Positions 1-49,716 of a stretch of DNA of 49,716 nt are shown one piece after another. The DNA lies in assembly GCA_012719355.1 (NCBI GenBank), contig JAAYAM010000159.1, forward strand, positions 1 through 49,716, given 5' to 3'. The notes under the pieces are model-generated. The model saw only the letters and a list, made by a program, of their open reading frames with translations. It did no database searches and was not told the origin of the DNA. A program made the position numbers and the translations under genes. Origin of the DNA: Acidobacteriota bacterium (GTDB lineage: Bacteria > Acidobacteriota > UBA6911). Each line of letters starts with the position of its first letter. Positions within the stretch are counted from its first letter, which is position 1.

Positions 1-1165
1 CGAGCATCCCTACCACGACTATGCTGAAGCCGATAAGCGAGGCAAGAATGCCTGATCTGATGGAATCGGCTCCAAGCGACGCGCCGACTGTCCGTTCTTC
101 CAGGACGTTGAGCGAAGCCGGCAGCGCTCCCGAGCGCAGCAACAATGCCAGGTCTTCGGCTTGCCGTACTGAGAAACGTCCCTCGATTACCCCCTCGGCC
201 TCGATCTCTCCTCTGATGACAGGGGCTGATTTCACGACGTTGTCCAGAACAATCGCCAGATTCTCGCCGATGTGTCGGCCGGTAGCTTCCGCGAACCTCC
301 CCGCGCCATCGGCGTTCAGAAAGAAATTCACCAGTGGGGCACCGTTGGCATCCTGACCGCGCCGTGCCGTCTTGACATCCTTCCCCGTTATCACGGGGAT
401 CTTGCTGACGACGAGGTATTGAACCTGTCCCTGATCACCCGCTTCGGGAAGGACGCGATAGTCTTCCGGGATATAGCCGCCGTTGGCTTGGACCGCGGCC
501 TCAATGCTCGGGAAAGGACCTCCTTCGGTTTTCTTGACGAGGCACAGCTCGAGCTGGGCGGTATTTTCGATCAGCGACTTGACTCTGTCCGGATCATCGA
601 TTCCGGGGAGCTCCACAATGATCTGGTCCTGAATATCCTGATCGCTTCTTCCATAGATCTGTAATGTCGGTTCGGTCACACCGAGATCATCCACACGGCG
701 GCGGATCGTCTCCAGCGCCTGCCGCACCGTTGATTCGCGCGTCTCCCGAACATACGAACTCATGAGCGTCAGGGTGAAATCAGTCTTTCCGCCGGCACCC
801 GTGCTCCTGATCTCGTATCTGTGCTTGAATCTCGATTCGAGAAAAGCGCGGGCTTCGTTCAGCCGGGATGCATCCACACCGGTTACTTCGACCGAGTAGC
901 CGGCCCCCTTTTTCGAACTCTCGAAAGGAATATTCTTGGACCGCAGTTCCCGCGAAATCGCTTCGCCGTCCTGGAGCAGCTCCTGATTCAAAGCATCATC
1001 CGTCATTACCTGCAATACCAGATGTATTCCCCCCTTGAGGTCAAGGCCCAGGTTGAGCCTCGAAAGAAGAGGAGCACCTTTCTCCTTCGGACTGACGAAG
1101 TAGTAGGTACAGATCGCCAGGAACGCAAAGACGAGGATGAGCTTCCATCTCAAATTCTTCTGCAT
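1..1165 (-). CDS. secD: Protein translocase subunit SecD (C-terminal part beyond the left edge)
   Basis: SecD is an inner-membrane partner of SecYEG that uses the proton gradient to pull exported proteins into the periplasm. The frame opens at ATG 1165 (MQKNLRWKL) after a short-spaced AGGTGG. An N-terminal membrane helix (about residues 8-26) is followed by the SecD hallmark LNLGLDLKGGIHLVLQV and the large periplasmic P1 region. The conserved P1 segment DDLGVTEPTLQ is followed by QIIVELPGI, the loop before the helix bundle. The last visible residues (GASLGADSIRSGILAS) are the entry into the second membrane helix, so roughly the last third of the protein lies outside the window. It follows yajC on the same strand, the common tgt-yajC-secD order. 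Identity is certain; the gene is incomplete only because of the window edge. Confidence 0.96.
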   Translation of the reverse strand, partial: MQKNLRWKLILVFAFLAICTYYFVSPKEKGAPLLSRLNLGLDLKGGIHLVLQVMTDDALNQELLQDGEAISRELRSKNIPFESSKKGAGYSVEVTGVDASRLNEARAFLESRFKHRYEIRSTGAGGKTDFTLTLMSSYVRETRESTVRQALETIRRRVDDLGVTEPTLQIYGRSDQDIQDQIIVELPGIDDPDRVKSLIENTAQLELCLVKKTEGGPFPSIEAAVQANGGYIPEDYRVLPEAGDQGQVQYLVVSKIPVITGKDVKTARRGQDANGAPLVNFFLNADGAGRFAEATGRHIGENLAIVLDNVVKSAPVIRGEIEAEGVIEGRFSVRQAEDLALLLRSGALPASLNVLEERTVGASLGADSIRSGILASLIGFSIVVVGML

Positions 1166-1238
1166 AATCCACCTAGTTTGTTTTTCTCAAATTCAGAAGG
1201 ACCTGACACCGCCCGGCCGGACGACCGGATCCACGGTT

Positions 1239-1547
1239 TTACCGCGTCTCTTCAGGACCCTGCAGGCCTGCTACTGCATTCTTCGTAATCTCAATTTTCA
1301 CCTGATCGGCTATTTTGAGGATGAATGTCTTCTCTTTGACGCCGGCGATGACGCCGTAGATCCCGGAACTGGTGATGACCTTGTCGCCGTTCTTGATCGC
1401 AGCAATCATTGCTTCAATCTTCTTTTGCCTTTTCCGCATCGGCATGAAGATCAGAAGATAGAAGATTACCCCTATTATCAGGATTGGTGCAAACTGGAAT
1501 AGAGGATTGACCACAGGATCCTGCAACATCAGAGTGGGAATTTCCAT
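1239..1547 (-). CDS. yajC: Sec translocon accessory protein YajC
   Basis: Small single-pass inner-membrane protein of the SecDF-YajC complex. The 102-residue product has one N-terminal membrane helix (about residues 17-38, ending FYLLIFMPMRKRQKK) and a cytoplasmic domain with the family pattern KNGDKVITSSGIYGVIAGV. An upstream in-frame ATG at 1568 exists, but 1547 is preferred because GAGAGG lies 8 bases before it and the translated product then starts close to the membrane helix, as is usual. It sits between tgt and secD on the same strand, about 75 bases from secD. Nothing unusual was seen. Confidence 0.95.
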   Translation of the reverse strand: MEIPTLMLQDPVVNPLFQFAPILIIGVIFYLLIFMPMRKRQKKIEAMIAAIKNGDKVITSSGIYGVIAGVKEKTFILKIADQVKIEITKNAVAGLQGPEETR

Positions 1548-1626
1548 TCGTCTTGCCTCTCGTCGCATTCAGGAGGAGTTGTACAGGGCTGGACACCCGG
1601 CCGGGGCCTGAAGAACCCGGAATTCA

Positions 1627-2871
<1,245 letters not shown>

Positions 2872-2877
2872 TCAGAT

Positions 2878-4038
2878 ATGAAAATTGGTGTGATCGGCGC
2901 GCGTGTGGCGGGATCATATGCAGGTTTGCTCCTCTCCCGTCTGGGTCATGAGGTCGTGCTGTTTGACGACAGCGTGGAGAAGGAAAAGCCGTGCGGCGGA
3001 GGAGTCACGTTCAAGGCTCTCCGGAAAATGAAATGGCTGAGCGACCATCCTCTGCCACATACGCGAGTCGGCTCCATACGACTGATCACCCGCGAGGGCT
3101 ATGCAAGCAACCTGCCGCTGCCGCATCCGATCCACATCTTCCCGAGACTCAGCCTCGAATCGAGCCTTCGTCAGTGGGCCATTTCAGCCGGAGCGCATTT
3201 CAGACCCGAACGTGTTCTGGGCTTCTTCCGGGACAACGGCGGCTGGTCGATACGAACCGCAGGCGGCGAAACCGGCGTGGATTATCTCATCGGAGCCGAC
3301 GGAACCAAGAGCCTCGTGCGCACTTCGCTGGTCGGCAACTATGCCTCGGGCGATCTGTCGCTGGCCCTCGGCTACACCATCCCCCGCTCACCCGATGAGC
3401 GCACGGTCCTGATCTCTTTTCAGGAAAGCGGATTCCAGGGCTACATCTGGTCTTTCCCGCAGGTGGGGCAGGCCTCAGTAGGCATCCTCCAGTCGCTGCC
3501 GCAGGCCAATGCTGCGGACCTGCGAAAACGCGTCGAAGAATTCATAAAGATCCATCATCCCGAAGCAGACGCAGGAAAGCGTTTTTATGCCGCAACAATA
3601 CCGAGTTTGAGCAGAAAATCACTGGTCGGGCAGCGGGTCTGCGGCAAGAACTGGGCGCTGCTTGGAGACGCCGCCGGCTTTACCGATGCAATCACAGCCG
3701 AAGGGATCTACTACGCACTCCGGTCCGCCGAACTGCTCGCACAGGCGTTCGATCGGGGGGATCCCACGAGCTATGAGTCGGCATGGCGTTCGGACTTCAG
3801 ATACTATCTCGAGAGTGCGGCCGCATGGAAAGACAGGTTCTATGGAGGAACCGTTTTCTTTGCCAGCTTCGTGCGCCGCGCCCTGCAGTCGCTCCGCTAC
3901 AGCGGCACAGTGCAGATGCTGCTCGACAACCTGATCTCAGGACATATCACTTACAAGTCGCTCTTTGTGAACCTTGTACTCCGAAGCCCGTGGATACTTC
4001 TGCAGGTATTCCGCAACAGGTCGCTCGTCAGACGCTGA
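2878..4038 (+). CDS. FAD-dependent oxidoreductase, geranylgeranyl reductase family
   Basis: The protein (386 residues) is a group-I flavoprotein related to geranylgeranyl reductases and other isoprenoid or lipid double-bond reductases. The N-terminal FAD-binding Rossmann motif reads GVIGARVAGSYAG, followed by the acidic residue at the end of beta-2 (VVLFDD). The second FAD motif LLGDAAGFTDAITAEG is typical of this family. A hydrophobic C-terminal tail (about residues 325-386) may touch the membrane. I start it at ATG 2878 because the Rossmann strand begins there; an open frame extends upstream to 2779 without homology. It is divergent from tgt. Reduction of an isoprenoid chain (for example of menaquinone) is possible but the substrate cannot be told from sequence. 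Confidence 0.82.
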   Translation: MKIGVIGARVAGSYAGLLLSRLGHEVVLFDDSVEKEKPCGGGVTFKALRKMKWLSDHPLPHTRVGSIRLITREGYASNLPLPHPIHIFPRLSLESSLRQWAISAGAHFRPERVLGFFRDNGGWSIRTAGGETGVDYLIGADGTKSLVRTSLVGNYASGDLSLALGYTIPRSPDERTVLISFQESGFQGYIWSFPQVGQASVGILQSLPQANAADLRKRVEEFIKIHHPEADAGKRFYAATIPSLSRKSLVGQRVCGKNWALLGDAAGFTDAITAEGIYYALRSAELLAQAFDRGDPTSYESAWRSDFRYYLESAAAWKDRFYGGTVFFASFVRRALQSLRYSGTVQMLLDNLISGHITYKSLFVNLVLRSPWILLQVFRNRSLVRR

Positions 4039-4045
4039 CTGCGGG

Positions 4046-5059
4046 TCAGTTCACCTGCGAGGTCCCGGGGAGCGATGTCAGGTAGATCGAGTCGCCGGTT
4101 GCCAGATACAGGTCCTGTCCGGCAATCGCCAGGCCGACCGGTATCGGGGATGCGATGAAATGCTGAAGTGACTTGTCCTTTAGCGAGTAGCGAAAAACGC
4201 CCTTCTTCCCTTCGTATCCGGTGCAGATCAGCAGGTCGCCGTTGGGGAGGAAGGCCATTCCCTGGGGTCGGGCAAGCCCGCCGGCAAGGTGCTCGAACTC
4301 TCCCTTGCGTGAAAAGCGGACCAGCGAATCGCGGACCGAGAAGGTCGGGCCGGTGACGTACAGCCGATCCATCGAGTCTACCGCAAGGTGGTATGCCGAT
4401 ACGCTCGGTTCCAGCTGCGCGAACTCATCCCTGTTCCCTTCCGCATCGATGGTCAGGATCCTTCCCGTTCTGTCTCCCACATACAGAAGTCCCTTCGAAT
4501 CGAAGGCGATGCCGCACGGAACTCCCAGATCTTCGGCGATCACATCCAGATGCTCGTACCCGGTGTAACGCACCACGGTACCGTCGCTGCGGCTCGAGAT
4601 GTACAGCTGGCCGTCGGGCGAGAATGCCAGCCCGGTAGGATTCATGATTTCGCAGTTGAAAGGGATCTTGTCGCCCGATTTTGTCACCTTGATCAGCGGC
4701 TGAGCAATCTGCTGTCCCCGGTTTCCGCTTATCGTCGTAATTACGCTTCCGTCAGGCGCAACCACCGGATTAGCAACGGGATGCAGATCAGAGGCCAGTC
4801 TCGTCGCGAGGTTGAAAGGAAACACGGCCGACAAGGTCCGTTTTACCTTCAGAGCCAGCCCCAGGCCCTTCGGGTTCTCCGGCAGCCTCGCGATTATCCT
4901 GTTGTCGGAAGCCGAGACTATAGGCGCTTCGACGTCGCCGAGGAGCACTCTTGAAGAGAGGTCCGGATTGAAGCCGCGGCACTGTATCACCACCTCGCCA
5001 CCCGGCACTCCGGAAGACGGCGTCACGGCGGTTATGTTCAACACTCTAGGCGGTTGCAT
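4046..5059 (-). CDS. IPT/TIG-domain and NHL-repeat beta-propeller protein
   Basis: A 337-residue protein with an N-terminal immunoglobulin-like TIG domain (about residues 8-80, ITAVTPSSGVPGGEVVIQCRG style) followed by a six-bladed NHL/SMP-30-like propeller. The blade motif recurs as GLAFSPDGQLYISSR, GIAFDSKGLLYVGDR, AVDSMDRLYVTG and GMAFLPNGDLLICTG. No signal peptide or membrane segment is seen, which is odd because TIG domains are usually extracellular. It converges with the flavoprotein gene (7 bases between stops) and diverges from uvrA. Function is unknown; a ligand-binding or scaffold role is the usual inference, and no lactonase active site can be confirmed. Confidence 0.8.
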   Translation of the reverse strand: MQPPRVLNITAVTPSSGVPGGEVVIQCRGFNPDLSSRVLLGDVEAPIVSASDNRIIARLPENPKGLGLALKVKRTLSAVFPFNLATRLASDLHPVANPVVAPDGSVITTISGNRGQQIAQPLIKVTKSGDKIPFNCEIMNPTGLAFSPDGQLYISSRSDGTVVRYTGYEHLDVIAEDLGVPCGIAFDSKGLLYVGDRTGRILTIDAEGNRDEFAQLEPSVSAYHLAVDSMDRLYVTGPTFSVRDSLVRFSRKGEFEHLAGGLARPQGMAFLPNGDLLICTGYEGKKGVFRYSLKDKSLQHFIASPIPVGLAIAGQDLYLATGDSIYLTSLPGTSQVN

Positions 5060-5121
5060 GGATCAAGATTATTACATCCGTCCAGAGTATCCCGCAACCC
5101 CGATCGAGCGCGCGCTCACGG

Positions 5122-5151
5122 TTGACAGGGAGCGGCACGGAACAATAACAT
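5122..5151 (+). promoter_or_regulatory. Candidate sigma-70 promoter of uvrA
   Basis: TTGACA (5122-5127) is followed after 18 bases by TAACAT (5146-5151), four of six matches to the -10 consensus. Transcription would start near 5158, about 27 bases before the uvrA start codon. The strand and position fit uvrA. I see no obvious LexA-type palindrome next to it. Confidence 0.6.
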
Positions 5152-5184
5152 TGTGAGTTTCCCTACTCATGATCGAAAGGGGCT

Positions 5185-8076
5185 ATGGGAGCACCGGTCG
5201 TGGAACAGCAGGACGCCATCGTCGTAAGAGGCGCTAAGGTTCATAACCTCAAAGACATCACGGTGAGAATCCCGTTGAACTCGCTCACTGTGGTGACGGG
5301 GGTTTCCGGCAGCGGCAAGAGCAGTCTCGCCTTCGACACCCTCTATGCCGAGGGACAGCGGCGCTACATCGCTTCGCTCTCGGCCTATGCGCGCCAGTTC
5401 CTGGAGCGGATCGACCGGCCCGACGTCGACGACATTGAAGGCATCTGCCCGGCCCTGGCAATCCGGCAGAAGAACTATTCCCGCAACCCGCGCTCCACTG
5501 TCGGAACCGTTACAGAAATCAACGATTATCTGCGGCTCCTCTACTCCCGTATCGGTGCAACCTACTGTCACAAGTGCGGGCGCCTCGTCGAGAGGGACAC
5601 GTGCCAGAACATCGCCGATTTTATAATGTCGCTGCCCGAAGGTCAGAGGCTTTACCTGCTGATGCGCCTTCCCCTGGAGATGCCGTCCGATACTCCCCGA
5701 AGCGGATCACGCAGGTCGTCCCGAACCGCAGAACGGCTCGCACTCATGCTCCCGGGTCTGCAGCAGCAGGGATACGTACGGATTCTGATCGGCAGCGAAC
5801 CCGTCGATCTGTCCGATGCTGTCGACGCTCTGAAGAAGAGCAGGAGTACCGAAGCGCACGTGATCGTAGACCGGCTGATCGTTCAGGAAGACATCCGGAA
5901 AAGGCTGGTGGACTCAATTGAAATCTGCAGCAGGGACTCGGAAGGCCGCGTCGAGGTGCTCCTGCTTTCCGACGATTCATCCGATACCGAACGGATGATC
6001 AGGGAGAAGCATCCGGACATCCGCTGGATGAGACACCCGGCCGGTACACTGCTCAAGTTCAGTGAAGCATTCGAATGCCAGCTGTGCCACATCTCGTACC
6101 AGGAACCGGAACCCAGGCTCTTCTCTTTCAACAATCCTTTCGGCGCGTGTCCGGAATGCCAGGGTTTCGGCAACACGCTGACGCTCGATCTGAATCTTGT
6201 GATTCCGGATCCGTCCAAAACGCTCGCCCAGGGGGCCGTCGATCCCTGGACTAAGCCCCGGTATCGCGGATTTCAGACCCGGATGCTTCAGTTTGCCTCC
6301 CGTGAGGGAATCCGTACCGACATTCCGTGGAACGAGCTGGATGAAAAGGACAGGGAGAAGATCGTAAACGGTCACGGGATTTTCCCGGGAATTCTCGGCT
6401 TCTTCGATTATCTCGAGCAGAAGAAATACAAGATGCACGTGCGCATCTTCATCAGCAGGTACCGCGGGCATGCCACCTGCCTGTCCTGTCAGGGAGACAG
6501 GCTGCGCCGCGAGGCGAGGGATGTGCTGATTAACGGGAAGTCGATCAGCGAAGTCACCCGGATGACGATTTCGCGTGCCGCGGAATTCTTCCGGGATCTG
6601 GAACTGTCCCCGCAGCAGCAGTCCATAGCCGAACGCATTCTGGCGGAAATCCGCCACAGGCTCGATCTGCTCATACGTGTCGGACTCGACTACATCGCGC
6701 TGGACCGGCTCTCGTCGACCCTTTCGGGAGGCGAATCACAGAGAATCCAGCTGGCGACATCGCTCGGCTCGATGCTGGTCGGAGCGCTGTACGTGCTGGA
6801 CGAACCGAGTATCGGGCTTCACCCGAGAGACAGCCGCAGGCTTGTCGAAATTCTTAAAAGCCTGAAAGCGCTCGGAAACACCGTCCTGGTGGTCGAGCAT
6901 GATCCGGAGATGATGCGATCGGCCGACTACATCGTGGATCTCGGACCCAGAGCCGGCGAACAGGGGGGAGAAGTGATCTTCCAGGGGAGCTATCCTGCGC
7001 TCCTCGAAGATCAGAAATCGCTCACCAGCCGTTACCTGAAGGGGGAGATGAAGATCCCGGTTCCTATCTTCCGGCGCAGGAGCAACGGCAGATTCATCGA
7101 GATAAGGAACGCATCCAGGCACAATCTGAAGCACTTGAACGTCCGGATTCCACTCGGAATGCTGGTCTGCATAACCGGCGTCAGCGGCAGCGGTAAATCC
7201 ACGCTGGTGCACGATGTCCTTTATTCGGCAATCAAGAGAGCCAAGGGAGTAGCAAGGGAGACCCCTGCCGGAACCGGATCGATCAAAGGGACGGATCTGA
7301 TTTCAGACGTGATTCTGGTCGATCAGTCGCCGATCGGCAGGACGCCCCGGTCAAACCCTGCTACGTATACGAAAGCATTCGATGACATCAGACAGATCTT
7401 CGCCGCAACGCGCGACGCACGGAGCCGAGGCTTCGGCCCGGGACACTTTTCCTTCAATCTTGACGCCGGGAGATGCCCCACGTGCCAGGGGAACGGCACC
7501 GTCACGGTGGAGATGCAGTTTCTGGCCGACGTGGAACTGACATGCGAAGACTGTAAAGGGAAGCGCTTCAAGAGCTCCGTGCTCGAAGTCCGGTACAAAT
7601 CCAGGAACATTGCCGACGTGCTGGACATGACGGTACACGAAGCCATCGGTTTCTTCGCAGGCAGGACCAGTCTGATCCGGAAACTGAAGGTGCTCGACGA
7701 AATCGGGCTGGGATATCTGCGGCTCGGCCAGTCCGCCGTTTCCCTCTCCGGGGGAGAGGCGCAGAGGATCAAGCTGGCCGCCTTCATCTCACAATCGAGT
7801 GCAACCAATTCACTGTACGTCTTTGATGAACCGACCACAGGCCTGCACTTTGATGATATCCGCAAGCTTCTGGCCGCTTTTGACAAGCTTCTGAGCGCCG
7901 GGAATTCCCTGCTCGTGATCGAGCACAATCTCGAAGTGATCAAAACCGCCGACTGGATCATCGATCTGGGTCCTGAAGGTGGTGAAGCCGGAGGAGAGAT
8001 TGTCTTCGAGGGTACGCCGGAGGAACTGCAGAAATGCGCGCGGTCTCATACCGGCAGAATGCTCGTACTTACCTGA
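5185..8076 (+). CDS. uvrA: Excinuclease ABC subunit A
   Basis: UvrA is the dimeric ATPase that recognises bulky DNA damage and loads UvrB in nucleotide excision repair. The 963-residue product has two ABC ATPase halves. Walker A motifs are GVSGSGKS at residues 39-46 and 665-672. Signature motifs are LSGGESQRIQLA and LSGGEAQRIKLA. Walker B segments are VLDEPSIGLH and VFDEPTTGLH. Zinc-binding CxxC pairs include YCHKCG near residue 130, the QLCH/CPEC insertion, and CPTC with CEDC about 20 residues later (from residue 764). The segment NPRSTVGTVTEI and the IGRTPRSNPATYT motif place it with true UvrA1 rather than UvrA2. AAGGGG precedes the ATG. The length is slightly above the usual 940 residues. 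Confidence 0.97.
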   Translation: MGAPVVEQQDAIVVRGAKVHNLKDITVRIPLNSLTVVTGVSGSGKSSLAFDTLYAEGQRRYIASLSAYARQFLERIDRPDVDDIEGICPALAIRQKNYSRNPRSTVGTVTEINDYLRLLYSRIGATYCHKCGRLVERDTCQNIADFIMSLPEGQRLYLLMRLPLEMPSDTPRSGSRRSSRTAERLALMLPGLQQQGYVRILIGSEPVDLSDAVDALKKSRSTEAHVIVDRLIVQEDIRKRLVDSIEICSRDSEGRVEVLLLSDDSSDTERMIREKHPDIRWMRHPAGTLLKFSEAFECQLCHISYQEPEPRLFSFNNPFGACPECQGFGNTLTLDLNLVIPDPSKTLAQGAVDPWTKPRYRGFQTRMLQFASREGIRTDIPWNELDEKDREKIVNGHGIFPGILGFFDYLEQKKYKMHVRIFISRYRGHATCLSCQGDRLRREARDVLINGKSISEVTRMTISRAAEFFRDLELSPQQQSIAERILAEIRHRLDLLIRVGLDYIALDRLSSTLSGGESQRIQLATSLGSMLVGALYVLDEPSIGLHPRDSRRLVEILKSLKALGNTVLVVEHDPEMMRSADYIVDLGPRAGEQGGEVIFQGSYPALLEDQKSLTSRYLKGEMKIPVPIFRRRSNGRFIEIRNASRHNLKHLNVRIPLGMLVCITGVSGSGKSTLVHDVLYSAIKRAKGVARETPAGTGSIKGTDLISDVILVDQSPIGRTPRSNPATYTKAFDDIRQIFAATRDARSRGFGPGHFSFNLDAGRCPTCQGNGTVTVEMQFLADVELTCEDCKGKRFKSSVLEVRYKSRNIADVLDMTVHEAIGFFAGRTSLIRKLKVLDEIGLGYLRLGQSAVSLSGGEAQRIKLAAFISQSSATNSLYVFDEPTTGLHFDDIRKLLAAFDKLLSAGNSLLVIEHNLEVIKTADWIIDLGPEGGEAGGEIVFEGTPEELQKCARSHTGRMLVLT

Positions 8077-8142
8077 ACTGTCCTGGCGAAACCTGCAATT
8101 GAAATCTGTGCAATTTTGCGCAATCTGTGGCATCATGTCGTC

Positions 8143-8330
8143 AGCCCCTGCAATGTTGGTGATGGCAACAGTTATTTGAGCCAACAGTCTATTTGACGGG
8201 AGTTCTTCTTGCTTTGCGGTGTGCGAGCTTTTCCCGAGGGAACTTGATTGCCTGAAGCGGAGCAGAGGACACCCCCTTGGTAACAAGGTTCAAATAGATC
8301 TGCCACACGGCGGCGCGGGGGCATTTTTTT
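8143..8330 (+). ncRNA. ssrS: 6S RNA (RNA polymerase-binding regulatory RNA)
   Basis: The 280-base gap between uvrA and the phosphodiesterase gene folds as a 6S RNA of about 180-185 nt. The closing stem pairs 8144-8151 with 8315-8322 (8 bp, one wobble), then 8163-8167 pairs with 8301-8305. A third helix pairs 8173-8182 with 8287-8296 (10 bp, one GU). The long central part is left for the open-promoter-like bubble. The 3' strand carries the 6S signature CAAGGUUCAA followed by CGGCGGC, as in E. coli. The closing stem runs straight into seven T residues (8324-8330), so it can serve as the terminator. zapA lies about 0.8 kb away; ssrS next to zapA is a known arrangement. 6S RNA mimics an open promoter and sequesters the housekeeping holoenzyme in stationary phase. 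Confidence 0.78.
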
Positions 8331-8356
8331 CTCTGTTGCTTGCGAGAACCTGATAA

Positions 8357-9142
8357 ATGCGAACACTCTTCCTGGGCGACATCTTCGGCAAACCCGGCCG
8401 GAGGCTCGTACACGAAAAACTTCGCGGACTGATCCACGATTACAGGGTGGACTACACTATAGCGAACATCGAGAACGCAGCCGCCGGATTCGGCATCACC
8501 CCGCAGATCGCCGATGAATTCCTGCGATCCGGAATCGACCTGCTCACGTCGGGAAACCACATCTGGGACAAGCGGGCAATCGTTTCATCCCTTTCAGAAC
8601 AACCGAGGCTCCTCCGGCCTCACAACTATCCGCACGGCGCACCCGGAACGGGCATTTACGTCGGCGACACCAGCTGCGGGATCAGGATAGGAGTGTTGAA
8701 TCTGCAGGGACGGGTCTTCATGGCAACCATAGATTGCCCGTTTCTGACAGGGCTCTCGGCGATAGAGCAGATCAGGAAGCAGACGCCGGTAATCATCGTC
8801 GATTTTCATGCGGAAGCAACTTCGGAGAAACAGGCTTTCGGATGGTACGTCGACGGAAAAGTCAGCGCGGTCATTGGAACCCACACCCATGTGCAGACTG
8901 CGGACGAGAGGATTCTTCCGCGCGGAACCGCCTACATCACCGATGCCGGGATGACAGGCCCTCACGACTCGGTAATCGGCTCAGTGCCTGATCTCGCACT
9001 GGAACGATTCCTGACCCAGATTCCCGTGAGGCTCGAGCCCGCCTCGGGGAACCTGAGAATCTGCGGCGTACTCATCGACATAGATCCTTCGACGGGCCGC
9101 GGATTGAACATCGAGCGGTTCAATCTTCCGTTTACACTGTAG
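8357..9142 (+). CDS. ymdB: YmdB-type metallophosphoesterase (TIGR00282 family)
   Basis: A calcineurin-like phosphoesterase of 261 residues, the usual length. Metal-binding motifs appear in order: GDIFGK with Asp8, ANIENAA near residues 37-42, TSGNHIWDK near residue 66, DFHAEATSEK near residue 151 and GTHTHVQTAD near residue 175. In Bacillus subtilis the family member YmdB hydrolyses 2',3'-cyclic AMP and influences biofilm and sporulation. In many bacteria the gene sits beside rny (RNase Y) and zapA; rny is not in this window but zapA is convergent, 16 bases away. It lies just downstream of the 6S RNA, so it may be read from its own promoter or by readthrough. Substrate in this organism is inferred, not seen. 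Confidence 0.9.
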   Translation: MRTLFLGDIFGKPGRRLVHEKLRGLIHDYRVDYTIANIENAAAGFGITPQIADEFLRSGIDLLTSGNHIWDKRAIVSSLSEQPRLLRPHNYPHGAPGTGIYVGDTSCGIRIGVLNLQGRVFMATIDCPFLTGLSAIEQIRKQTPVIIVDFHAEATSEKQAFGWYVDGKVSAVIGTHTHVQTADERILPRGTAYITDAGMTGPHDSVIGSVPDLALERFLTQIPVRLEPASGNLRICGVLIDIDPSTGRGLNIERFNLPFTL

Positions 9143-9158
9143 AGCAGAAATACGCCTG

Positions 9159-9455
9159 TTACGAAAGCAACCGCTCTATGAGAGAAATGCAGGACAGCGA
9201 CTTGCGACCAACCGCATTGTCAAGCCTGCGGAGTTCTTCCCTGACTCTCTGCAGATCATCGCCAAGACTCAGAGCGGTCAATACCGCGACCTTCAGCGTG
9301 TCGACCGCACCGGTCGAATCGGCGATCTCCCGCATCCGCTTGTCCAGACCGGCGCATAATTGCCTCAGGCGTTCGGGATCGCCGGTGGTGACCAGGGCGT
9401 ATTCACGATCATAGATCTTAACTCGCACTGAGCGGGGTTCCGGCTGTTCATTCAT
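9159..9455 (-). CDS. zapA: Cell division protein ZapA
   Basis: ZapA binds FtsZ and bundles its filaments at the division ring. The 98-residue product begins near the ZapA core SVRVKIYDREYALV, has the conserved DPERLRQLCAGLDKRMREI segment and a helical coiled-coil tail. I start at ATG 9455, which has AGGA about 9 bases upstream; a GTG at 9479 would add 8 unmatched residues. It is the last gene of the long tRNA-Val to zapA run and follows the ZapB-like gene after a strong hairpin. It converges with the phosphodiesterase gene. Confidence 0.88.
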   Translation of the reverse strand: MNEQPEPRSVRVKIYDREYALVTTGDPERLRQLCAGLDKRMREIADSTGAVDTLKVAVLTALSLGDDLQRVREELRRLDNAVGRKSLSCISLIERLLS

Positions 9456-9500
9456 TGGCTTGGTCCTGGGATTATGCACGAAACAACCAGAAACAGCTTC

Positions 9501-9538
9501 AAGTTCACTTCCGGCCGGCCCGCGCCGGAAGTGAACTT
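9501..9538 (-). terminator. 15-bp perfect hairpin between the zapB-like gene and zapA
   Basis: Bases 9501-9515 are an exact reverse complement of 9524-9538, with an 8-base loop. The hairpin lies 18 bases after the zapB-like stop codon and about 45 bases before the zapA start. On the minus strand it is not followed by a real U-run, so a classical intrinsic terminator is not supported. It could instead be a processing or stabilising element, or a weak attenuator that lowers zapA expression. The structure is plainly visible; the role is inference. Confidence 0.5.
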
Positions 9539-9555
9539 CTACTCATGTGCAGCTA

Positions 9556-9843
9556 TTAAGCCGTTTCCCGCGCTTCCAGCGTGGCAAGAAGGCCGAGCGC
9601 CTTTTCCACGCGTTCGCGCAGCTCCTCCCGCTCCTTCTGGAACTGCGCCAGATTTTCCCGAAGGCTGGCTTCCTCCTCCCGCATGAGCTCGAGTTCATCC
9701 TTAAGATCAGTGTTCTCGGCCCGCAGCTTCTCATTGTCTTTTCGGACTGCCTTGAACTCCTCTACCATATGAAAGATCTTGTCTTCCAGGTGGCTGAAGC
9801 GCTCGAGGCCTGTCGGCTCGGATTGAGTTCTGGTTTCAGTCAT
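9556..9843 (-). CDS. Small coiled-coil protein, ZapB-like
   Basis: A 95-residue, highly charged protein that is almost entirely heptad-like helix from about residue 18 to 90 (LEDKIFHMVEEFKAVRKDNE and onward). There is no signal peptide or membrane segment. It begins in the ATGA overlap with the pheT stop and lies directly upstream of zapA. ZapB is a small coiled-coil partner of ZapA at the division ring, so the neighbourhood supports a ZapB-like role. The sequence is low in information, as coiled coils are, so homology to ZapB proper is uncertain. Confidence 0.7.
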   Translation of the reverse strand: MTETRTQSEPTGLERFSHLEDKIFHMVEEFKAVRKDNEKLRAENTDLKDELELMREEEASLRENLAQFQKEREELRERVEKALGLLATLEARETA

Positions 9844-11894
9844 ATGGATCTCAGTCCCGCATTGTGGTTATTGATTAGATATGAAGTGACAGTATCGATG
9901 AAACCCTGCACGCGGTCAACCGTAAGGGTCCTTTCGCGATCAAGAAATTTCAGCCGCAGGCTCAGACTCACTTTTCCGGGCGGTATCTTATCCCCTTCGT
10001 ACACGTCGACGAGCTCGAGTTCGAGCAGTTCAGATATGCCGAGCCCCCTGATTCCTTCGCAGATCTTCTTATACGGCAGTTCCCGGCTTACGACAATTGA
10101 TATGTCGCGTTCCACGGCAGGGTATTTCGGCAGGGACCGATACTGCACGGGAGGAAACGCGTGGTGCGAAATACGCTCGAAATCGATTTCCGCCACATAC
10201 ACAGGCTGCTTCAGCTTGTATTTCTCCTCGATAGCCGGCGCCAGCGAACCGCAGACCCCGACCGCCTCTTCTCCAATCGTGATCAAGGTTGCATCTGCCG
10301 GGTTCAGCCAGGCGACTCTGTCGGTCGGCTCGAAGCCGAATGAATCGATCCGGAGCCCCTGAAAAAGCGCCGAGAGCGTTCCCTTCAGATGAAAGTACGT
10401 ATAACTCTCCGCGGGACTGATCCAGTTTCGTTCGGCAACACTCCCGGTCCCAAGAACTCCGAGGGTGGTGTGCTCCACCGGAATTGCATCCGGCCCGGCA
10501 GCGTACACTTTGCCGATTTCGAAGAGCCACACCCTTCGTTGACCGTAGTTGAAGTTTCGTCTGGCGGACCTGAGCAGGCCGGGGGTCACGGTCGTGCGCA
10601 TAAAGCGCGTGTCTTCAGTCAGCGGATTGCTGACGGCGACCCGCTCACCCTCAAGAGGTGTAAACTCGGTGTGATCAGCATCCGACGCGAAGCTCAGGTT
10701 TACCGCCTCGCTATACCCCTGTCCGGCAAGGATGTCTCTGACCCTGTTTTCGATCACATAGACCGGCGAGTGCACGCCTGGAGTCTTGCTCGGAGGAAGG
10801 GTGACGGGAATGTTCTGATACCCGTAAAAGCGCGCCACTTCTTCGATCAGGTCAGCCTCCAGTTCCATGTCGGCGCGGTAGGTCGGGCAGGTGACCTGCC
10901 ATGCGTCTTCGCCCTTCTTCTCAAGCCTGAAATCGAGCCTCTGCAAAGTCGACTCAATGAACTCCGCCGCAACTTCGACTCCGAGAAGTGCCGACACATT
11001 CCTGCGGTGCAGGAGAATCCGGACCGGATCTTTTCTGCCGGGGTAGACGTCCTTGATACTCCCCGCAATGCGGCCGCCTGCGAGTTCTTCAATCAGGCGG
11101 CATGCACGGGCAGCCGCCCGAATCGTGTTGTCCCAGTCCGCGCCGCGCTCGAACCTGTAGCTGGCTTCAGTCGAAAGGCCGAGCTTCTTCGACGTCCGCC
11201 GTATGGACGCCGGCTGGAAATACGCCGACTCGATCAGCACCCGGCTGGTAGAAGTGGAGATTTCAGAATGCAGCCCACCCATGACACCCGCTATTGCAAC
11301 CGGCCCTTCGCCGTCGTTGATCATCAGCATTTCGCCGTCCAGGGTGCGGTCCACGCCGTCGAGCGTGCGCATCACGTCTCCCTGGAGTGCCCGTGCAACC
11401 ACGATCTTCCCTCTTCGCAGCACGTCGAAGTCAAACGCGTGCAGCGGATGCCCCATCTCGATCAGCACGTAATTCGTGATGTCGACGACATTGTTCAGCG
11501 GACGCATCCCGGCCGCCTCCAGTCGGCGCTGCATCCACTGGGGCGAAGGCCCGACCGTAATGCCGTCGATCACAACAGCCACGTACCGTGGACACAGATC
11601 CGGATCGTTTATCTCAACATCGTATGGAACTCTCTCCTGTGAGATCCAGAGTTGCTCCTGAACAGGGGGGAGGCGCAGCGGACGGCGGTAGAGCGCCGCC
11701 ACCTCGCGCGCGACTCCGATCTGGCTCAAGCAATCGGGACGGTTGGAGGTCACCTCGACTTCGAGGACTGCGTTCCCATGGATTTCGGTGAGACCCTCGA
11801 CCAGGAGTCCTGCCATGGAAAGATCTTCTTTCAGCTTTTCCGGGCTTTCGTTGATGTCGACATAATCCCTGAGCCACTCGATGCTGATTTTCAT
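9840..11894 (-). CDS. pheT: Phenylalanyl-tRNA synthetase beta subunit, short form without the tRNA-binding OB domain
   Basis: The beta subunit of the alpha2-beta2 enzyme carries editing and tRNA recognition domains. The ATG at 11894 (MKISIEWLRDYV) has AGGAG 9 bases upstream. The 684-residue product is about 110 residues shorter than the E. coli protein. The N-terminal stretch (MAGLLVEGLTEI) runs directly into EVEVTSNRPDCL, which in full-length PheT comes after the EMAP-II/OB-fold domain. That B2 domain is absent. The B3/B4 editing module is present (HPLHAFDFD, GPVAIAGVMGG, TEASYRFERG), as is the C-terminal ferredoxin-fold anticodon-binding domain (KYPAVERDISIVV). It lies 44 bases after pheS and overlaps the ZapB-like gene by 4 bases. 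I see no frameshift that would explain the missing domain. Confidence 0.95.
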   Translation of the reverse strand: MKISIEWLRDYVDINESPEKLKEDLSMAGLLVEGLTEIHGNAVLEVEVTSNRPDCLSQIGVAREVAALYRRPLRLPPVQEQLWISQERVPYDVEINDPDLCPRYVAVVIDGITVGPSPQWMQRRLEAAGMRPLNNVVDITNYVLIEMGHPLHAFDFDVLRRGKIVVARALQGDVMRTLDGVDRTLDGEMLMINDGEGPVAIAGVMGGLHSEISTSTSRVLIESAYFQPASIRRTSKKLGLSTEASYRFERGADWDNTIRAAARACRLIEELAGGRIAGSIKDVYPGRKDPVRILLHRRNVSALLGVEVAAEFIESTLQRLDFRLEKKGEDAWQVTCPTYRADMELEADLIEEVARFYGYQNIPVTLPPSKTPGVHSPVYVIENRVRDILAGQGYSEAVNLSFASDADHTEFTPLEGERVAVSNPLTEDTRFMRTTVTPGLLRSARRNFNYGQRRVWLFEIGKVYAAGPDAIPVEHTTLGVLGTGSVAERNWISPAESYTYFHLKGTLSALFQGLRIDSFGFEPTDRVAWLNPADATLITIGEEAVGVCGSLAPAIEEKYKLKQPVYVAEIDFERISHHAFPPVQYRSLPKYPAVERDISIVVSRELPYKKICEGIRGLGISELLELELVDVYEGDKIPPGKVSLSLRLKFLDRERTLTVDRVQGFIDTVTSYLINNHNAGLRSI

Positions 11895-11938
11895 TGGGAT
11901 ACACTCCTGCTGCCAAAAAAAATTGAGAACCCGACCGC

Positions 11939-12955
11939 CTAAAACTGGCGCAAGAATCTGAGATCGTTGTCGAAGAACAGCCTGATATCGTCGACGCCGT
12001 ATTTCAGGATCGCGACCCGGTCGATTCCCATGCCCCACGCGAAACCGGAGTAGCGCGAATCATCAATATTGGACATCCGAAGCACTTTCGGGTGAACCAT
12101 TCCCGCGCCGAGAATCTCGATCCAGCCGCTCTGCTTGCATTTAGCACACCCTCGGCCGGAGCAGAAAATGCAGCTGATATCGACTTCAGCACCCGGTTCC
12201 ACGAACGGGAAAAACCCCGGCCTCAGCCGCATCAGAGTACCGGGGCCGAATAAGCGCTTGAGGAACGCGTCCAGCATTCCCTTCAGGTCTCCCATCGTAA
12301 TTCCCTCTTCCACGACGATGACATCGACCTGGTAGAACATCGGCGAATGCGTTGCATCGAACGGGTCCCGCCGGTACACCTTGCCCGTGCTGATTGCCCG
12401 GATAGGCGGTTTCATCGCCTCCATCGAATGCACCTGGACCGCTGAACAGTGCGTGCGCAGCAGATTGGTCTGATCAAAGTAGAATGTGTCCTGCGCATCC
12501 CGCGCCGGATGATTCCGGGGCATGTTCAGGGCTTCGAAATTGTAATAATCCTTTTCGATTTCCGGCAGATCGAAAACCTGAAATCCCATGCTGACGAAGA
12601 TCTGTTCAATCTCCTTCTGCAACTGTTTTATGGGATGAACGGCTCCAAGTGAGATCGGAAAGCCGGGCCTGGTTACGTCCGTTTTCTGGAGCTTTGAAGC
12701 GAGATCAGCGTCCCTGACGGCCGCAAATTTCTCCTGAAGCCGCTCCTCAACGAAAGTGCGCAGCCGGTTCATAGCCTGGCCGAATGCGGGACGATCCTCT
12801 TTGGGTATGTCACGCAGCTTCTTCAACGCGGTGGTAATCACACCGCTGTCTCTGGCCAGGTATCTGTCTCTGACCGATTTCCAGGTCTCCATATCGCTGA
12901 TGGCGGCAAAATCCTGTTCGAACTCCTGCCGCAGCGTGTCTATCGACTCATTCAT
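11939..12955 (-). CDS. pheS: Phenylalanyl-tRNA synthetase alpha subunit
   Basis: Catalytic class II subunit that activates phenylalanine and charges tRNA-Phe. The 338-residue product has an N-terminal coiled-coil arm (residues 1-90). The class II core follows, with motif 1 near HPIKQLQKEIEQIF, motif 2 in TGKVYRRDPFDATHSPMFYQ, and the Cys-rich GRGCAKCKQSGWIEILGAGM. Motif 3 is GFAWGMGIDRVAIL. I chose ATG 12955, which has GAGGTGG 5 bases before it, over an upstream alternative at 13027. It is followed by pheT as in most bacteria. Confidence 0.97.
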   Translation of the reverse strand: MNESIDTLRQEFEQDFAAISDMETWKSVRDRYLARDSGVITTALKKLRDIPKEDRPAFGQAMNRLRTFVEERLQEKFAAVRDADLASKLQKTDVTRPGFPISLGAVHPIKQLQKEIEQIFVSMGFQVFDLPEIEKDYYNFEALNMPRNHPARDAQDTFYFDQTNLLRTHCSAVQVHSMEAMKPPIRAISTGKVYRRDPFDATHSPMFYQVDVIVVEEGITMGDLKGMLDAFLKRLFGPGTLMRLRPGFFPFVEPGAEVDISCIFCSGRGCAKCKQSGWIEILGAGMVHPKVLRMSNIDDSRYSGFAWGMGIDRVAILKYGVDDIRLFFDNDLRFLRQF

Positions 12956-13066
12956 CCTCACCACCTCATATCCGGAAACCGGGGTTCGGGGAACCCCAAA
13001 AACAGCAACGCCCGGCGTGGCGGGCACCCGGGCGCTCTCCTCTTCAGATCCAGAATACGGAAATTC

Positions 13067-13429
13067 TCAGGCAACCGCCAGCGCCGCTTTGGCGCTTTCG
13101 GCGAGCCGGCTGAAGGTCTCGGGGTCCTTGATTGCGATCTCGGCCAGGACTCTGCGGTCCAGCGAGATGTTCGCTTTCCTGAGGCCGTTGATAAATCGGC
13201 TGTAGGAAATATTATTGCTGCGGGCGGCGGCTCCGAGCCGGATGATAAAGAGGCTGCGGAATTCGCGTTTCTTGGTACGCCTGTCACGGTAGGAAAACTG
13301 GAGCGCACGGTCGACGGATTCCTTTGCGGAGCGGTGCAGCTTGCTCTTGGTCAGGCGGTACCCCTTTGCCAGTCCAAGGATCTTCTTACGGCGCTGGACT
13401 CGTTTGTTCCCTCTTTTTACTCTTGGCAT
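13067..13429 (-). CDS. rplT: 50S ribosomal protein L20
   Basis: L20 binds 23S rRNA early in large-subunit assembly and in many bacteria represses its own operon by binding the infC-rpmI-rplT messenger. The 120-residue product has the standard length and start ([16 protein letters not shown]), a long basic N-terminal helix, and the conserved [20 protein letters not shown] globular part. GGAG precedes the ATG by 7 bases. It lies 28 bases after rpmI. Confidence 0.98.
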
Positions 13430-13457
13430 TTCTTTACTCCAAAGTGCATTCGGAAAT

Positions 13458-13649
13458 TCAGATGTTCAGCATTTTCTTCACGCGTTTACTGTCGGGTTTG
13501 CTGACCAGCGCGGTGTCCACCAGCTTCCGCACGCGCTTGCGGGGCTTTTTGGTCAGGATGTGACGGGCATGGCTGTGCCGGCGCATGATTTTTCCCGTTC
13601 CGGTTACCTTGAATCGCTTTGCCGCACTCTTGGATGTCTTCAGCTTCAC
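13458..13649 (-). CDS. rpmI: 50S ribosomal protein L35
   Basis: A 63-residue basic ribosomal protein. The hallmark [18 protein letters not shown] and the following [18 protein letters not shown] match L35. The start is GTG at 13649 with GGGAG 7 bases upstream. It sits between infC and rplT, the near-universal order. Confidence 0.97.
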
Positions 13650-13705
13650 TGTGTTTCTCCCACCTAGTTTTTAATCCAATCACAGATTCCCGCTTGTTCA
13701 GCAGG

Positions 13706-14230
13706 CTATTTCTTCTTGGGGTTGAATATCGTCACCAGCGCATACCCCTCCATTTTGGGAGGGCGTTCGACATCAGCGAACTCCGCAAGCTCTTCAACCA
13801 ACCGGGCCATCAGTTTGCGCCCCAGCTCCTGGTGCGACATTTCCCGCCCCCGGAAGATCACAGCAGCCTTGGCCTTATTCCCTTCCGACAGGAAGCGCAC
13901 GATGTGATTCTTCTTGAACTGGAAGTCGTGCTCTTCCGTTTTCGGCCGGAACTTGACTTCTTTCAGCGTTATCTGCTTCTGGTGCTTCTTTGCCTCATGG
14001 GACCGCTTGCTCTTCTGGTACTGAAACTTCCCGTAGTTCATGATCCGGCAGACCGGAGGATTCGCTCCGGGAGCGACCTCCACGAGATCAAGCTCGCGCG
14101 ACCGGGCAATCTCAAGGGCCTCTTCGGGCGTCATGATGCCCAACTGCCCTGCCTCTTCATCGACCACGCGAATCTCTTTCGCCCTGATCATTTCGTTGAC
14201 TCGAACCCGTACCGGCTTGGATGGTGCGAT
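13706..14230 (-). CDS. infC: Translation initiation factor IF-3, with an AUC start codon
   Basis: IF-3 binds the 30S subunit, prevents premature joining of subunits and checks the start codon. Translation from the first ATG (14191) would cut the protein at MIRAKEIRVVDEE. IF-3 proteins begin a little earlier with RVNE(x)IR. Reading upstream in frame gives IAPSKPVRVRVNE, restoring the family start. The first codon is then ATC at 14228-14230, placed 6 bases after a perfect AGGAGG. The product is 174 residues, close to the E. coli 180. Domains: N-domain to about residue 80, lysine-rich linker (YQKSKRSHEAKKHQKQ), C-domain ending FNPKKK. IF-3 rejects non-canonical starts, so an AUC start allows negative autoregulation as with AUU in E. 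coli. It lies about 46 bases after thrS. Confidence 0.95.
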   Translation of the reverse strand: MAPSKPVRVRVNEMIRAKEIRVVDEEAGQLGIMTPEEALEIARSRELDLVEVAPGANPPVCRIMNYGKFQYQKSKRSHEAKKHQKQITLKEVKFRPKTEEHDFQFKKNHIVRFLSEGNKAKAAVIFRGREMSHQELGRKLMARLVEELAEFADVERPPKMEGYALVTIFNPKKK

Positions 14231-14236
14231 TGGTAA

Positions 14237-14242
14237 CCTCCT
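14237..14242 (-). promoter_or_regulatory. Shine-Dalgarno that fixes the infC AUC start
   Basis: On the minus strand these bases read AGGAGG, an exact Shine-Dalgarno, 6 bases before the ATC at 14228-14230. The ATG at 14189-14191 has no such sequence in front of it. This site is the main evidence for initiation at AUC. Confidence 0.75.
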
Positions 14243-14276
14243 GTTGTCTGTGAGGAAAAAGCCGGGACCCGGCCCC

Positions 14277-16073
14277 CTATGGCCGGACCGACCTGGTCTT
14301 TACCGTCTCCTCGATTATTCTCAAGAATTCCTCCAGGGGCCGGCTTCCTTCATCCCCCTGAAAGCGGTTCCGCACCGACACCGTACCAGACTCCACTTCC
14401 TTGTCCCCGACAACCAGCATGTAGGGGATCTTCTGTGTCTGTGCCGAGCGGATCTTGTAGCCCATTTTCTCATTCCTGTCGTCAATTTCCACCCTCAGAT
14501 CAGCCTCGGTCAGTCGAGACGCAACTTTGCGGGCGTACTCATGATGACGCTCAGCGATCGGGATCACGACCACCTGAACGGGGGCCAGCCAGACTGGAAA
14601 GGCGCCCGCATAGTGCTCGATCAGGACGCCCAGAAAGCGTTCCACAGATCCGAGAAGCGCGCGGTGCAGCATTACGGGCTGGTGCACCTGTCCATCAGAT
14701 CCCGTATAGCCAAGATTGAACCGTTTCGGCAGTGTAAAATCAAACTGCACGGTGGAAAGCTGCCAGGGGCGTCCGATAGCATCGATCAGCTTCACATCGA
14801 TTTTCGGACCATAGAACACCGCTTCCCCTTCCATCCTGGTCCACTCTATGCCCCGTGCGCGAAGCGACGCCGTCAGCGCCTCTTCCGCCATATGCCAGTC
14901 TTCTTCAGTACCGGCATAGTCTTCCTTCTTCGACTCGTCCCTCACCGAGAGCTCAACCTTGTACTGGTCAAATCCGAAGCTCTTCATTACGAAAAGCACC
15001 AGGTCAATCAGCGCCGAGATCTCGTCACCCACCTGCTCGCGCGTGGAAAAGATATGGGCATCATCCTGAGTGAAACCGCGCACCCTGAGGAGGCCGTGCA
15101 GCACGCCGCTCTTCTCGTAACGGTATACCGTTCCGAATTCGGCGAAGCGCAGCGGCAGATCACGGTAGCTGCGCATCTGCGACTTGTATATCTGGATGTG
15201 TCCCGGGCAATTCATCGGTTTGAGAACAAATTCATCCTCATCGATGTTGAAGACGTACATGTTCTGGCGATAGTAGTCGTAATGCCCGGAGGTCTTCCAC
15301 AAGGCATCCCGCGCCACGTGCGGGGTCGTCACAAATTCATAGCCCCTGCGATACAGTTCTTTCCGCAGAAATTCCTCGACAAGCAGCCGCACACGGGTCC
15401 CTTTCGGATGCCAGAACGCGAGCCCGGGTCCGGCCTCTTCCGAAATGCTGAACAGATCGAGATCGCGCCCGAGCTTCCGGTGATCCCGCTTCTTGGCTTC
15501 TTCCAGCTGCGTCAGATACGCTTTCAGTTCTTCAGAAGTCAGGAAAGCCGTCCCGTAGATGCGCTGCAGCTGCTGGTTGTGCTCGTCCCCTTTCCAGTAG
15601 GAGCCGGCCATATTGAGAACGCGGAAGCTCTCCGGATCAATCTGGGAAGTCGACACCAGGTGCGGTCCCGTGCAGAAATCGACGAAATCGCCCAGCCGGT
15701 AGCATGAGAGCCTTTCACCCGCCTTCTCCTGAATGAGCTCGACCTTCAGGTGCTCACCCTGTCCGGTGAAATACTCTATCGCCTCTTCCTTCGCTATTAT
15801 GGAAGGTTCGTACTTGAGGTCCATGGATGCCAGTTCCCGCATCCGTTTCTCTATCTTCTGCAGGTCCTCTGCGACAAACCCTTGGGGACGTGCAAAGTCG
15901 TAGTAGAAGCCGTCGCTTATAGCCGGCCCGATCCCCAGGTGAGTGTCCGGGAAAAGGCTGGTGACAGCCGCTGCCATCAGGTGCGAGGTGCTGTGACGGT
16001 AGATTTCCAGCGCGGCGTTCGCATCAGCCACTTCGCCTACCGTTCCGTCTGCATATACAATTTTTACTGACAT
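14277..16073 (-). CDS. thrS: Threonyl-tRNA synthetase, form without the TGS domain
   Basis: Class II synthetase that charges tRNA-Thr and edits mischarged Ser-tRNA. The 598-residue product is about 45 residues short at the N terminus: after a short strand MSVKIVYADGTVGEV it runs almost at once into the editing domain (YRHSTSHLMAAAV), so the TGS domain is missing. A stop codon (TAG) two codons upstream of ATG 16073 rules out a longer start. The editing site is intact: HxxxH of HSTSHLM and the later Cys/His of FCTGPHL. Class II motifs include the zinc ligands in MNCPGHIQIY and VYRYEKSGVLHGLLRVRGFT, and the anticodon-binding domain is at the C terminus. It follows tRNA-Val on the same strand and is followed by infC. 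No T-box leader is seen. Confidence 0.96.
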   Translation of the reverse strand: MSVKIVYADGTVGEVADANAALEIYRHSTSHLMAAAVTSLFPDTHLGIGPAISDGFYYDFARPQGFVAEDLQKIEKRMRELASMDLKYEPSIIAKEEAIEYFTGQGEHLKVELIQEKAGERLSCYRLGDFVDFCTGPHLVSTSQIDPESFRVLNMAGSYWKGDEHNQQLQRIYGTAFLTSEELKAYLTQLEEAKKRDHRKLGRDLDLFSISEEAGPGLAFWHPKGTRVRLLVEEFLRKELYRRGYEFVTTPHVARDALWKTSGHYDYYRQNMYVFNIDEDEFVLKPMNCPGHIQIYKSQMRSYRDLPLRFAEFGTVYRYEKSGVLHGLLRVRGFTQDDAHIFSTREQVGDEISALIDLVLFVMKSFGFDQYKVELSVRDESKKEDYAGTEEDWHMAEEALTASLRARGIEWTRMEGEAVFYGPKIDVKLIDAIGRPWQLSTVQFDFTLPKRFNLGYTGSDGQVHQPVMLHRALLGSVERFLGVLIEHYAGAFPVWLAPVQVVVIPIAERHHEYARKVASRLTEADLRVEIDDRNEKMGYKIRSAQTQKIPYMLVVGDKEVESGTVSVRNRFQGDEGSRPLEEFLRIIEETVKTRSVRP

Positions 16074-16224
16074 GTTCTATATAGCAACTCTTGCCTCTGG
16101 GCGCCGCCAGGACAAGAAAAGGCACACCTTCCTGGTCATTAATCTGTAAATTGGGCAGGATTGAAAGCTCTAGTCCAACGTGTAGTGTTCATCATCAGAC
16201 TCAATCTCACCGGAGGCTTCTAAA

Positions 16225-16299
16225 TGGTAGGCGCGAGCGGATTTGAACCGCTGACCCCTTCCGCGTCAAGGAAGTGCTCTCCCCCTGAGCTACGCGCCT
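16225..16299 (-). tRNA. tRNA-Val (anticodon GAC)
   Basis: A complete 75-nt cloverleaf read on the minus strand. The acceptor stem AGGCGCG pairs with CGCGCCT, followed by discriminator A and an encoded CCA (16225-16227). The D arm is GCTC/GAGC, the anticodon stem CTTCC/GGAAG with loop TTGACGC, and the T arm AGCGG/CCGCT with loop TTCAAAT. The anticodon GAC (plus-strand 16265-16267) reads GUC, valine. It lies upstream of thrS on the same strand, with a good promoter before it, so it is probably the first gene of the translation operon. Confidence 0.97.
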
Positions 16300-16314
16300 A
16301 AAAAATAAGGACTT

Positions 16315-16344
16315 AAAGTAACAGAAAGGCCAAAATACTGTCAA
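16315..16344 (-). promoter_or_regulatory. Promoter of tRNA-Val and the downstream translation operon
   Basis: On the minus strand a perfect TTGACA (16344-16339) is followed after 18 bases by TACTTT (16320-16315), in an AT-rich stretch. Transcription would begin about 7-10 bases before the tRNA 5' end at 16299. No other strong promoter was seen before thrS, so the same start may feed thrS, infC, rpmI, rplT, pheS and pheT. Confidence 0.7.
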
Positions 16345-16356
16345 TAACAATCCGTT

Positions 16357-17652
16357 CTACGCCACCTTTTTCGCCGGCGCACTTACGCCTGCCAGTATTT
16401 CGAGCGCTTTGTCCAGCTGGATCTTTTCAATCTTTTCCTGGATCTCGCGGTACCTGACAGGATCATTCCTGTCGTCTTTTGCTCCCTCGGGGCCAACAGT
16501 ATCGCGGTCGCCGTAATACGACTCGACCGCCAGTACCTGTCGCTGGTCATCATTCGGAGCTTCGACATCGGGGCTGATACCGGTCTTGGTTGCCGATTCG
16601 TCATCCTGGATGACCTTGCCGCCCGGCGTGTAGTATTTTGCAATGGAAAGGATCAGCAGCGCCCCGCTTTTCATCGGGATCGTCTTCTGAGCCGAACCGA
16701 CTCCAAAAGACTTCTCACCCACGACGGTCGCCCGTTTGCTGTCTTTCAGGGCGCCGGCCGCAATTTCGGCCGCGGCCGCCGTGGAACTGTCGATCAAAAC
16801 GACCAGAGGCATATCCGTCACGTGCTTTGACGGCACCGCATCCACTACCTCAACCTTCTCTCCCTGCCTGTTCTGGCTATAATAAATGGTTCCAGACTTG
16901 AGGAAGAGATTAGCCAGATCGGCCCCCTCCGAGGGGTTTCCGTCAGCGCAATCCCGCAGATCGAGGATAAGCTTTGCTGCACCCTTGGAAATCAGGTTCT
17001 TGAGTTTGATTCTCGCCTGCTCGGCCGAGCTGTCCGCAAGAGAAGAGATGTCGAGGAGACCGACCTGACCTTCGAGCATCCTGGAGACCACAGGCGTCGA
17101 GGTCGGGTTCTTGAAGATCATTTCGAAATCCAGCGGCTTGGGGCTGGAACTCCGGAACACCGTGAGTTTCACCTTTGTTCCGGGAACACCGTGCAGAAGG
17201 CTGTCCACCTCCATGATGCTTTTGTTTTCCACGCCCTTGTCGTTGATCGCCACAAGGTAGTCGCCCGGTCTTATTCCCGCCTCGGCTGCAGCGCCATCCT
17301 TGTCGGTCGAGACTACATAGACGACATTCGACCGCTTCGAAAGAACCACTCCCGCTCCGGCTTTGCCGTTCTCCTTGCGCTTCTGCAGCTCTTCATACTG
17401 CTGCCGCGTCAGGAAAGTGCTGTACGGATCGAGGGCATCGATCAGTCCGCGCATTGCTCCATCCTGAACGGCATTCATGTTTGGGACTTCGACATAGTCG
17501 TCGTTGATGCGGTCGAGCACCTCCATAAACACCCGGAGTTCCCTGTATGCATCGTCCTGCGCCACGACCTTGCCATAGAACGCAGCCGTCAGGCCGTACA
17601 CCGCTATCAGAAACGATCCGAGAAAGACCAGTACTTTTCCCTTGTGAGACAT
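16357..17652 (-). CDS. CtpA-like S41/PDZ protein, predicted catalytically inactive
   Basis: A 431-residue homologue of carboxy-terminal processing proteases. An N-terminal membrane helix (about residues 7-28) precedes the S41 helical part, the PDZ domain (near residues 95-180: AGIRPGDYLVAIND) and the core. In active enzymes the core reads SASASEI with the nucleophile three residues before Glu, and a catalytic Lys 25 residues later in TSFGKG. Here these read STAAAAEI and KSFGVG. The nucleophile position is Ala293, the Lys position is Val318, and the spacing of 25 is kept. Asp304 is retained. I checked both codon runs against the DNA (GCC and GTC). It is therefore likely a pseudoprotease anchored to the periplasmic face, perhaps a peptide-binding adaptor. 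It has its own TATAAT promoter and diverges from ruvX. GGGAGG precedes the ATG. Confidence 0.88.
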   Translation of the reverse strand: MSHKGKVLVFLGSFLIAVYGLTAAFYGKVVAQDDAYRELRVFMEVLDRINDDYVEVPNMNAVQDGAMRGLIDALDPYSTFLTRQQYEELQKRKENGKAGAGVVLSKRSNVVYVVSTDKDGAAAEAGIRPGDYLVAINDKGVENKSIMEVDSLLHGVPGTKVKLTVFRSSSPKPLDFEMIFKNPTSTPVVSRMLEGQVGLLDISSLADSSAEQARIKLKNLISKGAAKLILDLRDCADGNPSEGADLANLFLKSGTIYYSQNRQGEKVEVVDAVPSKHVTDMPLVVLIDSSTAAAAEIAAGALKDSKRATVVGEKSFGVGSAQKTIPMKSGALLILSIAKYYTPGGKVIQDDESATKTGISPDVEAPNDDQRQVLAVESYYGDRDTVGPEGAKDDRNDPVRYREIQEKIEKIQLDKALEILAGVSAPAKKVA

Positions 17653-17689
17653 CAGACCTCCCAGCCGGTCGGGGTAAAAACCATTAGAT

Positions 17690-17716
17690 ATTATAGCAAT
17701 CGCGTCCCCCTTTCAA
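17690..17716 (-). promoter_or_regulatory. Candidate promoter of the CtpA-like gene
   Basis: On the minus strand a perfect TATAAT (17695-17690) has TTGAAA (17716-17711) 15 bases upstream, or TTTGAA with a 16-base spacer. Transcription would begin about 30 bases before the start codon at 17652. Confidence 0.55.
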
Positions 17717-17788
17717 ATGGGAAAGTCCCGGCCGGGTTGTGATCAATGACGCATACATCCGCGACGACCGAATGTAGAATTCCTGTTG

Positions 17789-17817
17789 TTGACGCGTTTT
17801 AAGCGGCGTGTTCCAAT
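17789..17817 (+). promoter_or_regulatory. Candidate promoter of ruvX-mltG, giving a leaderless message
   Basis: TTGACG (17789-17794), a 17-base spacer and TCCAAT (17812-17817, four of six matches). The ruvX ATG is at 17824, only 6 bases after the -10 element, and no Shine-Dalgarno precedes it. The transcript would begin at or next to the start codon. Confidence 0.45.
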
Positions 17818-17823
17818 GACGTT

Positions 17824-18243
17824 ATGGAAAAACAGGGCCGCCTGCTCGCGATAGACTACGGCGCAAGGAACATAGGGCTCGCCTGCAGCGACGAGTTGAG
17901 GCTTCTGGCACAGCCGTTGCCTTCCATTCCTAATGCCGGGAGGAAGGAGCTGGTGAGAAAACTCAAGGCCGTCATAGTCGAACTCGACATACGGGAAGCG
18001 CTTCTGGGAATGCCGCTCAACATGGACGGGACTCGGGGCGAGTCCGTCCTCAAAATGGAGCAGGTTCTCGAAGACCTGAAGAAGGATTTGAAAATCCCGT
18101 TGACAGGAGTAGATGAAAGGCTTTCCACTATAGAGGCTCTCGAAATCTGGCAGACGATGAATCCCCGGCAGAAGAAGAGGTACCGGTCGGTAGATTCGCT
18201 TGCTGCCGCATTGATACTGGAACGATATCTGAAGGAACGTTAG
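17824..18243 (+). CDS. ruvX: RuvX/YqgF family RNase H-fold nuclease
   Basis: Putative Holliday-junction resolvase or pre-16S rRNA 5'-end nuclease with an RNase H-like fold. The 139-residue product has the family pattern LLAIDYGARNIGLACSD with the first acidic residue Asp11, then EALLGMPLNMDG, the conserved VDERLST, and the C-terminal VDSLAAALILERYL with the last acidic residue. The ATG is not preceded by a Shine-Dalgarno, consistent with a leaderless start. mltG follows after one base, a common pairing in bacteria that ties this gene to the same transcript. Confidence 0.93.
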   Translation: MEKQGRLLAIDYGARNIGLACSDELRLLAQPLPSIPNAGRKELVRKLKAVIVELDIREALLGMPLNMDGTRGESVLKMEQVLEDLKKDLKIPLTGVDERLSTIEALEIWQTMNPRQKKRYRSVDSLAAALILERYLKER

Positions 18244-18244
18244 C

Positions 18245-19267
18245 GTGCGACGCATATTTCTCTCTATTGCTCTGGCACTTGCAATTGTTTTCGTCATCTC
18301 CCTTGCCGGCACGGCATTGTGGCTGCGCTCGGAACTGGTGAGCTCTTATTACGGGTCTTCAGAAAGCGAAATGATTGTCGAGGTTCCCCGCCACGTTTCC
18401 ACCAGCAGGATCGCGGACATGCTCGTCGATTCCGGCATTCTGCGCCGTAAGCTTCCGTTCCTGATCTACCTGCGGCTCACGGATAAAGGACACGCGGTCA
18501 AGGCGGGCGAATACAAATTCGCCGGCCCGGTGTCGCCGGTCGAAGTGGCCAGGAGGCTGACCAGTGGAGATGTTTTCTTCCGATCCATTACTGTCCCTGA
18601 AGGACTGACCGCCCAGGAGACGATTGAACTGCTGGCGAGAAACGGCATGGGGGATCTCGCCGAAATGGAACAGCTCCTGCTGAAGACGGAGCTGGTCGCG
18701 GACATCGATCCCGCAGCGAAGAACCTTGAAGGATACCTCTTCCCGGAGACCTATCGCTTCGGCAGCAAAGCGGATTCCGAACTCATCATCAGAACAATGG
18801 TGAATCAGTTCCGCACGAGAATAGCCAGAGCGACACAAACATATCCCTTGCCTGACGGATGGGATATACGAAGCATCGTCATCCTGGCGTCGATGATCGA
18901 GAAGGAAGTCAAGAAAGCGGAAGAGGGGCCGATCGTGGCATCCGTCTTCACCAACCGTCTCGGCAAAAGAATGCCGCTCGCCTGCGACGCCACGATCATC
19001 TACGCGATGAAGCTCGCCGGCACGTACGAAGGGCGCCTGGGACGGGCGGACCTTATCATGGAGTCGCCATACAACTCCTACATACATCCCGGCCTGCCGC
19101 CCGGCCCCATTGCCAATCCCGGGGATACTTCACTTTGCGCCGCTCTGAATCCGGCACAAACCGACTACTACTACTATGTCTCCCGGAATGACGGGACGCA
19201 CCAGTTCTCGAAGAACTTCGCTCATCACCAGGTAGCGGTAGACAGATATCAGAGATCGTTACGATAA
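18245..19267 (+). CDS. mltG: Endolytic murein transglycosylase MltG
   Basis: Inner-membrane lytic transglycosylase that cuts nascent glycan strands and sets their length. The 340-residue product begins at GTG 18245, one base after the ruvX stop. It has an N-terminal membrane helix (about residues 4-26), a LysM-like subdomain (GEYKFAGPVSPVEVARRL), and the YceG core with LEGYLFPETYRFG. The catalytic Glu219 lies in ASMIEKEV, the motif that holds Glu218 in E. coli. The C-terminal NSYIHPGLPPGPIANPG is a strong family mark. Length and order match the family. Confidence 0.95.
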   Translation: MRRIFLSIALALAIVFVISLAGTALWLRSELVSSYYGSSESEMIVEVPRHVSTSRIADMLVDSGILRRKLPFLIYLRLTDKGHAVKAGEYKFAGPVSPVEVARRLTSGDVFFRSITVPEGLTAQETIELLARNGMGDLAEMEQLLLKTELVADIDPAAKNLEGYLFPETYRFGSKADSELIIRTMVNQFRTRIARATQTYPLPDGWDIRSIVILASMIEKEVKKAEEGPIVASVFTNRLGKRMPLACDATIIYAMKLAGTYEGRLGRADLIMESPYNSYIHPGLPPGPIANPGDTSLCAALNPAQTDYYYYVSRNDGTHQFSKNFAHHQVAVDRYQRSLR

Positions 19268-19320
19268 GCCGGAGGATCGGCGACGCGACGGCCGCTATGC
19301 ACCCTTCGCGTCGTCGAGGT

Positions 19321-19731
19321 TCACTCTCCCGAGCCCGGTTCCTCTTCGCCGACCGGCTCCTGGCGTTTCTTCAATTCGTCCGGCAGAATCTGGTTGATTC
19401 TGCGGGTAAGCTTCAGAAAAGAGGCCAGGGTGCTGGTGGTTCCCCACTGTTCGGCCGCTTCAGCGTCAAGAGGCTCGTCCTCATTCATGTCGAGCATGTG
19501 AAGGAGGTGCTCTTCTTCCGAACGGTTGTGAGGGCAGTCAAGGGCGAGGCAGTGAGAGGCCGTCTGGCATGACTCGTCGTCGACATAAATCTCGTGAATG
19601 AATGCGCGCCGGACCGGATCGTGGCCGATATACATATGGCGCACCTTCCCGGCGTATCCGCAGACTGCCACCGCAAAAGTCTGCCCTGAGGGCAGACTAT
19701 AATCTATCCAGTTGGTGGGATATTTTGGCAT
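19321..19731 (-). CDS. Hypothetical protein with a Cys/His cluster
   Basis: A 136-residue protein that I do not recognise. No signal peptide or membrane segment is visible. Residues 54-69 hold three Cys and two His (SCQTASHCLALDCPHN), a spacing that could bind a metal, and another Cys is near residue 24 (VAVCGYAGKVRHMYIG). The C-terminal third is strongly acidic (many Glu). It converges with mltG and stands alone on its strand before the beta-barrel gene. The start ATG 19731 is the only clear choice. It looks like a real gene from its codon use, but nothing supports a function. Confidence 0.6.
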   Translation of the reverse strand: MPKYPTNWIDYSLPSGQTFAVAVCGYAGKVRHMYIGHDPVRRAFIHEIYVDDESCQTASHCLALDCPHNRSEEEHLLHMLDMNEDEPLDAEAAEQWGTTSTLASFLKLTRRINQILPDELKKRQEPVGEEEPGSGE

Positions 19732-19808
19732 AGCTGATTTACCTGTTCCTTAGACCTGAGTCAGGATATAGGGAGGCGCGGATTTATGCAACCACGCCCC
19801 GCGCTTGC

Positions 19809-20426
19809 TCAGAATCGCACCGACACCCCACCCGTGTAAGTCAGACCGGAATCCCACCCCTCCCGACCGGGGACGATATCGGCACCGGGAAACAGATTAG
19901 GCAGGCTCATCGTGATATGAGAGACGTCAAGAGTAATGCCAAAATTCCTGTGCATCCAGACCTGTGCTCCGCCGCCGTACCCGACGCTGAACTTCGTACT
20001 GCCGAAATTGCCGTTGGGGGAGTTGAAGCCGAAGTTTGAGAAACCCAGCCCGGCTTTTCCATAGAACCGCAGCGGACCATACTCCTGGGTCTGATACCTG
20101 ACCCCATAAAGGTTATTTATAATGCGGACGTTCAAGAGACTTTCACCCAATGGGGTGGTAGGGCCTTCGGCAGAACCGTAAATCGACACCTGTGTCCACA
20201 CTGCGAACCAGGGAGCCAGGGTCTGGGCCAGGGTGAAGCCTCCGCCGGTAAGCTTGGTATCGTCAAACGCAACCCCTCCACCGGCATTGAAGCTGAAGTT
20301 GCGGTATTGCTGATAATAGCCGGTAATCTCCGTACTGGTCTCATCCTGGGCTACGGCCGGTCCCGCGATGCACAGAACTAACGCGGCAAGGGCAAGGCTT
20401 TTGAACGTGCTCTGAAAATCTTTCAT
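19809..20426 (-). CDS. Small outer-membrane beta-barrel protein
   Basis: A 205-residue secreted protein. A classical signal peptide (residues 1-26, ending AGPAVAQ) is followed by alternating polar and aromatic strands rich in Gly and Tyr (FSFNAGGGVAF, GLGFSNFGFN, FSVGYGGGAQVWM). The last residue is Phe in GGVSVRF, the typical barrel-assembly signal. This suggests an eight-stranded OmpA/OmpW-like barrel. I start at ATG 20426, with GGAGG just upstream; an ATG at 20459 would push the signal peptide inside the protein. It indicates a Gram-negative envelope. Ligand or partner is unknown. Confidence 0.75.
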   Translation of the reverse strand: MKDFQSTFKSLALAALVLCIAGPAVAQDETSTEITGYYQQYRNFSFNAGGGVAFDDTKLTGGGFTLAQTLAPWFAVWTQVSIYGSAEGPTTPLGESLLNVRIINNLYGVRYQTQEYGPLRFYGKAGLGFSNFGFNSPNGNFGSTKFSVGYGGGAQVWMHRNFGITLDVSHITMSLPNLFPGADIVPGREGWDSGLTYTGGVSVRF

Positions 20427-20586
20427 TCCGCCTCCATCAATAATGTATTTCATCTGCAACTGATTACTAGCAGTCTAGTCTCTATCGACTGAGTTTGCGA
20501 GCCGTTTTATTGTTCATTTTTTCGTGCGGCCGCGGGAGTGGCGCGCCGTATTGACTTAATCCGGCAGCCGGTGATAGGATCACGCC

Positions 20587-21204
20587 GTGCGTCCCAAACT
20601 GCCAGTAACACGTTACGTAAGAAACCATTTGATGCGCATCGCTCTGCTGACAGGCCTCGCGCTGACCTGCGCCATGCCGGCCGGCGCCCAGTCGGGAAAA
20701 GCCAGCCTCCCCGATCCCGTCAAGTTCCTGTTCAAGTATGATATCGTTGGAAATGTGGTCTATTCGGTGCTGAACGATATGGGGTTCAGGATAGAGCTCG
20801 ACGACAGAAAGGGCGGAAGGATCGTTACCCGGCCTTACGAATTCATCAGCGGTTCACTCACCGCGAGTGAAGTCGACAAGGTGGCGATAAAGAAAGACAC
20901 CCTCACCGGCAGCTGGCTCAAGGCAAGATATTCAGTGGAAGCCGTGCTCGAGATAGTGTCGCCTGCCGAAACCATGGTGACGATACGAACAGATATGGAA
21001 GCTCTGCAGCGGGAAATTGACGGGACCGAGAAATGGGTACCCATCAATTCCAGGGGCATTATTGAAAGACGCATTCTGGGGAGAATAAGCAACGGGCTGC
21101 TGCACAATGATTCACCTGTAGAGGAAAGAAAGGGCTTCTGGGGACAGCGCCCTCAGCCCGTAGACCCGCGTCAACCCAGGTTCCCCAGACCCCCGTCCAG
21201 GTAG
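20587..21204 (+). CDS. Exported protein of unknown function
   Basis: A 205-residue product starting at GTG 20587 with AGGA 7 bases upstream; an internal ATG at 20632 is the alternative. A signal peptide ends near AMPAGAQ (about residue 35 from GTG). The mature part has an alternating beta-rich region (FRIELDDRKGGRIVTRP, then SVEAVLEIVSPAETMVTIRTDM) and a long helix with GIIERRILGRIS. The pattern resembles helix-grip or lipoprotein-type domains such as BamC, but I cannot claim homology. The tail is rich in Pro and Arg. It precedes the FxLYD gene on the same strand. Confidence 0.6.
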   Translation: MRPKLPVTRYVRNHLMRIALLTGLALTCAMPAGAQSGKASLPDPVKFLFKYDIVGNVVYSVLNDMGFRIELDDRKGGRIVTRPYEFISGSLTASEVDKVAIKKDTLTGSWLKARYSVEAVLEIVSPAETMVTIRTDMEALQREIDGTEKWVPINSRGIIERRILGRISNGLLHNDSPVEERKGFWGQRPQPVDPRQPRFPRPPSR

Positions 21205-21289
21205 TCATCCGAACCGACCGGTCGTTCAATCCGCCAGCATGGCACGTATCCGGCGAGATCTCTCCCCACGTACGGAAAGGGGAAATGAC

Positions 21290-21898
21290 ATGAAAAAACC
21301 AAAGGGGCCGATAATGCTTTTGAACCTGGACAAGCAGGGCAATCCGGAAGAACCCGGGATCCCGAAACCGGCTGACTCAGAAGAAGGGCCGGTGGAGGCA
21401 GTGCCGGCTCCCGGCTTTGCCACCGTGCAAAAACGTCCGTGGATCTTCAACAATCTGGTTCAGGCGCTACTGATCATTCTGAGCCTGGTCGTCGCGCTGG
21501 GACTTGTCTTGATTCTCCTTCCCCAGCCGACCGTCGACAGAATCGCCGGCAATATCGAGGAAAGAAGCGGAGCGGCCCGCCAGGAGAAGATTGCGTTTCT
21601 GTACGTGGGCGAGCAGGTGACCGACAACGAGTTCCGTGTCAGAGGCGCGGTGAGGAACATCACCTCCGAACCTGTGGAGCGACTGGATGCCGCAATACGG
21701 TTCTACTCTCATGATGGGAGCATGCTGGAAACGGCCATCGTACGTATGGATAAGGAGACGATTGCTCCTGACGAGGTTGCCCATTTTGAAGTGGTCTACC
21801 CGGATTACAGGATGCAGTTTGCCAGCTATTCAGTAGAGTTCAAATTACGTCAGGGCGGAATCGTGCACTACAAGGACATGCGGACGAACCGTCAGTAA
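21290..21898 (+). CDS. Membrane-anchored FxLYD-domain protein
   Basis: A 202-residue protein. An acidic, proline-rich N-terminal region (about 55 residues) is cytoplasmic. One membrane helix (about residues 55-77, NLVQALLIILSLVVALGLVL) is followed by a short linker and an FxLYD-type beta sandwich (RVRGAVRNITSEPVERLDAA to EVAHFEVVYPDY). Such domains are found on bacterial surface and periplasmic proteins with unclear roles. AAGGGG lies 7 bases before ATG 21290, which I prefer over an open frame from 21239. It lies 43 bases before the ABC transporter pair, so it may be cotranscribed. Confidence 0.65.
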   Translation: MKKPKGPIMLLNLDKQGNPEEPGIPKPADSEEGPVEAVPAPGFATVQKRPWIFNNLVQALLIILSLVVALGLVLILLPQPTVDRIAGNIEERSGAARQEKIAFLYVGEQVTDNEFRVRGAVRNITSEPVERLDAAIRFYSHDGSMLETAIVRMDKETIAPDEVAHFEVVYPDYRMQFASYSVEFKLRQGGIVHYKDMRTNRQ

Positions 21899-21941
21899 CA
21901 CGGCTCGAGTTCGCCGGCCCCCCTTGCCATCCGCATTACCT

Positions 21942-23699
21942 ATGAGCGAAAGAAAGTACCCGCTTACTTACCTTCTGCCCTATCTCGGCAGGTACCGCTT
22001 CCGGATGATCCTCGGCTTCTGCATGGTCATCCTCACGGTCGTCGCCTCAATGTTCTCGCCATGGGTCCTCAAATATGTGATCGACGGACTCAACGAGGGT
22101 TTCGACAGGGCCCGACTCCTTCAGTTCGCGGCCATCATACTCGGGATCTCGCTGGTAGAGGGTTTCTTCCGTTTCTGGATGCGCCGAATCCTGATCGGGG
22201 TAAGCCGCCTGGTCGAATACGATCTTCGCAACGACTTTCTCGCCCACATTCAGAAGATGTCGCTGTCCTTTCTGCAGTCGCGCAGCACAGGTGACATCAT
22301 GTCGCGCGCCACCAACGATCTTAATGCGGTCCGGTCCGTTCTGGGTCCCGCCATCATGTATTCCATGAATACCGTGACCCTAATCATCATCGCCACATAT
22401 ATACTGTTCAGACTGAACTGGCAGCTGACGCTCCTCGCCTACATTCCGCTCGTTCTGGTTTCCATCACTGTGAAGAAATTCGGCGGCGAGATTCATGACA
22501 GGTTCGAGAGCATCCAGGAACAGTTCTCCAGCCTGACAACCAAGGCACAGGAAAACATCTCCGGAATCCGGGTGGTGAAGGCTTTCGCGCGCGAGCAGTC
22601 CGAAATTGAGGACTTCCGTCTTCTCAATTTCGAATACCTGCGGCGCAATATCTCGCTGATACGTCTCTGGGGAGTCTTTTATCCGCTGATGACCGCACTG
22701 CTCGGCATGTCTTCCGTCGCCCTGCTGTGGTTCGGCGGCCGCCAGGTTATAGACCAGCGCCTGACGCTCGGCGAGTTCGTCGCATTCATGGGTTACCTGG
22801 CAATGCTCACCTGGCCGACAATCGCGGTGGGATGGGTCATCAATCTCTTTCAACGCGGCTCGGCATCGATGGGAAGAATTCTGGAGATCATGGATGTGCC
22901 GCCGGACATTCAAGACGAGCCGGGATCGTCTGCGCCGATGCCGGTCCATGGCAGCATTGAGTTCAGGAATTTGACCTTCAGCTATCCACGCTCCTCCGGT
23001 CCGGTGCTCCGGAACATCAGCCTGTTCGTCCCGGCAGGAACTTCGCTGGCAATCGTAGGTCACACCGGGAGCGGCAAATCGACACTCGTCAACCTCATCC
23101 CGAGGCTCTTTGATCCGCCTCCGGGAACGGTTTTTGTAGACGGCAAAGACGTGCGCGACTGGCCCCTGGCCCAGCTGCGCAAAACAATCGGAAGCGTGCC
23201 GCAGGAGACGTTCCTGTTCTCCGATACGATACGCGAAAACATCGCATTCGGCAGCGATTCCGACATCTCTGACGAGAAACTCGACTGGGCGGCCCAGGTG
23301 TCTCAGATCGCGGACGACATCAGCTCATTCTCGAAGAAGATGCAGACCTATGTCGGGGAGCGGGGCATTACGCTTTCCGGAGGGCAGAAACAGCGCGTCG
23401 CAATCAGCAGAGCCGTCGCGATCCTCCCGAAAATCCTGATTTTCGACGATTCATTGTCGAGCGTCGATACATATACCGAAGAACGCATTCTGGGTGAGTT
23501 GGCCAAAATCATGAACGAGCGCACATCGATTCTGGTCTCGCACAGGATCTCGACCATAAAGGGCGCCGACCAGATCGTGGTGCTCAAGGACGGCGAAATC
23601 GTCGAGCGCGGCACGCACGATTCGCTGACGGCTTTCGACGGCGTGTATGCTGATCTCTACCGCAAGCAGCTTCTTGAAGAGGAACTTGCAACCACATAA
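21942..23699 (+). CDS. ABC exporter half, degenerate ATPase site (heterodimer subunit 1)
   Basis: A type IV ABC exporter half-transporter of 585 residues with six membrane helices (residues 1-305) and a C-terminal ATPase. Walker A GHTGSGKS is near residue 374, the Q-loop in VPQETFLFSDTI, the signature LSGGQKQR, and the switch His in LVSHRIST. Walker B reads ILIFDDSLSSVD, so the catalytic Glu is Asp. In heterodimeric exporters such as TM287/288 and BmrCD, this Asp marks the subunit with the degenerate site. The second half (23727) has the Glu. The start is ATG 21942; the frame is open from 21924. Substrate is unknown; a lipid or drug is usual. Confidence 0.9.
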   Translation: MSERKYPLTYLLPYLGRYRFRMILGFCMVILTVVASMFSPWVLKYVIDGLNEGFDRARLLQFAAIILGISLVEGFFRFWMRRILIGVSRLVEYDLRNDFLAHIQKMSLSFLQSRSTGDIMSRATNDLNAVRSVLGPAIMYSMNTVTLIIIATYILFRLNWQLTLLAYIPLVLVSITVKKFGGEIHDRFESIQEQFSSLTTKAQENISGIRVVKAFAREQSEIEDFRLLNFEYLRRNISLIRLWGVFYPLMTALLGMSSVALLWFGGRQVIDQRLTLGEFVAFMGYLAMLTWPTIAVGWVINLFQRGSASMGRILEIMDVPPDIQDEPGSSAPMPVHGSIEFRNLTFSYPRSSGPVLRNISLFVPAGTSLAIVGHTGSGKSTLVNLIPRLFDPPPGTVFVDGKDVRDWPLAQLRKTIGSVPQETFLFSDTIRENIAFGSDSDISDEKLDWAAQVSQIADDISSFSKKMQTYVGERGITLSGGQKQRVAISRAVAILPKILIFDDSLSSVDTYTEERILGELAKIMNERTSILVSHRISTIKGADQIVVLKDGEIVERGTHDSLTAFDGVYADLYRKQLLEEELATT

Positions 23700-23726
23700 A
23701 AAGGAAAGTTGGAATTCTGAACTCCT

Positions 23727-25538
23727 ATGTCTGATTTCACCGAAGAACAGGTACTGGGAAAGGCGTACGACGCGCGGCTCATGCGCAGGCTGCTCACCTA
23801 TATCAAGCCTTACCGCAAGTCCGCACTGCTGGCCATCCTGTGCCTGATCGCGGGTTCGGCTCTCTCGATCGTCCAGCCTTATCTGACCAAGGTCGCAATC
23901 GACCGCTACATCGGGACCGGTGATTTCACGGGCCTGAATCAGATCGCGTTTCTGTACATTCTCACCCTGATTTTTGTATTTGCCTTCAGCTATGGCCAGA
24001 CGTGGCTGATAAACCTCATGGGGCAGAAAACGATGCTCGATCTGAGAATGGAAATATTCCAGCACCTGCAGAAGCTGGATGTCTCGTTCTTTGACCGCAA
24101 CCCTGTCGGACGCCTCATGACCCGCGTCACGACCGATGTCGACGCCCTGAACGAATTGTTCACATCGGGAGTCATTTCGGTCTTCGACGACATCTTCACC
24201 CTCTCGGGAATTATCATTGCGCTGTTTCTGCTCGACTACAGGCTCGCATTCGCCATCCTCTGCATTCTTCCTATCCTTCTTCTTGTCACGCTTCTCTTCA
24301 AGATCAAGGTGCGTGATTCATACCGGCGCGTGCGCACCGCCATCGCCCGCATCAATGCCTTCCTGCAGGAGAACATAACCGGCGCAGCCGTGGTCCAGCT
24401 CTTCGGCCGCGAGAAGCGGCAGCACCGTCAGTTCAGCCGTATTAACAAAGAGCATCTCGATGCCAACATGCAGTCAATCTTCTATTACGCGATTTTCTTT
24501 CCGCTGCTCGAGGTCGTGTCGGCTCTCGCGATCGCAACCATTATCTGGATCGGCGGGCATGAGGTCCTCGCGGGAACCCTGACGCTGGGGAAGCTCGTGG
24601 CCTTCATCCAGTATTCCGACCGGTTCTTCAGGCCGATCTCTGATCTGAGTGAGAAATACACGATTCTGCAGGCGGCAATGGCTTCCTCGGAACGTATCTT
24701 CAAACTCCTGGACACGCAGCCGACCATCAGCACGACCGCAAACCCCGTCGCCCGGAAGGTGGAAAAGGGGAGCATCGAATTCAGGAATGTCAGCTTCTGC
24801 TACAATCCGGGCGAGCCCGTCCTCAACGACATCTCTTTCAAGGTGGGACCGGGCGAGAGAGTGGCTGTCGTCGGCCATACCGGTGCCGGGAAATCGACAC
24901 TCATCTCGCTTCTCAGCCGCTTCTATGACGTGCAACAGGGAGAGATCCTGATAGACGGCGCCAATGTAAAGGATTTCGATCTGCAGGAATTGAGAAGATC
25001 GATCGGGATTGTGTTGCAGGACGTCTTCCTCTTCTCCGGCAGCGTCTCAGAAAATATCCGCCTCGGAAACAAAGCCATCAATGACGAACAGATCATTCAT
25101 GCAGCAGACACCGTCCACGCCTCCAGCTTCATCCGGAAACTCGATGCCCAGTTCAATACCAGGGTCGGCGAACGCGGGTCATCTCTTTCGGTCGGACAGA
25201 GGCAGCTGCTGGCGTTTGCAAGGGCGCTGGCGTACGATCCCAGGATCCTGATTCTCGATGAGGCAACGTCGAGCATCGACACCGAAACCGAACTCCTCAT
25301 CCGCGATGCCCTTGCAAAGCTGATGGCCAACCGGACGTCCATCATAATCGCTCACCGGCTCTCGACCATCCAGAACGCCGACCGCATTGTCGTGCTTCAT
25401 CGCGGCCGCATCAGGGAAACCGGAACGCATCAGGAACTGCTGAGGCTCAAGGGGATCTACTGGCGGCTCTACCAGCTGCAATACCGGGATCAGCCGGATC
25501 CCGCGCTCGTAACTTCTCCTAAATCACTAGATTCATGA
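23727..25538 (+). CDS. ABC exporter half, consensus ATPase site (heterodimer subunit 2)
   Basis: A 603-residue half-transporter with six membrane helices and an ATPase. Walker A is GHTGAGKS near residue 383, Q-loop VLQDVFLFSGSV, signature SLSVGQRQL (Gly replaced by Val at the second position) and Walker B ILILDEATSSID with the catalytic Glu. The altered signature and complete Walker B complement the first subunit, whose signature is canonical but lacks the catalytic Glu. Together they form one degenerate and one consensus ATP site, as in known heterodimeric exporters. It lies 27 bases after subunit 1. AAGGAAAG is upstream but further from the ATG than usual. Confidence 0.92.
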   Translation: MSDFTEEQVLGKAYDARLMRRLLTYIKPYRKSALLAILCLIAGSALSIVQPYLTKVAIDRYIGTGDFTGLNQIAFLYILTLIFVFAFSYGQTWLINLMGQKTMLDLRMEIFQHLQKLDVSFFDRNPVGRLMTRVTTDVDALNELFTSGVISVFDDIFTLSGIIIALFLLDYRLAFAILCILPILLLVTLLFKIKVRDSYRRVRTAIARINAFLQENITGAAVVQLFGREKRQHRQFSRINKEHLDANMQSIFYYAIFFPLLEVVSALAIATIIWIGGHEVLAGTLTLGKLVAFIQYSDRFFRPISDLSEKYTILQAAMASSERIFKLLDTQPTISTTANPVARKVEKGSIEFRNVSFCYNPGEPVLNDISFKVGPGERVAVVGHTGAGKSTLISLLSRFYDVQQGEILIDGANVKDFDLQELRRSIGIVLQDVFLFSGSVSENIRLGNKAINDEQIIHAADTVHASSFIRKLDAQFNTRVGERGSSLSVGQRQLLAFARALAYDPRILILDEATSSIDTETELLIRDALAKLMANRTSIIIAHRLSTIQNADRIVVLHRGRIRETGTHQELLRLKGIYWRLYQLQYRDQPDPALVTSPKSLDS

Positions 25539-25664
25539 GTGTTATGACCCGGTGCCGGGGGTAAATCACCCGAAACTGCCGGCCTCATAGCGCTCATGCT
25601 TCAGCACAATCCATCTAATTGCTGCAATAGCTTAACTTGCGCCCTCATGGACGGTTTGTACCCA

Positions 25665-25692
25665 AGATTGCATGAGTGTTACTACGCAATCT
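25665..25692. repeat. Stem-loop in the gap after the ABC exporter genes
   Basis: In the 178-base gap between the exporter and the next gene, AGATTGC (25665-25671) pairs exactly with GCAATCT (25686-25692) across a 14-base loop. The 11-base sequence CATGAGTGTTA occurs at 25534-25544 and again at 25671-25681. No U-run follows, so no terminator is claimed. Otherwise I see nothing in this gap. Confidence 0.35.
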
Positions 25693-25716
25693 GAGAGTTG
25701 AAGTGGTTAGATTTTG

Positions 25717-26358
25717 ATGTACATAAAACTCCCCAAATTTTTTCATCTCTACCTGGTTATACCGGTGATCGCGCTGTTGCCCTTAGCCGGCATGTGTGAG
25801 CAGGCCGAAAGCCGCAGGACGGCCATGGGAAGGACGACAGTGCCGGAACCGGCACCATCGTTGCTCCGGCCCCCGCTCCGTTCACCGCATGTCTCGGGCA
25901 GAGCTGCACTGGCACTGATCAAGTTCCCCTGGCAGCAGCTGGGATACAAGGTGCAGTTCCATCCACGTCGCCCGGGCTACAGGGCGCTGACCTTCGTCGA
26001 CGAGTACAGGATCGAAGTGTACGTCAAGGCCGGGGAGTCGCCCGAGGCGCTCGCATTCGACCTTGCCCATGAATTCGGGCATATCATCGATCTCAAGTTC
26101 AACAACAGGGAACGTCGCGAACGGTGGATGAAACTGCGCGGTATAGATCCCTCGATGCCATGGTACGGTCCGAGCGGGTGCTCCGATTACGCTACTCCGG
26201 CAGGAGACTTTGCCGAGACCTTCGCCTACCTCCTGCTTGGCCCGGGGAGTTTTCACAGCCGGATGGCTCCTCCTCCGCGCACTGAGCAGATCAGGGAACT
26301 GGCCGAACTGTGCCAAATCGAGCACATCAGCGCAGCGGTCGCCCAAAACAACGAATGA
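25717..26358 (+). CDS. Exported zincin-like metalloprotease, small
   Basis: A 213-residue protein with an N-terminal hydrophobic signal (residues 8-25) and the zinc-binding motif AHEFGHIIDL (His118, Glu119, His122). DFAETFAYLL with Glu167 lies 45 residues downstream; in several zincins a Glu in such an AETFA helix is the third zinc ligand. A proline-rich linker (residues 43-58) precedes the domain. The signal resembles a lipobox region (LAGMC) but the residues do not fit it exactly. The start is ATG 25717, with a TTG codon just before it. Substrate is unknown. It stands alone between the exporter genes and a convergent gene. Confidence 0.65.
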   Translation: MYIKLPKFFHLYLVIPVIALLPLAGMCEQAESRRTAMGRTTVPEPAPSLLRPPLRSPHVSGRAALALIKFPWQQLGYKVQFHPRRPGYRALTFVDEYRIEVYVKAGESPEALAFDLAHEFGHIIDLKFNNRERRERWMKLRGIDPSMPWYGPSGCSDYATPAGDFAETFAYLLLGPGSFHSRMAPPPRTEQIRELAELCQIEHISAAVAQNNE

Positions 26359-26371
26359 GCGGCGCTTCGCG

Positions 26372-27814
26372 TCACCTTGCTCCTTTGCCGAAAAGAACGA
26401 CGGGAAATGTCCGAAGCAGTATCTTGAAGTCGAGCAGCAGGGACCAGTTGTCGATGTAGTGCAGATCCAGCTTCATCCATTCATGGAAGTCGATTTCGTT
26501 GCGGCCTGATATCTGCCACAGGCACGTGATGCCCGGCTTGACCGACAACCTTCGTCGCTGCCACCGGGTGTACTCCTTCACTTCGTCCGGCAGCGGAGCG
26601 CGCGGTCCGACCAGGCTCATATCCCCTTTGAGAACGTTCCAGAACTGCGGCCACTCGTCTATGGAGCTCTTGCGCAGGAAACGGCCCACCGGCGTGACCC
26701 TCGGATCATTGCGCATTTTGAACACCGGGCCATCCATCTCGTTGAGGTGTCTGATCTCCCAGAGTGCATCCTCGGCTCCGACGCGCATGCTCCGGATCTT
26801 GTACAGGACGAACTTCCGTCCGTAGAGTCCGCATCGGACCTGCCGGTAAATGACCGGCCCCTTTGACGTCAATTTCACCACCAGCCCGATGATAAGCATG
26901 AATGGAGACAGGATAACGAGCATTATAGAAGAGACGATGATGTCCACTGTCCTCTTGATCAGAAGCGACCAGGCATGTTCCGGCGAGGAGCTGAAGGTAA
27001 GAATCGGGATGTTTTCAAGGAACTCCATCGAGAGCTTGGTCACACGCGCGGGGAAGAAATCGGCGGCCACGCGGAACCGTATCCCCTGTTCCTTGCAGAT
27101 TTCGAGCACAGTGTCGATGAGATCAAAGCCGTTACGGTCGCCCACGAAGATGATCTCGTCCACAATGTTGTTATCAATTATGCCGTAAAGGTCCGAAACA
27201 GACCCGAGCACGTCACTGCCGTTTTCAGAATCTCCGTTGCCGTCGACCGTTATGTACCCGAGCACATGAAGACCCCACTCCGAGTACCTGGAAATCAGAT
27301 CTCCCATGCTTCTGGCTTTCTCCGACGTCCCGATAATCAGAATGTTCCGGACATCCTGCAGGGCGGACGGGCGATTCTTTCTCAGCTTCAGCCTCAGATG
27401 CAACAGCAACCTGACCGCCCCGAGCGCGATTGCCTGGTAGGCTGCGAATGCTGTGATCAGGAGCCGGCTGAGATCGAGTTTCAGCACAAAGGAAAGGAAG
27501 CCCAAAAAGAGCCACAACAGGATAGAACTTTCTACGACGATTCTTACCTTCTTCCCTCCCGAGCGCCGCATCGAAATTCGATACAGCCCGAGAGAAGAGG
27601 CCGCCATCGCCCAGAAACAGATCGAAAGGCCTATGATCCAGAAGTATTCATGCAGCGGAAGCAGCTCGGGGTTCAGGAAACGATTCAAATCCCACGGGAG
27701 CATCGCGGCAACGTAGCTGCGGCTCCAGGCGGCAAGCGGGAAAACGGCCAGTGAAACCGCGACATCGATGGCAAACTGAAGTCGGTTTTGAAGCTTCGCG
27801 TGTTCTCGAAACAT
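26372..27814 (-). CDS. Polyprenyl glycosyl-1-phosphate transferase (WcaJ/WbaP type)
   Basis: Starts exopolysaccharide or O-antigen synthesis by moving a sugar-1-phosphate onto undecaprenyl phosphate at the inner membrane. The 480-residue product has four N-terminal membrane helices (to about residue 150), a CoA-binding-like cytosolic domain (NILIIGTSEKARSMGDL), and a C-terminal catalytic domain after a re-entrant helix (DIIVSSIMLVILSP). The family motifs KIRSMRVGAEDA, FLRKSSIDEWPQFWNVLKGD, MSLVGPRAPL and KPGITCLWQISGRNEIDF are all present. No other polysaccharide genes are next to it, so this is an isolated initiating transferase. Sugar specificity cannot be told. Confidence 0.93.
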   Translation of the reverse strand: MFREHAKLQNRLQFAIDVAVSLAVFPLAAWSRSYVAAMLPWDLNRFLNPELLPLHEYFWIIGLSICFWAMAASSLGLYRISMRRSGGKKVRIVVESSILLWLFLGFLSFVLKLDLSRLLITAFAAYQAIALGAVRLLLHLRLKLRKNRPSALQDVRNILIIGTSEKARSMGDLISRYSEWGLHVLGYITVDGNGDSENGSDVLGSVSDLYGIIDNNIVDEIIFVGDRNGFDLIDTVLEICKEQGIRFRVAADFFPARVTKLSMEFLENIPILTFSSSPEHAWSLLIKRTVDIIVSSIMLVILSPFMLIIGLVVKLTSKGPVIYRQVRCGLYGRKFVLYKIRSMRVGAEDALWEIRHLNEMDGPVFKMRNDPRVTPVGRFLRKSSIDEWPQFWNVLKGDMSLVGPRAPLPDEVKEYTRWQRRRLSVKPGITCLWQISGRNEIDFHEWMKLDLHYIDNWSLLLDFKILLRTFPVVLFGKGAR

Positions 27815-27871
27815 CGATCATCTCTCTCAGGAACGCGCGCCGATTATACAACAGCAATCTTCACAGATCAC

Positions 27872-28591
27872 TCAGTCAGTGTCTCTGACGGTAAACTGGC
27901 TGACGAGATCGTGCACTTCCATAATTCCTTTCAAATGGAATGCCTCGCCGGCCCGTTTCCCTATAAGCGTGCCGTAGTAAGAATGAACGGTTTCGACGTT
28001 CGCCAGAAACTCCGGATGACTGAGCCTTGTCATCGGCTCAGTGCTGGAAGGGTTGTACAGCTGCGAGCGGTACGCCTGGATGGCTGCATTGCGCCGCTCA
28101 ACGAAGTCGGAGACGTCGACTATGAAAGTGGGGACTATATAAGATGGAACTTTGAAATAAAGAATCGTTGGAGGACGGTAGCGGTGCTGCCCGGTGTCGA
28201 TCTTCGCCAGCCCGGAGTGATGCACCGCCTCGGTCACCAGCCGGGACGTGTTGACGTGGTCCGGATGCCTGTCATCCCAATAGTGCGTCAGCACAATCGG
28301 AGGACGATACTTGCGGAGTATCTTTATGATTTTAAGCCTCGCCTCAGGTGTCACGGTCATTTCGCCGTCCGAAAAGCCGAGGTTTTCGCGCACCTGCACC
28401 TTCAATATCTCTGCTGCTCTCCCGGCTTCTTCCCTGCGAGTTTCAGGATTTCCCCGTGTTCCCAGTTCCCCGCGCGACATATCGACAATTCCCGTCGAAT
28501 AACCGAGGCTCGCCATTTTCGCAAGCGTTCCGCCGGCAAACAGTTCGACGTCGTCAGGGTGCGCACCGAAAGCAATAATATCCAGACGCAT
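27872..28591 (-). CDS. bshB1: N-acetylglucosaminyl-malate deacetylase BshB1
   Basis: Zinc-dependent LmbE-type deacetylase that removes the acetyl group of GlcNAc-malate in bacillithiol synthesis. The 239-residue product starts MRLDIIAFGAHPDDVE with the zinc motif AHPDD. It has the conserved DMSRGELGTRGNPETR, and THYWDDRHPDHVNTSRL with the HPDH zinc His. This length and GTRG motif are specific to the BshB1 group rather than MshB. It follows the BshC-like gene on the same strand after 3 bases, supporting the pathway. The glycosyltransferase bshA is not in the window. Confidence 0.93.
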   Translation of the reverse strand: MRLDIIAFGAHPDDVELFAGGTLAKMASLGYSTGIVDMSRGELGTRGNPETRREEAGRAAEILKVQVRENLGFSDGEMTVTPEARLKIIKILRKYRPPIVLTHYWDDRHPDHVNTSRLVTEAVHHSGLAKIDTGQHRYRPPTILYFKVPSYIVPTFIVDVSDFVERRNAAIQAYRSQLYNPSSTEPMTRLSHPEFLANVETVHSYYGTLIGKRAGEAFHLKGIMEVHDLVSQFTVRDTD

Positions 28592-28594
28592 GTC

Positions 28595-29851
28595 TCAATC
28601 CAGATAGATCAGTTGATGTTCAAGGCCAAAAACATCCAGTTCATCATACACAAGACGGTATGCGGCGGTTGAGTACTTCAGCGGAAGCTGAATCCCGGCC
28701 AGCTCGCGTTCCTGCAGATTCCCGTTCGGCGCAAGGAAGTTGCAGGCTTTGCGAATGCGTCTGACCGCCGTCTCCATTCTGGCGGTCACCGACGCCTCAA
28801 CCCGCTTCTCCATCTTAGACAACTGATACGCGATTCTCTCTTGGCAGGAATCTGCCGCCTTCAACACCCTTGTCTCGCCGGCCATACGCGCCTTCAGTTC
28901 GTCCATGGTCTTTTCCGTCTGCGCTCTCAGGCGTGCAAACCTTTCGGGGATTCCGGGCGGCAGCGACTCCCTGACATTTCCGACCGCCTCGCCCTCGCCT
29001 GCATAAAGCTGAATGAGATCAAGATTGTACTTCTCGAGAGTCTGGCGGCTCCGGGAATCGATGATGGTGGCGCCCGCCTGCGGCCAGAGGAGCGGCCCGG
29101 ATGCCGCAGCAAAGTCGTACACGTCCACAATCGACACCAGAACAGGCAGCAGGGCATCGCGGACTGGCCCGGAGCCGGACGCATTGCCGATGGCGCGCTG
29201 AAGTTCAGGATCGGACGGGTTCAGTACTATCAGCCCCCATTCGCCCAGAAACGCTTCGAGGAGTCTCCCCGATGCTTCGGCCAGTGAAGCGCCGCAGAAT
29301 TCTCTCTCCAGCAGCGCCAGGGTATCCGGGTCGAACTTCCCCTCGCCGATTCCTTCTATTTCGCTGATAAGCGCGGCGGTCCCGTCCTGAGGCACTTCAA
29401 GCCTGCGGAGTTCACCTGCGCCGTCCGCCAGTGTCACCGACCAGGCCGGAAATCCCGGGCGTTCCGGGACCATCCATCCGACTGGAATAGTCGTCACCGA
29501 CCGTGCGGCAAGTTCTTCACAGACCTTTGCAGCCGTCAGACACTTCAGGAACTGAAAGAGAGGGCCGCCAAACAGGCCGGCCCGGATGTCTGCCGCTACG
29601 ACCACCGTTCCTGGGCGGCCGAAGCGCTCGATATTTTCTCCGGTCTTCGCCGACGGAACGCCCCTTTTTTCATACAGATCGACCAGATAGCCGCGCAGTT
29701 CCTCGCTCCCCGCCGCCGTTTTTATGTCCCGGACGGCAGAGAAGAAGAAACCGGCGGCATCGGGAGAACGCCTTGACTCGAGGAACTCGACCCACTTCTG
29801 CGGCATACCGGGGAGTCTGTCGATGCTCACGTTTGCGCTCTTATCTGTCAT
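28595..29851 (-). CDS. bshC: Short, divergent BshC (bacillithiol cysteine-adding enzyme)
   Basis: BshC adds cysteine to GlcN-malate as the last bacillithiol step. The 418-residue product is about 120 residues shorter than typical BshC. Matching segments are GLFGGPLFQFLKCLTAAKV (residues 92-110), EWGLIVLNPSDPEL, QAGATIIDSRSRQTLEKYNL, the coiled-coil region and the C-terminal LAPNGNLQERELAG. The normally invariant TGQQ before GLFGGPL is replaced by ADIR (87-90), and the WxxxEDHD segment reads WMVPERPG (126-133). The region RPVxQD...YVGGP is also missing. The fold may be retained but the active site looks altered. ATG 29851 overlaps the tsaE stop as ATGA. It is followed by bshB1. Confidence 0.85.
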   Translation of the reverse strand: MTDKSANVSIDRLPGMPQKWVEFLESRRSPDAAGFFFSAVRDIKTAAGSEELRGYLVDLYEKRGVPSAKTGENIERFGRPGTVVVAADIRAGLFGGPLFQFLKCLTAAKVCEELAARSVTTIPVGWMVPERPGFPAWSVTLADGAGELRRLEVPQDGTAALISEIEGIGEGKFDPDTLALLEREFCGASLAEASGRLLEAFLGEWGLIVLNPSDPELQRAIGNASGSGPVRDALLPVLVSIVDVYDFAAASGPLLWPQAGATIIDSRSRQTLEKYNLDLIQLYAGEGEAVGNVRESLPPGIPERFARLRAQTEKTMDELKARMAGETRVLKAADSCQERIAYQLSKMEKRVEASVTARMETAVRRIRKACNFLAPNGNLQERELAGIQLPLKYSTAAYRLVYDELDVFGLEHQLIYLD

Positions 29852-30312
29852 CTTGTTTCCCCGGGAGGGATGATGTTCAGTTCCCGACGGTCTCCTCCCG
29901 CATCTACGATCCGGATTACCGTCGCACCTGCAAACCCGCCGGCCAGACGCTCGCTCCACTCAATAACCGTAACGCCCTCTCTTCCGACGAAGTCGTCAAT
30001 CCCTGTCGAGTATAGATCACGCTCTCCTTCGAGACGGTACAGGTCGACATGATAGATGGGACAACGGGCCTGATAGACATTCACCAGGGTGTAGGACGGA
30101 CTGCTGACAAGGCTGAGATCCTCGAGCCCCAGACCTTCTGCGATCCCACGGGTCAGGGTCGTCTTGCCGCTGCCGAGGTCGCCATAGAGGAGAACGACTG
30201 CCGGAATGAAAAGGGACTGAGCGACTTCAACGCCGATTTTCCGGGTCTCCTCCGGAGAGCTGCTTATGTACCGCTTTCCGCCGATCCGGGCCTGCCTCTT
30301 CTTCGTCTTCAT
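29848..30312 (-). CDS. tsaE: tRNA threonylcarbamoyladenosine biosynthesis ATPase TsaE
   Basis: Small P-loop ATPase that works with TsaB and TsaD in making t6A at position 37 of ANN-decoding tRNAs. The 154-residue product has Walker A GDLGSGKTT, the conserved VSSPSYTLVNVYQ, YHVDLYRLEGE and TVIEWSERL (the switch-type Glu). It overlaps nnr at its start and bshC at its end by ATGA. The order nnr-tsaE is common in bacteria; tsaB is not nearby. Confidence 0.95.
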   Translation of the reverse strand: MKTKKRQARIGGKRYISSSPEETRKIGVEVAQSLFIPAVVLLYGDLGSGKTTLTRGIAEGLGLEDLSLVSSPSYTLVNVYQARCPIYHVDLYRLEGERDLYSTGIDDFVGREGVTVIEWSERLAGGFAGATVIRIVDAGGDRRELNIIPPGETR

Positions 30313-31886
30313 TCCTGTGAGACTCTTCTGAAGGCTTCAGGAAGGAAGGTCAGGATATCGGTCGCAATCAGGGAATCCACCCCCTCTTTTTCGGCCGCCA
30401 CGTCTCCTGCAAGACCGTGCAGATGGACGGCAGAAGAAAGGAAATGCAGCAGGCTTCTCGAATCCTGCTTCTTCCATGCGGCGACAAAACGGCCTACCAT
30501 CCCGGACAGAATGTCCCCCGTTCCGCCGCTCGCCATCCCGGGATTTCCGGTGTTGTTTATGAAAACGTCGCCCTCCGGTCCCGCAACGACGGTCTGGAAT
30601 CCTTTGAAAACAACGAAGCAGCCGAACCGGGCGGCGCATTCTCTGGCATTATCGATCCTGCTTTCCTGAACCTGGGAAGTATTCTTCCCTGTAAGCCGTG
30701 CCATTTCCCCCGGATGAGGAGTGATAACGACGGGCTGTCCCAACTCATTCACCAGCGGCTCAGCTGGAGGGACGAATGCGTTGATGCCGTCGGCGTCGAG
30801 AACTACCGGAACTGGAGAACGATGCACGAGTTCCCATACGAGGCGCTTCGTTGACTCGTTTGTGGTCAGGCCGGGACCCAAAACCAGGGCATCTGCCTGC
30901 CGGAGTTGTTCCAGGAGTCTCTCGGCGCCCGCCCTTGTCGAAGTCCCTTCATCTGTCTCGGGGAGGGGTTCTGTCATGAGTTCAGGGAACCGGCCCGAGA
31001 CGTTCTGCTGAAGGCTTTGGGGCAGCCACAGGGTCACAAGGCCCGCACCGGCTCGCAGTGCCGCAAGCCCGGTCATCAGCGCCGCCCCGCCTTTACCCCG
31101 TGATCCTGCAACGACATAGACATGCCCGAAGGAACCCTTGTGGCTGTCCCTGTCACGTACAGGAACGGTAGACCGCACCAGTGCAGAATCAATCAGGTTC
31201 AGCCGGTACTCCGGATTGTCAAGCAGCTCTGAAGGCGACCCGATTTGCGCCAAAACCACTCTCCCGGCCAGATCGGCTGCCGGCGGCATGATCTGGGCAA
31301 GCTTCAGAGCAGTGAAAGTCACCGTCAATTGTGCCTTTACGGCCGGGCCGGGAATCAGGGGAGAATCGGCCACGAGGCCTGAAGGAATATCGACGGCGAC
31401 CACATAAGAGCGTCGTGAGCACTTGTTGATCCAATTGACAACCTGACCGAACCCCGGTCCGATCGGCTTTGACAGACCCGTCCCGAACAAAGCGTCAACG
31501 ATGATGTCAGGAGGAATCCCTTCCGCGAGGAACGACTTGGAAGACGCAGGAACCGGCAGTATCGATATCGGGATTTTCATTGCGGAAGCGATCTTGAAAT
31601 TGGTCAGGGCGTCTCCCTTAAGCCTCTCCGGTTCAGCAAAAAGGACAACGGAAGGACGGGCATTCCGCAGCGCGAGATGCCGAGCCACGACAAATCCGTC
31701 TCCGCCGTTATTCCCCGGGCCGCACAGGATCGAGATGCTCTTGTTCTGCAATCCGGGGCAGGACCTTTCTATCTCGTCGGCCACAGATCGACCTGCGTTC
31801 TCCATCAAGAGGATGGAAGGCACGAGGTACCTCTCGGTTGTAAGGCTGTCGACTTCCGCCATCTGTCTTGCGTTCAGTATCTTCAT
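30309..31886 (-). CDS. nnr: Bifunctional NAD(P)H-hydrate repair enzyme (epimerase plus dehydratase)
   Basis: Repairs hydrated NAD(P)H: the N-terminal domain epimerises the R form and the C-terminal domain dehydrates the S form using ADP or ATP. The 525-residue product has the YjeF N-domain (residues 1-215: ILCGPGNNGGDGFVVARHLA, VDALFGTGLSKPI, DIPSGLVADSPL). A ribokinase-like C-domain follows (residues 225-520: SRGKGGAALMTGLAALRAGAG, DADGINAF, TPHPGEMARL, NNTGNPGMASGGTGDILSGM with the GTGD nucleotide-binding site). Length and fusion order are the family standard. It is translationally coupled to tsaE. Confidence 0.97.
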   Translation of the reverse strand: MKILNARQMAEVDSLTTERYLVPSILLMENAGRSVADEIERSCPGLQNKSISILCGPGNNGGDGFVVARHLALRNARPSVVLFAEPERLKGDALTNFKIASAMKIPISILPVPASSKSFLAEGIPPDIIVDALFGTGLSKPIGPGFGQVVNWINKCSRRSYVVAVDIPSGLVADSPLIPGPAVKAQLTVTFTALKLAQIMPPAADLAGRVVLAQIGSPSELLDNPEYRLNLIDSALVRSTVPVRDRDSHKGSFGHVYVVAGSRGKGGAALMTGLAALRAGAGLVTLWLPQSLQQNVSGRFPELMTEPLPETDEGTSTRAGAERLLEQLRQADALVLGPGLTTNESTKRLVWELVHRSPVPVVLDADGINAFVPPAEPLVNELGQPVVITPHPGEMARLTGKNTSQVQESRIDNARECAARFGCFVVFKGFQTVVAGPEGDVFINNTGNPGMASGGTGDILSGMVGRFVAAWKKQDSRSLLHFLSSAVHLHGLAGDVAAEKEGVDSLIATDILTFLPEAFRRVSQE

Positions 31887-32070
31887 CTCGGCCTCGCTAT
31901 GGTTGACACCCTTCTTCGGAGAAGCCTAATATCATGAAAGTGAAACATCCGGAGGTCAGATACATCTAAGCCTTTGGGAAAAAACGTCGGCCGGCTTCGA
32001 TTTTCATATCAAAATCGTAAGCATAGCGAGGCTCGCCGAAGAATACAATCACTCCCGTTTTGGAGGATCT

Positions 32071-33117
32071 ATGAAGGGACTGTCTGCGAAATTACTCATC
32101 ATGGCGCTGGCAACGACTCTTGCTGCGTTACCGGTGTATGCCGACAGGAAACATGGGGATGTCGAGAACATCGGCAATCGCAGCGTCTCGGGGCGGGTCT
32201 TCGGTATCTTCCCCAACTTTGTCTCTCTCGAAAAAGAGGTGGAGCTCGGGGCTCAGATAGCGTCGGAGTTCGAGCAGACGGCCAAGCTGGTGGAAGATCC
32301 GGTCGTCACCGAGTACGTAGACCGTGTCGGCCAGAACATCGTAAAGCACTCCGATGCCAAAGTTCCCTTTCACATCAAGGTCGTCGATTCGGATGAAGTG
32401 AATGCGTTTGCGTTTCCTGGCGGCTATTTCTATGTAAACAAAGGCCTCATTCTGGCTGCCGACAATGAAGCCGAGCTGGCCGGAGTGATGGCGCACGAAA
32501 TCTCCCACGTCACCGCACGACATGCCACGATGCGCATGTCCAAAGCGCAGTACCTGCAGATTGCAGCCATCCCCGCCCTGTTTGTCGGTGGTTATCTGGC
32601 CCAGATGGGGATTCAGAACGCGCTCGGGTTGGGAATCAATCTGGAACTGATGGGCATCACGCGGGAATCCGAGAGGGAGGCGGATCAGCTGGGCATTCAG
32701 TATCTGTGGAATACAGGGTACGACCCGAACGCTTTTGTTTCCTTCTTTGAAAAATTGCAGGAACAGGAAAAGAGCAAGCCCGGCCGTCTGGCCGGATGGT
32801 TCCGCACCCATCCGTCGACAGACGACCGTATCGTCGCTTCGATGAACGAGCAGAGATACCTGTCTGAAAAGGAGTACTACATAGTCAATACCTCCGAGTT
32901 CGAGAGCGTGAAGGCGCGACTGCAGTCGATCGACAACGCCCAGAAGTCGGAAGATGCGGATCTGGCGAAACAGCAGAAGCGGCCCACACTTAAGCGCAGA
33001 ACTGAAGGGGGCGGGGGTCAGGATCCGGGCGACACCGGCGATGTCGATGTCGAAGAAGATGAACCGAAGAAGCGTCCGACGCTTAAACGCCCCGGCGATC
33101 CGGATTCGGAACCATAG
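32071..33117 (+). CDS. Exported M48-family metalloprotease
   Basis: A 348-residue periplasmic protease related to the catalytic domain of BepA/LoiP, which degrade misfolded outer-membrane proteins. A signal peptide (about residues 1-24) is followed by the M48 domain with HEISH (His142, Glu143, His146) and the third ligand Glu203 in SEREADQLG. The family segment NAFAFPGGYFYVNKGLI is clear. The C-terminal 50 residues are low-complexity, Glu/Asp/Gly rich, and contain KRPTLKR twice (about residues 307-313 and 332-338). No TPR domain is present. GGAGG precedes the ATG. A strong terminator follows, so it is probably monocistronic. Confidence 0.9.
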   Translation: MKGLSAKLLIMALATTLAALPVYADRKHGDVENIGNRSVSGRVFGIFPNFVSLEKEVELGAQIASEFEQTAKLVEDPVVTEYVDRVGQNIVKHSDAKVPFHIKVVDSDEVNAFAFPGGYFYVNKGLILAADNEAELAGVMAHEISHVTARHATMRMSKAQYLQIAAIPALFVGGYLAQMGIQNALGLGINLELMGITRESEREADQLGIQYLWNTGYDPNAFVSFFEKLQEQEKSKPGRLAGWFRTHPSTDDRIVASMNEQRYLSEKEYYIVNTSEFESVKARLQSIDNAQKSEDADLAKQQKRPTLKRRTEGGGGQDPGDTGDVDVEEDEPKKRPTLKRPGDPDSEP

Positions 33118-33141
33118 CCTGCTGTTCAGCTTCGGAATCAA

Positions 33142-33184
33142 CCAGGGCTGTGGGGGCGCGAAAGACGCGTCCCCACAGCCCTGG
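33142..33184 (+). terminator. Strong hairpin after the M48 protease gene
   Basis: A 19-bp stem (33142-33160 with 33166-33184, one G-T wobble) closes a 5-base loop AAAGA. It starts 24 bases after the stop codon. It has no T-run, so it might be Rho-assisted or act as a 3' stabiliser, but position and stability suit a terminator between this gene and tolC. Confidence 0.65.
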
Positions 33185-33347
33185 GCTGACGTCCGGCAGC
33201 CCCACCAATCGATCCGCCGTGATTTTCCACACGCCCTGAATTCCGCTCTATAGTACAATCCTCAGCTTCTTGAAACAGTTTACAACCGTTCTTCGTATTG
33301 AATAGTGTTTCACGCAGCTCGCTGTTTCTCACATCAAGGAGTAGGGT

Positions 33348-34973
33348 ATGAATTCACGTTCTTCTCTGCCTCGTTGGACCATGTTGGTCCTCGGCACATT
33401 GAGTCTGGTTTTCCTGTCCATCGGGGTCTCCTCCCCACTTGCCGCGCAAGAAGGCGCCTCTCTCACAGACGACGGCTTGCCACCTCTCCCGCAAAGCCCG
33501 ATTGAACGAGCTCAGAAGGACGGAACGGCTCTTCCGCTTTCGCTGAAGGAACTCACCAAGATGGCCCTGCAGAATAACCTCGACATCGCCATCCAGGACA
33601 CAAACGAGGAGCTCTCCCAGCTCAAGATTTTGCAGAGCTATGGCAGCTACGATCCCACCCTGAGGATTTCGCTCGGTACGACCTCAACAAAGAGCGCCAA
33701 CATCAGATCGACCGAAACAGGCGAGGACGAATATCAAAAGAACAACACGGCGCAGTGGAACTTTACCTTCACCAAACCTGTACAAACGGGTGGACAGATT
33801 CAGGCGCAATGGAACTCGAATCGTTCAGACAGCAACCTTACCCAGAATCTGTTCAATCCGCGCTATAACAGCAGAGGCAGCATCTCGTTCACTCAGCCGC
33901 TGTTGCGCAATCTTAGAATCGACAGCACACGTACGCAGATCAAGATCGCCAATCTCGATCTGAAGACTTCCGACAGCCAGTTCAAGCAGAGGGTCACCGA
34001 CACCATTTCGAACATCCAGACGCAGTACTGGAACCTGGTACTGGCCATCCAGGACTACAACATCAGACGGAATTCAGTGAGACTGGCGCAGATCACACTG
34101 CGCGACAACAAGAAGAAAGTCGAGGTCGGCACCATGGCCCCCATAGAAATCACGGACGCCGAGGCGAACATGGCGCAGCGTGAAGTCGACCTGATTACGG
34201 CGGAAGAGAACATTCTCAGCCAGCAGAACGCGCTCCGGGCTCTCATCTCCAACGATAGGAATTCGGAAATCTGGAGCCAGGTGATCGTCCCCACGGACAT
34301 GCCGGACTTTCAGGAATACAGTATTGATCTGAGCACTGCCATCGACACGGCATTGGCCAACCGCCCCGAACTCGAGCAGTCGGACATAAGCCTGACAAAA
34401 ATTGATGTGAACCGCAGGCTGCTGGAAAACAACCGGAAATGGACGCTGGACTTCACCGTCAGCTATGGAAGCACCGGCGATGCCAGAGAGTTTCTGAAAG
34501 TCTACGACAGCCTGTTCGGTGACGGTTTCACCAACTGGAACGTAGGCTTCGATCTCCAGATTCCGCTGCGCAACCGGAGTATGGATGCGCAGATTGCCCA
34601 GCAGAAGATACAGCGGCAGCAGGAGCTGATGAGGCGGAAACAGACAGAGCAGAGCATTCAGGTGGACGTCCGCAATGCGGTCCAGCAGCTCGAAACGCGC
34701 CGCAAGCAAGTGGCGACAGCAGGGGCTTCCAAGAGGCTTTCGAAGGAAAGGCTGGAAGGCGAACAGAAACGCGTCGAGGCCGGACTCAGCCAGAACTACC
34801 TCGTCCTGGAACGGCAGCAGCAGCTGGCACAGGCCGAGCTGGCCGAGATGCAGGCCATCATCAACTACAAGAGGGCCGTCATCAACCTGCAGAAGGCGAT
34901 GTACACCCTGCTTGAAGCAAACGACTTCGAGATCGCCAAGGAGAGTTCCAGCAACATCCCCGACCTGAAGTGA
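33348..34973 (+). CDS. TolC-family outer-membrane efflux protein
   Basis: Forms the trimeric outer-membrane channel and periplasmic tunnel of an efflux or type I secretion system. The 541-residue product has a signal peptide ending near residue 33 (SPLAAQ). Two copies of the outer-membrane-efflux repeat follow, each with beta strands and two long helices. The second repeat begins around the AIDTALANRPELEQSDI segment, and the coiled coil includes QLETRRKQVATAGASKRLSKE. AAGGAG sits 6 bases before the ATG. No adaptor or pump gene is adjacent on the same strand, so partners lie elsewhere. A candidate -10 (TACAAT, 33254-33259) lies upstream, but no -35 is clear. Confidence 0.93.
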   Translation: MNSRSSLPRWTMLVLGTLSLVFLSIGVSSPLAAQEGASLTDDGLPPLPQSPIERAQKDGTALPLSLKELTKMALQNNLDIAIQDTNEELSQLKILQSYGSYDPTLRISLGTTSTKSANIRSTETGEDEYQKNNTAQWNFTFTKPVQTGGQIQAQWNSNRSDSNLTQNLFNPRYNSRGSISFTQPLLRNLRIDSTRTQIKIANLDLKTSDSQFKQRVTDTISNIQTQYWNLVLAIQDYNIRRNSVRLAQITLRDNKKKVEVGTMAPIEITDAEANMAQREVDLITAEENILSQQNALRALISNDRNSEIWSQVIVPTDMPDFQEYSIDLSTAIDTALANRPELEQSDISLTKIDVNRRLLENNRKWTLDFTVSYGSTGDAREFLKVYDSLFGDGFTNWNVGFDLQIPLRNRSMDAQIAQQKIQRQQELMRRKQTEQSIQVDVRNAVQQLETRRKQVATAGASKRLSKERLEGEQKRVEAGLSQNYLVLERQQQLAQAELAEMQAIINYKRAVINLQKAMYTLLEANDFEIAKESSSNIPDLK

Positions 34974-35037
34974 ATTCCGGACGACCGACGTCGAACTGTC
35001 CGTAGTCTTCGGGACGACGTAGGAAAACCAACGGAGG

Positions 35038-35063
35038 ACGCGTCCCTAAACATCGGGACGCGT
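35038..35063 (+). terminator. Hairpin after tolC
   Basis: ACGCGTCCC (35038-35046) pairs with GGGACGCGT (35055-35063), a perfect 9-bp stem with an 8-base loop, 64 bases after the tolC stop. No T-run follows directly. It lies in the 231-base gap between tolC and the prepilin peptidase gene; the rest of that gap shows only the next promoter. Confidence 0.45.
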
Positions 35064-35168
35064 TCGCACACCGGTTCCAGACGGAATGGTCGACCGTCCG
35101 TGATACCGATCCGAAACGTTCTTTCGCGCCGCGATAACGTGAACCACTGCCCCGGGCTGCAATTATTT

Positions 35169-35198
35169 TTGACCCCGCAAAATCAAATACTCTAGAAT
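35169..35198 (+). promoter_or_regulatory. Candidate promoter of the prepilin peptidase gene (leaderless)
   Basis: TTGACC (35169-35174), an 18-base spacer and TAGAAT (35193-35198, five of six matches). The start codon is at 35205, six bases after the -10 element, so the transcript would begin at the ATG. No Shine-Dalgarno is visible. Confidence 0.6.
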
Positions 35199-35204
35199 AG
35201 CCCG

Positions 35205-36044
35205 ATGCAGATAGAATCGTTTCTCTACGGGCTTTTCGGACTCATAATCGGCAGTTTTCTTAATGTTTGCATCTACCGCATCCCCCGGCGGAAATCAATC
35301 GCCTTCCCCGGCTCCAGCTGCCCCGGGTGCGGCAAACCGATTCGCTTTTATGACAACATCCCGGTGCTTTCCTACCTGCTCCTGCGCGGCAAGTGCCGCG
35401 CTTGCGGCACAAGCATTTCCGTCCGGTATCCGCTGGTAGAACTCCTCACCGGACTGGTTTTCTTTGTCTGCTGGCAAAGCTGGGGTCTTTCGTCTGCGAC
35501 ATTCGTCAATTCACTTTTCCTGGCAATTGTCATTACCCTGTCATTCATCGACTCCCATCACCAGATCCTGCCTAACGTGATCACACTGCCGGGACTGGCG
35601 GCAGGCATCCTGCTGAGCCCGCTTCAGCTGTTTTCGTTCTACTCCGACGGCGTTACCGCCAGGATCGCGTCTGCGCTGTCGCCCGGCAATCCGTTTGCCG
35701 CCCTTCCATGGACGGGTTCTCTCCTGGGCGCCCTTATCGGAGGCGGAAGTCTTCTCCTGGTGGGAGTGGGTTACCTCAGGCTGCGAAAGAGACAGGGGCT
35801 TGGGATGGGAGACGTGAAAATGATGGCTATGGTCGGCGCATTCCTTGGCTGGCCGCTTGCACTCCTGACGATTTTTGCCGGATCTGTCCTGGGAACAATC
35901 GTCGGAATCTTCATGATCGTTTTCCGTCAGAGCAACCTTCAGACAAAGCTGCCTTTCGGAGTCTTCCTGGGAATAGCCTCTGCACTTATGCTCTTCTACG
36001 GCCTACCGTTCCTTTCCTGGTACCTCGGATCGTTCCGGATCTGA
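35205..36044 (+). CDS. pilD: Prepilin peptidase (type 4 prepilin-processing enzyme)
   Basis: Inner-membrane aspartate protease that cleaves the leader of type IV pilin-like proteins and N-methylates the new first residue. The 279-residue product has the N-terminal methylase segment with two CxxC pairs (CPGCG and CRACG, about residues 40-67), PLVELLTG, and several membrane helices. The catalytic Asp residues lie in SFIDSHHQILPN and in GMGDVKMM. The start codon lacks a Shine-Dalgarno. A pseudopilin gene follows on the same strand, giving it a local substrate. Confidence 0.95.
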   Translation: MQIESFLYGLFGLIIGSFLNVCIYRIPRRKSIAFPGSSCPGCGKPIRFYDNIPVLSYLLLRGKCRACGTSISVRYPLVELLTGLVFFVCWQSWGLSSATFVNSLFLAIVITLSFIDSHHQILPNVITLPGLAAGILLSPLQLFSFYSDGVTARIASALSPGNPFAALPWTGSLLGALIGGGSLLLVGVGYLRLRKRQGLGMGDVKMMAMVGAFLGWPLALLTIFAGSVLGTIVGIFMIVFRQSNLQTKLPFGVFLGIASALMLFYGLPFLSWYLGSFRI

Positions 36045-36102
36045 TTGCCTTGTCTTCCGGCATTTCCTTGGCTCAAAAACGGGGAGGGGCAATTACATAT
36101 GC

Positions 36103-36546
36103 ATGAGCAGAACACAGGCAGGCTTCAGCCTTACGGAACTTGTCATCGTGACGGCCTGCACAGCTACGCTGCTTTGCGCCGCCGTCCCGAATATCCACCA
36201 TCTGAACAAGGCATGGCTGCTCTGGGGAGAGGTGAGGTCGCTCGAACAATCATTGCAGTGGGGGAAAATGCACGCGATCTCGGCCAACACTCCGATGCTC
36301 TTCGAGGTCGATACCGAGCAGCAACGCTATTGCTGGACTGATCCCGTAACCGGTCGCTCCTACCTGGAGTCGGAGCGACGGCTTGCCCGCGGCGTCGAAA
36401 TCACCTCCTGCCCGAAGCGTCCGCTCCGCTTTTACCAGCATGGGAACGCGGCGCCCGCCGGCACCTACAGGATAGAAGGGATGGCAGGTTCGTACTCCGT
36501 GATCGTCAGCCCGGGAGGCAGAATCCGGATCCAGAAGAACTCCTGA
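36103..36546 (+). CDS. GspH/FimT-like minor pseudopilin
   Basis: A 147-residue protein with a type IV prepilin leader: the first seven residues end in Gly, followed by FSLTELVIVTAC with Glu at mature position 5 and a single hydrophobic helix. The C-terminal region is a small beta-rich globular domain (GVEITSCPKRPLRF, TYRIEGMAG) as in FimT/GspH. PilD cleavage after Gly7 is predicted. A GGGGAGGGG stretch lies about 12 bases before the ATG. It probably primes or tips a type IV pilus or secretion pseudopilus, together with the two later minor pilins. Confidence 0.8.
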   Translation: MSRTQAGFSLTELVIVTACTATLLCAAVPNIHHLNKAWLLWGEVRSLEQSLQWGKMHAISANTPMLFEVDTEQQRYCWTDPVTGRSYLESERRLARGVEITSCPKRPLRFYQHGNAAPAGTYRIEGMAGSYSVIVSPGGRIRIQKNS

Positions 36547-36548
36547 CG

Positions 36549-37592
36549 TTATCGTGTCAGCTCGATCAGTCTCTCGAGGCAGGACAGAGCTCTTCCGGAG
36601 GCGATTGATTCCCTTGCGAGCTGGATCCCCTCGCGAAGCCCGGAAGCTTTGCCGCCCACTACGAGTCCGGCGGCCGCATTCAGAAGAACGACATTCTGCC
36701 GGGGTCCGCCGCGATTGGAGAGAATTTCGTGAATAATGACCGCGTTCTCTTTGGCGTCGCCTCCCTGAATCGCGCTGATCGGAGCGCGGGCGATACCGAA
36801 ATCCTCCGGGGTCACGTAGTAGGTCCTGACTTCTCCGTCGCGCACTTCGGAAATCTTGCTCTCTCCCGTAATCGTGATCTCGTCGAGTCCGTCGGAGCCG
36901 TGAACTACAAACGCGCGCTCAGTTCCGAGTTCGCACAGGACCTGCGCCATCACTTCCGTCAGATCTTCGTTGTACACGCCGAGAACCTGGGCGGTCGCCC
37001 GGGCGGGATTACAGATAGGGCCGAGCAGATTGAATACGGTCCGGATCTTCATTTCACGACGGGCGAGAACCACAAAACGCATCGCGTCATGCAGCAGGGG
37101 GGCGTAAAGAAAACCGATCCCGACCTCGTCTATGCATCGGGCGACGGCATCCGCCGGAATGTCGATCCTGATTCCGAGGGCCTCCACTACGTCGGCGCTT
37201 CCGCAGAGGCTGGAGACGCTCCGGTTTCCGTGTTTTGCAACCCTTACTCCGGCGCCCGCCACCACGAAAGCGGTCGCGGTAGAAATGTTGAAGGTGCCGG
37301 TTGCATCCCCGCCGGTTCCGCAGGTGTCCACCAGCATCTCCCTGTCCGTGCCCGAGAACGATGCATTAACCGCGGACCTGGGACGCACGGGCGACGCTTT
37401 CTCGCGAATCACCTTCGCAAAACCGATCAGTTCATCGACCGTCTCGGCCTTCATCCGCAGTGCCGTCAAAAAGGAAGCGATCTGCGCATCCGTCGCCTTG
37501 CCGGTCATGATTTCGTTCATGATCGATTCGGCTTCGGAAAGGCTGAGATGCTGCCCCTCAACGACTCTCTTGATTCCGTCAACGATATGCAT
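36549..37592 (-). CDS. trpD: Anthranilate phosphoribosyltransferase
   Basis: Second step of tryptophan synthesis: joins anthranilate to PRPP. The 347-residue product has the N-terminal helical domain (LSLSEAESIMNEIM), then CGTGGDATGTFNISTA and KHGNRSVSSLCGSADV for PRPP and anthranilate, and the C-terminal phosphoribosyl fold. ATG 37592 (MHIVDGIKR) is preferred over 37634 because the family starts there. It lies antisense between minor pilin genes, two bases from the GspH-like stop, and no other trp gene is near. Its own promoter must lie in the short gap at 37593-37690. Confidence 0.95.
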   Translation of the reverse strand: MHIVDGIKRVVEGQHLSLSEAESIMNEIMTGKATDAQIASFLTALRMKAETVDELIGFAKVIREKASPVRPRSAVNASFSGTDREMLVDTCGTGGDATGTFNISTATAFVVAGAGVRVAKHGNRSVSSLCGSADVVEALGIRIDIPADAVARCIDEVGIGFLYAPLLHDAMRFVVLARREMKIRTVFNLLGPICNPARATAQVLGVYNEDLTEVMAQVLCELGTERAFVVHGSDGLDEITITGESKISEVRDGEVRTYYVTPEDFGIARAPISAIQGGDAKENAVIIHEILSNRGGPRQNVVLLNAAAGLVVGGKASGLREGIQLARESIASGRALSCLERLIELTR

Positions 37593-37690
37593 TTCGCGAG
37601 TATATCCGGATCGGGAACAAGAAACCAGTTTCATTGCGCAACTCGCGTCTCAAGAATCCGGCGTTAATGCCGATGAGATAAAGGGGTGTT

Positions 37691-38170
37691 ATGGCTATGC
37701 AGTGCAGGGACTGTTTCAACGAATCGGAGGGATTCGGCCTTATCGAAATCAGCGTCGCTCTCTTTCTGCTGGCTTTCGGGCTCCTGGCCGCCGGACAGAT
37801 GCTGTTCGTTGCGACAGCATCGAATTCCCTCGCCCGCTCCATTGGGACCGCAGCCCTTGAGGGGCAGTCCAGAATGGAGTCCCTTGCTGCGTCTTACCGG
37901 CACGATCCGGCTGTGGCGGATCTTTCGCCCGGGAACCACGGCCCGTTTTATACGCAGGTGGAGAATCCGAACAACCGAACCGTGCTCAACCGATACGAAA
38001 CAGTCTGGAGCGTCAGCGTCATCCCGGACCCGAGGCCGGGCAAGCTGATGGACACGAAGCTCGTGACGGTCACAGTCACTCCGGCACTGGCTGACGGTGT
38101 GCACAACCGAAAGCCTCTGTTGAACAAATCTTTCAGTCTTACAACCGTTCTCAGTCCGGCGGCAGAATGA
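37691..38170 (+). CDS. PilV-like minor pseudopilin
   Basis: A 159-residue protein. The prepilin leader ends at Gly14, followed by FGLIEISVALFLLAFGLL with Glu at mature position 5 and one membrane helix. The remainder is a variable beta-rich head. AAGGGG precedes the ATG by about 4 bases. It overlaps the next pseudopilin gene by the ATGA junction and is predicted to be processed by PilD. It belongs with the GspH-like protein from which trpD separates it. Confidence 0.75.
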   Translation: MAMQCRDCFNESEGFGLIEISVALFLLAFGLLAAGQMLFVATASNSLARSIGTAALEGQSRMESLAASYRHDPAVADLSPGNHGPFYTQVENPNNRTVLNRYETVWSVSVIPDPRPGKLMDTKLVTVTVTPALADGVHNRKPLLNKSFSLTTVLSPAAE

Positions 38171-38793
38171 AGAACTCACTGGATGCTTCAGACGAAGCGG
38201 GATTCACCCTTGCGGAACTGATGATATCGATGCTGATATTTCTTGTCCTGTCCTCCGGCGTGTTTGCTCTCATCATCGAGATGGAACGTGCCGCGGGCTA
38301 TCAGGCCGAGGTACAGGCAGTGCTCAACAATTCCCGACTCGCAATTCAGACAGTCGGCCGCCTTTTGCGGCAGGCCGGGAACGATCCGGGGAACAGCGGC
38401 CTGGCGGGCATCACGATAGTCAGCCCATCCGAATTGCGCGTCCGCGCGGACATTACCGGGTCGGCAGGAGCAGGCAATCCGGACAAAGGAGATCCGGATG
38501 GAGACACCGTCGATTCGGGAGAAGATGTCACGATCAGGTACAACAGCGCCGGCAGGTCTCTGGAACTTGTCCCCGATGGAGGCCCCGCCCAGATAGTGGC
38601 CCTGGATATCTCGGATGTGAGATTCGACTACTACGACTCCAGTGGAAGCACGACGTCCAACAGTGCCGACGTGCGCAGGATCGGGGTTTCCGTTTCGGGT
38701 TCGGCAACGACTCCTGATCCCCGCTCGCGCCAGGTCTTTGCCGTCACCCTCTCGAGCGAGTTCCATGTCCAGAACCAGTGGGCTGGTTTATGA
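38167..38793 (+). CDS. PilW-like minor pseudopilin
   Basis: A 208-residue protein with a prepilin leader ending at Gly12, followed by FTLAELMISMLIFLVLSSGV with Glu at mature position 5. The head domain is rich in Ser, Gly and Asp, with a segment DKGDPDGDTVDSGEDV that resembles a Ca-binding or flexible loop. It starts inside the end of the PilV-like gene (ATGA overlap). No pilX or pilY1 gene follows. Confidence 0.75.
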   Translation: MKNSLDASDEAGFTLAELMISMLIFLVLSSGVFALIIEMERAAGYQAEVQAVLNNSRLAIQTVGRLLRQAGNDPGNSGLAGITIVSPSELRVRADITGSAGAGNPDKGDPDGDTVDSGEDVTIRYNSAGRSLELVPDGGPAQIVALDISDVRFDYYDSSGSTTSNSADVRRIGVSVSGSATTPDPRSRQVFAVTLSSEFHVQNQWAGL

Positions 38794-38835
38794 TCTATGT
38801 ACTTATGCACTAAAGAAAAGCAACGAGGTGGCAAA

Positions 38836-39372
38836 ATGCGAAAGTGCGCTGCAGTATTGGTGATGATGTTGCTGCCGGCGATCGCCGTATATTCGCAATC
38901 GCTGGCGGATCTTGCAAACAAGGAGAGGGAGAGGCGGCAGGCAATCAGCAACGACAAGGTGATTACACCCGACGAGGTGGCGAAGTTCAGTACCGGTCCA
39001 TCGAAATCGGAGCCTGACGCGGAACCTGAAGAGCCGGCATCGAAGGAAGAATCCGGTGTGACCGCCGTCGAGCCCGTCGACTTTCAGGGGAGAACGGAAA
39101 GCTACTGGCGCAAAACGATGGCCGACGCCCGGAAGAAAGTGGAGGATCTCGAAAGGGAGGCGAATGTCATCACCCTGCGGATTTCCGACCTGCAGAACAA
39201 GTTCTACAGTGAAGACAATGGATTCGCCCGCGAGGGAATACAGAGGGAACTACAGAAGAGCTACTACGAACAGGACAAGAACAAGGAAGAGCTGGCAAAA
39301 GCAAAAGAAGCGCTCCGGGACCTCCAGAACGAAGCGCGCAAGAGCGGGGCGCTTCCCGGATGGATCGAGTGA
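38836..39372 (+). CDS. Exported coiled-coil protein of unknown function
   Basis: A 178-residue protein with a signal peptide (residues 1-22, VYSQSLADL following). A charged, Glu/Lys-rich helical body with a long coiled coil from about residue 85 to the end (KVEDLEREANVITLRISDLQ and onward) makes up most of the mature part. I start at ATG 38836, with GAGGTGG just before it. It follows the PilW-like gene on the same strand by about 40 bases, so it may be a periplasmic partner of the pilin set, but nothing proves this. No family is recognised. Confidence 0.6.
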   Translation: MRKCAAVLVMMLLPAIAVYSQSLADLANKERERRQAISNDKVITPDEVAKFSTGPSKSEPDAEPEEPASKEESGVTAVEPVDFQGRTESYWRKTMADARKKVEDLEREANVITLRISDLQNKFYSEDNGFAREGIQRELQKSYYEQDKNKEELAKAKEALRDLQNEARKSGALPGWIE

Positions 39373-39381
39373 GCGTCGGAA

Positions 39382-40086
39382 CTATGCTGCATTGGCCGTC
39401 AGGAGCACCGCCACTCCCCCGGTCAGCAGGAGGCATTCCACATCAGTGAAACCGGCGCTTTCGACCCGTTTCTTCAATTGATCCGCGGCAGGAAAGGTCT
39501 GGACGCTCGAGGGGAGATACCGGTACGGGCCGTTGACTCCCGATATCAACTTTCCTATTCCTGGAAGCAGGTGCAGGAAATATCCCCTGTAAAGGCGGGA
39601 GACAAGCGGTCCGCCGGGCATCCCGAATTCCAGAAATCCCATCACACCACGGGGACGGAGCACGCGACGCATCTCCCTGAGACCGCCGTCGATATCAGCC
39701 AGGTTTCTCAACACAAACGCGGAGACGACTATATCGAACGTCCCGTCTGCAAACGGAAGGGCAAGGGCATCGCCCTCGAGCAGCAGAACAGACCTGCGGC
39801 TCTTCTCTCTCACCTTCCGCATGGCCAGCTGGAGCATGGGATGGCAGAAGTCGCATCCGACCACCGGACCCAGTCTCGAAAATGAAAGCGACAGGTCGCC
39901 GGTACCGCATCCTACATCAAGGATGCGTGGAACAGGCGACGGAATCCTTCTTTCGATTTCCCGCACGCAGGCTTCTCTCCACCTGCGGTCAAGATTCGCC
40001 GACAGAAAATGGTTCAGGAAGTCGTACCGTTTTGCTATCGAGCCAAACATATCGCGCACTCTGCGCGACTTCTCGTTCTCGTCCAT
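39382..40086 (-). CDS. menG: Demethylmenaquinone/ubiquinone C-methyltransferase
   Basis: SAM-dependent methyltransferase (UbiE/MenG family) that methylates demethylmenaquinone, the last step of quinone synthesis. The 234-residue product has the family start VRDMFGSIAKRYDFLNHFLS, motif I RILDVGCGTGDLSL, then DIVVSAFVLRNLADI and REMRRVLRPRGVM. It starts one base after the aroB stop. Which quinone is made cannot be told from this gene; menaquinone is likely in this group. Confidence 0.93.
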   Translation of the reverse strand: MDENEKSRRVRDMFGSIAKRYDFLNHFLSANLDRRWREACVREIERRIPSPVPRILDVGCGTGDLSLSFSRLGPVVGCDFCHPMLQLAMRKVREKSRRSVLLLEGDALALPFADGTFDIVVSAFVLRNLADIDGGLREMRRVLRPRGVMGFLEFGMPGGPLVSRLYRGYFLHLLPGIGKLISGVNGPYRYLPSSVQTFPAADQLKKRVESAGFTDVECLLLTGGVAVLLTANAA

Positions 40087-40087
40087 G

Positions 40088-41194
40088 CTATGTACGTCCG
40101 GCCGTGTTGGCAGAGAGAAAACTCTTCAGGAAGCGTTTGAGAGAAACGGGATCGATCCGGCTTTGGATTTCGGCCTCGCCGGGATTGCGCAGAAGCACCA
40201 TCCGGATGTCTCCCGCAAGAAATTTCTTATCGCGGGCAAGAGCACTCCACAGATCGCGTAATGAGATTCCCTGCAGCGAGGGAAGGCGGCCTGTACGATG
40301 CACAAGCTGCGCCAGCCTGTCGGCTTCTCCCGAATCCATCGTGCCCAGTTCCTTTCCATACTCGAGGGCGGCGATCATTCCCCATGCGACAGCTTCTCCG
40401 TGTTTGAACCGCCTGTAGTCGGTTGCTGTTTCGAAGGCGTGGCCGATCGTATGGCCGAAATTCAGGATCGTGCGCAATCCGCCTTCTTTCTCGTCGAGCG
40501 AAACCACCTCAGCCTTGATCTTCGCTGCTTCCCCGACAATGTGCTCCATCTGCTGCGATTCACACGCCAGGATTGCGGGGAGATTCCGCTCCAGGTAGCG
40601 CAATAGCGATTTGGAACGAATGGCTGCGCTCTTGATGATTTCCTGGAGCCCTGAGACCAGTTCGCGTTTCGGCAAAGTCTTCAGGACTTCGGGATCGGTC
40701 AGCACCGCGGCGGGCTGGTGGAACGCGCCGATAAGGTTCTTCCCTTCCGCCACATTGATCCCGACCTTGCCGCCGATGGAGCTGTCCACCTGAGAAAGAA
40801 GGGTCGTCGGTGCCATGACACATGGAATTCCCCGCATGAAGGTGGCGGCGGCAAACCCCGCGATATCTCCGACAACGCCGCCGCCGAATGCGAGGACCCA
40901 CGATCCGCGGTCCGCGTGCGCCCGGAACATCCCCCGGTAAATCTTCATCAGGGTTGAATGGTTTTTGTATCTCTCGCCGTCGCCTATGTGTATGACCGGC
41001 ACCCGGCCGTACTCCTGCTGCAATGATCTCATCAGGGTCGAGCCGTGAAGACGCCACACTCGGGCGTTTGAGACGACAATGGGGGCCTGCGTAAACTCGA
41101 GGCTTTTCAACAGAGGGCCGGCCGTGGCAACTACCCCCTGCCCTATCATGATGGGGTATTTTCGTTCAGCGAGATCGACGTAAACCTTTTTCAA
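40088..41194 (-). CDS. aroB: 3-dehydroquinate synthase
   Basis: Second shikimate-pathway enzyme: turns DAHP into 3-dehydroquinate using NAD and a metal. The 368-residue product has the NAD segment GDGERYKNHSTL, FGGGVVGDIAGFAAATFMRG, and the substrate loop PTTLLSQVDSSIGGKVGIN. The metal site includes NFGHTIGHAFE with the two His residues. The start is TTG at 41194, which overlaps the preceding gene's stop as TTGA, with GGAGGAG 8 bases upstream; the ATG at 41266 lacks family support. Translational coupling to the M3-like gene is therefore likely. menG follows after one base. Confidence 0.95.
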   Translation of the reverse strand: MKKVYVDLAERKYPIMIGQGVVATAGPLLKSLEFTQAPIVVSNARVWRLHGSTLMRSLQQEYGRVPVIHIGDGERYKNHSTLMKIYRGMFRAHADRGSWVLAFGGGVVGDIAGFAAATFMRGIPCVMAPTTLLSQVDSSIGGKVGINVAEGKNLIGAFHQPAAVLTDPEVLKTLPKRELVSGLQEIIKSAAIRSKSLLRYLERNLPAILACESQQMEHIVGEAAKIKAEVVSLDEKEGGLRTILNFGHTIGHAFETATDYRRFKHGEAVAWGMIAALEYGKELGTMDSGEADRLAQLVHRTGRLPSLQGISLRDLWSALARDKKFLAGDIRMVLLRNPGEAEIQSRIDPVSLKRFLKSFLSANTAGRT

Positions 41195-42636
41195 GAGATC
41201 AACTCCTCCAACAGCCGCTCCGCCAGGATCCGCGGGGCGAGGCCGCCAAAGCCCAGTTCGCGGCACAATTCGTCAGCTCCATAGAGCTGGCCTGTCTCCC
41301 AGATCTCCTTGAGAAACCCTGAAGCCTGACGGCTGCTGATCCATCCTTTTCCATACCGGGTCCTGAGATACTCCCTCAGGACGGCTTCGAGCGCCCAACC
41401 GCGCAGATAGTCGGCGGACTCGAAGGCATCCATAAAATCTCCCAGCCACGCCTGCGGATTATGGCGCAGCCCGGTTGCGGATGTCATCAGCTCTGAATAA
41501 ATGTGCGGTGCATCGCCGGGCCCGTCCTCAAACAGCTTCAGCGCGAACCGAGTCTTTCCGACGCTACGGCGGACCAGGTAGATCCGGTGCAGTACCTGAA
41601 ACTGAAGGAACTGCTTCGGCTCCGCAAAACGCAGCCGTGCAAGGATCTGCGGTTCGAAGACGATGTTCTCGAGGAGAAAAGCGTATCCTTCCGAAAGGGC
41701 CTTGTCTCCCCACACTCGCGTCTCCACCGGGAGAGAAGGGCTCGTCCAGGCAAAATGACAGGCGTGGCCGTACTCATGGAGCAAGGCAGCGTAGTGCCTC
41801 GAGCCTTCGCCCGACGGCATTACGATCCTGATCTCGTCCGGAATCCTTACCGGAATACAGCAGGGCCGGCTGTCTCTTCCCTTCTGTTCCAGGTCGACGG
41901 AAATGACCTCCGGTTTCTCCGGCCGGATGTTCAGTTCGGACAAGATCGTGTCGACAAACGGAAGAAGGTTTCGCGCGGGGAAGAACTCCGGACGGTCGTT
42001 CCTGGTCTGCCAGAACGCCGTATCCCAGACGCCCGCCTCCGCGCATGATATTCCGAGTGAAGTCTCCAGCGAAACACGGAAGCGCCCGGCGAATTCCTCC
42101 TCAACCAGCGAGAGCACCTCTTCGAAGCTATTCAGCAGCGTGGCATAGTCGATACCACTTATTCCTTCCCTCGCCCTTGCGTAGTTTGCAAAGCCCAGCC
42201 TCGCAGCCACAGACTGCAGCCGTTCGAAATACCTGAGCCTGATTTCTTCGGTTTCTGCCAGTGCGTCTGCCTGCAGCCCGGCGAGTTTCCGTCTCTCGTC
42301 CGCATCCGGTTCACTTCTCAACCGCGAAACAGACCGGATCGACTCGAGAGCGGCTAGTTCCTCGTTCAGGCGAGCAAGCTGCAGTTCAAAGTGCTGGTCT
42401 GTGAGAAACGCTATGATCCGTCCCCAGCTCTTACGCCGGCTTTCAAATGATTCTGCGGTGCTCTTGAGTTCGGACTCGGCTTCGCGGATGGTGTCGAGGG
42501 AGAAAAGATCGGAGTACTCGGAATATACGGGTGTCAGTTCAAGCCGATCTTTCCGGCCGGAGAAGTAGTGGTACAACTCCCGGTCCAGCTTCTGCTCGAA
42601 TTCTTCCAGGCGTTTTCTGACGGTTTCTATCTGCAT
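41191..42636 (-). CDS. M3-like zinc metallopeptidase, oligopeptidase-type
   Basis: A 481-residue, mostly helical protein with the zincin motif ALLHEYGHACHF (His287, Glu288, His291) and a further Glu316 in LSEGYAFLLE, the expected third ligand spacing for M3/M32-like peptidases. Residues 1-140 form a long helical coiled-coil region. It is shorter than classical oligopeptidase F or thimet enzymes (about 600 residues). No signal peptide is present, so a cytosolic peptidase is likely. It sits between thiG and aroB, and its stop codon overlaps the aroB start. The biosynthetic neighbours give no clear hint of substrate. Confidence 0.72.
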   Translation of the reverse strand: MQIETVRKRLEEFEQKLDRELYHYFSGRKDRLELTPVYSEYSDLFSLDTIREAESELKSTAESFESRRKSWGRIIAFLTDQHFELQLARLNEELAALESIRSVSRLRSEPDADERRKLAGLQADALAETEEIRLRYFERLQSVAARLGFANYARAREGISGIDYATLLNSFEEVLSLVEEEFAGRFRVSLETSLGISCAEAGVWDTAFWQTRNDRPEFFPARNLLPFVDTILSELNIRPEKPEVISVDLEQKGRDSRPCCIPVRIPDEIRIVMPSGEGSRHYAALLHEYGHACHFAWTSPSLPVETRVWGDKALSEGYAFLLENIVFEPQILARLRFAEPKQFLQFQVLHRIYLVRRSVGKTRFALKLFEDGPGDAPHIYSELMTSATGLRHNPQAWLGDFMDAFESADYLRGWALEAVLREYLRTRYGKGWISSRQASGFLKEIWETGQLYGADELCRELGFGGLAPRILAERLLEELIS

Positions 42637-42667
42637 GCCGGGTTCCCGTTGGGAATCCCACCTCTTC

Positions 42668-43453
42668 TCAACGGGAGATTCCCTGGAGTGGGCTGCTGGC
42701 CGCGGCGTACATCTGCCTGGGGATACGTCCGGCCTTACTTGCTATTCTGCCGGCCTGGACCGCCAGCTTCATGGCTTCCGCCATAGCCACCGGATCCTGC
42801 GCTCCGGCGATCCCGGTGTTCATCAGCACGGCGTCGCAACCCAGTTCCATCGCGATCGCCGCATCTGAGGCCGTTCCCACTCCCGCATCCACGATGACGG
42901 GAACCGAAACACTTTCCAGAATTATCCTGATATTGGACGGATTCTGGATCCCCATCCCGGAGCCGATCGGAGCACCCAGAGGCATCACGGCTGCTGCACC
43001 CGCATCCTCCAGCTTCCTGGCCATAATGGGGTCGTCATTCGTGTACGGGAGGACCGTGAATCCCTCCTTCACAAGAGTCCTGGTGGCGGAGAGCAGAGCC
43101 TCCGTATCGGGGAAAAGAGTCTTCGGATCTCCGATGACTTCCAGTTTCACCCAGTCAGACAGCCCCGCTTCGCGGCCCATGAGCGCAGTCCTGACGGCGT
43201 CTTCCGCCGTATAGCACCCGGCAGTGTTCGGCAGCAGAGTGAACCGTTTCGTATCGACGTAGTCGAGAAGCGATTCGCTCGAGCGGTCCAGATTCACGCG
43301 CCGCACCGCGACCGTCACTATCTCGGCACCTGATTTTTCGAGCGCCTCTTTCATCAGTGGAAAGCTCAGGTATTTCCCTGTTCCCACGAGAAGACGTGAG
43401 CTGAACGAGCGCCCTCCCAGGATGAATCTGTCGTCTGATAGTGAATATGTCAT
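42668..43453 (-). CDS. thiG: Thiazole synthase
   Basis: Builds the thiazole phosphate of thiamine from DXP, the ThiS thiocarboxylate and dehydroglycine. The 261-residue product has the family pattern [20 protein letters not shown], the Schiff-base Lys in [11 protein letters not shown], and the phosphate loop [15 protein letters not shown] followed by [12 protein letters not shown]. It begins 24 bases after thiS. thiH or thiO is not in the window. A 9-bp hairpin (42643-42651 with 42669-42677) lies at the gene's end. Confidence 0.95.
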
Positions 43454-43477
43454 TTGGAAGCTCCGAAGAGTCGAGGG

Positions 43478-43678
43478 CTATCCCCCTCCCACGAATTGTA
43501 CGATTTCCACCCGGTCCCGATCCGATACAGGGGTGTGGTCCCAGTCTGCACGGCGGATAATCCTACGGTTAATCTCTACGGCAACGTGAGTCTCAACGAT
43601 TCCGAGGAGCTTAAGCAGCTCGCTCACGTTCGAGACCGGGAGGATGGTCCGGGTTTCACCATTTATTTCAAGCGTCAT
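43478..43678 (-). CDS. thiS: Sulfur carrier protein ThiS
   Basis: Ubiquitin-like protein whose C-terminal Gly is activated to a thiocarboxylate and gives sulfur to ThiG. The 66-residue product (MTLEINGETRT) ends VEIVQFVGGG with the required GlyGly. ATG 43678 is chosen because the beta-grasp fold begins there; in-frame ATG codons up to 43708 are alternatives. It is the first gene of a thiS-thiG pair. No TPP riboswitch (THI box) is visible in the short upstream gap. Confidence 0.9.
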   Translation of the reverse strand: MTLEINGETRTILPVSNVSELLKLLGIVETHVAVEINRRIIRRADWDHTPVSDRDRVEIVQFVGGG

Positions 43679-43782
43679 GCTATTCATTCGAAGCATCATC
43701 ATACGCACCGTGTTTCATGCAAATCAAGGTTTGACCCCTAAAATCTGTTGAATCCATTTTGCTTTTGTTATCCTGATACGTG

Positions 43783-44217
43783 ATGAACGAGGAAACTGAG
43801 ATCTTGCTGGGAAAGCTGCGGAACATATACTCCGAGACGACCGTCAGTCACATCCTGCGGCCGCGCAATACGGAGAGCATTCCGGATCCCGATGGTTTCG
43901 CTGCCTGTAAGAGCGGCTGTGGCGAAAGCATGAAGATCTGGCTGAGGGTCAGGAATGATACTGTCGCGCAGGCCGGCTACTGGACCGACGGCTGTGCGGC
44001 AACGATCGCCTGCGGCAGCATGGCAACCGACCTTGTTCTAGGCAGGTCGGTTAACCAGGCACTGAGCATCACGGCCGAGCATATCGCGAATGCGCTGGAG
44101 GACCTCCCCGCGGGGAATCTGCATTGCGCCGAACTGGCGGCAGAGACACTCAGGGTGGCCCTCAGGGATTGCCTTCTGACTCAGCAACAACCATGGAAAA
44201 AACTGTACCGAAGGTGA
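43783..44217 (+). CDS. IscU/NifU-type iron-sulfur scaffold protein
   Basis: A 144-residue protein resembling the N-terminal domain of NifU. The three cluster Cys match IscU: Cys46 in GCGES, Cys71 in TDGCAATIACGS, and His114-Cys115 in NLHCAEL. The usual Asp next to the first Cys (CGD) is Glu48 here. The rest of the pattern, including GRSVNQAL, fits. Extra Cys at 42, 77 and 130 are present. ATG 43783 is used; a GTG sits one codon before. No Shine-Dalgarno is seen, and a weak TTGAAT/TATCCT pair ends 8 bases upstream, so the message may be nearly leaderless. No iscS or sufS is adjacent. Confidence 0.85.
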   Translation: MNEETEILLGKLRNIYSETTVSHILRPRNTESIPDPDGFAACKSGCGESMKIWLRVRNDTVAQAGYWTDGCAATIACGSMATDLVLGRSVNQALSITAEHIANALEDLPAGNLHCAELAAETLRVALRDCLLTQQQPWKKLYRR

Positions 44218-44228
44218 AAGGCCCCCCG

Positions 44229-45023
44229 ATGACCTACGAACGAGAGCTCGAAAACGCTATCCGGATCGCGCGAAAAGCAGGAGAACTGGCGCTTCGCTAC
44301 TACAATCTCGACACCCCGGCGGAAGAAAAAGCCGATCTATCCCCCGTAACGGCAGCGGACCGCGAAAGCGAGAAGTTGATCTGCGGCATGTTGCAGGAGG
44401 AGTTCCCCGATGACGGAATCCTGGGGGAAGAAGGAGCCGACATACCTTCCCGCTCCGGGCGCCGCTGGCTGATCGATCCGATAGACGGGACGAGGGACTT
44501 CGTCCGGCGCATCCCGTTCTGGTCCGTCCAGCTGGCGCTGCAGATCGGCGACCGGGTAGTGCTCGGGATAATCTACTGCCCGGGGACAAATGAAATGCTG
44601 CACGCAGTAGACGGTCAGGGTTGCTATCTGAACGACGCGCGCGTGTCGGCATCGGCAATATCCCGGTTGGACAAGTCAGTTCTTATGGTCAGCGGATTCA
44701 AGGCGGCATGGACATCGTGGCCGGCCGAAGGGGTCAGGCACCTGACGGAAACGTGCTGGACGGTGCGTTGTTACGGCGGATGCTATGACGTCATAATGCT
44801 CGCCCGGGGAAAAGGAGAAATCTGGCTGAGTGGAAGCGGAATGGAGTGGGATTACGCCCCGGTCCAGGTGATCGCACGCGAATGCGGCGGGCGCTTCCTC
44901 ACCAGAGATGGCAACGATCGTATAGATGCAAGACACTGCATGGTGTGCGCTCCCGGAATCGAAAGCGAACTCCGCCGGGTTCTGGGAATTTGCAGGACGC
45001 CGGAAGCAGATCCTGAACCTTAA
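44229..45023 (+). CDS. Inositol-monophosphatase-family phosphatase (CysQ/IMPase-like)
   Basis: Mg-dependent phosphatase of the IMPase superfamily; members act on inositol phosphate, PAP (CysQ) or fructose-1,6-bisphosphate. The 264-residue product has metal motifs GEEG (Glu67, Glu68), LIDPIDGTRDFV (Asp83, Asp86) and the last Asp208 in GMEWDYAPVQ. GAAAGG lies 7 bases before ATG 44229. It starts 11 bases after the scaffold gene. Substrate is not decidable; the DPIDGTRDF pattern leans to the CysQ/HisN side. Confidence 0.88.
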   Translation: MTYERELENAIRIARKAGELALRYYNLDTPAEEKADLSPVTAADRESEKLICGMLQEEFPDDGILGEEGADIPSRSGRRWLIDPIDGTRDFVRRIPFWSVQLALQIGDRVVLGIIYCPGTNEMLHAVDGQGCYLNDARVSASAISRLDKSVLMVSGFKAAWTSWPAEGVRHLTETCWTVRCYGGCYDVIMLARGKGEIWLSGSGMEWDYAPVQVIARECGGRFLTRDGNDRIDARHCMVCAPGIESELRRVLGICRTPEADPEP

Positions 45024-45041
45024 ATAACCGGAGTCGAGAAG

Positions 45042-45299
45042 ATGAGTACTATACAGCTTTACAAAGAAGATCCGAATACCTACGAACGCACAATGATTGG
45101 AACCATAACCGAAGAGCAGCTCGAATTTCTGACGGACAATCTCGAGGAAGAGTTCGAGGAAGACGAAGACTATTTTCTCAATGCCGACACCATCGACTAT
45201 CTTCGGGAACAGGGGGCTGATAAGGAACTGCTGGCGCTGCTCGAGAAGGCGCTCGCGGGGAACGATGACGGAATCGACATCGCCTACGTAATAGACTGA
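45042..45299 (+). CDS. Small acidic protein of unknown function
   Basis: An 85-residue protein, rich in Glu and Asp, starting MSTIQLYKEDP. A repeated acidic patch (NLEEEFEEDEDYFL) is followed by a helical segment (LREQGADKELLALLEKAL) and a short acidic end. No membrane or signal segment. It directly follows the phosphatase gene (18 bases) and converges with the AmrS gene with no gap (stop codons adjacent). I recall similar small acidic proteins from acidobacterial genomes, but this is from memory. Its size, codon use and spacing support a real gene. Confidence 0.7.
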   Translation: MSTIQLYKEDPNTYERTMIGTITEEQLEFLTDNLEEEFEEDEDYFLNADTIDYLREQGADKELLALLEKALAGNDDGIDIAYVID

Positions 45300-46397
45300 T
45301 CAACAGGCCGGGCTGTACGGGTGGGCGGTAATCTGGTGATGGAAAGCTTCCGCCCACCTACCCGGAATCGCCGTGGAACATGAGGGGCAGGTTCCCTCCC
45401 TGGTCAGCCGGTAGTCGAGAATCCGGTATCCGTAGCGTTCGACGAGCAGCTCCCGGCAGATCGGACAGTAAGTGTTTTCCCACTCCCCTACCTTGCCGGG
45501 CAGGTTTCCAGCATACACATAATTGAGCCCCTTCTGTCTTCCGGTCTCGGCCGCCTTCAGCAGATCGTCTACGGTCGTATCTTCAGGATCGACCATTTTG
45601 TAGTCCTTGTGAAATGCCGTGACATGCCACGGGATGTCCGGCGATATGCCCGCAATAAAAGAAGTCAGATCCGAAAGCTCCTCGGGCGAATCGTTGAATC
45701 CCGGCACCAGGAGGGTGACAATTTCCAGCCAGATTCCCATCCGGTGGAGGCTCCGGATCGTATCGAGGATAGGCTGCAGGCGTCCGCCCAGTTTCCGGTA
45801 ATGGCGGTCATTAAAGCTTTTCAGATCGACCTTGTACAGGTCCACCCACGGACACAGGTACTCGAGGACTTCGGGAGTCCCATTGCCGTTGGAGACATAG
45901 CCGGTGATCAGACCCGTTTTCCTCGCCTCCTTGAAGACGGTTACTACCCACTCACTGGTAATCAGCGGCTCATTGTAGGTGCTGACGACGATCTCGGCAC
46001 CCTGGGATCTTGCGATCGCAATCAACTCCTCGGCCGTTGCCTTCAAAGGTGAAGACACGGATCCGGGATCGCGCAGTGCCTGCGAGGTAACCCAGTTCTG
46101 GCAGTAGCTGCAATGCAGATCGCACCCGAGCATGCCGAAACTGAATGCGAGCGCTCCGGGCCGCGCGTGAAAGAAGGGTTTCTTTTCCACCGGATCGCAC
46201 TGGGCACCGGCTACGTATCCGAACGGGACACGCAGGACCCCGCCTCGATTGAATCGGACCTTGCAGACACCAAGCGCGCCGTCAGGGATAGGACAGCGAT
46301 GCCCGCAGGCCAGACAGCGTACCCGATTGTTGTCAAGCTTCTCGTAGAGCTCTCCGGGCACGGTATATCGTTCAAGTATTTCCGACAATCGAGCCAT
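45300..46397 (-). CDS. amrS: AmmeMemoRadiSam-type radical SAM protein
   Basis: A 365-residue radical SAM enzyme. The iron-sulfur motif is GCDLHCSYCQ (Cys92, Cys96, Cys99). N-terminal Cys at 28, 31, 35 and 45 (CLACGHRCPIP, GVC) and C-terminal pairs CPIC and CPSC suggest extra metal sites. The pattern VSTYNEPLITSEW, YVSNGNGTPEVLEYL, YKVDLKSFND and WHVTAFHKDYKM is that of AmrS, related to pyruvate-formate lyase activases. Its usual partners AMMECR1 and MEMO are not in the window. The start is ATG 46397; no good Shine-Dalgarno is seen. It diverges from the HDOD gene. Confidence 0.9.
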   Translation of the reverse strand: MARLSEILERYTVPGELYEKLDNNRVRCLACGHRCPIPDGALGVCKVRFNRGGVLRVPFGYVAGAQCDPVEKKPFFHARPGALAFSFGMLGCDLHCSYCQNWVTSQALRDPGSVSSPLKATAEELIAIARSQGAEIVVSTYNEPLITSEWVVTVFKEARKTGLITGYVSNGNGTPEVLEYLCPWVDLYKVDLKSFNDRHYRKLGGRLQPILDTIRSLHRMGIWLEIVTLLVPGFNDSPEELSDLTSFIAGISPDIPWHVTAFHKDYKMVDPEDTTVDDLLKAAETGRQKGLNYVYAGNLPGKVGEWENTYCPICRELLVERYGYRILDYRLTREGTCPSCSTAIPGRWAEAFHHQITAHPYSPAC

Positions 46398-46472
46398 GGC
46401 AGTACAACGAATGTTAACGCATCGTCTCCCGCGATAAAAGGCCGGTTCCGTTTGGACCATTACCCGAAATTG

Positions 46473-46490
46473 AATCTCAATCCTGAGATT
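46473..46490. promoter_or_regulatory. Perfect 7-bp palindrome between amrS and the HDOD gene (operator candidate)
   Basis: AATCTCA and TGAGATT form an exact inverted repeat with a 4-base centre, about 75 bases upstream of amrS and 85 upstream of the HDOD start. The size and divergent position fit a repressor or activator site. Which gene it controls is not known. Confidence 0.35.
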
Positions 46491-46575
46491 GCTCACTTTT
46501 TCCCTGAAAATGACGATAAATCCAGGTGAATGGTATCGGACCCGTCCGAGTGCATTTCTCCCGAGGAAGCGTCGC

Positions 46576-47610
46576 ATGACAGGAAAACAGGAAACTGAAA
46601 AGAGACTACTGGACTTGCTCAACGTACGGGTTGAACTGCCGCGCCTGACGGGAGTCGGCAGCGAGCTCCTCTCCCTCATGCACTTGCCCGCGGACCAGAT
46701 TGAAATGCACCGCGTGGTCTCGCTCGTCGAAAGCGACCCGTCATTAACGGTGGAGGTCCTGCGAACGGCAAATTCCATCTACTTCGGCGCGCTGCGTGAG
46801 GTAAAGACGGTTTCTCAGGCGATCACCCGGATGGGCTTCGACAACACGATTCACATACTCAGCTATCATTGCCTGAGCGGGCTCATGCCTGTCTCGAAGA
46901 GCCTGCCCAGTTTCTCCGCGAAGCAATTCTGGCTGCACTCTCTGGCGACAGCTACCGCGGCCCGTATGCTCGGCAAGCCGCAATACCTTCTGCATTCCCT
47001 GCCCGGTGAGTTGTACACGGCCGGACTGCTCCATGACATCGGCAAGATCGTGCTGGCCAGCTACGCAGCGAGGGAATTCAACCAGGCATGCACCATGGCA
47101 CGCGAGCAGGAAATACCGTTACACGAGGCCGAAATGCGGGTGATGGGGCTGGATCATGCGAAAGTAGGGTGCCAGGTACTGGATGCCTGGAATCTTCCCA
47201 TCCCAATTCTCAACGCAGTGCGAGGGCATCACGAACAGATCGAGGATGGAGGGGAGGCTCAGGAGGGCGGCGAAATCGTCAACCTGATCGAAATGGCGGA
47301 TGCCGTTGCATACCATTGCGGATTTGCGGACGGAACCGGCCAACCCCCGCACGATCTGATGAAGACGGCCATCATCAGAGACGGACAGAGCTCGATTGCC
47401 GAGCCGAGAACCCTGCAGCGCCTGCTGGACGACGCCAAAGCCATGCTTGCCGACAAAGCAAAGCTGTACAGGAAGAATGAAGACAAGCATGTGCAGGCAA
47501 AGCCTGCGGCCACAAGCGTTAGGAGGATGCGGCCGCCGCGGCCGGTTCAAAGCCCCGGCCTTCTTGAATGGCTGACCGGCTGGGTTCGACGGATCTTCAA
47601 CGCAACGTGA
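46576..47610 (+). CDS. HDOD-domain signalling protein
   Basis: A 344-residue protein with an HDOD domain (about residues 10-220), a non-catalytic or weakly catalytic HD-like module found in two-component and c-di-GMP signalling. The pattern VESDPSLTVEVLRTAN, HSLATATAARML, AGLLHDIGKIVL and VRGHHEQIE is typical. The HD pair in LLHDIGK is retained, whereas many HDOD proteins lose it. A charged tail ends in an amphipathic helix (LLEWLTGWVRRIF). GAGGAAG lies 6 bases before ATG 46576; an upstream frame to 46489 lacks homology. No sensor or receiver domain is attached. Confidence 0.85.
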   Translation: MTGKQETEKRLLDLLNVRVELPRLTGVGSELLSLMHLPADQIEMHRVVSLVESDPSLTVEVLRTANSIYFGALREVKTVSQAITRMGFDNTIHILSYHCLSGLMPVSKSLPSFSAKQFWLHSLATATAARMLGKPQYLLHSLPGELYTAGLLHDIGKIVLASYAAREFNQACTMAREQEIPLHEAEMRVMGLDHAKVGCQVLDAWNLPIPILNAVRGHHEQIEDGGEAQEGGEIVNLIEMADAVAYHCGFADGTGQPPHDLMKTAIIRDGQSSIAEPRTLQRLLDDAKAMLADKAKLYRKNEDKHVQAKPAATSVRRMRPPRPVQSPGLLEWLTGWVRRIFNAT

Positions 47611-47717
47611 TCTGACGACTTTCTGACTCTCCTTTCCCAATCCCATTCCCAGTGGCGGGTTTGTGTGCAATCCATAATGGGTTAGGCTACACTCAGGACG
47701 AACAGGAGACGGTGTAG

Positions 47718-48548
47718 ATGGAGAAGATTACTGACTGGAACGCCCTGTGGCGGGAACTTGTCGAAATCAAGGCACAGAGCCGCAGAAAAAAATGGGGTGG
47801 CGATCCGCCCGAGGACCTGTGGGCGGACAGGGCCCGCAAGTTCAAGGAAGGGGTCAGGCGCCGCTGGGCGCGGCCGGATTCGAGTCGGGAATTCATTCTC
47901 TCGCGCATCAGACCGGGCTCGACCGTACTCGACATCGGGGCCGGGACGGGCGCGTGGTCCATCCTGATTTCGCCGCTCGCGAACCGAGTGACGGCGGTGG
48001 AACCCTCGGCTTCCATGATTGAGGTGATGCGGGAATCACTCGCCGGCGACAACATCAGGAATGTCTCAATCGTTCAGGGCCAGTGGCCGGATGTGTCAGT
48101 GGAGCCTCACGATTTCTCACTCTGCTCTCATGCAATGTATGCCGCCCCGGACCTGAAGGCGTTCATTCTGAAGATGACCGCGTGCACTACCGACACATGT
48201 TTTCTGCTGCTGCGCGCCCCCAGCATCGACGGAGTCCGGGCCGAGGCCGCCGCGCACATCTGGGGCCAGCCGCTGGACAGTCCGAACTTCACGATAGCGT
48301 ACAACGTTTTGCTTCAGGCGGGAATCTACGCCAATGTATTGATGGAGAATACCGGACTTTGGAAGCCTCGCACCAGTCCGAGTCTCGAGCAGGCGCTCAA
48401 AGACATGCAGCGCTTCCTGGCGCTAGACGATCCGAGCGCGTATGACGACTACCTGACGGACCTCCTTCGCCGGAGACTCTCCTGGGACGGCACGCAATAC
48501 GTGTGGCCCCCCGAGGTAAGGTCGGCCCTGGTTTACTGGCGAGTGTAA
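47718..48548 (+). CDS. SAM-dependent methyltransferase of unknown substrate
   Basis: A 276-residue class I methyltransferase. Motif I is VLDIGAGTGAWSI, followed by VTAVEPSASMIEV (acidic end of beta-2) and DFSLCSHAMYAAPDL (beta-4). A helical N-terminal region (residues 1-55) and a C-terminal extension may bind the substrate. AGGAG lies 9 bases before the ATG. No neighbour suggests a substrate. Confidence 0.82.
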   Translation: MEKITDWNALWRELVEIKAQSRRKKWGGDPPEDLWADRARKFKEGVRRRWARPDSSREFILSRIRPGSTVLDIGAGTGAWSILISPLANRVTAVEPSASMIEVMRESLAGDNIRNVSIVQGQWPDVSVEPHDFSLCSHAMYAAPDLKAFILKMTACTTDTCFLLLRAPSIDGVRAEAAAHIWGQPLDSPNFTIAYNVLLQAGIYANVLMENTGLWKPRTSPSLEQALKDMQRFLALDDPSAYDDYLTDLLRRRLSWDGTQYVWPPEVRSALVYWRV

Positions 48549-48558
48549 CCATTAACGC

Positions 48559-49437
48559 CTAACGCCGCTTCGCCTGAGGTATCTGCAGTTCCGAAGCGAG
48601 AATTCCGACGACGATGAAGGCGCCGCCGATCCATTCTCTTGCCGTGAGCCCGTGCCCCATTATCCAGAAAGCGAAAAGGGCAGCAAAGAACGGTTCGAGA
48701 CTGAAGATGAGGGCGGCATGGTTCGCCGTCGTCAGCCTCTGGGCGCGGACCTGCACGTAATATGTGAATGCGGTAGCGAGAACTCCGGTGAGGATAATCG
48801 CAAGCACCAGCCCGGGAGTCGGGTCGATTCGCGGGCGCTCGATCAGAGGAATGGCGACGGTCGAGAACACTGCCGTCCCTCCCATCTGCAGCACCATCAG
48901 CTGCCGGTAGTCTGATGTAGAGACAAAGCGTCCTACGAACAGAATCTGGAATCCGTACAGGACCGCCGCGGCGAGAGTGAGCAGTTCTCCCGTGTGAATC
49001 CTGAACTCCGACATGCGCGATGCAAGCAGCAGGAAAAGTCCGGGGACCGCGAGCATCACTCCCGCGATTGTCTGAGGCCGTGGACGATGCTTGTAGATAA
49101 CGACTCCAAGTAATGGGACGAGAAGCACGCTCAGGCTGGTGATGAAAGCCGAGTACGACGGCTCGGTGCTCACCAGTCCAATCGTCTGAAAAATCAGCCC
49201 GCCCGTCAGCACCAGAGAAAGTGCCGTCCCTTGCAGTAAGGTCGTACGCGGAATGTTGCGCAGGCCGGCGGGAATCAGAATCACGATTACCAGTGTCGCC
49301 AGCCAGAACCTCAGAGCGACGAGAAGAACCGGTGATACCAGAGCGAGGCTCTGTTTAACCACCACAAATGTGCCCCCCCAGACGAAAGTGGCGACTATGA
49401 GTGCGATGTCGGCCCGCACCGGCTTGGATAGCTTCAT
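48559..49437 (-). CDS. DMT-superfamily transporter (EamA family)
   Basis: A 292-residue inner-membrane protein with ten predicted helices in two EamA repeats, each starting with the family pattern (VATFVWGGTFVVVKQ; LLTLAAAVLYGFQILFVGRF). The second repeat ends with AALIFSLEPFFAALFAFWIMG, typical of the group. Members export amino acids or metabolites; the substrate is unknown. The start is ATG 49437 (MKLSKPVRADI); an open frame extends to 49572 without homology. It converges with the methyltransferase gene (10 bases apart). Confidence 0.9.
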   Translation of the reverse strand: MKLSKPVRADIALIVATFVWGGTFVVVKQSLALVSPVLLVALRFWLATLVIVILIPAGLRNIPRTTLLQGTALSLVLTGGLIFQTIGLVSTEPSYSAFITSLSVLLVPLLGVVIYKHRPRPQTIAGVMLAVPGLFLLLASRMSEFRIHTGELLTLAAAVLYGFQILFVGRFVSTSDYRQLMVLQMGGTAVFSTVAIPLIERPRIDPTPGLVLAIILTGVLATAFTYYVQVRAQRLTTANHAALIFSLEPFFAALFAFWIMGHGLTAREWIGGAFIVVGILASELQIPQAKRR

Positions 49438-49525
49438 GGACTTCCCATAGTACCAGACGCCGGGACTCGCGAGGCTTGCGCCGGCAGGGGAAAATCCGTA
49501 TAAGCTGTCGGCCTGAGAACGGCCA

Positions 49526-49558
49526 GCTGCATGGCCGGCGGTCCGACGGCCATGCAGC
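49526..49558. repeat. 12-bp inverted repeat upstream of the EamA gene
   Basis: GCTGCATGGCCG (49526-49537) pairs exactly with CGGCCATGCAGC (49547-49558), separated by 9 bases. It lies about 90 bases before the EamA start, in the last 279 bases of the window, where no gene is supported. It could be an operator or part of a leader. A TTGACA at about 49611 has no convincing -10. Confidence 0.4.
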
Positions 49559-49716
49559 CTGCTTCCGGGCAAACGCTCTTCACGGAGTCCTGCCGCCGGG
49601 CGATATCAGTTGACATTTCCTTGCGGTTTGCTTCACAGTGTAGCTTACCAGAGCCAGAAAACCGGAGTCTTAGTATTGGTATCGTTCATGACACGGGTCC
49701 AGGAATCCTGGGATCC

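Follow-up and report, generated by a model that had tools for sequence, protein, structure and literature searches.

The window, the whole stretch of 49,716 nucleotides analysed here from an Acidobacteriota bacterium, encodes a CtpA-like S41 protein in which both residues of the catalytic Ser-Lys dyad are replaced, and this loss is shared by a clade of homologues that is maintained under purifying selection. Judged by its sequence, the window protein is very probably without Ser-Lys peptidase activity. The best explanation, to which we assign a probability of roughly 0.6, is that it is a non-proteolytic CtpA homologue with an adaptor role in the periplasm, in some form of peptidoglycan remodelling. 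Literature searches restricted to open-access full text brought up no bacterial S41 pseudoprotease. Almost all genomes sampled from this major soil phylum have the protein, which probably carries the annotation of a normal S41 peptidase.

Replacement of the Ser-Lys dyad

The gene and its product have the following features.

16357-17652, minus strand: S41/CtpA-type pseudoprotease gene, 431 amino acids, a real open reading frame with its ATG at 17652
17657-17662, minus strand: Shine-Dalgarno sequence GGGAGG, 4 nt before the ATG, read directly
17688-17716, minus strand: promoter-like TTGAAA-17-TAATAT in the 171 bp that separate the gene from the divergent ruvX; a weak candidate, since such elements are no more frequent than by chance
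17575-17634, minus strand: N-terminal hydrophobic segment, residues 7-26
17407-17556, minus strand: N-terminal dimerisation-type region, residues 33-82, conserved with Pseudomonas aeruginosa CtpA
17422-17424, minus strand: Tyr77 at the position of CtpA His84 (alignment; PMC11021448)
17134-17382, minus strand: PDZ domain, residues 91-173, with the carboxylate-loop Gly101 retained
16561-17064, minus strand: S41 core domain, residues 197-364
16939-16950, minus strand: degenerate oxyanion motif CADG, residues 235-238 (NPGG in active enzymes)
16774-16776, minus strand: Ala293, replacing the nucleophile Ser
16699-16701, minus strand: Val318, replacing the general-base Lys
16687-16689, minus strand: Gln322, the retained equivalent of Gln331 (alignment; PMC11021448)
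16393-16419, minus strand: C-terminal helix QLDKALEIL, which may resemble the C-terminal dimerisation helix of Ctps (PMC8764530)

The window protein matched Peptidase_S41 (7e-37) and PDZ_6 in Pfam, as well as TIGR00225 prc in NCBIfam, the last barely over the cut-off; its S41 and PDZ domains stand in the CtpA order, which places it by fold and sequence in S41A (Ctp/Prc). Residues 7-26 are probably an uncleaved signal anchor, since a V-x-A cleavage-like motif is missing in five relatives of the same genus. An AlphaFold model made from a two-row alignment had a pLDDT of 37.5 and was unusable.

The best solved relative is P. aeruginosa CtpA, the S41A protease of the LbcA-CtpA system (E 3e-49 by sequence, 1e-91 by profile), with which the window protein shares the NDR-PDZ-S41 order. 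The first-pass annotation had placed Ala293 and Val318, 25 residues apart, at the nucleophile and general-base positions, and the alignment of this region, which runs without a gap, agrees: Ser302 corresponds to Ala293, Lys327 to Val318 and Gln331 to Gln322. No alternative Ser and Lys were seen at the site. In P. aeruginosa CtpA, S302A alone or K327A alone abolishes activity in vivo, while the effect of Q331A is minor and that of H84A moderate (PMC11021448). Unlike that enzyme, the window protein has replacements at Ser302, Lys327 and His84, a decayed NPGG motif and a likely N-terminal anchor; among the marks of an active S41A peptidase it thus lacks the dyad and NPGG and keeps the Gln of the triad. 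Asp304, which had been counted as a kept residue of the site, is present; however, it varies between Asp, Glu and Gly in the family, and the current description of the CtpA active site, Ser-Lys plus Gln or His, does not include this Asp (PMC11021448).

Spread and conservation across Acidobacteriota

A scan of contigs returned a single relative, the MAG Acidobacteria bacterium isolate nzgw75 (63% identical). In the genomes sampled, mostly draft assemblies of Acidobacteriota, all 60 relatives and all 247 genomes of the phylum sample matched the protein or its profile, a match that by itself does not separate pseudoproteases from active Ctps. The dyad positions were also read locus by locus. The Ser-Lys pair is missing in 101 of the 104 orthologous loci read, which cover 51 families and 86 genera. 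Lys is missing in every relative of the same genus and family as the window genome and Ser in all but four of 105 pseudoprotease rows, so that the loss is due neither to chance nor to sequencing error. A set of sister sequences with nothing but intact catalytic residues was thus not seen. The Ala/Val pair itself does not mark a clade; loss of the dyad is consistent, but the exact pair is particular to the window genome, since Gly is usual at position 293 (84%). In a few relatives position 293 is Ser, but Lys is missing. At position 318 almost anything is found: among 310 alignment columns none varies more, whereas active enzymes always have Lys there. Across the clade Tyr mostly takes the place of CtpA His84, and the oxyanion NPGG has decayed. 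By contrast, an LDLR motif, Glu296, Gly312, Gly317 and the glycines of the PDZ domain are near-invariant.

Close pairs without the dyad have dN/dS values of 0.08-0.28, compared with 0.135 for one active pair. The fold is maintained under purifying selection and is not decaying, and pseudogene decay is ruled out by dN/dS well under 1. Consistent loss in related genomes together with purifying selection is what the first-pass annotation had expected of a functional pseudoprotease, and its reading of a whole-fold pseudoprotease is well supported, also by the loss across 51 families and the decay of other active-site features.

The window genome has three S41 genes, namely the window gene, a gene for a 589-amino-acid Ctp with intact Ser, Lys and Gln (G000:C274) and a larger, more distant one. 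The active Ctp shares the S41/PDZ fold and approximately 31% identity with the pseudoprotease, from which it differs in its intact Ser-Lys-Gln, its greater length, its separate clade and its lack of linkage to the cell-wall genes tested. Where this was examined, other genomes with the pseudoprotease also have active Ctps with Ser, Lys and Gln. When columns 293 and 318 are left out of the tree, the pseudoproteases form one clade apart from the longer active Ctps of the same genomes (SH-aLRT 99), and support for the clade is 100, in a tree of three clades, once the P. aeruginosa and Helicobacter pylori CtpA are added and long branches removed; these values come from quick searches, and the tree is unrooted and cannot alone show orthology to P. 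aeruginosa CtpA. An extra S41 paralogue (L087:1413-2717, genome G014), with Ser kept and Thr for Lys, forms a long basal branch of the clade.

Three genomes of family f33, which lie within the dead clade, have Ser, Lys and Gln together with an intact GG oxyanion pair (L144:5724-6950, L145:5243-6442, L148:5539-6804). One loss and one regain suffice for this pattern, while a tree without regain requires ten losses of the dyad. The nearest relatives of these proteins have Gly-Arg and Gly-Lys at the dyad positions; therefore, a stepwise return of the dyad is possible. They make a natural test case for the return of activity to a dead protease.

Gene neighbourhood of the pseudoprotease

Three conserved genes flank the window gene.

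14277-16073, minus strand: thrS, conserved downstream neighbour
17824-18243, plus strand: ruvX, divergent conserved neighbour
18245-19267, plus strand: mltG (YceG lytic transglycosylase), the sole copy in the genome

A cell-wall gene, or ruvX counted with the mltG to which it is linked, adjoins the pseudoprotease in 90 of 104 loci; because neighbours are inherited by descent, this amounts to about three independent associations, not 90. Such neighbours were found at none of 11 active Ctps. By type, an M23/EnvC-type gene lies upstream at 37 loci and yibQ downstream at 15, mltG is present at 47 and a class A PBP gene at 14. The PBP gene follows the pseudoprotease on the same strand in family f18 (L095:7587-9818 and 13 other loci of this family). 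Not every neighbour fits a role in the cell wall: ruvX and thrS are not cell-wall genes.

In P. aeruginosa, ctpA lies in the operon envC-ctpA-PA5135(yibQ/sddA), in which EnvC activates amidases and CtpA controls cell-wall hydrolases; SddA, the E. coli orthologue of PA5135, is a peptidoglycan deacetylase (PMC12569750). The same envC-ctpA-yibQ order is found in distant acidobacterial relatives, as an M23 gene, the pseudoprotease and a divergent polysaccharide deacetylase gene. Where their C-terminus is visible, the M23 neighbours end in LYFEIR instead of the zinc-binding HLHFE. EnvC likewise ends in a degenerate motif in place of HLHFE. A second group has this M23-pseudoprotease-deacetylase block head-to-head with ruvX-mltG and upstream of thrS. 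In the class to which the window belongs, EnvC is gone and the pseudoprotease directly faces ruvX-mltG, with ruvX divergent in 48 of 50 loci. The 14 loci that have both EnvC and mltG link the two arrangements.

Unlike P. aeruginosa ctpA, the window gene thus has ruvX-mltG and thrS as neighbours, and neither envC upstream nor yibQ/sddA downstream, although relatives of the same clade have them at the 37 and 15 loci given above. Searches of the window genome for PF04748 (SddA/YibQ) and the FtsX ectodomain gave no match, and no clear EnvC-type M23 protein was seen in it. This genome may therefore lack the EnvC/FtsX division module, and the pseudoprotease seems to have outlived its ancestral partners there.

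Possible role and alternatives

The proposal that the protein binds or scaffolds in the periplasm stays at the level of a plausible role, which the gene neighbourhood narrows to peptidoglycan remodelling. The protein would probably derive from the CtpA of an envC-ctpA-sddA/yibQ operon, as gene order suggests, and the dyad would have been lost in a single event, at the root of Acidobacteriota or close to it. The N-terminal anchor is predicted to lie in the inner membrane, with the PDZ domain and S41 fold in the periplasm. There the protein would most likely still oligomerise and capture partners by its PDZ groove and the substrate tunnel or cleft. Cell-wall enzymes would then be held, positioned, activated or restrained, not degraded. 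MltG is the likeliest candidate partner in the window lineage, a tentative assignment; in other lineages EnvC/amidase, SddA or class A PBPs may take its place. The MltG C-terminus was rejected as a PDZ ligand, the C-termini being neither conserved nor hydrophobic as such a ligand might be. An adaptor of this kind would point to non-proteolytic control of peptidoglycan enzymes by the Ctp fold. EnvC offers a parallel as a degenerate peptidase fold that regulates cell-wall enzymes, with an EnvC-type gene adjacent to the pseudoprotease in 24 families; its fold is M23/LytM, in contrast to S41 here. More speculatively, a dead, binding-only version may have taken over throughout the phylum from the proteolytic CtpA encoded in the EnvC division operon, with synthases and lytic enzymes of the cell wall (MltG, class A PBPs) as its targets, and f33 may later have rebuilt the dyad in this dead scaffold, a possible re-evolved protease.

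The main competitor of the adaptor, and a rather improbable one, is that the protein serves the cell's own active Ctp as a regulatory subunit or decoy, forming mixed oligomers with this Ctp of 550-590 amino acids or shielding its substrates. Ctps dimerise via an N-terminal region that is conserved in the pseudoprotease (PMC8764530), and an active Ctp is present in the same genomes. However, the two genes were not found together (0 of 11 active Ctps), the low identity between the two Ctps of the window genome and the absence of the cell-wall context around active Ctps argue against a shared complex, and the C-terminal helix motif occurs in only about half of the family. Binding of a small or polymeric ligand, such as a glycan or lipid, in the old active-site cleft is less probable still. 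IRBP (retinol-binding protein 3), a eukaryotic lipid carrier built of tandem modules, uses an S41-type fold for binding and not for proteolysis; its repeats bind retinoids and match the family profile (3.2e-39), which indicates that the fold can be a binding module. Nevertheless, the retained PDZ domain points to protein C-termini, and residue 318 in the cleft lacks the conservation expected of a ligand contact.

That the protein is still a peptidase with other catalytic residues is very unlikely. Gln322 and Asp304 are retained, and some relatives have Ser at 293 or, in f33, all of Ser, Lys and Gln; but a conserved replacement nucleophile or base is missing, with mostly Gly at 293 and the least conserved column at 318, NPGG and His84 are lost, and either single substitution kills CtpA. 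A decaying gene or an assembly error has nothing in its favour apart from the missing residues, and the open frame, the ribosome-binding site, the low dN/dS and the presence of the family throughout the phylum make it the most remote of these readings.

A downstream TPR protein on the same strand, reminiscent of LbcA, was observed in eight genomes (L146:3376-5130, L129:7208-9991 and six others); it was rejected as an LbcA-like lipoprotein partner, with no convincing lipobox in the seven inspected. Finally, two proteins without a Pfam match are conserved beside mltG: one of 136 amino acids (window 19321-19731) in six relatives of the same genus and one of 205 amino acids (window 20587-21204) in approximately 20 related genomes.
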